Of a stretch of 29,152 nt of DNA, positions 1 through 29,152 are shown one piece after another. Location of the stretch: positions 1 through 29,152 of IMG/VR virus record IMGVR_UViG_3300044641_001690; one strand, given 5' to 3'. How positions within the stretch are numbered: the stretch's first letter is position 1; every line of letters begins with the position of its first letter. The DNA is from a virus. Below the pieces are notes generated by a model. That model ran no database searches. It was not told the origin of the DNA and saw only the letters and a list, made by a program, of their open reading frames with translations. A program made the translations under genes and the position numbers.

Positions 1-1
1 C

Positions 2-145
2 GGCAGCCGGCGCCTGAAGAAGATGGAGATGGCTGACCTGCTGTCGTTGGAAAGTAGCCTGAAGACTGAGGTGAAGCGCGAGCAGAAGGCGAGCATGATC
101 GCCAACGGCCTCGGCAATCCCCACAACTTGTTCGTGAGATTCTGA
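2..145 (+). CDS. Head-tail connector, gpW-like (3' end only)
   Basis: The reading frame is open from the window edge and stops with TGA at 143-145, which overlaps the portal ATG (TGATG). The 47 visible residues are charged and helical, with SRRLKK, a Leu-rich helix (ADLLSLESSLKTEVKRE) and a C-terminus ending HNLFVRF. In lambda-like phages the small protein immediately before the portal is gpW, which sits at the head-tail junction after DNA packaging. That position and the aromatic C-terminal tail fit gpW-like connectors. The N-terminus lies outside the window. Family assignment rests on position and recollection of the C-terminal pattern. Confidence 0.6.
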   Translation, partial: GSRRLKKMEMADLLSLESSLKTEVKREQKASMIANGLGNPHNLFVRF

Positions 146-1773
146 TGGGCGTTCGTTCTGCGATCCGTGAATTGTTCCGGCGCAACGCGGCGCCGATCCC
201 ACCACCGCGTCGGCGGATGTATGAAGGCGCCAAGGTCAGCCGGCTGACCAGCGACTGGGTGACAGGCGGCACCAGCGCCGACGCCGAGATCAAAGGCAGC
301 CTGGCGCGGTTGCGCAACCGCAGCCGCCAGCTGGTGCGGGACAACGACTATGCGCGGCAGGCAATCCGCGCGGTGAAGAACAACGTGATCGGCACCGGGA
401 TCAGGATGCAGTCGCAGGTGCGAATGCAACGCGGCGGCGGGCGGCTGGACCAGACGGTGAACGATGCGATCGAAAACGCCTGGGCGATGTGGGGCAGGAA
501 GGACAGCTGCCACACGGCAGGCCGGCTGAGCTTCCCCGATCTTGAGCGGCTGGTGGTCGGCGCGATGGCCGAGAGCGGCGAGGTGTTTGTGCGGATGGTT
601 CGCCAACCGTTCGGCCGCAGCAAGATCCCGTTTTCTCTGGAGATCATCGAGAGCGATTTGCTCGATGACACCTACACCGGCGGCAGCACGGTCGACGGCA
701 ATGAGTGGCGGATGGGCGTGGAGCTGGACCGCTGGGGGCGGCCGGTGCGATACGCCTTCCTGACGAAGCACCCCGGCGACAGCGGCGTGGGCGGCACGCC
801 GGTCGGCGCTGCGCGTCATCGTTTTGTGCCGGCTGATGAAGTGCTGCACCTTTACCAGATGGAACGCCCCGGCCAGACCCGCGGCGTGCCGATGCTGGTG
901 AGTGCGATCCAGCGGCTGCACATGGTGGCCGGCTATGAGCAGGCCGAGGTGGTGCGGGCACGGGCTAGCAGCGCGCTGATGGGCTTCATCACCAGCCCCG
1001 AGGGCGAGCTGCTGGGCGATGAGGTGGTGGACGGCGAGCGGGTGAGCAACTTCGAGCCCGGCGTGTTCAAGTACCTGGCACCCGGCGAGAGCGTGACAGT
1101 TCCGCAACTAGACGCACCTGATGGGCAGCTGGAGCCGTTCATGCGGGCGATGCTGCGCGCGATGGCGGCGGGCATTGGCTGCAGCTACGAGACGATCAGC
1201 CGGGACTTCAGCCAGACCAACTACAGCAGCAGCCGGCTGAGCCTGCTGGAAGACCGCGAGAACTGGAAGGCGCTCCAGCAGTTCATGATCGAGAACTTCC
1301 ACCGGCCGGTGTTCGAGGCATGGCTGGAGATGGCGGTGCTGAGCGGCGTGCTGAACCTGCCGGCGTATGAGACCGACCCCGACCGCTACCGGATGGTGCG
1401 GTGGATGCCACGCGGTTGGTCCTGGGTGGATCCGGCCAAGGAGGTGCAGGCGTACAAGGACGCCGTGCGCTGCGGCTTCAAGACCCAAGCCGATGTGGTG
1501 GCCGAGCAAGGCGGCGACCTTGAGGAGCTGCTGCTGCAGCTGGAGCGTGAGCGCGAGCTGGCTGAAGACCACGGTCTTGTCTTTGACACCGACCCTGGGA
1601 AGGTCAGCGGCGCCGGCCTGACGCAGGCACGTCCTGCCGGCTCAATCATTCCGCAGGATCCCTACATGCCTGAGGACACGATGGCCGCGCAGTCTCAGCC
1701 TGCCGAGTCCGAGCCGGCCGATAATGTGGAGGACAACGTTGAGGAAGAGGACAGCGATGGACCTATCGCGTGA
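145..1773 (+). CDS. Portal protein, lambda gpB family
   Basis: A 542-aa protein, close to the ~530 aa of lambda gpB. It forms the dodecameric ring at the capsid vertex through which DNA is packaged and ejected. The N-terminus has the family pattern: a basic start, then a segment rich in Arg (LRNRSRQLVRDNDYARQAIRAV) followed by a VIGTGIRMQSQ-type strand, then LEIIESDLLDD near residue 175. The final ~50 residues are an acidic, probably disordered tail (PADNVEDNVEEEDSD). The start codon overlaps the stop of the preceding connector, implying translational coupling. Its own end overlaps the start of the protease-capsid gene by 17 bp. Confidence 0.93.
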   Translation: MGVRSAIRELFRRNAAPIPPPRRRMYEGAKVSRLTSDWVTGGTSADAEIKGSLARLRNRSRQLVRDNDYARQAIRAVKNNVIGTGIRMQSQVRMQRGGGRLDQTVNDAIENAWAMWGRKDSCHTAGRLSFPDLERLVVGAMAESGEVFVRMVRQPFGRSKIPFSLEIIESDLLDDTYTGGSTVDGNEWRMGVELDRWGRPVRYAFLTKHPGDSGVGGTPVGAARHRFVPADEVLHLYQMERPGQTRGVPMLVSAIQRLHMVAGYEQAEVVRARASSALMGFITSPEGELLGDEVVDGERVSNFEPGVFKYLAPGESVTVPQLDAPDGQLEPFMRAMLRAMAAGIGCSYETISRDFSQTNYSSSRLSLLEDRENWKALQQFMIENFHRPVFEAWLEMAVLSGVLNLPAYETDPDRYRMVRWMPRGWSWVDPAKEVQAYKDAVRCGFKTQADVVAEQGGDLEELLLQLERERELAEDHGLVFDTDPGKVSGAGLTQARPAGSIIPQDPYMPEDTMAAQSQPAESEPADNVEDNVEEEDSDGPIA

Positions 1774-3646
1774 CCTTGAAGGGCAACTGTTGAAGCGTTC
1801 GGAAGTTGTTGACTTCACGGTCAGCGAAGACGATCGCACCATCGAGTTCCCCTTCTCCAGTGAATACCCCGTCTCGCGGTACTTCGGGAATGAAGTGCTG
1901 CAGCACGACACCCGCAGCGCTGACTTGGCACGCCTGAACGATGCGGCGCCGCTGCTGTTCAACCACGACCCCGACAAGGTGATCGGTGTGGTGGAGCGCG
2001 CCTGGATCGACGGGCAGAAAAAGCGTGGCTATGCCACGGTGAAGTTCAGCCGCAACGCCTTTGCGCAGGAGGTGTTGGCTGATGTGAAGGATGGCGTTCT
2101 GCGGAACGTATCCTTTGGCTACGCGATCAACGACATGGAGCAACGCGGCAGCGGCGACTTCGTTGCTACCAGCTGGGCTCCCTATGAGATCAGCGTGGTT
2201 AGCATACCTGCAGACCCCACTGTGGGTGTGGGTCGGTCTCTTGAGACTGATCCTGCGGCCCCAGCCGCATCACCAAACCCCGAAACAGAACCTGAGGTTC
2301 CGATGGAAAACACCCCCGATCTGACGGCGGTGCGGGCTGAAGCGGCTGCTGAAGCTGCCAAAGCCGAGCGCGCCCGCATTGCTGGCATCACTGCCCTCGC
2401 AGCCAAACACGGCATGGAAGACCTCGGTCGCCAGCTGGTGGAAGGTGGCCGCAGCCTTGATGAGGCTCGCGCTGCTGTTCTCGACAAGCTGGGCATCAAG
2501 CCCGTCGAGACCGTGGCTCCCGTTGAAATGGCCGCTCAGGAGCGGGCCGGCTACAGCATCACCGCTGGTATCCGCGCCATGCTGACCGGCGACTGGTCCA
2601 GCCGCGAGGCCGGCCTGGTGCGTGACCTCTCCCGCGAAGTGGAGAAGTCCGGCGTTGCCAAGACCACCGAGCGCTCCTTCTTCGTGCCCTTCTCGGCACT
2701 GAACCAACGCGCCACCTACGTCACCTCGGGCGCCACCACCGGCGGCAACCTGGTGCAGACCGATCTGCTGGCCGATGACTTCATCGAGTTCCTGCGGAAC
2801 AACGGTGTGATGCTGCAGCTGGGCGTTCGCACGATGCCTGGTCTGCAGGGCAACGTTGCCATCCCCCGCCGCTCCGGTGTGGCTAACACCTACTACCTGA
2901 GCACCCAGACCACCGCGATCACTCAGTCGGAGTCCACCTTCGACCAGGTGACCATGGCTCCCAAGAACCTGGCCGCTCTGTCCAAGTACAGCCGCCAGAC
3001 CCTGCTGCAGGGCACCCCTGGCATCGAGGAGCTGGTGCGCCGTGACCTGACCGATGGCATCAACCTTGCCATCGACCTGGGCATCCTGAACGGTTCCGGC
3101 GGCAGCGGCCAGCCCACCGGCATCATGCAGACCGCCGGCATCGGCTCTGTGGCAATGGGCACCAACGGTGCAGCCATCACCATGGAGAAGGTGGTGGACC
3201 TGGAAACTGCGGTGATGAACGTCAACGGTGCCGTTAACCCCGGCAACGTGGCCTACCTCACCAACTACAAGGTGATGGCCGCCCTGAAGAAGCTGCGCGC
3301 TGGTGGTTCCACCACCACCGACGGCCCCTTCCTGTTCAACACCGACGGCGCCACCATCGGCCGTGGTCCTACCCCTGCACAGCTGAACGGCTACCCTCTG
3401 GCCGCCACCAACCAGGTGCCCAGCAACCTGGTCAAGGGCACCAGCGGCGCGGTCTGCTCGGCTTTGCTGATGGGCGACTTCAGCCAGGCCATGGTGGGCT
3501 TCTGGGGCAACGGCCTTGAGATCACCGTGGGCGAAGATCAGGACGACTTCAGCAAGGCTCTGACCAGCGTTCGCGGCATCGTCACCTATGACGTGGCCGT
3601 GCGCGATCCCAAGAGCTTCGCCGCCATCCTCGACATCCTCGCCTGA
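1757..3646 (+). CDS. Prohead protease - major capsid protein fusion (HK97 fold)
   Basis: One 629-aa frame carries two head proteins usually made separately. Residues 1-160 look like an HK97-type prohead protease (U35): His70 in LLFNHD and Ser119 in RNVSFGY match the catalytic His and Ser motifs. Residues ~183-300 are Ala/Glu-rich and helical (AVRAEAAAEAAKAERARIAG), like the delta/scaffold domain removed in maturation. Residues ~305-629 are an HK97-fold major capsid protein, with SGATTGGNLVQTDLLADDFIE, a TMAPKNLAALSKYSRQTL strand and a C-terminus in VRDPKSFAAILDILA. I chose ATG 1757, preceded by GAGGA, over the longer ATG at 1724, which has no clear ribosome site. A ribosome site before Met183 may also give free capsid protein. 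An intrinsic terminator follows at once. Confidence 0.9.
   Translation: MDLSRDLEGQLLKRSEVVDFTVSEDDRTIEFPFSSEYPVSRYFGNEVLQHDTRSADLARLNDAAPLLFNHDPDKVIGVVERAWIDGQKKRGYATVKFSRNAFAQEVLADVKDGVLRNVSFGYAINDMEQRGSGDFVATSWAPYEISVVSIPADPTVGVGRSLETDPAAPAASPNPETEPEVPMENTPDLTAVRAEAAAEAAKAERARIAGITALAAKHGMEDLGRQLVEGGRSLDEARAAVLDKLGIKPVETVAPVEMAAQERAGYSITAGIRAMLTGDWSSREAGLVRDLSREVEKSGVAKTTERSFFVPFSALNQRATYVTSGATTGGNLVQTDLLADDFIEFLRNNGVMLQLGVRTMPGLQGNVAIPRRSGVANTYYLSTQTTAITQSESTFDQVTMAPKNLAALSKYSRQTLLQGTPGIEELVRRDLTDGINLAIDLGILNGSGGSGQPTGIMQTAGIGSVAMGTNGAAITMEKVVDLETAVMNVNGAVNPGNVAYLTNYKVMAALKKLRAGGSTTTDGPFLFNTDGATIGRGPTPAQLNGYPLAATNQVPSNLVKGTSGAVCSALLMGDFSQAMVGFWGNGLEITVGEDQDDFSKALTSVRGIVTYDVAVRDPKSFAAILDILA
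2294..2305 (+). promoter_or_regulatory. Internal ribosome-binding site and ATG within the protease-capsid gene
   Basis: GAGG at 2294-2297 is followed after 5 nt by an in-frame ATG at 2303. The ATG lies exactly at the boundary between the protease domain, with its Pro/Glu linker (NPETEPEVP), and the scaffold-capsid part. Starting here would give a 447-aa delta-domain plus capsid polypeptide without the protease. This is visible sequence; use of the start is inference. Confidence 0.45.
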
Positions 3647-3653
3647 TAGGAGC

Positions 3654-3679
3654 GGGGGCGGGCAACCGCCCCCTTTTTT
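3654..3679 (+). terminator. Intrinsic terminator after the capsid gene
   Basis: A perfect 8-bp G/C stem (GGGGGCGG paired with CCGCCCCC) closes a GCAA tetraloop of the GNRA type and is followed directly by six T. It begins 7 nt after the capsid stop. A terminator here would reduce transcription into the tail genes relative to the capsid, as is common when the capsid is needed in large excess. The next gene starts only 3 nt after the T tract. Confidence 0.85.
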
Positions 3680-3682
3680 CTC

Positions 3683-3865
3683 ATGAAGGTTCTCATCGAA
3701 ACTGACTGCGCCGTTCGGGGTCAATACCTTGAAGCCGGCAAGGTGTATGAACTGGACAGCAACGTGGCCGCCGAGCTGCTGCGCATTGGCCGGGCTGCTG
3801 AAGCACCAGCTGAAGAACCCAAACCCAGGGCAACCCGCAAGGTGAAAACCGATGGCGCTGACTGA
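3683..3865 (+). CDS. Small head-region protein (60 aa)
   Basis: A short protein with an SH3-like-looking pattern: a basic beta start (MKVLIETDCAVRGQYLEAGKVYELD), then NVAAELLRIGRAAE, then a basic Lys/Arg-rich tail. Small proteins of this form are common directly after the capsid gene of siphophages and are annotated as hypothetical head proteins. I cannot assign a function. There is no Shine-Dalgarno sequence because the start lies 3 nt after the terminator T tract, so it may be translated from read-through RNA in which the hairpin forms the leader. It overlaps the next gene by 14 bp. Confidence 0.7.
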   Translation: MKVLIETDCAVRGQYLEAGKVYELDSNVAAELLRIGRAAEAPAEEPKPRATRKVKTDGAD

Positions 3866-4298
3866 GGATCTGAACCTGTTCCTCAACGACTTCGGCGTCA
3901 CTGCTACCAGTGGCGCCATTTCGGCATTGGCCATCCTTGACATGCCGTCGCAGGTGCTTGCCGGCGACATGGTGCTGAGCACCGACTACAGCTTGACGGC
4001 GCGCTTTGCGGATTTCGGCGGGCTGGTCTACGGCGACGGCGTGACGGTGGACGGCATCAACTACCAGGTCCGCGAGACGCGTCGGATTGACGATGGCGCG
4101 TTTGTCGAGATCGGCCTGATGAAGCTGGCGCCTGATGTGGTCGCGCCTGGTGGTCAGATTCGGGAATGGACGCTCAATGATCTCACCGATGTCGATACGA
4201 CTGGCGCCCAGGATGGCGACGTGCTTGTGCGCGAAAACGGGCAGTGGGTCGACGGTCAGGACGATAATGGAATCGCAATCTCGGTGGCGCTTGAGTGA
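3852..4298 (+). CDS. Head-tail joining protein, gpFII-like, with a C-terminal extension
   Basis: A 148-aa protein. Residues 1-~92 resemble gpFII-type head-tail connectors, which close the capsid neck and receive the tail: an N-terminal helix with LNLFLNDFGV, then beta strands in MVLSTDYSLTARFADFGGLVYGDGVTVDGINYQVRE. Residues ~105-133 carry TLNDLTDVDTTGAQDGDVLV followed by NGQWV, a motif I associate with cyanophage fibre and structural proteins, so the C-terminus seems to be an added surface element. An AAGGTG sequence precedes the start. The stop overlaps the next ATG (TGATG). Confidence 0.65.
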   Translation: MALTEDLNLFLNDFGVTATSGAISALAILDMPSQVLAGDMVLSTDYSLTARFADFGGLVYGDGVTVDGINYQVRETRRIDDGAFVEIGLMKLAPDVVAPGGQIREWTLNDLTDVDTTGAQDGDVLVRENGQWVDGQDDNGIAISVALE

Positions 4299-4969
4299 TG
4301 GCTAAGAAACTGCTCACCGCCTATACGTTCACCCCTGGCGCCGCAAACGCCGGCACCGTGGTTGTGTCTGGCACCTATGCGCTGGAGCAGTTCCTGCTGA
4401 TCACCAACGTCAGCACCGGCGAGGTGATCTATCAGTTCAACAAACCGACAAAGGGCGGCACAGTTGCCTCAGCCGGCGGCCAGACCACGCTGACGCTGGA
4501 AGCAAACACATCGGGCATGAGTTCGACTGATCGCCTGCAGGCGTTCGTCGAGGACTCGGCGCTCGGGACTGTCGAGATTTCAAACACGACACCGATTCCG
4601 GTGTGGGACAACGGCGGGAGCCTGACCGTCGACGGTCCTCTGACGGATGCCCAGCTGCGGGCGGCTGCCCTGCCGCTCCCTGTTGGAGCTGCATCAGAGG
4701 AGGCGCTTGAGGTACTCCGGGCAATGTTCCGGCTGCTGAAGCCACTGGGTCAAGTAAGCGGCAGCGGCCGAAACCACCTAGCGGTTGACATTGCCAACAC
4801 GGCGGCCATCTCTGGCACGGTGACGGCCAACCAGGGCGGCACCTGGAACATCGCGACGGTTAGCGCAGTGACGGCGGTGAACGGCATGGCAAACGTCTGG
4901 GCGTTTGATCAAGCGAGGGCACTGAGCCGGCAAGCCTACAATTCAGGCATCAGATCCAGGGTCAGCTGA
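4298..4969 (+). CDS. Virion structural protein, probable beta-rich decoration protein
   Basis: A 223-aa protein beginning MAKKLLTAYTFTPGAANAGTVVVSG. The pattern of alternating hydrophobic strands (GEVIYQFN, GGQTTLTLEANTSGMSSTDRLQAFVED) is typical of small beta-sandwich virion proteins. A middle segment, LTDAQLRAAALPLPVG, is a recurring phage structural motif. The C-terminus returns to short repeats (ISGTVTANQGGTWNIA). I do not recognise a named family. Its place beside the 944-aa protein, between the neck connector and the tail terminator, suggests a neck or head surface role. ATG 4298 is preferred over GTG 4295 because it overlaps the previous stop. Confidence 0.6.
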   Translation: MAKKLLTAYTFTPGAANAGTVVVSGTYALEQFLLITNVSTGEVIYQFNKPTKGGTVASAGGQTTLTLEANTSGMSSTDRLQAFVEDSALGTVEISNTTPIPVWDNGGSLTVDGPLTDAQLRAAALPLPVGAASEEALEVLRAMFRLLKPLGQVSGSGRNHLAVDIANTAAISGTVTANQGGTWNIATVSAVTAVNGMANVWAFDQARALSRQAYNSGIRSRVS

Positions 4970-4970
4970 G

Positions 4971-7805
4971 ATGCCGAACACTCTTTCGCCGCTGCTCGAC
5001 CTGCCCTTTTTTGAGCTGTGCAATCAGGCGCCGGTGGCGACTTCTGCGCTCTCTGCCATGACAACGGTTGAGGATGGCGCCAGTCGGTTCATCTACTACA
5101 TCAGCGGTTCAAGTTTCTACCGCTACGACACGCAGGCTGACACCTGGCAGCAGCTTGCCAACCCGAACGTGGCACCTGTCACCCTCGTGGCGCTGCGCTA
5201 CACCGGACGTCGTGGCTTTCATGGTCGCGTCTTGGCCGCCACCTCCACCACCCTGACCATCCCCGGCGTGAGAGGGCCGGCGCTGGACGGCGAAACCGTG
5301 TCAATCGAGTTCGGTACCGGGTCCGGCCAGGAGCGGACGTTGACGTACGTTGGCGAGACGATCCACGATGCTGGCGTGCTCAGCAGCGCGAGCACGACCG
5401 TGCTCACTGATAGCACTAAGAAGTGGCGGGTCAACCAGTGGGCCGGCTACACCGTCGGCATCACGTTTGGCACCGACGCGACCCACTACCGGAAGGTCCT
5501 CTACAACGACGCGACGACCCTGACGGTTGCCGACGTCAACCTGCTGCCGCACGACCCCTGGAACAACCAGGCCTATGTCGCCGCTTCTCCCTACGCCCTT
5601 CCGGTCGCGACAGCTGGCGCCCAGTCGCACTACGTCATCAGTTCAGCTCAGTTCAACGTCACAGCCTGGGATACGATCCCCGACCGGACGTCGTTCTTCA
5701 CGACCCTCACGGGCGGGATCTACATGATCTCCTCGGCGGCTGCAGCGCCGTTCTTCACCCTTCAGTATTACGACATCCTGAACGACGTCTGGCAGACCAA
5801 AACATGCCCCCAGGGCTTGATTGGCGCGGCGCTTGGAACTGACATTGCCATCGAGCGAACGGGCAAGATCGGCGGCTCGGCGCTGACCGGCACGGCGACC
5901 GGTGGCACGTCCCGCACCTTGGTCGACAGCACCAAGGCGCTCGAGTTTGACCGCTACCGAAACTACCGCATCTACATCACGGGCGGCACGGGCCGAGGAC
6001 AGAGCCGCAGGATCGTGGCGCACAATGCGACAACTTTTTCCGTCACGCGCAACTGGGCGGTGATACCGGATGCCACGTCGACCTATGCCATTTGGGGGGA
6101 CTACGACCGGCTCTACATGACGGGCAACGGCGCGGCGGCCGTCTACGCATACAGTCCCGAAAACGACTATTGGATGCAGGGGCACTCGTTCGATGACGGT
6201 GTGACCTCCAGCATCACCGCCACCATGGCGGGCTGGACTCCGCTCGGGGTCTCCACCGGCGTGCGGATCGCGGCCGGCGTGCGTGCGATCAACCCGACGC
6301 CGACCGCGGCCGGATCGGCCTACAGCCTTGGCGACATCCTGACCCATTCGACCGGCGGCACCGGCTGCCAGATCCGCGTCACCGGCATCACTTCCACCGG
6401 CGCGGTGACGTCCCTGGAGCTGATCCACTCCGGCACGGCGACGGGCTTCACCCTCGGCACCGGCAAGACCGTGACGGGCGGCACCGGCACCGGCCTGACG
6501 TTTGAGATCACCAACGTCGGTGCAACCGCGTTGATCACCCTTGCTACGGCCCACTGGCTGGAGACTGGACAATCCGTCACATTTGCCGGCTGCGCGGAGG
6601 CGGCCTGGAACGCCGCTCATACAATCATCGGCTGCCCATCTACCACGACGTTCTGCGTGTCAACGCCGGCGACCGCCAACATGACGGCGACCTTGGCTCA
6701 GTCAGCCACGCTGATCGTGGACGTGTCCAAGAGCTGGATCCCCGGCGAGCACGTCGGCCGGGTGGTGCATGTGATGGTGGCGGGTCAGTCGCCTACATCG
6801 CAGATCCGCTGGATCACCGCCAACACCGAGACCACGCTTACCGTTGCCACTGTCACAGCAGCAGTCAACGGAACGTCGAAGTACGTCATCTACGACTCCA
6901 AGGCGTTTGGTATCGACAGCCAGCGCAAGGAAACGGGAATGCGCAGCGAGGGCTGGGCTACCGGCGGTTCCACAACCACGCTCGTCGACAGCAGCAAGAG
7001 CTGGATCCCCGGTCAGTGGACGGGCTATTTCTTCCGGGTGGAAGCCGGCACCGGCTACGGCTCCGGGCGCATTCAGATCACAGGCAACACGGCAGACACG
7101 CTGACCTTTGCAACGCAATCCTTCACGCCGAATACGACGACCAGGTACGACATCGCGGATGCTTGGGGGGTGGCGTCGGCGGGCAGCGCCACAACCATCG
7201 TAGAAACTGGAGCCAAGAACTGGTCGACCAACCAGTGGGGTGGCAAACGGGTCAGGATTCTCGGTGGAACTGGCGCAGGCCAGGAAGCCGTTGTTCAGAC
7301 GAACACGAGCAACACACTCACCACTGGTACGATCACCGCGCCAGATGCGACTTCGGTTTACGCCATCCTGGGCGCCCCGGCTCGTGGCGCGGGCACCCAG
7401 CTGATCTGGGCATGGGGCGCAACCGACGCGGCCAAGAAGGGCAGGTTCATGTTCTCCCCCCGCGGTGGCGGCACCAACCAGATCGACATCTACGACCTGA
7501 CCACCGCCCAGTGGGACTTTGGCCTTCCGATTCGGCCGCAAAACGACCTGTTCACCACTGGTTCGTCTTACGCCTACGACGGCGGCGACAACATCTACCT
7601 AGGCCGCTCCACTACGGGTACGGTGATGCGGATCTTCCAGCTCGACATCGACCGCCGCGAGATGACAGGCAAGGCCACCACCACCTTCCTGCAGGGCACG
7701 GCTCACATCGGTAACTTCATGGAGATTGCAGAGCTGAATGGCAACAAGTATCTCTACAACCTGCAGACCACCGGCACTCTGCTTGCGAGGGCGCTGCTCT
7801 TCTAA
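4971..7805 (+). CDS. Large modular virion protein with five internal repeats and kelch-like strands
   Basis: A 944-aa protein that occupies the place of lambda gpZ but is not gpZ-like. Four YD..T..W elements (residues 52-60 YDTQADTWQ, 267-275 YDILNDVWQ, 394-401 YSPENDYW, 841-849 YDLTTAQWD) resemble kelch blades of a beta-propeller. A ~70-residue unit occurs five times (about 136-205, 307-376, 573-642, 661-730, 734-801), with the pattern T-LVDS-K-W--NQW-GY-V-I-GGTG-GQ followed by N-TTLTV and TS-YAI. Residues 445-513 form a Gly/Thr-rich beta domain, and 517-572 a further beta module (TAHWLETGQSVTF). There is no enzyme motif and no signal peptide. The role is probably virion surface or host contact, which is inference. 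Confidence 0.65.
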   Translation: MPNTLSPLLDLPFFELCNQAPVATSALSAMTTVEDGASRFIYYISGSSFYRYDTQADTWQQLANPNVAPVTLVALRYTGRRGFHGRVLAATSTTLTIPGVRGPALDGETVSIEFGTGSGQERTLTYVGETIHDAGVLSSASTTVLTDSTKKWRVNQWAGYTVGITFGTDATHYRKVLYNDATTLTVADVNLLPHDPWNNQAYVAASPYALPVATAGAQSHYVISSAQFNVTAWDTIPDRTSFFTTLTGGIYMISSAAAAPFFTLQYYDILNDVWQTKTCPQGLIGAALGTDIAIERTGKIGGSALTGTATGGTSRTLVDSTKALEFDRYRNYRIYITGGTGRGQSRRIVAHNATTFSVTRNWAVIPDATSTYAIWGDYDRLYMTGNGAAAVYAYSPENDYWMQGHSFDDGVTSSITATMAGWTPLGVSTGVRIAAGVRAINPTPTAAGSAYSLGDILTHSTGGTGCQIRVTGITSTGAVTSLELIHSGTATGFTLGTGKTVTGGTGTGLTFEITNVGATALITLATAHWLETGQSVTFAGCAEAAWNAAHTIIGCPSTTTFCVSTPATANMTATLAQSATLIVDVSKSWIPGEHVGRVVHVMVAGQSPTSQIRWITANTETTLTVATVTAAVNGTSKYVIYDSKAFGIDSQRKETGMRSEGWATGGSTTTLVDSSKSWIPGQWTGYFFRVEAGTGYGSGRIQITGNTADTLTFATQSFTPNTTTRYDIADAWGVASAGSATTIVETGAKNWSTNQWGGKRVRILGGTGAGQEAVVQTNTSNTLTTGTITAPDATSVYAILGAPARGAGTQLIWAWGATDAAKKGRFMFSPRGGGTNQIDIYDLTTAQWDFGLPIRPQNDLFTTGSSYAYDGGDNIYLGRSTTGTVMRIFQLDIDRREMTGKATTTFLQGTAHIGNFMEIAELNGNKYLYNLQTTGTLLARALLF

Positions 7806-7870
7806 GCGGCGTCCCGCTTTCTCACGCCATCCTTCGCGCTTCAGTCTTTTTCTGTCGCTAATCTCCAGTC
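7806..7870 (+). other. Short intergenic leader with a weak hairpin
   Basis: Sixty-five bases separate the 944-aa protein from the tail terminator gene, the largest gap inside the structural operon. A 6-bp stem (AAGCGG with CCGCTT, 7804-7819, loop CGTC) overlaps the stop codon. A pyrimidine-rich stretch follows, but not a T tract directly after the stem, so I do not call it a terminator. No Shine-Dalgarno sequence is visible before ATG 7871. Confidence 0.3.
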
Positions 7871-8296
7871 ATGACAAAGCGCGAACAGATTCTCGCGGCC
7901 ATCCGCACGCAGCTCACGGGCACCACTGGCGTCAGTGCTCGCATCTATCGCAGTCGCGTCGAGCCGCTTGCCAGGCAGGAGAGCCCGGCGATTGTGATCG
8001 AGCCGATCACCGACACCGCGCAGCAGAACACCAGCCTGCCCACCTTGGACTGGAGCCTGACGGTGCGGGTCGCGGTGATCGTGCGCGGCACCGTTCCCGA
8101 CCAGCAGGCCGACCCGATCGTGGAGGACCTCCACAGCAAGCTGATGGCAGATTTAACGCTGGGCGGTGTGGCGATTGATGTGCAACCGCAGTCCGTCAGC
8201 TTTGAGATGGTCGAGGCCGATCAGCCTGCGGGCGTGATCAGCTGCGACTATCTCGTCCGATACCGCACCAGCGTGACTAATCTGGCAACAGCGTGA
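7871..8296 (+). CDS. Tail terminator / minor tail protein, gpU-like
   Basis: A 141-aa protein with an N-terminal helix (KREQILAAIRTQLTG), then VYRSR-like and AIVIEP strands, then RVAVIVRG, and an amphipathic helix in VEDLHSKLMADLTLGG. This alternating pattern is that of the gpU/tail-terminator fold, which caps the tail tube once the correct length is reached and joins it to the head. Its position directly before the tail tube genes agrees. It ends TGATG into the next small gene. Confidence 0.65.
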   Translation: MTKREQILAAIRTQLTGTTGVSARIYRSRVEPLARQESPAIVIEPITDTAQQNTSLPTLDWSLTVRVAVIVRGTVPDQQADPIVEDLHSKLMADLTLGGVAIDVQPQSVSFEMVEADQPAGVISCDYLVRYRTSVTNLATA

Positions 8297-8487
8297 TGGC
8301 TAACATGGAAGACGAATACCAAGGACAAGGCGGCACCTACCTCTTTGATCCCAAAACCGGCAAACGGAAGCTCATCGAGCGGACAGAGCCGGCCACTCCC
8401 TCTGAACCCCAAGCCGAGGAACTGAGCGATGGCTCTGACACGCAAAAGACTGATCCAGGTCAAAAAGGAATCCACCTACGGGACTGA
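8296..8487 (+). CDS. Small tail-region protein (63 aa), unknown
   Basis: Starts at ATG 8296 in a TGATG overlap with the previous stop. The middle reads GTYLFDPKTGKRKLIERTEPATP, a pattern I have seen in small proteins just before tail tube genes. The final third is polar and probably disordered and overlaps the tail tube start by 59 bp in another frame. Function unknown; it could be an accessory protein of tube assembly. The overlap keeps some doubt about its true end. Confidence 0.5.
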   Translation: MANMEDEYQGQGGTYLFDPKTGKRKLIERTEPATPSEPQAEELSDGSDTQKTDPGQKGIHLRD

Positions 8488-9358
8488 CAGCACCCCGGCG
8501 GGGACTGATGCCCTGCTGGTGCGCAACCTGGAGATCACGCCCATCGAGGCTGATGTTGTCAGCCGCGATCTGATCCGCCCCTACCTTGGCAACAGCCCGC
8601 AGCTGCTGGCCAACACGCGCGTGAGCCTCACCTTCCAGGTGGAGCTGGCGGGCTCCGGCACTGCCGGCACTGCGCCTCGCTACGGCGCCATCCTGCAGGC
8701 TTGTGGCTTGTCTGAGACGGTCGTGGCCAGCACCAGCGTCACCTACGCGCCGGTGAGCAGCGCCTTCAGTTCTGCGACGATCTACTTCAACAACGACGGC
8801 ATCCGCCACATCCTGACGGGCTGTCGCGGCACGTTCACCCTGAACGCCGAGGTGGGACAGATCCCCACGATCGACTTCACGATGGTGGGCGTTTACAACG
8901 CACCAACCGACACGGCGCTGCCAGCTACCACCTACAGCGCTCAGGCCAGCCCCTTGGTCTTCAAGCAGGGCAACACCTCCGCCTTCCAGTTCTTCAGCTA
9001 CGCCGGTTGCCTCCAGTCGGTCAGCTTCGACATCGCCAACGAGACGGTTTATCGCGAGCTGGTCGGCTGCACCAAGGAGGTGCTGATCACCAACCGTGCG
9101 CCCAACGGCACGGTGATGATCGAAGCGGTGGCGCTGGCCACGAAGGACTATTTCAACATCGCCCAGACCGAGACCACCGGCAACCTCACGTTCCTGCATG
9201 GCACCACCGCTGGCAACCGTGTCACCCTCACAGCTGGCCAGTGCGACATCAGCAACCCCACCTACGGGGATCAGGATGGCGTGCAAATGCTCAACATCCC
9301 CTACGTTGCGGTGCCGACCACGGCCGGCAATGATGAAGTGAGCCTCGCTTTCACCTAA
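8429..9358 (+). CDS. Major tail tube protein (gpV equivalent)
   Basis: A 309-aa beta-rich protein that should polymerise into hexameric rings forming the tail tube. The N-terminus (KRLIQVKKESTYGTD, then ALLVRNLEITPIEADVVSRDLIRPYLGN) matches the tube proteins of many siphophages that start with a long strand-loop-strand. It lies between the tail terminator and the chaperone pair G/G-T, which is the conserved place for this gene. An AAGGAG sequence after its stop serves the next gene. Confidence 0.8.
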   Translation: MALTRKRLIQVKKESTYGTDSTPAGTDALLVRNLEITPIEADVVSRDLIRPYLGNSPQLLANTRVSLTFQVELAGSGTAGTAPRYGAILQACGLSETVVASTSVTYAPVSSAFSSATIYFNNDGIRHILTGCRGTFTLNAEVGQIPTIDFTMVGVYNAPTDTALPATTYSAQASPLVFKQGNTSAFQFFSYAGCLQSVSFDIANETVYRELVGCTKEVLITNRAPNGTVMIEAVALATKDYFNIAQTETTGNLTFLHGTTAGNRVTLTAGQCDISNPTYGDQDGVQMLNIPYVAVPTTAGNDEVSLAFT

Positions 9359-9371
9359 AGGAGCACCCTGC

Positions 9372-9731
9372 ATGGCGTTTGTCCTCAAGCAGTCCGACAC
9401 CTACGTCTGGCCGGTCACCTTTGACATCCCCGTCGATGGTGGCCGGCATGAACGGCAAACATTCGACGGTGAGTTCAAGCGCCACCCGCAGAGCAAAATC
9501 GGCCCAATGGTGGCTGAGCTGCAGAAGCTGGAGGATCTAGGCGATCTGGACCGCATCACCGAGATGGCCGCCGAGCTGCTGGTCGGCTGGTCCGGCGTAA
9601 CCGGTGACGACGGCAAGGAGATCCCCTTCAGCCAGAAGGCACTGCAGCAAATGCTGGAGGTGCCATTCCTCGCGGTCGCAGTGCTGAAGGCCTACATGGA
9701 CAGCATCAAGGGAGCCAAGAGAAAAAACTGA
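9372..9731 (+). CDS. Tail assembly chaperone, gpG-like
   Basis: A 119-aa helical protein (MVAELQKLEDLGDLDRITEMAAELLVGW), preceded by AAGGAG 11 nt before the ATG. In lambda-like phages gpG and its frameshifted form gpGT coat the tape measure and recruit tube subunits, and are absent from the finished virion. The last codons are AGA AAA AAC and then TGA, so a slippery heptamer A AAA AAC sits in correct phase at the very end of the gene, as expected for a G protein. Confidence 0.85.
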   Translation: MAFVLKQSDTYVWPVTFDIPVDGGRHERQTFDGEFKRHPQSKIGPMVAELQKLEDLGDLDRITEMAAELLVGWSGVTGDDGKEIPFSQKALQQMLEVPFLAVAVLKAYMDSIKGAKRKN

Positions 9732-10048
9732 CAGAGGCCGCCGAGCATTGGGCCGGCGGCGGTGTGGTGGATGAAACCGACGCAGACGCAGCAGCGCTGG
9801 GCATCGTGATGCCTGAGCAGCCGCGTGAAGACTTTGAGGTGTGGGAGGAGAACTGGCCGGTGGTCGAGATGTTCCTGCGCGTCCAGACGCAATGGCGCAC
9901 GACGATGAACGGCGTGCTGGGGCTCGACTATGGAGCAGTGGCGTGGCTCTTTATGATGTACGAAGTGAAAGACCAGCGCGCGCTCCTGGAGGACCTGCAG
10001 GTGATGGAGGCAGCGGCGATGGCCACCATTAACAGCCGGAGCAGCTGA
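9372..10048 (+). CDS. Tail assembly chaperone G-T frameshift product
   Basis: Produced by joining 9372..9728 to 9728..10048 through a -1 shift, giving about 225 aa (119 from G plus 106). After the slip the frame reads LTEAAEHWAGGG and runs into the 94-aa segment that begins with an in-frame ATG at 9764 (MVDETDADAAALGI). The T part has WPVVEMFLRVQTQWR and LGLDYGAVAWLFMMYEV, like the DUF1799-type T domains of lambda-like phages, which bind the tail tube protein. No ribosome site precedes ATG 9764, so T alone is unlikely. The stop overlaps the tape measure start (TGATG). Confidence 0.85.
9722..9760 (+). promoter_or_regulatory. Programmed -1 ribosomal frameshift signal
   Basis: The slippery heptamer A AAA AAC (9722-9728) is in X XXY YYZ phase relative to the G gene. 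The zero-frame stop TGA follows at once (9729-9731). Eight bases after the heptamer starts a perfect 7-bp G/C stem, GCCGCCG (9737-9743) with CGGCGGC (9754-9760), and a 10-nt loop. Slip site, spacer and stem all fit the standard arrangement. Confidence 0.85.
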
Positions 10049-12306
10049 TGAACCTCGACGCGCTGCTGAAGATCAAGGCGGTTGTTTCGGGCGAGGAAGC
10101 AATCCGCCGGCTCGGCAACTCCATGCAGGGGCTGCAGGGCAAGGCCAAGAATGCCGCGCTGGGCTTCAACAGCCTGAAAGGCGCGGTGGCTGGCTTCGGT
10201 GCAGCAATCGCCGGAAGCGCGATCGTCGGCGGGCTGACGGCTGTCGTTAAGAAGTCGATCGACGCCGGCGATGAGCTGTTCAATTTGCAGGCCAAGACCG
10301 GCGTGGCAGCCAACGCGCTGATTGGCATCGGCAACGCTGCCAAGCTGGCCGACGTGGACATGGGCACGCTGAGCAAGGGGCTCAACAAGCTCAACGTGAA
10401 CCTGGTCAAAGCAGCCGAGGGCAATGATGCGCTGGCCAGCAATTTCAAGCGGCTCGGCGTTGATGTGAAGGACGCCAACGGTCAGGTGGTGCCAGCCGAC
10501 AAGGCGCTAAAGCAAATCGCTGATCGCTTTGCTGACATGCCAGATGGTGCGCAGAAAGCGGCCGCGGCGGTTGCGCTATTCGGCAAGTCCGGCGCAGACC
10601 TGATTCCGTTGCTGAACGAAGGCGCAGCCAGCATGGAGCGGTTCACCTACAAGGTGGGCGAAGACTTTGCTGCGCGATCGGATCTGTTCAATGACACGAT
10701 CACCGAGTTCGGCATCAAGACGCAGGGCTTCGGGCTGGAGCTGACCGACGCGCTGCTGCCGGCGTTGCAGTCGATCCTTGAGGTGTTTGGCGATCTGTTC
10801 GACACCGAGCAGGATTGGTCGGCGCTGTTTGAGGTCATCAAGTTTGGCCTGCGTTCAGTCGCGACCGTGATCTACGCCACCATCAAGCTGGTGGATGTGG
10901 CCATCAAGAACCTGGTGGCGTTCTTCGATGCCGTCGGGAAGGCGCTGCAAGGTGACTTTGAGGGCGCCTATGGGGTGGTGCAGAACCGGATTGGCGGGCT
11001 GCTGGAGCAGGCGCGCCGCGACTTTGCCCAGATCCAGAAGATCTGGACCGACTCCCCCTCACCCGGCACCGGTCGCCGCACCCGTGGCCGCAACATGGCA
11101 CTGGACACTGGCGACGCAGACAGGGGTGCGGCTGCTGCATCGCGGCGTGCGGAGGCTGAGCGCAAGCGCGCGGAGGCTGAGCGCAAGCGCGCCGCGACAG
11201 AACTAGAAAACACGCTGCAAGATCTCAACGACTTCTATCGAGACATCAATGACGAAATCAAATCAACACGTCTAGGACTGCAAGGCATTGGCGCCAGCGC
11301 AACGGACGCCGTTGGCAACGCGTTTCAAGCAGATCTAAACGCGATTGAAAGCAGTCAAGCAGGATTGATCGAAAAAGCCGACGAGCTATCGGCAAAACTT
11401 GGAATTAGTCTTGAAAACGTAAGGGCGAAACTCAAAGAGCTTGGCGAGGTAAAGACCCAACAAGCCGTAGCGGCCCGCGATCAATCGCTCAAGGACTTGC
11501 TGCCCAGCCTTGAGGAGTACGACGCCAAGATCGCAGAGGTCACCCGCGGCAAAACCGAACTGACCGAGCTGGAGAAGCTGAACGCCGAGGTGAACCTGCT
11601 GCAGCTCGACATTCTCGCCCAGACCAATCCAGCACTGGCTGAGCATGTGCGCCTGCTCCGCGAGCGCGCGGCGGCGCTGGATGCGGCCACCGAAAAGCAA
11701 AAGAAAGACAGCGAGTCAATCGGTGCTGGTATCAAGGATCGCCTGCAGGACTACTACAACAGCGTGAAGGATCTGGGCGGCGCCATTGGCGAGGCCGTGG
11801 TCAGCGGTCTGCAAGGGCTGGAGGATCGACTGACGGAGTTCGTCACTACCGGTAAAGCCAATTTCAAAGACTTGGCACGCTCGATCCTCACCGACCTGGC
11901 GCGCATCGCATTGCGGGCGGCGATCATCACCCCAATCGTGAAGGCACTGGGCGGCATGTTCCCCGGCTTTGCCTTTGCCAACGGCGGCATCATGACCGGC
12001 GACGGTCCGGTGCCGTTGAAGAAGTACGCCAACGGCGGCATTGCCACCTCGCCCCAGCTGGCGCTCTACGGCGAGGGATCCAAGCCCGAGGCCTATGTGC
12101 CCCTGCCCGACGGCCGGCGGATCCCCGTGGCAATGCAAGGCGGCGGTGGCGGCAACACCACCGTGAACGTGTCAGTCGATGCCAAGGGCAGCCAAGTGCA
12201 GGGCAACAGCGGCCAGGGCGAGCAGCTGGGCCGTGCCATTTCGCAGGCGGTGCAGGCAGAATTGATCAAGCAACGGCGGCCCGGCGGCCTGCTGGCGGCG
12301 GCTTAA
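10048..12306 (+). CDS. Tail tape measure protein (gpH-like)
   Basis: A 752-aa protein. The N-terminus has the tape-measure pattern LGFNSLKGAVAGFGAAIAGSAIVGGL, then SIDAGDELFNLQAKTGV and ALFGKSGADLIPLLN. Residues ~365-560 are a long coiled coil rich in Arg/Lys/Glu, including a duplicated AEAERKR. The C-terminus resembles lambda-family tape measures (NFKDLARSILTDLARIALR, FANGGIM, YANGGIA, EAYVPLPDGRRIPV). At the usual ~1.5 angstroms per residue this predicts a tail of about 110 nm. Nucleotides ~11198-11480 are visibly richer in A and T and use codons (CTA, AAA, GAA, GGA) rare in the rest of the gene. Confidence 0.93.
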   Translation: MNLDALLKIKAVVSGEEAIRRLGNSMQGLQGKAKNAALGFNSLKGAVAGFGAAIAGSAIVGGLTAVVKKSIDAGDELFNLQAKTGVAANALIGIGNAAKLADVDMGTLSKGLNKLNVNLVKAAEGNDALASNFKRLGVDVKDANGQVVPADKALKQIADRFADMPDGAQKAAAAVALFGKSGADLIPLLNEGAASMERFTYKVGEDFAARSDLFNDTITEFGIKTQGFGLELTDALLPALQSILEVFGDLFDTEQDWSALFEVIKFGLRSVATVIYATIKLVDVAIKNLVAFFDAVGKALQGDFEGAYGVVQNRIGGLLEQARRDFAQIQKIWTDSPSPGTGRRTRGRNMALDTGDADRGAAAASRRAEAERKRAEAERKRAATELENTLQDLNDFYRDINDEIKSTRLGLQGIGASATDAVGNAFQADLNAIESSQAGLIEKADELSAKLGISLENVRAKLKELGEVKTQQAVAARDQSLKDLLPSLEEYDAKIAEVTRGKTELTELEKLNAEVNLLQLDILAQTNPALAEHVRLLRERAAALDAATEKQKKDSESIGAGIKDRLQDYYNSVKDLGGAIGEAVVSGLQGLEDRLTEFVTTGKANFKDLARSILTDLARIALRAAIITPIVKALGGMFPGFAFANGGIMTGDGPVPLKKYANGGIATSPQLALYGEGSKPEAYVPLPDGRRIPVAMQGGGGGNTTVNVSVDAKGSQVQGNSGQGEQLGRAISQAVQAELIKQRRPGGLLAAA
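11149..11190 (+). repeat. Tandem 21-bp duplication in the tape measure gene
   Basis: Two perfect 21-bp copies lie head to tail (11149-11169, 11170-11190) in frame, encoding AEAERKR twice. Heptad-sized duplications like this change coiled-coil length and so could change tail length. Confidence 0.9.
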
Positions 12307-12309
12307 CCC

Positions 12310-12645
12310 ATGGCGACCTTCACCTACACCCCGAGCTTCCAGGCAACCGAGAGCAGTAAGCCTCGCGTGCGCAAGTTTGCCGCTGGCGACGGCTACGAGC
12401 AGCGGGTGCGCTTTGGCCTGAACACCGATCCGAAGGAATGGACGCTGACCTTCGCCAATCGCACCGACACCGAACGGGAAAACATCCTCGCGTTTCTTGA
12501 GGCACGGGCCGGCGTGGAGGCGTTTGACTGGACCCCGCCCCGCGGCGCCGCTGGCAAGTTCGTTTGCGAGGAGTGGCAGACCACGCTCAGCAACTGCAAC
12601 AACAACCAAATCCAGGCCACCTTCCGCGAGGTGTTTGAGGTCTGA
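12310..12645 (+). CDS. Minor tail protein M-like
   Basis: A 111-aa protein matching the gpM family of tail-tip proteins: an N-terminal TFTYTPSFQATESSKPRV, a central WTLTFANRTDTERENILAFLEARAGVEAFDWTPPRG, then C-terminal strands ending FREVFEV. The segment FDWTPP is characteristic. It acts after the tape measure in assembly of the tail tip. Its TGA overlaps the ATG of the next gene. Confidence 0.85.
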   Translation: MATFTYTPSFQATESSKPRVRKFAAGDGYEQRVRFGLNTDPKEWTLTFANRTDTERENILAFLEARAGVEAFDWTPPRGAAGKFVCEEWQTTLSNCNNNQIQATFREVFEV

Positions 12646-14036
12646 TGGCTGTTCCGTTTTCTGAACTCCAGGCCGTAGCGCCCAGCGCAATCATCGAGCT
12701 GTTTGAACTGGAGCTGACCGCTGCGCTCCATGGCTTCAGTGAGATCTATCGCTTCCACGCTGGCACCAGCCTGAACAGCAACGGCGAGCTGGTTTGGGCC
12801 GGGAACAGCTACATGAGATTCCCGGTTGAGGCGGATGGCTTTGAATACAGCGGCCAAGGGCAGCTGCCGCGGCCAAAGTTGCGCGTGAGCAACATCCTCG
12901 GCACCATCACCGCGATCCTGGTCAACCTGCCGGACGGCTTGGAAGGCGCCAAGGTGACGCGCATCCGCACGTTGGCGCGTTATCTCGATGCGGTGAACTT
13001 CCCCGGCAGCGTGAACCCCTATGGCACGCCGGACCCGACCGCCGAGTTCCCGCGGGAGATCTTCTACGTCGATCGCAAGTCGGTTGAGACCCGCGAGCTG
13101 GTGGAGTTTGAGCTGGCAGCAGCGTTCGACCTCACCGGCGTGCGCGCACCCAAGCGGCAGTGCATCGCCAACATTTGCCAGTGGGTCTACCGCTCGGCTG
13201 AGTGCAGTTACACCGGCGGCGCCTACTACGACAGCAACGATCAGCCGGCAACATCCGCGGCGGCTGATGTCTGCGGCAAGCGGCTGAGCAGCTGTGAGGC
13301 GCGGTTTGAGCTTTACACCCGCACCGGCACGGTGACGGCTGGCAGCAACATCATGACGCTGGCAAGCACGCTCTCGATTCAACCAGGTGAACCGGTGCGC
13401 GGGTGGGGTTTACCTGCTGGCACTACGGTCGCAGCAGTGCCCAGCTCCACAACGCTCCAGCTCAGCGCCAATTCCAACGCCAGCTCAGTTGTCACTGTCA
13501 CCGGCACGCCATCCGCGACCGATGCGTTCATGACGGTCAGCAGCAGCACCGGCATCCAAGTGGGGCACTATGTCAGCGGCCCGCTGATGAACGGCGCAAC
13601 GGTCACCGGCATCTCCGGGACCACGATCTTTCTCAGCCAGCGGCCTTTCAGCATTGTGAAGGCTGGCACCTATCGCAACGTGATTGGCGACGATTACATC
13701 GACATCCCCAGCGGCACTGCAGGCATCAGCGTCGGGATGTACGCCTTCGGATCGTTTGCGGTTTACAAGCCGGTGGTGGTGGTTAACGCCAGCGACGTGC
13801 GGATCGACACCGTGACCACAATCAAAGAGCTGTACAAAGATTTGCAACAGTTCACCCTCGGCCTTGCCTTTGGCAAGAGCACCCTCGCGGGATCACCTGT
13901 CACGGCCTATTTCGTGCCGGCCAGCCCCGGCGCTGCCACCTATACCTTCAGCGCCAACCAGACCTACTCCTTCCGCGATCCGAACGCAGTGCTGCCGTTT
14001 GGCAGCTTCCCAGGCGTTGGAGCATACACAGCATGA
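12645..14036 (+). CDS. Minor tail protein L-like, with a large inserted domain
   Basis: A 463-aa protein, about twice the ~230 aa of lambda gpL. Residues 1-221 follow the family, with [16 protein letters not shown] and [11 protein letters not shown] cysteine cluster (Cys173, 178, 187, 210, 217) lies in a [16 protein letters not shown] context; lambda gpL uses such cysteines for an iron-sulphur cluster. The family's usual ending (LPFGGFPG) appears here only at 450-457 (LPFGSFPGV). Residues ~222-443 are inserted between: Ser/Thr/Gly-rich beta repeats such as [19 protein letters not shown] and [19 protein letters not shown], like phage fibre stalk repeats. It sits at the tail tip and its end overlaps K by 4 bp. 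Confidence 0.85.
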
Positions 14037-14737
14037 GGAAGTGGCAGGCTGACGCGCTGACGCACGCCAAGGCCGAAGACCCGCGGGAGGCCTGCGGCCT
14101 GCTGGTGGTTGTCAAAGGTCGCCGCCGTTACTGGCCGTGTCGCAACCTCGCCACCACACCGCTCGATCAGTTCATCATGGATCCGGCGGACTATGCCGCG
14201 GCCGAGGATGCGGGCGAGATCCTAGCGGTGGTCCACAGCCATCCCATCAGCCCGCCGGCGCCCAGCCAGGCCGATCTGGTGCAGTGCGAGCGGACCGGGC
14301 TGGAGTGGCACATCGTCAACCCCAAGACCGAGCAGTGGGGCGGATGCCAACCCACCGGCTACAAGGCGCCGCTGATCGGCCGCCAGTGGGTGTGGGGCAT
14401 CACCGACTGCTGGAGCCTGGCGCGCGATTGGTACGCCGAGCGAGGGCTGATGCTGCGCGACTGGGAGCGGCCGGTGACGCCGGAGGAGTTCGTCGACAGC
14501 CCGATGTTCGATCACTGCTGGAAGGAGACCGGCTTCCGCGAGTTGGAGGAGGAGGAAGAGCTGGAGCCCGGCGACCTGCTGCTGATGTCGCTCAACTCGC
14601 GCGGCCTCAACCACTGCGCCGTCTACCTGGGTGACCAACTGGTGCTGCACCACCTACAGCGGCGCCTAAGCAGCCGGGATCTCTATGGCGGGTGGCTCTT
14701 AAAATGCACAGGAAGGAGGCTCCGCCATGCTTCGTAA
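14033..14737 (+). CDS. Tail assembly protein K-like: JAMM metallopeptidase plus NlpC/P60 peptidase
   Basis: A 234-aa two-domain protein. Residues 1-~110 are a JAMM/MPN domain with Glu19, His68-Ser-His70-Pro, Ser78 and Asp81 in the HxHx7SxxD arrangement. Residues ~115-234 are NlpC/P60-like, with Cys126 in [11 protein letters not shown] and His194 in LNHCAVYLG. Lambda gpK has the same two domains and is thought to process tail-tip proteins or peptidoglycan. All visible catalytic residues are intact. It overlaps L (ATGA) and the following I gene by 11 bp. Confidence 0.88.
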
Positions 14738-15308
14738 GATCCGGCTCTATGGAGCGCTCGCCAAATTCATCGGCAAGCGGGTGCTGAAGGCTGAGGTGGC
14801 AACCGCAGCGGAGGCCGTGCGGTTTCTCGTCGCCAACTTCCCCGAGGTTGAACGGCACATGGCGGACCGTTACTACAAGGTGATGGTGGGCGAGCAGCAC
14901 ATCATGCTCAACGAGCTGCACTATCCAGCCGGCCAGCAAGAGATCAAGATCATCCCGATGGTGGCAGGTTCCGGTCCGCTGATCGCCATCCCAATCGGCG
15001 CGTTGCTGATCGGCGCCGGTGCGGTGGGTGTTGGCGCTGGCATCACCATCGCGGGCGTGGCGCTGAGCACCATCCTGTTCGGCGTCGGCATCAGCTTGGT
15101 GCTGGGCGGCGTGGCGCAGCTGCTGACACCCACGCCAAAGGTCCTTACCGGTGGCGACACCGAGCAGGATCCGCGCAAGTCATACAGCTTCAGCGGGATT
15201 CAGAACACCAGCCGCCAAGGCACGCCGGTGCCGATTGTCTACGGTGAAACCATCGTTGGCTCGATCGTGATCTCTGCCGGCATCGACACCGTGCAGGTGA
15301 TGGCATGA
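14727..15308 (+). CDS. Tail assembly protein I-like
   Basis: A 193-aa protein. The N-terminal ~85 residues look like the ubiquitin-like fold of gpI ([32 protein letters not shown]). A long Gly/Ala/Ile-rich hydrophobic stretch follows (residues ~90-135), then [18 protein letters not shown] at the end, as in lambda gpI. GGAGG precedes the start inside the end of K. It works with K and J in building the tail tip and is not expected in the finished particle. The stop overlaps J (ATGA). Confidence 0.85.
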
Positions 15309-18300
15309 CCGACCTGATCCGCGGAGCTGGCGGCGGCGGCGGCGGCAAGGGCGGCGGCGGCGGACAGTACACGCCGACCACCGCCAAGGATGGGCTCGAC
15401 TCGACGCAATACGCGCAGCTGATCGACCTGCTCAGCGAAGGCGAGATCGAAGGCCTCAAGAATGGCCTGCAGTCGATCTACATCAACGACACCCCGCTCC
15501 AGAACCCGAACGGCAGCCTCAACTTTCAGGACGTCGCGGTTTACACCCGCAATGGCACCCAAGACCAGAGCATCATCCCGCTGGCGGCAGACATCGAGGA
15601 CGAGGTTCCGGTGGGTGTCACGGTGCTGCAAGCGCTGCCGGTGGTGCGCACCATCACCGACCCCAATGCCGATGCCGCGCGCATCACCATCACGGTGCCG
15701 CAGCTACAACGCTTCACCGACAAGGGCGACATCCTCGGCGCCAGCGTGCGGCTCCAGATCGCCGTGCAATACAACGGCGGTGGCTACACCAACGTGGTCG
15801 ATGACACGATTTCAGGCCGCACTGGTGACCCGTATCAGCGGGACTATGTGCTGACGTTCAGCGCACCGCCACCGGTCGACATCCGCGTGACGCGGGTGAC
15901 GCTCGACAGCACCGACCCAAAGCTGACCGATCTGTTCAACTGGACCAGCTACACCGAGATCGTGCGTGCGCGGCTGCGCTATCCCAACAGCGCACTGGTT
16001 GGGATGCGCGTCGATGCACGGCAGTTCTCCAGCATCCCCAGCCGCAGCTACCTGATCCGCGGCATCAAGGTTCGGATCCCATCCAATGCAACGGTGGATC
16101 AAGCCAATGGCCGCCTGGTCTATGCCGGCATCTGGAACGGCACTTTCGGCGCTGCGCAGTGGTGCTCGGATCCCGCTTGGGTGCTGTGGGACCTGTTGAC
16201 TTCGAAGCGCTACGGCTTTGGCGATCACATCCAGGCAGCGATGCTCGACAAGTGGGCGTTCTATGCAGCCAGCCGCTACGCCTCCGATTTGGTGCCCGAC
16301 GGCTTTGGTGGCCTTGAGCCGCGCTTCTCCTGCAACGTGAACATCCAGACGCAGGAGGACGCCTACAAGCTCATCAACGATCTTTCTTCAGTGTTCCGGG
16401 CGATGCCCTACTGGAGCACCGGTGCGCTCACCGTCAGCCAAGACGCGCCTGGAGATCCGGCCTACCTGTTCACGCTGGCGAACGTTTCCGAGGAAGGCTT
16501 CACCTATCAGTCCAGCAGCCAGAAGACTCGCCCGACCGTGGCGATCGTCAGCTATCTGGACCTGACTAGCCGCGAGATCGCCTACGAGGCCGTCGAGGAC
16601 CAGGCCGCTATTGCCAAATACGGCGTGGTCACCACGCAGATCTCGGCCTTTGCCTGCACGTCTCGCGGCCAAGCGGCGCGGATGGGCGAGTGGCTGCTCT
16701 ACGCCGAGCAATACGAGAGCGAGGTGATTAGCTTCACCACCTCGATCGACGCAGGCGTGATCGTCCGGCCAGGGCAGATCATTGAGGTGGCAGATCCACT
16801 GCGCGCTTCATCACGCCGCGGTGGGCGCATTGTCTCGGCAACGGTCAACGCCGTCACAGTGGACGATGCGACCGGGCTGGCGGCTGTGGCTACCGCCACC
16901 CTGTCGGTGGTGTTGCCAGACGGGACCGTTGAAAGCCGTGGCGTGGTCAGCATCGCCGGCAACGTGATCAACGTGGCCACGCCGTTCACCGCTGCGGCCA
17001 ATGCGAACAGCGTTTGGATCTTTCAGACCAGCGACATCCAAGCCTCCACCTGGCGGGTGTTGGCGGTGCAGGAGCAGGAAGGCTGCCAGTACCTCGTCAA
17101 CGCGCTGGCTTATGACTCCAGCAAGTACGCCTACATCGAGCGCGACCGTCCGCTGCAGCCGCGCGACACCACCAACCTCAACATCATCCCGGAGCCTCCC
17201 TCCAACCTGCAGGCCATCGAGGCGCTGTACGAAAGCAGCGGCCGTGCATTGGCCAAGCTGGTGGTCAGCTGGCAGCCCGTGGTCGGCGTCACCCAGTACC
17301 GCATCCGTTGGCGCCAGCAGAACGGCAACTGGAACGTCGAGATTGTCGAGCGGCCGGACTATGACATCTTCGACACCGGCGAGGCGCTCTACGAGATCGA
17401 GGTCTACAGCCTGAACGCAGCGCTACGGCAGTCGACTGAGCCGGCCACGTTGTCGATCAGCGCCTTCGGCAAGACCGCTCCACCGGCCACAGTTGCCGGG
17501 CTGTCGCTGATCCCGATCGACGAAGCCAGCGCCATCTTGAGCTGGACCCGTAGCGAGGAGCTGGACGTGCTGCTCGGCGGCAAGGTGTTGATCCGTCACA
17601 ACGTCGCCATGGTCGGCGCGCTGTGGGAGGAGAGCCAGGAGATCGTGGCTGCTGCTGCCGGCAGCCAAACCCAGAAGCAGGTGCCGCTGCTGGAAGGTAC
17701 CTATCTGGTGAAGTTCGAGGACGACGGCGGTCGCCGCAGCTTGAGCCCTGCCACGATCGTGGTAGACCTGCCAACCCCGCAGCCACGGCTGCTGGTGCAG
17801 ACCTACGCCGAGGATCTGGAAAGCCCGCCATTCAACGGCAACTACACCGACATGTTCTATGTCACCGGCGTGGCCGAGCTGGATGGCGCCAGCGGCATCT
17901 TGCTCAGTGGCGGAGAGGCAGTGGACTCAATGGCGCTCGATGACAACTGGGACGCGCTGGCCTCAATCGACAGCGTGGGAGGCGTGCTGAGCACCGGCGA
18001 GTATGAGTTCGGGTCCACCTACAGCTTCCCCGGCGTGTTCGATTGCAACATGCGCCGGCGACTGATCTCCTTCCCGTACATACCCGGCGACTTCTGGGAC
18101 GACAAGTTCGACCTGATCGACACCTGGGACCTGATCGACGGCACCGGCGGCGACCGGGTAAACGCGCTCACCTATGTGCGCACCACCCAGGACGACCCGA
18201 GCGGCACACCGGTCTGGGGCGAGTGGCGGGAGTTCAGCAACGCGATCGTCCGCGGCCGTGGCTTCCAGTTCAAGACCATCGCCACCAGCACCGACCCGAC

Positions 18301-18589
18301 GCAGAACATCGTGATCCAAGAGCTGGGCGCCGAGTTGGAGCTGCAGCAACGGGTTGAACAGTCAGCAGTCCTCACCAGCGGTGCAGGAACTTACACCGCG
18401 ACCTTCGCAAGTCCTTTCTTTGAGATCCCCAGCGTCGGCGTCACGGCGTACAACATGGACACGGGTGACTACTTCACGATCGCAGCGGTGACACGGACCG
18501 GTTTCCAAGTAACATTCAGGAACGCAGCCGCCACAGCCGTGAGCCGCCAGTTCACCTACACCGCGATCGGCTTCGGGAGGGAGATCTAA
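15305..18589 (+). CDS. Central tail-tip / host-specificity protein J-like
   Basis: A 1094-aa protein, near the 1132 aa of lambda J. It begins with a poly-Gly segment (about residues 7-21, encoded by GGC repeats at 15329-15363), then the conserved DGLDSTQYAQLIDLLSEGEIEGL, VYTRNGTQDQ and a phage-tip beta region up to about 600. Two FN3-like domains lie at ~628-735 and ~735-822 (PSNLQAIEALYE, VVSWQPVVGVTQYRIRWRQ, PATVAGLSL). The C-terminal ~270 residues should carry host contact. The tip protein forms a trimer at the end of the tail and recognises the receptor. Confidence 0.92.
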   Translation: MTDLIRGAGGGGGGKGGGGGQYTPTTAKDGLDSTQYAQLIDLLSEGEIEGLKNGLQSIYINDTPLQNPNGSLNFQDVAVYTRNGTQDQSIIPLAADIEDEVPVGVTVLQALPVVRTITDPNADAARITITVPQLQRFTDKGDILGASVRLQIAVQYNGGGYTNVVDDTISGRTGDPYQRDYVLTFSAPPPVDIRVTRVTLDSTDPKLTDLFNWTSYTEIVRARLRYPNSALVGMRVDARQFSSIPSRSYLIRGIKVRIPSNATVDQANGRLVYAGIWNGTFGAAQWCSDPAWVLWDLLTSKRYGFGDHIQAAMLDKWAFYAASRYASDLVPDGFGGLEPRFSCNVNIQTQEDAYKLINDLSSVFRAMPYWSTGALTVSQDAPGDPAYLFTLANVSEEGFTYQSSSQKTRPTVAIVSYLDLTSREIAYEAVEDQAAIAKYGVVTTQISAFACTSRGQAARMGEWLLYAEQYESEVISFTTSIDAGVIVRPGQIIEVADPLRASSRRGGRIVSATVNAVTVDDATGLAAVATATLSVVLPDGTVESRGVVSIAGNVINVATPFTAAANANSVWIFQTSDIQASTWRVLAVQEQEGCQYLVNALAYDSSKYAYIERDRPLQPRDTTNLNIIPEPPSNLQAIEALYESSGRALAKLVVSWQPVVGVTQYRIRWRQQNGNWNVEIVERPDYDIFDTGEALYEIEVYSLNAALRQSTEPATLSISAFGKTAPPATVAGLSLIPIDEASAILSWTRSEELDVLLGGKVLIRHNVAMVGALWEESQEIVAAAAGSQTQKQVPLLEGTYLVKFEDDGGRRSLSPATIVVDLPTPQPRLLVQTYAEDLESPPFNGNYTDMFYVTGVAELDGASGILLSGGEAVDSMALDDNWDALASIDSVGGVLSTGEYEFGSTYSFPGVFDCNMRRRLISFPYIPGDFWDDKFDLIDTWDLIDGTGGDRVNALTYVRTTQDDPSGTPVWGEWREFSNAIVRGRGFQFKTIATSTDPTQNIVIQELGAELELQQRVEQSAVLTSGAGTYTATFASPFFEIPSVGVTAYNMDTGDYFTIAAVTRTGFQVTFRNAAATAVSRQFTYTAIGFGREI

Positions 18590-18592
18590 GGC

Positions 18593-19192
18593 ATGGCACA
18601 ACACGACTATGTGATCGCCAACCAGTCAGGCCTCGCCTTCCGCGCTGACCTGAACAACGGGCTGGCGGCGATCGTCAGCCAGAACAGCGGCGCCACCGCC
18701 CCCAGCACCACCTACGCCTATCAGTGGTGGGCAGATACGACGACCGGCCTGCTGAAGCTGCGCAATGCAGCGAACAGCGCATGGATCACGATCGGCACGC
18801 TGGCCAGCACCAACCTCGGCCTGGCGCCACTGGCATCGCCCAGCTTCACCGGCACTGCCAGCTTCGCTGGTGACGTGCTGCTGAGCGGCACCGGCTACCT
18901 CGACCTGCCGGTGGGCACTACGGCGCAGCGCCCTGGATCGCCCACCTCGGGCATGATCCGGTTCAACAGCACGCTCAGCCAGTTCGAGGGCTACAACGGC
19001 ACCGCATGGTCCAGCGTCGGCGGTGGCGCAACAGGTGGCGGCGCCGATACGGTGTTCCTTGAGAACAGCAACACGGTGACCACCAACTACACGCTCACCA
19101 CCAACAAGAATGCGGTGAGTGCCGGCCCCGTTACAGTCAACGCAGGCGTCACCGTTACCGTGCCCAGCGGCGCCAGCTGGGTGATCGTCTAA
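18593..19192 (+). CDS. Short tail fibre / tip accessory protein
   Basis: A 199-aa protein beginning AQHDYVIANQSGLAFRADLNNGLAAI, with a WWADTTTGLLKLRNAANSAWITIG element and VGTTAQRPGSPTSGMIRFNS followed by FEGYNGTAW. These motifs recur in small fibre proteins downstream of J in phages. The C-terminus is a run of short Thr/Val strands ending SGASWVIV. It is probably a trimeric fibre or a connector between J and the fibres that follow. GGGAGGGAG lies before the start within the end of J. Confidence 0.75.
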   Translation: MAQHDYVIANQSGLAFRADLNNGLAAIVSQNSGATAPSTTYAYQWWADTTTGLLKLRNAANSAWITIGTLASTNLGLAPLASPSFTGTASFAGDVLLSGTGYLDLPVGTTAQRPGSPTSGMIRFNSTLSQFEGYNGTAWSSVGGGATGGGADTVFLENSNTVTTNYTLTTNKNAVSAGPVTVNAGVTVTVPSGASWVIV

Positions 19193-19204
19193 CCCGAAAG
19201 GATC

Positions 19205-19819
19205 ATGCCAATCACGATCAACGGTTCAACAGGCATCAGCGGGGTAGACGGTTCAGCCGGCACCCCTGCCGTGATTGGCAGCGATGCAGACACCGGGCTG
19301 GTGTTCAGCGCTGGCCGCGTGCAGGCATCACTGAATGGCATTGCTGCCAACGTGGGGCTGGTGCAGGGCACCGCGCAGAACAGCACCAGCGGCACGGTGG
19401 TGGACTTTACCGGCGTCCCCAGCTGGGCGCGGCGGATCACCGTCATGCTCAACGGTGTGAGCACTAGCGGCACCTCATCTCTTCTTTTCCAGCTCGGCAC
19501 CAGTGGCGGCGTTCAAACAACCGGCTACACCACGGCCAACACGCGCATCGGTGCGTCCGCTGTCATCGCAGCCTCTTCTACGGCAGGCTGGGCAGTGAAC
19601 AGCGCAACCGCTGCTTCGACCAGCAGCGGCCATGCGGTGTTCACATTTGTGCAGACCGGAGTCTGGGTGGGCAGCTGCATGATCGGCAGTTCAGAGCCCG
19701 CCGTGTCATGGATCACCGGAAGAAAAGACCTTTCTGGCACATTGGATCGCGTCCGCGTAACCACTGTGAACGGCACCGACACCTTCGACGCCGGCAGCAT
19801 CAACATCCTTTACGAGTGA
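19205..19819 (+). CDS. Tail fibre paralogue 1
   Basis: A 204-aa protein, the first of three tandem related genes. The N-terminus (PITINGSTGISGVDGSAGTP) is a typical fibre adaptor. The shared part starts near residue 57 (AQNSTSGTVVDFTGVPSW, then RITVMLNGVSTSGT, SGGVQTTGY) and ends in LDRVRVTTVNGTDTFDAG followed by SINILYE. The residues between GY and SGTLDR differ strongly from those of its sisters. It probably forms host-binding fibres on the tail tip; receptor unknown. GAAAGGATC precedes the start. Confidence 0.75.
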   Translation: MPITINGSTGISGVDGSAGTPAVIGSDADTGLVFSAGRVQASLNGIAANVGLVQGTAQNSTSGTVVDFTGVPSWARRITVMLNGVSTSGTSSLLFQLGTSGGVQTTGYTTANTRIGASAVIAASSTAGWAVNSATAASTSSGHAVFTFVQTGVWVGSCMIGSSEPAVSWITGRKDLSGTLDRVRVTTVNGTDTFDAGSINILYE

Positions 19820-19823
19820 CGCC

Positions 19824-20450
19824 ATGACCTTACGCCTCAACGGCTCCTCATCGGGCTACACCGAGATCGACGCTCCAGCAGTTGCTGGATCGAACACGCT
19901 GGTGCTGCCAACTGGCAACGGCTCAGCGGGCAACATCCTCGGCACCGATGGCGCCGGAAACCTGAGCTGGGTGAATGGCCGGATGGTGCTTACCACTGCG
20001 CAGAACACTACCAGCGGCACCAACATCGACTTCACCGGAATCCCGAGCTGGGTGAAGAAAGTCACGGTGATGTTCAACGGGGTGAGTACGAATGGCACAA
20101 CCCCTGTTCAGATTCAGATCGGCAGCAGCGGCGGAGTCGAGTCAACAGGGTATAACTGCAACGTGTACTCAGTTACAGGTACAAATACGTGCGCCTTGGG
20201 GGCTTATGCGTCTGGATTTGTCGTGCTAGGTGCATCAGTTACAGACGCACGTGTTGGTCATTTAATGCTTACTAATTTGAGCGGCAATACGTGGGTGGGA
20301 AGTGCAAGCATTTTTTCAAGTGCGGCAGCCGTGGGCGGAGGACAAGGTGCAAAAATACTCTCCGGCACTCTCGACCGCATCCGCCTCACCACCGTAAACG
20401 GCACCGACACCTTTGACGCGGGGTCGATCAACATTCTGTACGAGGGCTGA
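19824..20450 (+). CDS. Tail fibre paralogue 2
   Basis: A 208-aa protein. Its N-terminus (TLRLNGSSSGYTEIDAPAVAG, then NTLVLPTGNGS, ILGTDGAGNLSW) is unrelated to those of its neighbours. From residue ~59 it aligns with them: AQNTTSGTNIDFTGIPSW, KKVTVMFNGVSTNGT, SGGVESTGY, and at the end LDRIRLTTVNGTDTFDAG with SINILYEG. The central variable part (nt ~20150-20330) is visibly richer in A and T than the flanks, suggesting acquisition by recombination. It starts 5 nt after paralogue 1. Confidence 0.75.
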   Translation: MTLRLNGSSSGYTEIDAPAVAGSNTLVLPTGNGSAGNILGTDGAGNLSWVNGRMVLTTAQNTTSGTNIDFTGIPSWVKKVTVMFNGVSTNGTTPVQIQIGSSGGVESTGYNCNVYSVTGTNTCALGAYASGFVVLGASVTDARVGHLMLTNLSGNTWVGSASIFSSAAAVGGGQGAKILSGTLDRIRLTTVNGTDTFDAGSINILYEG

Positions 20451-20452
20451 TC

Positions 20453-21025
20453 ATGAGCACCATCGCGGCAACTAACCTCAAGAACGCCAGCTCGGGCAGC
20501 AACAACATTGTGCTGAACACCGATGGCACGACTACCATCGCGGCACCCAGCAACATCATCAAGTCTGGCACCGCCGTCGCCTCAACCAGCGGCACGGCGA
20601 TCGACTTCACCAGTATCCCTAGTTGGGTTAAGCGGGTGACGGTGATGTTTGACGGGGTGAGTGTAAGTGGAACGGCAAATATTTTGATTCAATTGGGTGA
20701 TAGCGGAGGCGTTGAGACAACTGGCTACAGCAGTAGCAGCACTTTTATTTCAACCACGGTTGGAGGCGTTGGCAGTACCTCTGGAATCATCCTTTACGCA
20801 GCCGTTGCTGCTAATCTTCTGACCGGACCTGTTGTATTTAACAACGTTAGTGGCAATTTGTGGATTGCAGGAGGCACGTTGAACTACGACAATACGCCTG
20901 GGGCTAATGCCCTTACCGCTGGGAGTAAAACCCTCTCCGCAGCGCTTGATCGCCTCCGAATAACAACAAGCAACGGCACCGACACTTTTGACGCTGGAAC
21001 CATCAACATCCTGTACGAGGGCTGA
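20453..21025 (+). CDS. Tail fibre paralogue 3
   Basis: A 190-aa protein with a third kind of N-terminus (STIAATNLKNASSGSNNIVL, NTDGTTTI). The shared domain follows: STSGTAIDFTSIPSW, KRVTVMFDGVSVSGT, SGGVETTGY, and LDRLRITTSNGTDTFDAG with TINILYEG at the end. As in paralogue 2, the centre (nt ~20690-20900) uses many codons ending in A or T. Two nucleotides separate it from paralogue 2. Likely function is as for the other two fibres. Confidence 0.75.
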   Translation: MSTIAATNLKNASSGSNNIVLNTDGTTTIAAPSNIIKSGTAVASTSGTAIDFTSIPSWVKRVTVMFDGVSVSGTANILIQLGDSGGVETTGYSSSSTFISTTVGGVGSTSGIILYAAVAANLLTGPVVFNNVSGNLWIAGGTLNYDNTPGANALTAGSKTLSAALDRLRITTSNGTDTFDAGTINILYEG

Positions 21026-21028
21026 TCC

Positions 21029-21262
21029 ATGGAACGCATTGAAGTCAACGTCATCACGGGTGAGCAGCAGATCATCCCGCTGACGGCTGAGGAGATCGAG
21101 GAGATCATGTCTCGGCCGCAGCCGGAGCCGCCTCCGGTGCTCACCACCGAGCAAAAGCTGGAAGCTGCTGGCCTGACCGTTGCCGAGCTGCGCGAGCTGT
21201 TCGGGCTTCCCGAGCCAGCGCCTGCACCTGAGCCTGAGCCTGAGCCCGCCCCCGAGAGCTGA
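21029..21262 (+). CDS. Small acidic protein after the fibres (77 aa)
   Basis: The N-terminus ERIEVNVITGEQQIIPLTAEEIEEI is a pattern common in small proteins that follow phage fibre genes. Then comes EQKLEAAGLTVAELRELFGL, a likely short helical pair, and a Pro-Glu tail (PEPAPAPEPEPEPAPES). It could be a fibre chaperone or fibre-associated protein; function unknown. Its stop overlaps the next start (TGATG). Confidence 0.65.
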   Translation: MERIEVNVITGEQQIIPLTAEEIEEIMSRPQPEPPPVLTTEQKLEAAGLTVAELRELFGLPEPAPAPEPEPEPAPES

Positions 21263-21399
21263 TGGCCGTCAAGTCCAAAACCGGCACCGCTCGGATTGAA
21301 CACCAGCCTGGTCCGCCCAAGGCCACACGCCAAGGCTTCGGGCAACACAGCCGCCCACGCCGCCGTGGCAAGAAGCCCCTCCGAGGGCAAGGCCGGTAG
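21262..21399 (+). CDS. Small basic protein (45 aa)
   Basis: The frame starts in a TGATG overlap and stops with TAG at 21397-21399. The sequence is strongly basic: MAVKSKTGTARIEHQPGPP, then KATRQGFGQHSRPRRRGKK and LRGQGR. I recall very similar small proteins in cyanophage genomes between fibre and lysis genes, which is one reason for suggesting a cyanobacterial host. It probably binds nucleic acid or a virion surface; this is inference. The frame is too short to judge by length alone, but both ends are coupled to neighbours. Confidence 0.6.
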   Translation: MAVKSKTGTARIEHQPGPPKATRQGFGQHSRPRRRGKKPLRGQGR

Positions 21400-21572
21400 T
21401 GGACGCCCAAACCCGCGAAAACTGGCGACGCATCCGCGATACTCTGGAAGCTGCGGGAAAGACTGATAATCATTACTATCGCCGCGCTCTTGCCATCCTC
21501 GCCGGGATGCCCGATCCCTTCGATCGTTACGATGGGATCAGGACCGGATCAGCCGATGGCGGACGAACCTAA
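21399..21572 (+). CDS. Small helical protein (57 aa), GTG start
   Basis: GTG at 21399 overlaps the preceding TAG (TAGTG), and the stop is TAA at 21570-21572. The protein reads MDAQTRENWRRIRDTLEAAG, then KTDNHYYRRALAILAGMPDPF, two short amphipathic helices joined by KTDNHYY. Function unknown. It overlaps the next gene by 17 bp, again implying coupled translation. Confidence 0.5.
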   Translation: MDAQTRENWRRIRDTLEAAGKTDNHYYRRALAILAGMPDPFDRYDGIRTGSADGGRT

Positions 21573-21789
21573 AACAGTCGGCGGCGTCTTCGTTGCGTCC
21601 CTCCCCGCCGCAATCGCCGCCGGTGTGTTCGCCATCGGTGCCCTGCTCGTCAACATGCAGATCCAGTCCGCACGCATCGAGGCCACGCTCACGCAGGTGG
21701 CCGCCTCAGTGGATGAATTGAAGACCGACGCCAAGGCGCAGCTGGCAGATCTGGACAAGCGCGTGCGCCAGCTTGAGATCCGCAAGTAA
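21556..21789 (+). CDS. Small membrane protein with coiled coil (lysis-region)
   Basis: From ATG 21556 the protein has 77 aa: a polar start (MADEPKTVGG), one membrane segment (VFVASLPAAIAAGVFAIGAL and on to residue ~33), then a coiled coil (SARIEATLTQVAASVDELK, LADLDKRVRQLEIRK). This single-span plus coiled-coil plan is seen in holin-accessory and spanin-like proteins. A longer frame from 21490 is open, but its first residues do not look coding and overlap the 57-aa gene. It precedes another small membrane protein and the endolysin. Confidence 0.65.
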   Translation: MADEPKTVGGVFVASLPAAIAAGVFAIGALLVNMQIQSARIEATLTQVAASVDELKTDAKAQLADLDKRVRQLEIRK

Positions 21790-21804
21790 CCTAGAGAGAG
21801 CGCT

Positions 21805-21951
21805 ATGCAAAACATGGACCCCACCACCGTCGCCGTGATCGCCATCGCAGTGGCCGCCGGCTCTGAAGTGATCGCACTGCTTCCCATCCGCTCCAACAGC
21901 TGGGTGCAGCTGCTGGTCAAGGTGCTGAAGATGGTTTTCCCAAAGCGCTGA
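21805..21951 (+). CDS. Small membrane protein, probable holin
   Basis: A 48-aa protein: MQNMDPTTVAVIAIAVAAGSE gives a hydrophobic helix, followed by VIALLPIRSNSWVQLLVKVLKMVFPKR, a second amphipathic/hydrophobic helix with a basic end. Small two-helix proteins of this kind just before the endolysin are usually holins, which open the inner membrane so that the lysin can act. I recall similar sequences in cyanobacterial phages. Near its 3' end lies a heptamer C CCA AAG in frameshift phase, discussed separately. A weak GAGAG precedes the start. Confidence 0.6.
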   Translation: MQNMDPTTVAVIAIAVAAGSEVIALLPIRSNSWVQLLVKVLKMVFPKR

Positions 21952-21972
21952 CGGTCGCGCCACGGCTCGACC
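21939..21972 (+). promoter_or_regulatory. Candidate -1 frameshift signal in the holin-like gene
   Basis: C CCA AAG (21939-21945) is in X XXY YYZ phase relative to the holin-like gene, two codons before its stop. Seven bases later a 5-bp stem GGTCG (21953-21957) / CGACC (21968-21972) encloses a 10-nt loop. The -1 frame then stays open to 22121. All this is visible; that ribosomes shift here is inference, and the stem is short. Confidence 0.35.
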
Positions 21973-22121
21973 CCGCGATTGAAGACTGGCACGCAACACA
22001 GCCGCCGGCCACGCCGCCGCCGGTGATCATTGAGCACCCGATCGACAACCAACAGCAGACCGGCGACAGCCGGCTCTTAGGTGGACCCATCAGCATCCAT
22101 GCGCCATGGCGTCGTGACTAA
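21945..22121 (+). CDS. Open frame after the holin-like gene, no normal start
   Basis: The frame encodes ALTVAPRLDPAIEDWHATQ, then a Pro-rich part (PPATPPPVIIEHPIDNQQQ) and TGDSRLLGGPISIHAPWRRD, ending TAA at 22119-22121. The composition looks coding, but there is no ATG or TTG in the open stretch (open from 21867), and the only GTG (22023) would leave 32 aa. It could be reached by a -1 shift from the holin-like gene, giving ~105 aa in total. It could also use a CTG start or be a relic. It fills a gap before the endolysin and overlaps that gene's likely GTG start by 8 bp. Confidence 0.4.
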   Translation, partial: ALTVAPRLDPAIEDWHATQPPATPPPVIIEHPIDNQQQTGDSRLLGGPISIHAPWRRD

Positions 22122-23199
22122 CTCAGCACCCATCACGCTGGAGCAGCTGTTCCGGTTTTATCGCGGCCTGCCCCATCAAGCTGCTGCGATCGAAACGCTG
22201 GAGCAGGACCTGGCGGTGAACGGCTACGCGATCGCCATGCGCCGCGATCGCGCATGGTTTCAGATCTGGAGCCAAGACGGCAAGCAGGCTGATCTGGCCG
22301 CGGCGTTGAAGCTGATCAAAGAGTTTGAAGGCTGCCACCTAGAGGCCTACCGCGACCCGCTGCACGGCTGGGACGTGGCAACGATCGGCTACGGCACCAC
22401 CCGCTACCCCGACGGCCGCAAGGTCAAGCAAGGCGACAAGATCAACGCCATCGAGGCGGACATGCTGCTCCGCCAAGAAGTGGACCGCATCGCTGAAAAG
22501 CTGCGCACCTCGATCCCGGCATGGGGCGAGATAGCCGATCACCAGAAGTGCGCGCTGATCTCGTTTGCCTACAACCTCGGCAGCGACTTCTACGGCGCGC
22601 GGGGATTTGAAACCATCAGCCGGGAGTTGCGCGAGAAGGACTGGGCTGCAGTGCCCGCAGCCTTGCTCCTGTACCGCAACCCCGGCACCAACGTCGAGGC
22701 TGGGCTGAAGCGGCGCCGCATTGCCGAGGGCACGCTATGGACTGGCGCCCAGCCGCCCCCGCCTCCTCCTCGCCCTGCCAAGGTAAAGCCCGCCGATCCG
22801 TTCAGCACCAAGCTGTCGCCGCATTTCACGCTGGGCGAGTTTGCCTTGGGTGAGCCGGCTCGGCGCTTCGTGGCGCAGCATCAGGTGGACACCGCCACCG
22901 AGCTGGCGGCATTTCTGGAGCGCGTGCGCACAGCCTTCGGCGGCAAGCGCGTCACGATCACCTCGGGCTATCGGCCGGCAGCCATCAACCGCGCGGTGGG
23001 TGGCGCCAGCAACAGCGAGCACCTCTATGACGCGCCTGGTGTGGGTGCGGTGGACTTCTACGTTGACGGCGTGGACATCAAGAAGGTGCAGGACTGGGTG
23101 GACCGTGAGTGGCCGTACAGCGTCGGCTACGGCGCACCCAAGGGCTTCGTGCATCTGGGCATCCGCAAGGGCAGGCCTAGAGTCCGCTGGGATTACTGA
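22114..23199 (+). CDS. Two-domain endolysin: GH24 lysozyme plus M15 peptidase
   Basis: The start chosen is GTG 22114 (MTNSAPITLEQLFRFY...), giving 361 aa; the frame is open from GTG 22081. Residues ~4-60 form a small N-terminal domain (ITLEQLFRFYRGLPHQAAAI). A T4-lysozyme-type domain follows with Glu72 (EFEG), Asp81 (AYRD) and Thr90 (ATIGYG), which cleave glycan strands. After a Pro linker (PPPPPPRPAKVKP, ~214-226) comes an M15-like zinc peptidase with SGYRP, His303 (SEH), Asp314 (AVDF) and His347 (VHLG), which would cut peptide cross-links. Most phages of this type encode one activity only. No signal peptide, consistent with holin-dependent release. Confidence 0.88.
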   Translation: MTNSAPITLEQLFRFYRGLPHQAAAIETLEQDLAVNGYAIAMRRDRAWFQIWSQDGKQADLAAALKLIKEFEGCHLEAYRDPLHGWDVATIGYGTTRYPDGRKVKQGDKINAIEADMLLRQEVDRIAEKLRTSIPAWGEIADHQKCALISFAYNLGSDFYGARGFETISRELREKDWAAVPAALLLYRNPGTNVEAGLKRRRIAEGTLWTGAQPPPPPPRPAKVKPADPFSTKLSPHFTLGEFALGEPARRFVAQHQVDTATELAAFLERVRTAFGGKRVTITSGYRPAAINRAVGGASNSEHLYDAPGVGAVDFYVDGVDIKKVQDWVDREWPYSVGYGAPKGFVHLGIRKGRPRVRWDY

Positions 23200-23205
23200 G
23201 CCTGA

Positions 23206-23727
23206 ATGATCATTCACGATGTCGAGCTTGAGCGCCTTTGCCGCGAGGAGGCGCTCATTGTTGGGTGGGAGCCCGACCTGATCAACCCAGCCAGCATCGA
23301 CGTGCGGCTCGGGGAGCGCTTGATGATTGAAGATCCAAGGCACGCCAACCTTGAAATCCTTGGCATTAGCAAGCGCACCAAAGAAGACCCGTACTGGCTG
23401 CAGCCGGGCGCCTTTGTACTGGCTGAGACCATTGAGATCTTCAACATGCCGGAGAACGTCGCCGGCCAGTTCGTGCTGAAGTCCAGCCGCGCGCGTGAAG
23501 GCCTGAGCCATGCCTTGGCTGGCTATCTGGACCCGAGCTGGTGCGGCAGCCGCCTCACGCTGGAGCTGCACAACATCCGCAAGCACCACGCGGTCCCGCT
23601 GTGGCCAGGCCTGCGCATCGGTCAGGTGGTCTACCACCGGATGGCGGGAACTCCGCAGCGCAGCTACGCCGAGGTGGGGCACTACAACCACCAGCCCCGC
23701 GTCATGCCCAGCTGGGAGGCGGCGTAA
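23206..23727 (+). CDS. dcd: dCTP deaminase / dUTPase-family enzyme
   Basis: A 173-aa protein of the trimeric Dcd/Dut fold. It has INPASIDVRLG (27-37), the substrate motif SSRAREGL (93-100, compare SSLARLG in Dcd) and LTLELHN with Glu120, matching the catalytic Glu of Dcd. The product would be dUTP from dCTP, or dUMP if bifunctional, feeding thymidylate supply for phage DNA. It starts 7 nt after the endolysin, far from any replication gene in the window. Whether it deaminates or only hydrolyses dUTP cannot be decided by eye. Confidence 0.85.
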   Translation: MIIHDVELERLCREEALIVGWEPDLINPASIDVRLGERLMIEDPRHANLEILGISKRTKEDPYWLQPGAFVLAETIEIFNMPENVAGQFVLKSSRAREGLSHALAGYLDPSWCGSRLTLELHNIRKHHAVPLWPGLRIGQVVYHRMAGTPQRSYAEVGHYNHQPRVMPSWEAA

Positions 23728-23728
23728 G

Positions 23729-24241
23729 ATGACAGGGCTGCGGCGCGTCAACGCCCAGCCCCTGACCACTGCTCTACCAGTGATGACTGAATCCTACGCC
23801 GCTGAACGGTGGGCACCCATTGTCGGCTTTGAAGGCCTTTACGAGGTCTCAAATCAAGGACGGGTGAGAAGCCTCGATCGAGTCGTGCAGCTGACGGGAC
23901 ACCCCACACTCAAGGCGCGCACCATGAAAGGGCGCATTCTGTTTCAGAAGACGAACCGCCCCGCAGCGGGCGCCTACGCAAGAAAACAGGTGGCGTTGTG
24001 GAAAAACAACACAGAGCACACGATGAACGTGGCGCGGCTGGTTGCTGAGGCATTCCTGCCAAACCCCGACGCCATGCCGTTGGTGCTTCACCTGGATGAC
24101 GATGCCACCAACAACCGCATCGAAAATCTGCAGTGGGGAGACCGCGCCGAGAACGTGCGGCAAGCTGTGGAGCGAAACCGTTTTCCAAGCGGCTCGCGGC
24201 ATCACAGCTACACCCACGGCAGATACGTCCGCCGGGGCTAG
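23729..24241 (+). CDS. HNH homing endonuclease with NUMOD4 motif
   Basis: A 170-aa protein from ATG 23729, one nt after the dcd stop and with GGGAGG about 10 nt upstream. ATG 23783 is an alternative that would begin just before the conserved part. Residues 28-52 are NUMOD4 (WAPIVGFEGLYEVSNQGRVRSL), a DNA-binding element of phage homing nucleases. Residues ~100-142 are an HNH_3-type core (VARLVAEAFLPNP, LVLHLDDDATNNRIENLQW). It probably acts as a selfish element inserted between dcd and the integrase. It converges on the integrase, and the two stops share the palindrome GCTAGC. Confidence 0.85.
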   Translation: MTGLRRVNAQPLTTALPVMTESYAAERWAPIVGFEGLYEVSNQGRVRSLDRVVQLTGHPTLKARTMKGRILFQKTNRPAAGAYARKQVALWKNNTEHTMNVARLVAEAFLPNPDAMPLVLHLDDDATNNRIENLQWGDRAENVRQAVERNRFPSGSRHHSYTHGRYVRRG

Positions 24242-25332
24242 CCGTTGATCGCATCCCCGATCAACGCGGCGGCCGCCTTGGCTGCATCATCCATCAGGTA
24301 GGCGTATCGGGCGGTGGTCTGCGGCGACGCATGACCGAGCAGCTGCCCGATCTGGCTGAGCGAGACACCAGCCGACAGACCTACGGAGGCGTATGAACGG
24401 CGCAGATCGTGAACGGTGAGGCCGGTGATGCTGGCGCGCTTCAGCAGCTCCAGCCATAGCTTCTGGTATCCGACAAGGTGGCCGCTGCCGTCGCCGGCGA
24501 TGATCCATGCCGTGTTCGACTTGGAGCGCAGCTCCTGCAGGATCTGAACCGCTGCCGGGTGAAGCCGCACCACGCGCTCCTCGCCGGTTTTCTCGCCGGT
24601 CTTATGGCGCTCGACCGGTATCACCAGAAGGCTGCCGGGCTCATCGAACCACTCCCAGCGGCCGCGGCAGATCTCCCCGACGCGGCAGCCGGTGAGCAGC
24701 AGCAGGCGGATCAGTTGCGTGAACCGCCAGCGCAGGGGCGTGGTCGCCATGTCGCTGAGCGCAGCCAGCAGCCGCTGCCGCTCGGCTGGTGATAGGTGTC
24801 GCTTGCGGACCCGTTCGGTCAGCTTGGCAACCTTGCCGCATGGATTGGACCCTTCCGGTCGCAGCTGCCACAGCTCGGCCTTGTTGAAGGCAGCGCGGAC
24901 CGACTGCAGGACGCGGTTCCGCATGATCGGCTTGATGCTGTCCAGAAGATCAAGGATGTCGCGGCGCTGCACGTCCCCCACGCGCCGGCGGCCAATGGAG
25001 GGCAGCACATGGAGCTTCCACATGCGGCGGTAGGCGTCGGCTGTGGAGGCGCGGAGCTTGCTGTAGTGGCGGGCATCCATCAAGGCGTGCAGATCGGCCA
25101 CAGATGGCTCCGCGGCTGCCCGCTGAGGTGCTCTGCCTTGGACCGCCTCCGAGAGGAGCTTGAGGGCTTCCCTGCGCGCGGCGACGCGGTTGAGCACATC
25201 GGCACGGCCAATCTTCTGGGTGCGCTGCCGGCCGCCTTGCTCCCTGAAGCGCAGATACCAGGTCCGCACTCCAGACGGCAGGCTGAGGATCCCAAGGCCA
25301 GGCACGGAACTGTCGGCTTCCCACTGCTTCAT
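24238..25332 (-). CDS. int: Tyrosine integrase
   Basis: A 364-aa site-specific recombinase. From the chosen start the catalytic residues are Arg217 (TGCRVGEI), Lys244, His308 and Arg311 (HDLRRSY), His334 (LLGH) and nucleophile Tyr343 (ARYAYL); all are present. Residues ~1-75 form an arm-binding domain of DUF4102-like character (WYLRFREQGGRQRTQKIGRA), followed by a core-binding SAM-like domain (~75-165). I chose ATG 25332, with GGAGG 5 nt upstream, over ATG 25344, which has none. It faces away from the attP-like site, whose repeats lie in its promoter region, suggesting that integrase may repress itself. Confidence 0.93.
   Translation of the reverse strand: MKQWEADSSVPGLGILSLPSGVRTWYLRFREQGGRQRTQKIGRADVLNRVAARREALKLLSEAVQGRAPQRAAAEPSVADLHALMDARHYSKLRASTADAYRRMWKLHVLPSIGRRRVGDVQRRDILDLLDSIKPIMRNRVLQSVRAAFNKAELWQLRPEGSNPCGKVAKLTERVRKRHLSPAERQRLLAALSDMATTPLRWRFTQLIRLLLLTGCRVGEICRGRWEWFDEPGSLLVIPVERHKTGEKTGEERVVRLHPAAVQILQELRSKSNTAWIIAGDGSGHLVGYQKLWLELLKRASITGLTVHDLRRSYASVGLSAGVSLSQIGQLLGHASPQTTARYAYLMDDAAKAAAALIGDAING
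24244..24265. other. Perfect inverted repeat at the HNH/integrase convergence
   Basis: GTTGATCG (24244-24251) and CGATCAAC (24258-24265) form an 8-bp stem with a 6-nt loop, 2 nt after the HNH stop and inside the last codons of the integrase. No T tract follows on either strand, so it is not a standard terminator. It could still end or stabilise one or both converging transcripts. Confidence 0.5.
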
Positions 25333-25343
25333 CGCTTCCTCCA

Positions 25344-25394
25344 TTCGCGCACTATTCGCGCAGATTTGCGCGAACGGCCGTGAGATTGCGCGAA
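25344..25394. repeat. Left arm-type repeat cluster of attP
   Basis: Four copies of the octamer TTCGCGCA: two direct (25344-25351, 25355-25362; 11 bp apart) and two inverted (25367-25374, 25387-25394; 20 bp apart, each extended by CGGC and GTGA). Spacings of one and two helical turns suit integrase arm-type binding. The cluster also covers the DNA just upstream of the integrase start. Confidence 0.8.
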
Positions 25395-25405
25395 CGGCGG
25401 TGAAG

Positions 25406-25411
25406 TGTCAA
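25406..25411 (-). promoter_or_regulatory. Possible -35 element of the integrase promoter
   Basis: The minus strand reads TTGACA, a perfect -35 box. The hexamer 17 nt downstream is CAATCT, a poor -10, and it overlaps an inverted arm repeat (25387-25394). A promoter here would be covered by integrase binding. Only the -35 match is solid. Confidence 0.25.
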
Positions 25412-25464
25412 TCCGACCAAGAACCGGTAAGCTATTGAAATAGTGAGATTCCGTGAGAAAGAAG

Positions 25465-25514
25465 TGGCGACCCCGGAAGGATTCGAACCTTCGACCTAGT
25501 GCTTAGAAGGCACT
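25465..25514 (-). other. 3' half of tRNA-Arg(UCU): attachment-site core
   Basis: On the minus strand the anticodon arm is AGTGC, loop CTTCTAA, GCACT, giving anticodon TCT. It is followed by AGGTC, a T-arm GAAGG TTCGAAT CCTTC, acceptor strand CGGGGTC, then GCCA at 25465-25468. The partner acceptor strand GACCCCG and a proper D-arm are absent upstream, so this is not a working tRNA gene. A phage attP normally carries exactly this part of the host tRNA, so that integration restores the gene. Repeats flank it on both sides, and the integrase gene adjoins it. Confidence 0.85.
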
Positions 25515-25550
25515 TTGCCGCTTCGTTTATACCAACGAAAACAACAGCTT

Positions 25551-25808
25551 CTATAGCCGCGTCGCCCGTTCGCGCACTATTCGCGCAGGCGCCTCAGCCG
25601 GATCATCCAGCGCGATCATGCGGTAGTCATCGACCCCGTGGATCTCCGCCCAGTGCTGCGCGGCGATGTGGGTGGGGAACGGCCCGACGTGCCACGGGCC
25701 GAGGTTGAGGATGTAGGTCATGGGTGGATGAGTGCGACAGTCGGACAGGTGCTGCTTGATGGCAGCGGCCATGGCTGCCAGATCATCCTCGCTGAAGGTG
25801 ATGGTCAT
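25551..25808 (-). CDS. Small early protein (85 aa), unknown
   Basis: From ATG 25808 the protein reads MTITFSEDDLAAMAAAIKQHL, then TYILNLGPWHVGPFPTHIAA and QHWAEIHGVDDYRMIALDDP. A second in-frame ATG at 25721 is preceded by a CACCC leader like those of other early genes, and would give a 56-aa protein. Both may be used. The last ten residues are encoded by the right arm repeat. It overlaps the preceding gene by 4 bp (ATGA). Function not recognised. Confidence 0.55.
   Translation of the reverse strand: MTITFSEDDLAAMAAAIKQHLSDCRTHPPMTYILNLGPWHVGPFPTHIAAQHWAEIHGVDDYRMIALDDPAEAPARIVRERATRL
25569..25588. repeat. Right arm-type repeat of attP
   Basis: A perfect 20-bp direct copy of 25344-25363, containing two TTCGCGCA octamers 11 bp apart. 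It lies 55 bp beyond the tRNA-like core on the side opposite the integrase, as a P'-type arm would. It also encodes part of the C-terminus (RIVRERATRL) of the adjacent small gene. Confidence 0.85.
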
Positions 25809-26017
25809 GCCGCCAGAGCCTCCAGAGCAGCCCTCACGTCGGCGGCTTTGTAGCCGTTGGCGGCTTCGGTCAGGCTGCCGTAGTTGCGGCCCATGCCGGT
25901 GCCGGTGCCGACCAGGACGTTAACGGTGCCCCAGCTGGTGAAGGTCACCTGCACTTCGCGGCCCTTGCCGGTGGTGAGCACGAAGGCGTTGTCGGCGGCT
26001 TGCTGGATCAGGGTCAT
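25805..26017 (-). CDS. Small early protein (70 aa), unknown
   Basis: The start is taken at ATG 26017 (MTLIQQAADNAFVLTTGKGR), not at the longer frame start 26107, because the added part looks non-coding and crosses the divergent promoter region. The rest (VTFTSWGTVNVLVGTGTGMG, then LTEAANGYKAADVRAALEALAA) looks like a compact beta-alpha protein. The leader contains CACCCACCC and no Shine-Dalgarno sequence. Function not recognised. Confidence 0.6.
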   Translation of the reverse strand: MTLIQQAADNAFVLTTGKGREVQVTFTSWGTVNVLVGTGTGMGRNYGSLTEAANGYKAADVRAALEALAA

Positions 26018-26157
26018 GGCCGGGTGGGTGGCTGTCGATGTGTGAATCATACACCGCAGACAGCGCACACTTCGCCCATCGCCCAGCCAGTTCACCCGCT
26101 GTAACAAAGCCCGATCCGGTTGCGCCCGCTACCGTTGGCTCAGCCGGGCGTCTGCCC
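26018..26157. promoter_or_regulatory. Divergent intergenic region with a candidate minus-strand -10
   Basis: This 140-bp gap separates minus-strand genes (25551-26017) from the plus-strand pair starting at 26158, so promoters in both directions are expected. The minus strand has TATGAT at 26051-26046, a good -10, directly preceded by TG. No convincing -35 is seen. GTGT/ACAC half-sites surround it (26040-26054), a weak possible operator. On the plus strand I see no clear promoter. Confidence 0.3.
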
Positions 26158-26346
26158 ATGCGGGCTTACCTGGTCGAAATCAACGCCAAGCTGATCGTTC
26201 GATCTGAAACCGAACCCGAGGAGCTGCCAGCCGACATCTACAGCCAGCTGGCGGAGTTCATCCCCAGCGACGACGACATCGTGGATCTCGACGTTTCTGC
26301 CTTCCTCCTGCCCGGCCAAGACGATGGTGGACAAGCACCACATTGA
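26158..26346 (+). CDS. Small acidic protein before the HNH gene (62 aa)
   Basis: From ATG 26158: MRAYLVEINAKLIVRSETEP, then EELPADIYSQLAEFIPSDDD and IVDLDVSAFLLPG. A beta strand followed by an acidic helix is a common plan for phage early proteins. The longer frame from 26038 runs through the promoter region and is not preferred. It overlaps the HNH gene by 23 bp. Function unknown. Confidence 0.55.
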   Translation: MRAYLVEINAKLIVRSETEPEELPADIYSQLAEFIPSDDDIVDLDVSAFLLPGQDDGGQAPH

Positions 26347-26722
26347 CGAGACGCGGCTCGTCACCCGTCGCTCGGCGCGTGATCAGATCCATCTGGCATG
26401 GAACTATGAGTGCGCCTACTGCGGCGACCCGCTCGGCCGCAGCCCGACCCTCGATCATGTGACACCCAAGGTCCACGGCGGCCTGACGGTACGCCAGAAC
26501 CTCGTCAGCTGCTGCTTCATGTGCAACAGCCAGAAAGGCCACAAGGGCTGGGTGGACTGGTTTCGCGCCCAGCCGTTCTGGTCCGCCACCCGCGAGTGGT
26601 CGATCGTTCAATGGTTAGGGCAGGATCTTACTGAGCGCCCAGATGATCAGAACGCAGGCGACCCAGTAGATGATCGACAGGTAGGTGATCTCAGCCAGGG
26701 TCACGGGCTAGCAGGTGGTTGA
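26324..26722 (+). CDS. HNH endonuclease (zinc-type)
   Basis: The frame is 132 aa. Residues 30-67 hold the HNH core: Cys30-x2-Cys33 (CAYCG), Asp44-His45 (LDHVTPKVHGG), Asn59 (QNLVSCC) and Cys64-x2-Cys67 (CFMCN), which together bind zinc and the catalytic metal. The natural C-terminus seems to fall near residue 95 (REWSIVQWL). The remaining ~35 residues (ERPDDQNAGDPVDD...) look like the antisense of a membrane peptide encoded on the other strand. It is either a packaging-type HNH protein or a homing nuclease; its isolated plus-strand position suggests insertion. Confidence 0.8.
   Translation: MVDKHHIDETRLVTRRSARDQIHLAWNYECAYCGDPLGRSPTLDHVTPKVHGGLTVRQNLVSCCFMCNSQKGHKGWVDWFRAQPFWSATREWSIVQWLGQDLTERPDDQNAGDPVDDRQVGDLSQGHGLAGG
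26615..26704 (-). CDS. Tiny membrane peptide (29 aa), GTG start
   Basis: GTG 26704 opens MTLAEITYLSIIYWVACVLI and continues IWALSKILP, stopping with TAA at 26615. It is one clean membrane helix with a short polar start and a Lys near the end. The GTG overlaps the end of the previous gene by 14 nt. It lies wholly antisense to the HNH frame's C-terminal part. Hydrophobicity supports it; no ribosome site does. Small phage membrane peptides of this kind can act in lysis control or exclusion, but no function is assigned. Confidence 0.45.
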   Translation of the reverse strand: MTLAEITYLSIIYWVACVLIIWALSKILP

Positions 26723-26873
26723 GGTACAGCTCAGCCTGCCACAGGTCGCTGGAATAGCGGCAGTACCCCTTGGCGCAGCTGCGGTAGTACAGCTCCCCGC
26801 CAGCAGCCGGTTCCAGCGTGTCAATCCAACCGCCATCGCGGTCGGTCCGGCTGATCACGATGGGCTCTTGCAT
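26691..26873 (-). CDS. Small early protein (60 aa), unknown
   Basis: The start is taken at ATG 26873 (MQEPIVISRTDRDGGWIDTL), within a much longer open frame whose upstream part is a shadow of the next gene. The rest reads EPAAGGELYYRSCAKGYCRY, then SSDLWQAELYLNHLLARDPG. Two Cys separated by four residues (CAKGYC) could be paired or bind metal. It overlaps the upstream Cys-rich gene by 19 bp. Function unknown. Confidence 0.55.
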   Translation of the reverse strand: MQEPIVISRTDRDGGWIDTLEPAAGGELYYRSCAKGYCRYSSDLWQAELYLNHLLARDPG

Positions 26874-27199
26874 GGTGTGAACACCGCGCAGGTCGGCGCA
26901 AATCTGCCCCCAGTCTGGCGACATTCGGGGATCTCCAGCTCGCATTTGCCGCGGCCGCCAGGCGTCCAGTGGATGCAGTCCCAGCACATCAGCTTGCTCT
27001 CCTGCTCCACCGGCCGCGCCTTGGCACGAAACGCGGTGTAGAGGTTCTGCCCGCGCAGCATCGCCTGCCGCAAGTCCACCGTGCCGGTGTCGGCCACCAG
27101 CTGGTGCTCGGGCTTGGGTCCGAGGATGATGTGCGCGTGCCACGTCTGGCTCGCCCGCTCACAGCTCAACAGCAGGCGGCCGGCGTGGAGCGAGATCAT
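26855..27199 (-). CDS. Cys-rich early protein (114 aa), possible zinc binder
   Basis: From ATG 27199: MISLHAGRLLLSCERASQTW, then HAHIILGPKPEHQLVADTG. The C-terminal third has cysteines in MCWDCIHWTPGGRGKCELE, IPECRQTGG and APTCAVFTPC: a Cys-x2-Cys followed by four more Cys, likely a zinc-binding domain. A similar CxxC-H-W arrangement occurs in many small phage proteins of unknown role. It is coupled by ATGA to the preceding gene. Confidence 0.65.
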   Translation of the reverse strand: MISLHAGRLLLSCERASQTWHAHIILGPKPEHQLVADTGTVDLRQAMLRGQNLYTAFRAKARPVEQESKLMCWDCIHWTPGGRGKCELEIPECRQTGGRFAPTCAVFTPCKSPS

Positions 27200-27429
27200 T
27201 CGCGTTCGCCGTGCGCGGGTCGGTGGTAGATCCGCTCCAGCACCATGCTCGGTGGGTCCGGTTCATTCACGCCTGCCGCGACGAACGCCGCGGTTGGATC
27301 AGACGGATTGGCCGACAGAAACACATCCGGCCAGAACTGGTCCTTCACCACCAGCAAGCTGACCCGTGGGCTGCGATGCAGCACCCAGATCGCCAGGCGG
27401 TCGAGCAGTGAAATGTTGGGGAGGATCAT
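27196..27429 (-). CDS. Small early protein (77 aa), unknown
   Basis: The start is ATG 27429, in an ATGA overlap with the DUF3310 gene. The protein reads MILPNISLLDRLAIWVLHRS, then PRVSLLVVKDQFWPDVFLSA and a Pro-rich end. A hydrophobic amphipathic helix at the N-terminus precedes two beta strands. Longer upstream starts in this frame are shadows of DUF3310. Function not recognised. Confidence 0.6.
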   Translation of the reverse strand: MILPNISLLDRLAIWVLHRSPRVSLLVVKDQFWPDVFLSANPSDPTAAFVAAGVNEPDPPSMVLERIYHRPAHGERE

Positions 27430-27629
27430 CGGTTCAGTTTGGCGAGATACCACGCAGCTTTCAACAGTGACTCGGCGCCACCTTTGAGGCGTTCGCGCCA
27501 GATGTACTTGAGGGCATTGCCTTTGCAATACCCCCGGAACTCCTCCGGTGTCAGCGCGGCCTCGATCGCGTCGATGCACTCGATTTCGCCTTGCCGGTAG
27601 TGGTCGGGATGGTTGACCGGATCGCTCAT
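27426..27629 (-). CDS. DUF3310 protein
   Basis: A 67-aa protein with the full family pattern: VNHPDHYRQGEIECIDAIEA, then FRGYCKGNALKYIWRERLKG and GAESLLKAAWYLAKL. DUF3310 is widespread in phage early regions and sometimes fused to nucleotide-metabolism proteins; its biochemical role is not established. It is flanked by ATGA overlaps on both sides, showing that this operon is read as one unit. Confidence 0.9.
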   Translation of the reverse strand: MSDPVNHPDHYRQGEIECIDAIEAALTPEEFRGYCKGNALKYIWRERLKGGAESLLKAAWYLAKLNR

Positions 27630-27859
27630 CGCCTTTTCTCCTCCAGCTCGCTGGCCAGCACTGCTGCAGATCGCAGCAGCGTGGTCAGTGTCATCGGCCT
27701 CATGTTCCGGTCAGAGGCGTAGCGCAATGCCCAACGAAAACCCATCGACACATTGCCGCCACCCAGTTCACGCGCTTGCTCGATTTCCTCACGGCTCATC
27801 CTGATGTTCACCGTGAAGTTCCGGCCTTTGCCCTTTGGGCGCCGATCGCTCAGGACCAT
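27626..27859 (-). CDS. Possible ribbon-helix-helix DNA-binding protein (77 aa)
   Basis: From ATG 27859: MVLSDRRPKGKGRNFTVNIR, then MSREEIEQARELGGGNVSMG and FRWALRYASDRN. A basic start, a beta strand (FTVNIRMS), a helix, and then GNVSMGFRWALRYA, where ribbon-helix-helix repressors often have GN-S-GIR-AL, suggest an Arc/MetJ-like regulator. A further helix follows (LTTLLRSAAVLASELEEKRR). If correct, it is the only visible candidate regulator in the window. The longer start at 27898 overlaps the upstream gene more and is less likely. Confidence 0.6.
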   Translation of the reverse strand: MVLSDRRPKGKGRNFTVNIRMSREEIEQARELGGGNVSMGFRWALRYASDRNMRPMTLTTLLRSAAVLASELEEKRR

Positions 27860-28116
27860 CGGCCTCCCAGCAGGAAACGACGGCAGACGGCGATGCACTG
27901 CTGCGCGTGCTTCTCCGCCAGGTGGCTCTCGGCTTCACCGATCGCGGTGACGCAGGCGGCGTGAAGATCCGGGTAGGAGGTGTCGCGGAAGTTGGCAGCA
28001 ATGTCGCGGCAGAACTCCTCCCATAGCCCGGTGTAGGTGCCGCAGGTGCGGCCGCTGGAGGCGTAGAGCGCGTCCATCATGTTGGCGCGCTGCTGGTCGA
28101 GTTGGACGCGGTTCAT
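27850..28116 (-). CDS. Helical early protein (88 aa), unknown
   Basis: MNRVQLDQQRANMMDALYAS, SGRTCGTYTGLWEEFCRDIA, ANFRDTSYPDLHAACVTAIG, then AESHLAEKHAQQCIAVCRRF. A mostly helical protein with five Cys, none in a clear metal pattern. It overlaps the next gene by 10 bp and the preceding one by ATGA. Function not recognised. Confidence 0.6.
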   Translation of the reverse strand: MNRVQLDQQRANMMDALYASSGRTCGTYTGLWEEFCRDIAANFRDTSYPDLHAACVTAIGEAESHLAEKHAQQCIAVCRRFLLGGRWS

Positions 28117-28313
28117 GGTTGGATCAGTGCTTGCAGGATGTTGAGCAGCTCCTCGCGGCGCGCGGAGATGTGCGGGTGGCTGGGCATGTTGGCCAGCTGA
28201 TCAAGGCGAGCGCGGAGCAGCGTGGCCAGCCGCAGGCGTTCCTCCTGCTGGCCGGCGTTGAACATGCCGGAGTCGCTGATCAGGGCTTCCAGTTTGGCGC
28301 GGATGTGATCCAT
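28113..28313 (-). CDS. Helical early protein (66 aa), unknown
   Basis: MDHIRAKLEALISDSGMFNA, then GQQEERLRLATLLRARLDQL and ANMPSHPHISARREELLNIL. Strong heptad character suggests an oligomer or coiled-coil adaptor. The start sits in a TGATG overlap with the upstream stop, and the stop overlaps the next start (ATGA). Function not recognised. Confidence 0.6.
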   Translation of the reverse strand: MDHIRAKLEALISDSGMFNAGQQEERLRLATLLRARLDQLANMPSHPHISARREELLNILQALIQP

Positions 28314-28537
28314 CAGGCGACCTCCACCACGGCGCCAGGCCAGCGTGCCTCGGCGTATCGGATCGCGTGCTTCTTGGTTTCGGCGCGGGTGATCCAGGTC
28401 ATCGGCTGAGCTCCGGGCTTGTAGACGATCAGCTTGTAGTCACGGGTCCGGGCTTTGGGCCGCGGCCGGCTGATGCCTTCACCGTGGCGGCTGGTAGTGG
28501 TCTCCTCGATCCACTGGAACGGAACGATCTCACGCAT
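28313..28537 (-). CDS. Small basic early protein (74 aa), unknown
   Basis: The start is ATG 28537 (MREIVPFQWIEETTTSRHGE). A basic linker (RPRPKARTRDYK) leads to LIVYKPGAQPMTWITRAETK, then KHAIRYAEARWPGAVVEVA. The C-terminal half looks like a small alpha-beta domain with AETKKHAIRYAEARWPGA, a helix seen in several small phage proteins. The leader contains CACCGACCCATCC. Function not recognised. Confidence 0.6.
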   Translation of the reverse strand: MREIVPFQWIEETTTSRHGEGISRPRPKARTRDYKLIVYKPGAQPMTWITRAETKKHAIRYAEARWPGAVVEVA

Positions 28538-28706
28538 GGATGGATGGGTCGGTGACAGTTGCAGGGTTGAGCCATTCGATCTGGTCCCACCACGGCATCC
28601 ACTCAAGGGACGCCTTGCTTTTGGCCTCGGCAAGGTTGTGCGCCCAGACGCACTCGATCACGTTGGCCGACGGGATCTGGAAGTAGAAGCGGCGGAGCTT
28701 GGTCAT
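28530..28706 (-). CDS. Small early protein (58 aa), unknown
   Basis: MTKLRRFYFQIPSANVIECV, then WAHNLAEAKSKASLEWMPWW and DQIEWLNPATVTDPSIHA. The strand-helix plan (RFYFQI..., WAHNLAEAKSKA) recurs in small phage proteins that I cannot name. Its ATG overlaps the preceding stop (ATGA) and its end overlaps the next start by 8 bp. Function not recognised. Confidence 0.6.
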   Translation of the reverse strand: MTKLRRFYFQIPSANVIECVWAHNLAEAKSKASLEWMPWWDQIEWLNPATVTDPSIHA

Positions 28707-28846
28707 GGCCGGAGCGGCGCATGGCACGCCGGGTGATCGTTGTGGGCTTGCACGGCAGCCTCACGGCCGCCGGCGTAACCAGCTGCATAGATAGCGGCGA
28801 GCGTCACCAGGGCGGTGATGCGGTTGATCCAAGGATTGGTGATCAT
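28703..28846 (-). CDS. Tiny membrane protein (47 aa)
   Basis: From ATG 28846: MITNPWINRITALVTLAAIY, then AAGYAGGREAAVQAHNDHPA and CHAPLRP. One membrane segment (ITALVTLAAIYAAGYAGG) is followed by a polar tail with three His and one Cys. The leader before the start is a pure C/A tract with repeated CCACC, without Shine-Dalgarno. It is coupled to the next gene by ATGA. A membrane anchor for a small complex is possible; function unknown. Confidence 0.6.
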   Translation of the reverse strand: MITNPWINRITALVTLAAIYAAGYAGGREAAVQAHNDHPACHAPLRP

Positions 28847-28879
28847 TGTGGTGTGGGTGGTGGTGGTGGGCGCTGGTGA

Positions 28880-29038
28880 TCAGAACACCATGGCGTTCAG
28901 GAACTGCAGCACCAAGGCGCGCTGCTCGGCGCGGGTCATCTCGGGGCGTGCTTCGCGCACTGTCCTTGCAATCGCACGTGCGGCCAAGGCACGGGCGCTC
29001 TGGCGGCTGGTGGGACGGAGGTCGTCGGTGGCGGTCAT
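28880..29038 (-). CDS. Small helical early protein (52 aa)
   Basis: From ATG 29038: MTATDDLRPTSRQSARALAA, then RAIARTVREARPEMTRAEQR and ALVLQFLNAMVF. Two helices rich in Ala and Arg with a hydrophobic C-terminus. The leader holds CCACCACCCACC about 8 nt upstream and no Shine-Dalgarno. I prefer this to the overlapping longer frame 28761-29105 because of its protein-like composition and end points. Function unknown. Confidence 0.6.
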   Translation of the reverse strand: MTATDDLRPTSRQSARALAARAIARTVREARPEMTRAEQRALVLQFLNAMVF

Positions 29039-29101
29039 GGCTGTCGGTGGGTGGTGGCCTCGTCGGCCGTCCCCTAATGATGATGCACCGCGGGCAGCGC
29101 A

Positions 29102-29152
29102 TCACCTCCCGTGTGACATTTCTTCATGCGGCCACCCATCGGCCTCCCGCGA
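29102..29152 (-). CDS. 3' end of a gene entering from the right edge
   Basis: The minus-strand frame from the edge reads SREADGWPHEEMSHGR and stops with TGA at 29102-29104. A GGGAGG and an overlapping ATG (29102) follow, as if a coupled gene began there. That frame (MRCPRC...) soon loses protein-like composition. With 16 residues visible, the product cannot be identified. Confidence 0.3.
   Translation of the reverse strand, partial: SREADGWPHEEMSHGR

Follow-up and report, generated by a model that had tools for sequence, protein, structure and literature searches.

The window analysed here, the complete 29,152 bases of a virus record, shows a lambda-like gene order (portal, fused capsid/protease, tail tube, tape measure, L, K/I-like, J, fibre genes, endolysin, integrase), and the virus is a lambda-like siphovirus with an integrase. 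Three fibre genes lie in its tail module, immediately 3' of J and the tail-associated gene G4 and 5' of the lysis genes, with gaps of 4 and 2 nt between their open reading frames (Table 1). The original prediction of three tandem paralogues at 19205–21025 with differing N-termini, a common inner domain and a divergent centre was confirmed at exactly these coordinates, the second and third proteins sharing 51% and 47% identity with the first. The match of the endolysin to Synechococcus phage S-CBS3 and the best match of J among isolates (cyanophage MED4-117, 35%) point to a picocyanobacterial host, probably Synechococcus or Cyanobium, while a near-DNA search of isolate phages returned no DNA-level match to the window.

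Table 1 Features of the fibre locus and its flanking anchors, in positions of the window
Feature	Position	Strand	Evidence or remark
J, central tail fibre/tip protein, 1094 aa; upstream anchor of the cassette	15305..18589	+	PHROG 31 (E 4e-243); Pfam FNIII-A_GpJ
G4, tail-associated, 199 aa; precedes the cassette, flank conserved in relatives	18593..19192	+	PHROG matches including 'tail protein'; anchors 25 loci
Slot-1 fibre gene, 204 aa, adaptor A and H head	19205..19819	+	ORF
Adaptor A, slot 1 (MPITINGSTGISGVDGSAGTPA...)	19205..19357	+	Class recurs in relatives; replaced in L104
Head N-block, copy 1 (TSGTxIDFTxxPSW..)	19358..19507	+	DNA repeat, protein alignment
Divergent centre, copy 1	19508..19714	+	
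C-block, copy 1 (NGTDTFDAGSINILYE)	19715..19819	+	DNA repeat, protein alignment
Slot-2 fibre gene, 208 aa, adaptor B and H head; head all-beta in AlphaFold2 model	19824..20450	+	
Adaptor B, slot 2 (MTLRLNGSSSGYTEIDAPAVAGSNTL...)	19824..19982	+	Other phages carry a 96% identical adaptor
Head N-block, copy 2	19983..20132	+	
Divergent centre, copy 2 (GC3 0.41)	20133..20345	+	
C-block, copy 2	20346..20450	+	
Slot-3 fibre gene, 190 aa, adaptor C and H head	20453..21025	+	
Adaptor C, slot 3 (MSTIAATNLKNASSGSNNIVL...)	20453..20557	+	Class recurs in relatives
Head N-block, copy 3	20558..20707	+	
Divergent centre, copy 3 (GC3 0.46)	20708..20920	+	
C-block, copy 3	20921..21025	+	
Small ORF, 77 aa (MERIEVNVITGEQ...), candidate H-head partner	21029..21262	+	TGE kind by eye
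Endolysin; downstream anchor and host clue	22081..23199	+	67% identity to Synechococcus phage S-CBS3

Several further features of the window were recorded during annotation. The L-like minor tail protein (12645–14036) matches Phage_tail_L up to residue 222, and its remainder forms an extra region in which short repeats are visible by eye. At the C-terminus of J (18395–18568) a weak H-type lectin match was found (E 0.0024, under the curated cut-off), a possible additional receptor-binding site. The structural module also contains a 944-aa ORF (4971–7805) with Kelch-motif matches only and no PHROG match, and at 23206–24241 an ORF with NUMOD4 and HNH motifs is overlapped by a dCTP deaminase-like gene.

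At the DNA level, the three fibre genes are linked by two three-copy repeat families of 143 nt (69–71% identical to the reference copy) and 101 nt (72–77%), spaced 575–628 nt apart. Identity between the copies amounts to 26–43% in the adaptor, 59–70% in the N-block, 42–43% in the centre and 71–72% in the C-block. The expectation of a nearly identical C-block thus holds for the protein, in which 21–24 of 26 residues are identical, but not for the DNA; the same codon is used at just 12–13 of the identical residues, and the longest exact match between any of the copies spans 14–17 nt. As silent sites have diverged among the three copies, recent exchange of these copies with each other is excluded, and gene conversion was likewise rejected as the means of keeping the three C-blocks alike because some half of the residues in common are encoded by different codons. 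The C-block closes with the codons TAC GAG GGC TGA, which place the sequence GAGG just 5' of the next start codon (20432–20455, 21007–21031), so that the end of the block may double as a ribosome site for the following gene. A near ORF follows 74 of 109 EG endings and 71 of 127 E endings, a slight excess, and since GAGG is the automatic outcome of Glu-Gly codons, a Shine-Dalgarno sequence encoded in the C-block is at most a tentative reading.

Centres 2 and 3 are indeed richer in A and T than their flanks, as had been predicted, with a GC content of ~48–53% against 57–65% in the surroundings, and the proposed check of codon usage gave the same picture, their GC3 values (Table 1) comparing with 0.62–0.78 in their blocks. 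Among 241 head genes, the centre GC3 lies below that of both blocks in 80–89% of the genes and ~0.2 below that of the C-block, in each case in every genome-GC class, while it follows the genome GC (r = 0.75) with a scatter no larger than in the blocks. A low centre GC3 is therefore a trait of the whole family and by itself no indicator of import, and the interpretation of AT-rich centres as a sign of recent import was ruled out generally. Possible causes include a relaxed choice of codons, donors rich in A and T, and recombination that raises the GC content of the blocks.

In the C-terminal part common to the three genes, here termed the H head, two conserved blocks form a scaffold that frames a divergent centre. 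Over 96 sequences the N-block has a mean column entropy of 0.85 bits and the C-block one of 0.39 bits, against 2.54 bits for the centre, and this pattern across relatives argues that the architecture did not arise by chance. In the AlphaFold2 model of copy 2, computed from the 96 aligned sequences with three rows of the input alignment left out, the head is predicted to be all-beta with local confidence mostly >87, and the strands of its centre are as variable as the loops. H heads were found in at least 559–592 confirmed viral stretches per scan of viral contigs, rarely in the bacterial genome set (5 loci with the patterns used), and among isolates in Rhizobium, Pseudomonas and Aminobacter phages; the homologue of Pseudomonas phage AH02 (MZ501271.1, 15723–16220) is annotated as 'major tropism determinant protein'. 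The family is thus widespread, yet without a Pfam or PDB entry. A Pfam scan gave no match for the H head, an NCBIfam match was discarded as spurious, and the PHROG matches are weak though significant for copy 1 (PHROG 18673 'tail fiber protein', E 8e-5), very weak for copy 3 (E 0.011) and absent for copy 2. Searches of the PDB yielded no real match to the H-head sequence and, for the H-head model, no chain at E 0.001 or below. Many predicted phage proteins of the tail-fibre, collagen-repeat and Stf-repeat kinds were matched by the model, and the occurrence of collagen triple-helix proteins among these fold relatives is suggestive of a trimeric assembly.

The N-terminal adaptors follow a regular order among related phages. 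Slot 1 is occupied by adaptor A or A2, which have similar first residues (MPITINGS...), slot 2 by B and slot 3 by C. In the 77 contig groups in which strict adaptor models recognised two or more adaptor genes, A (or A2) preceded B in 57/57, B preceded C in 45/45 and A preceded C in 37/37 cases, which makes 139 of 139 ordered pairs and 0 reversals. The notion of exchanged N-termini consequently applies to slot 1, where A alternates with A2, but not as free exchange, and it is mainly the heads that move. While this order may represent a docking code, its regularity could also stem from common descent of one gene order.

Movement of the heads was traced in the 241 head genes, which derive from 167 contig groups formed by 900-nt overlaps. 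Fourteen pairs from different contig groups have centres at least 80% identical; they stem from a sample selected by similarity to the window, which gives no exchange rate. The suggested inspection of related phage loci was borne out here, as in 9 of the 14 pairs these near-identical centres sit on unrelated adaptors of just 35–48% identity. In 8 of these 9 pairs the two genes agree better in the centre than in either block, contrary to the family-wide pattern of far more conserved blocks, and this reversal is the trace expected of a crossover inside the blocks. The shared tract starts in the N-block in 8 of the 9 pairs and ends in, or within ~10 nt of, the C-block in 7, the two outlying ends lying 174 nt before and 116 nt beyond the end of the gene.

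Individual loci show the same pattern. The nearest relative of the window, L104 (on the same contig as L004), was compared under an earlier grouping that merges contigs sharing an exchanged head, as were the G4-anchored locus counts given below. Its identity to the window is ~0.8–1.0 up to the end of J and over most of G4, then falls to 0.25–0.48 in the slot-1 adaptor and rises again to 0.85–0.98 in the head including its centre; in slot 2 the B adaptor is retained (~0.75) with an unrelated head, and the match resumes at 84% from 21244. In the chimeric gene L117B, the first 204 nt correspond to the slot-B gene of L121 and nt 216–577 to its slot-C gene, with a return to the slot-B type by ~nt 623; the two switches thus fall within the N- and C-blocks. 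Slots B and C carry heads x/y in L121, x/z in L119 and y/z in L117, with centre identities that round to 100%. The swaps are documented in metagenomic contigs, and chimeric assembly could mimic a few of them. A tree of 79 heads, in which 10 of 76 branches are starred as supported, places near-identical heads in different slots, and heads of one locus are not sisters. The slot labels change 25 times on this tree (minimum 2, shuffled mean 30.6), a mild clustering indicating that exchange is frequent and mixing incomplete. Taken together, these natural recombinants in related phages (L104, the nine swap pairs and L117B) support the original prediction that the conserved blocks could act as exchange points. 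In six cases (L128, L082, L118 and others), five of which involve H heads, an HNH-looking, homing-endonuclease-like ORF directly follows a fibre gene, and such ORFs could help to drive head exchange.

The same comparisons bear on an alternative in which an ancient tandem duplication was followed by ordinary divergence, with blocks that hold the fold and centres that drift or are positively selected in place, without any swapping. This would agree with the family-wide conservation of the blocks as protein and the diverged silent sites in the window, as well as with the finding that no two heads of one locus have a common centre (maximum identity 54% in 89 within-locus pairs). However, it accounts neither for the near-identical centres on unrelated adaptors in nine contig pairs, with breakpoints in the blocks, nor for the separation of heads of one locus in the tree, and we judge it unlikely as a full explanation. 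Purifying selection on the blocks is real, alongside exchange. The 89 pairs permit no claim that selection keeps the heads of a locus different, since centres are shared between loci too rarely for any such case to be expected within a locus.

Less probable still is active switching within one genome, by which the repeats of a single phage would recombine during growth in a phase-variable or site-specific manner. The three tandem copies would suit such a mechanism, and in-genome transfer could explain why head y is found in slot B of L117 and in slot C of L121. Against this stand the short exact matches between the window copies (14–17 nt, at 59–72% block identity), the absence of a common centre from every within-locus pair, and the outcome of a search for the hallmarks of a Gin/Cin-type invertible cassette, which found 0 inverted repeat pairs of ≥20 nt in 18600–21600 and, among the scanned proteins, no dedicated serine recombinase beside the cassette; the sole recombinase among the scanned window proteins is a Phage_integrase-family protein on the other strand (24238–25344). 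Variation of the centres by a diversity-generating retroelement, suggested by the AH02 annotation, which is the name of a known target of such elements, is very improbable. The differences between centres consist of replacements and indels, while swapped centres reach 100% identity, and no reverse transcriptase was found among the scanned proteins, which include part of the small ORFs of this possibly fragmentary record.

The slots of related loci are also filled by other heads. In the G4-anchored relatives, H heads vary from none to three, with other heads on the same adaptors, which answers the suggested search for copy-number variation in the affirmative; as copy number and head content both vary, relatives do not carry the same three centres everywhere. 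The alternatives comprise an R type (CRAWVNFNGTGTVAIR...AIFR), one of Peptidase_S74 kind and further types with clear matches to PHROG tail-fibre families. No profile similarity was detected between R and H heads (hhalign probability 2%), and the R head follows a like plan of a conserved first part, a variable centre and a short fixed end. Its model resembles the receptor-binding domain of the cyanophage Pam1 tailspike (PDB 7eea; Foldseek probability 1.00, E 2.9e-3) and, weakly, pyocin-fibre and H-type lectin domains. The predicted likeness to the Pam1 domain supports a putative role of the slot occupants as receptor binders. Certain head types are accompanied by small ORFs of their own: TGE-type ORFs stand behind H heads in 11 cases versus 0 behind others, RIIY..GGV proteins behind R heads in 53 versus 0, and DY..YL.W proteins behind D heads in 12 versus 0. 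Most H heads have no TGE-type ORF directly behind them, and in L247 a similar small ORF follows the last fibre gene. It is a reasonable guess that the product of the small ORF is a head-specific assembly helper.

Architecture, adaptor order, natural swaps and breakpoint positions were observed directly, and we consider it likely that the locus is an ordered three-slot fibre cassette, in which heads or their centres are swapped between adaptors and phages by recombination, often inside the blocks. Each gene would encode a short fibre with a beta-sheet head at its C-terminus, its place in the row being marked by the N-terminal adaptor. The adaptors presumably dock to the tail, the centres would bind the receptors, and the three fibres may be present together on one virion, where mixed tips or a wider host range might result. 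The parts moving between adaptors and phages would then be head centres or entire heads from unrelated families, exchanged probably through ordinary homologous or annealing recombination with crossovers often inside the conserved blocks, and docking to the tail would be retained while the host-facing tips change. An extension of this reading is possible and is offered with some hesitation: the adaptors A/A2, B and C could constitute a positional code docking successively at the tip, so that as many as three different fibres would be arranged in order on each virion, with the head blocks as both structural frame and standard recombination sockets, and such combinatorial receptor recognition could be common to a large group of aquatic phages.

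The cassette offers a visible set of rules, namely three ordered adaptor positions, a common head stock, sharp junctions and, for some head types, probably a small protein to match. This allows the question to be asked how one phage combines several receptor binders, and allows fibre content to be read from metagenomic data on picocyanobacterial phages, a group about whose receptors little is known.

Klebsiella phage KP32 and coliphage G7C each bear several fibres whose N-terminal anchors differ, and these are large tailspikes with enzyme domains. The cassette is similar in its multiple predicted fibres with differing N-termini, whereas a Pfam scan detected no enzyme or known anchor domain in the fibres of the window. 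For T-even phages, Tetart in 1998 and Trojet in 2011 are said to have proposed the conserved motifs of gp38 as crossover points. Hypervariable regions of gp38 are known to lie between such motifs (PMC12892980), and both systems have variable segments, with an established or putative part in host recognition, framed by conserved motifs. In contrast, gp38 is a single tip protein that carries polyglycine-II motifs, while the cassette places a head on a short adaptor in up to three ordered copies per phage; no glycine-rich motifs flank its centres, the blocks TSGTxIDFTxIPSWVKRxTVM and NGTDTFDAGSINILYE being modelled largely as beta strands. Tail-fibre domains are also shuffled between related phages, with a constant anchor and an exchanged C-terminal domain (Smug 2023, PMC10684548). 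These mosaic receptor-binding proteins share with the cassette the conserved anchor and the changed head, but in the cassette the exchanged part is often internal, its C-terminal side is closed by a further fixed block, and the same heads circulate among three positional adaptors. The Pam1 tailspike domain is the best fold match of the R head, while the window's own heads are of the H type. Modular tail fibres and domain shuffling are already known, mostly in the form of a single anchor whose one tip changes; as far as the literature was searched, what is new is internal exchange between two fixed blocks, combined with three ordered adaptor slots and a common head stock.

Follow-up and report, generated by a model that had tools for sequence, protein, structure and literature searches.

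In its structural genes, the phage analyzed here is closest to the Synechococcus siphoviruses S-LBS1, S-CBS1 and S-CBS3. S-CBS1 and S-CBS3 carry no integrase, and 14-bp repeats have been proposed in connection with the integration of S-LBS1 (PMC6157547). Comparable attachment regions are known from lambda-type attP sites, in which arm repeats flank a core, the integrase carries an N-terminal arm-binding domain and IHF-like sites lie in between, and from the attL of KplE1, whose integrase, IntS, is autoregulated and whose recombination region overlaps the integrase promoter (PMC2951348). Fionnbharth-type mycobacteriophages show tRNA-dependent lysogeny: their tRNA-Lys(UUU) core is very short, and the phage carries the whole gene for this tRNA (PMC10865867); a prophage type of Sinorhizobium is claimed to show tRNA-dependent lysogeny as well (PMC12429752).

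The window, by which we mean the whole stretch of DNA analyzed, is a 29,152-base IMG/VR virus contig that is apparently partial; the portal gene lies close to its start, and the window proteins examined included no terminase. Its portal protein is 59-64% identical to those of S-LBS1, S-CBS1 and S-CBS3 and the gene order is collinear; the tail proteins are related, as are the endolysin (67%) and the HNH and small genes near it. Head, tail and lysis genes (structural genes, endolysin) lie to the left of the integrase gene, while an HNH gene, a DUF3310 gene and small genes homologous to gp25, gp27 and gp30 of S-CBS3 lie to the right of the attachment site. By comparison, the integrase is located elsewhere in the S-LBS1 genome, and neither the window, a partial contig, nor the related loci contain the RpoD-like sigma factor of S-CBS1, S-CBS3 and S-LBS1; at 27850-28760, the window is without the sigma factor that Synechococcus phages carry between the homologues of S-CBS3 gp27 and gp30. 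The octamer array of the window was not found in any of the three phages. The 14-bp repeats of S-LBS1 were rejected as an equivalent site since, unlike the window site, they lie inside the portal and helicase genes. Just before the integrase gene of the window, a NUMOD4/HNH_3 homing-endonuclease-like gene (23510-24241, + strand) overlaps the 3' end of a dCTP deaminase gene (23206-23727).

Positions 25344-25588 very probably represent the complete attP of a temperate siphovirus that targets a bacterial tRNA-Arg(UCU) gene (Table 1). The original prediction that this site is attP, and not attL or attR, is upheld because both arm clusters and the integrase are present and phage genes flank both sides; moreover, 57 further distinct attPs are alike in layout. 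It is highly improbable that the region is instead the end of an integrated prophage or a host/phage chimera. While a tRNA-like sequence beside an integrase is also typical of attL, and ARAGORN calls a full tRNA-Arg(TCT) at 25465-25542, the 5' half of this tRNA is degenerate, the P' arm and phage genes follow beyond the tRNA-like stretch, the near-identical contig L002 has the same join, and the layout recurs in the 57 further attPs.

Table 1. Features of the integrase and attP region in the window.
Feature	Position	Strand	Basis
Tyrosine integrase, 368 aa	24238..25344	-	Pfam PF00589, PF13356; PHROG phrog_1
Arm-type octamer TTCGCGCA, integrase-side arm, site 1 (outermost)	25344..25351	+	exact; kept in 58 distinct modules
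Arm-type octamer, integrase-side arm, site 2	25355..25362	+	exact copy of TTCGCGCA
Arm-type octamer, integrase-side arm, site 3 (inverted)	25367..25374	-	exact copy of TTCGCGCA
CAATCT, weak candidate -10 of the int promoter	25383..25388	-	sequence
Arm-type octamer, integrase-side arm, site 4 (inverted), overlapping the weak -10 hexamer	25387..25394	-	exact copy
TTGACA (perfect), candidate -35 of the int promoter	25406..25411	-	sequence
IHF-consensus-like site TTTCAATAGCTTA, one mismatch to WATCAANNNNTTR, integrase side	25428..25440	-	consensus match
attP core: tRNA-Arg(UCU) 3' part, anticodon stem (5' strand) through CCA	25465..25514	-	ARAGORN and sequence comparison
Anticodon loop CTTCTAA in perfect stem AGTGC/GCACT; presumed 7-bp overlap for strand exchange	25503..25509	-	sequence
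Degenerate tRNA 5' side (phage sequence, no cloverleaf)	25515..25542	-	Rfam score and fold prediction
Weak IHF-like site, two mismatches, at the offset of a perfect site in L004	25539..25551	-	consensus match
Small conserved ORF with the P' arm as its C-terminal codons	25551..25808	-	sequence; homologues in family contigs
Arm-type octamer, distal (P') arm, first	25569..25576	+	exact copy of TTCGCGCA
Arm-type octamer, distal (P') arm, second	25580..25587	+	exact copy of TTCGCGCA

The tRNA-Arg(UCU) 3' half with its CCA end, which had been read from the sequence, is real and is covered by the ARAGORN call; no tRNA besides this core was found in the window. The tRNA-like stretch as a whole scores 27.3 bits against an Rfam tRNA gathering score of 29; the anticodon stem and T arm are perfect, the D arm is missing and the acceptor is poor, and the predicted fold of the 5' side is a simple hairpin and not a cloverleaf. 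A complete phage tRNA-Arg gene was rejected, as the 5' half does not fold as a tRNA. It could still be argued from the ARAGORN call and from the perfect anticodon stem and T arm that the phage encodes a possibly functional tRNA-Arg here and that the octamers serve transcription regulation only, in particular as the two bases that set it apart from alphaproteobacterial tRNA-Arg compensate each other within the T stem, a pattern suggestive of selection on the RNA. However, selection on the 3' half is also expected if the host tRNA must be rebuilt, the missing D arm, the poor acceptor and the score below the Rfam cut-off speak against a functional gene, and in the sibling contig L004 the 5' side is not tRNA-like either, which leaves this explanation with very little probability. 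As an attP core, the 3' half supports tRNA-Arg(UCU) as the predicted target, together with the core of L004, which matches genuine tRNA-Arg(UCU) genes of Hyphomicrobiales and Sphingomonas without a difference over 48-50 bp, the longest match being to the Rhizobiales genome bin Loclat.

The octamers and the direct repeat around this core are far beyond chance. All six octamer copies that had been described are exact; only their spacing, given as 11 or 20 bp, was slightly loose, the start-to-start spacings being 11, 12, 20 and 11 bp. The perfect 20-bp direct repeat, TTCGCGCACTATTCGCGCAG, flanks the tRNA 3' half as described (25344-25363 and 25569-25588). Scatter of the octamer through the rest of the genome had been set as a test beforehand, and just two exact copies of TTCGCGCA were found outside 25344-25588 in the whole 29 kb window. 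In 200 first-order Markov simulations, the octamer count was 2.2 per window with a maximum of 2 in 245 bp, and 50 simulations gave no perfect 20-bp direct repeat within 300 bp.

Since the octamers are kept down to approximately 54% integrase identity, we infer that they are integrase arm sites. By analogy with the lambda paradigm, the N-terminal domain of the integrase would be bound to the octamers and its catalytic domain to the anticodon stem, while bends introduced on both sides by an IHF-type protein (IHF or HU) would fold the arms back onto the core. The partner attB would lie in a bacterial tRNA-Arg(UCU) gene; strand exchange with it would span the 7-bp anticodon loop, and the phage 3' half would rebuild the tRNA-Arg at the junction beside int. 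The site resembles lambda-type attPs in its arm repeats and arm-binding integrase domain and, with one candidate IHF-like site of one mismatch and a weak one of two, possibly also in bending sites between arms and core, but differs from them in arm sequence (TTCGCGCA, with 4 + 2 putative sites) and in having a tRNA anticodon arm as its core.

The integrase combines an N-terminal Arm-DNA-bind_3 (arm-binding) domain with a Phage_integrase domain, in which the catalytic residues R (GCRVGE), K (HKTGEK), H-x-x-R (HDLRRS), H (LGHASP) and Y (ARYAYL) can be recognized. Its start is more likely the ATG at 25330-25332, behind GGAGG at 25338-25342, and the cluster of four octamers lies directly upstream. 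This cluster had been proposed to cover the integrase promoter region; a perfect TTGACA and an octamer lying on the presumed -10 favor this proposal, but the -10 itself is poor and a promoter scan gave no match for an int promoter. Because the inner octamer overlaps this weak -10, it is plausible that integrase bound there represses its own promoter, in a negative autoregulation similar to that of KplE1. As in KplE1 (PMC2951348), the recombination region would overlap the integrase promoter, here through an arm site on the presumed -10, but the putative promoter of the window is weak by consensus. No excisionase or recombination directionality factor and no repressor were identified in the window.

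The attP family to which this site belongs is uncharted, though the kind of site is known: the same handles are kept while the target tRNA is swapped, and in one branch a replacement tRNA gene is present in full. When viral contigs were scanned for a pattern with the P'-arm motif, 93 stretches matched; combined with integrase relatives, these yielded 58 distinct complete modules including the window. The 57 further distinct attPs, which belong to the same integrase family, share the arm layout, the apparent constancy of which is inflated by relatedness among the sequences, and differ in their cores (Lys, Phe, fMet, Thr, Asn, Gly and Arg). Integrases 54-65% identical adjoin the same octamers in the same order at cores of tRNA-Arg(UCU) (L004), tRNA-Thr(UGU) (L005 and L006) and tRNA-Lys(UUU) (L007 and L008). 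On the integrase side, the octamer order is (-) (-) (+) (+) at -32, -12, 0 and +11; the P' arm contains two sites with a spacing of 11 bp. IHF-like sites with at most one mismatch occur at fixed offsets in 31/58 and 30/58 modules on the two sides, compared to approximately 2% and 4% in shuffled sequences. The tRNA 3' half points toward the P' arm in 53 modules and toward int in five, including the window; these five form one supported clade in the integrase tree.

Distances within the modules appear to follow the helical repeat of DNA. From the anticodon loop to the integrase arm, the distance is 91 bp in 51 of the 53 reverse-orientation modules and 92 bp in two, while from the P' arm to the loop these 53 modules show only distances of 65-66, 87, 97-98 or 107-109 bp, in steps of approximately 10.6 bp. 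Compared with uniform distances, the four classes give P ~7e-5 at a 10.5-bp period, a value that is indicative as the classes were defined after inspection. The tRNA half of 43-44 nt itself amounts to approximately four helical turns. In the clade of the window, the integrase-side distance is 102 or 112-114 bp, approximately one turn apart.

In two sister pairs (L102 and L118, L115 and L078), the attPs resemble each other from the anticodon loop toward the integrase but differ from the loop toward the P' arm. Because the sisters agree on one side and differ on the other, the P' half seems to have been exchanged at the core. In other relatives (L056, L074, L109, L112, L113, L129, L063/L064/L120 and L128), what is left of the integrase gene, either its last codons or a C-terminal remnant, comes directly after the P' arm; these scars of integrase loss suggest a repeated change from a temperate to a lytic life style. 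That the P' arm forms the 3' end of the small ORF at 25551-25808 may explain arm survival in integrase-less relatives.

Twelve contigs, representing 11 distinct attPs, have a core consisting only of the Lys(UUU) anticodon loop (L053, L059, L068, L072, L076, L101, L102, L104, L111, L115, L122 and L130). In all 12, a complete tRNA-Lys(UUU) gene begins just beyond the P' arm: its 5' end is 3-9 bp from the arm on the outer side and, measured from the loop, 91-97 bp downstream, and the gene runs in line with the host gene that integration would disrupt. Among 54 other loci, a tRNA was called only in L073, on its own attP core, and on whole records a complete tRNA was found in 12/12 short-core versus 0/12 full-core contigs. 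The integrase tree requires at least four changes between the two core states; the four independent pairs all agree, although a sign test on four pairs cannot reach significance. With a short core and a phage tRNA of the same isotype, the short-core relatives show the layout of tRNA-dependent lysogeny; the window, with its full 3' half and no separate tRNA gene, does not. The placement of the tRNA-Lys gene in line with the interrupted host gene suggests that the replacement tRNA-Lys(UUU) may be driven by the host tRNA promoter. The short-core relatives, though not the window, thus resemble the Fionnbharth-type phages in core and tRNA, but their tRNA gene abuts the P' arm, whereas that of Fionnbharth overlaps a protein-coding gene and has its own promoter (PMC10865867).

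Taken together, these observations could be read as one system, in which constant arms are combined with a core that is replaced at the anticodon loop, with at least seven tRNA targets, one orientation flip and P' spacing in helical phase. In addition, there would be at least four changes in the tree between a full 3' half and a reduced core with a complete tRNA-Lys(UUU) at the P' arm, and transcription from the promoter of the disrupted host tRNA gene would continue into the replacement gene, i.e., tRNA-dependent lysogeny by promoter capture. We consider the chances of this joint reading holding in its entirety to be about even.

The host into which the phage would integrate is probably an alphaproteobacterium. 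A host tRNA-Arg(UCU) gene matching 25465-25514 had been predicted; the exact core (46-bp query) was absent from all genome contigs scanned, and the best matches, in Alphaproteobacteria, show two compensatory T-stem differences. A relaxed Arg core pattern matched 37 records, all titled Alphaproteobacteria or just Proteobacteria (among 84,980 species), and of the matches that share the anticodon stem of the window, most deviate from it at the T-stem pair alone, C:G versus A:T. Furthermore, the fMet and Phe cores of relatives have exact counterparts in genomes of Alphaproteobacteria.

The portal, tail and endolysin proteins are closest to those of S-LBS1, S-CBS1 and S-CBS3, and the tail J protein is closest to that of Prochlorococcus phages, which could indicate that the attP is real but that the host is a freshwater Synechococcus or Cyanobium and the alphaproteobacterial core match is misleading. 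This is rather unlikely, as the relaxed Arg pattern occurred only in the records named above, and the anticodon stems of the fMet cores read CCTGA, like those of Alphaproteobacteria, rather than CCCGA, the stem of Prochlorococcus phage P-SS2. Moreover, the full-length cores, elongator ones included, template CCA as Proteobacteria do, whereas Synechococcus genomes template CCA only for initiator tRNAs (PMC5143459), and the sigma factor of the three phages was absent from every family locus examined, even though its flanking genes were retained in more than 50. It is the missing sigma factor and the CCA-bearing cores that make an alphaproteobacterial host the more likely one.

The predicted prophages bounded by the core sequence did not materialize, as no lysogen, attL or attR was found in the genomes scanned. 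The Lys core had no match with up to three mismatches in 14 and 19 alphaproteobacterial genomes, except for one with three, and the Arg core was not found in 19 genomes with exact or near fMet or Phe cores. The arm pattern gave a single match (L181) in 249 genomes of one alphaproteobacterial order, which was rejected as a lysogen and taken as a chance match, as it has no integrase, no tRNA and no octamer in inverted orientation. Integrases of Alphaproteobacteria with 37-43% identity to that of the window were set aside as a different subfamily, with no octamer clusters and no complete tRNA in the stretch examined. A short viral contig, L003, starts with a related tRNA-Arg(UCU) 3' end (1-48), with an integrase gene apparently beside it, and is a different element with the same kind of target tRNA.

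The interest of these findings lies mainly in the attP family rather than in the window site. They show that temperate relatives of the S-CBS-like aquatic siphoviruses, a group familiar mainly as lytic cyanophages, are widespread, and that the target of the integration module, readable from sequence, provides a hint about the host that is independent of the structural genes. From the natural variation in this attP family, the spacing rules of a lambda-type intasome can be deduced, and close relatives with and without a replacement tRNA make tRNA-dependent lysogeny directly testable outside Actinobacteria.
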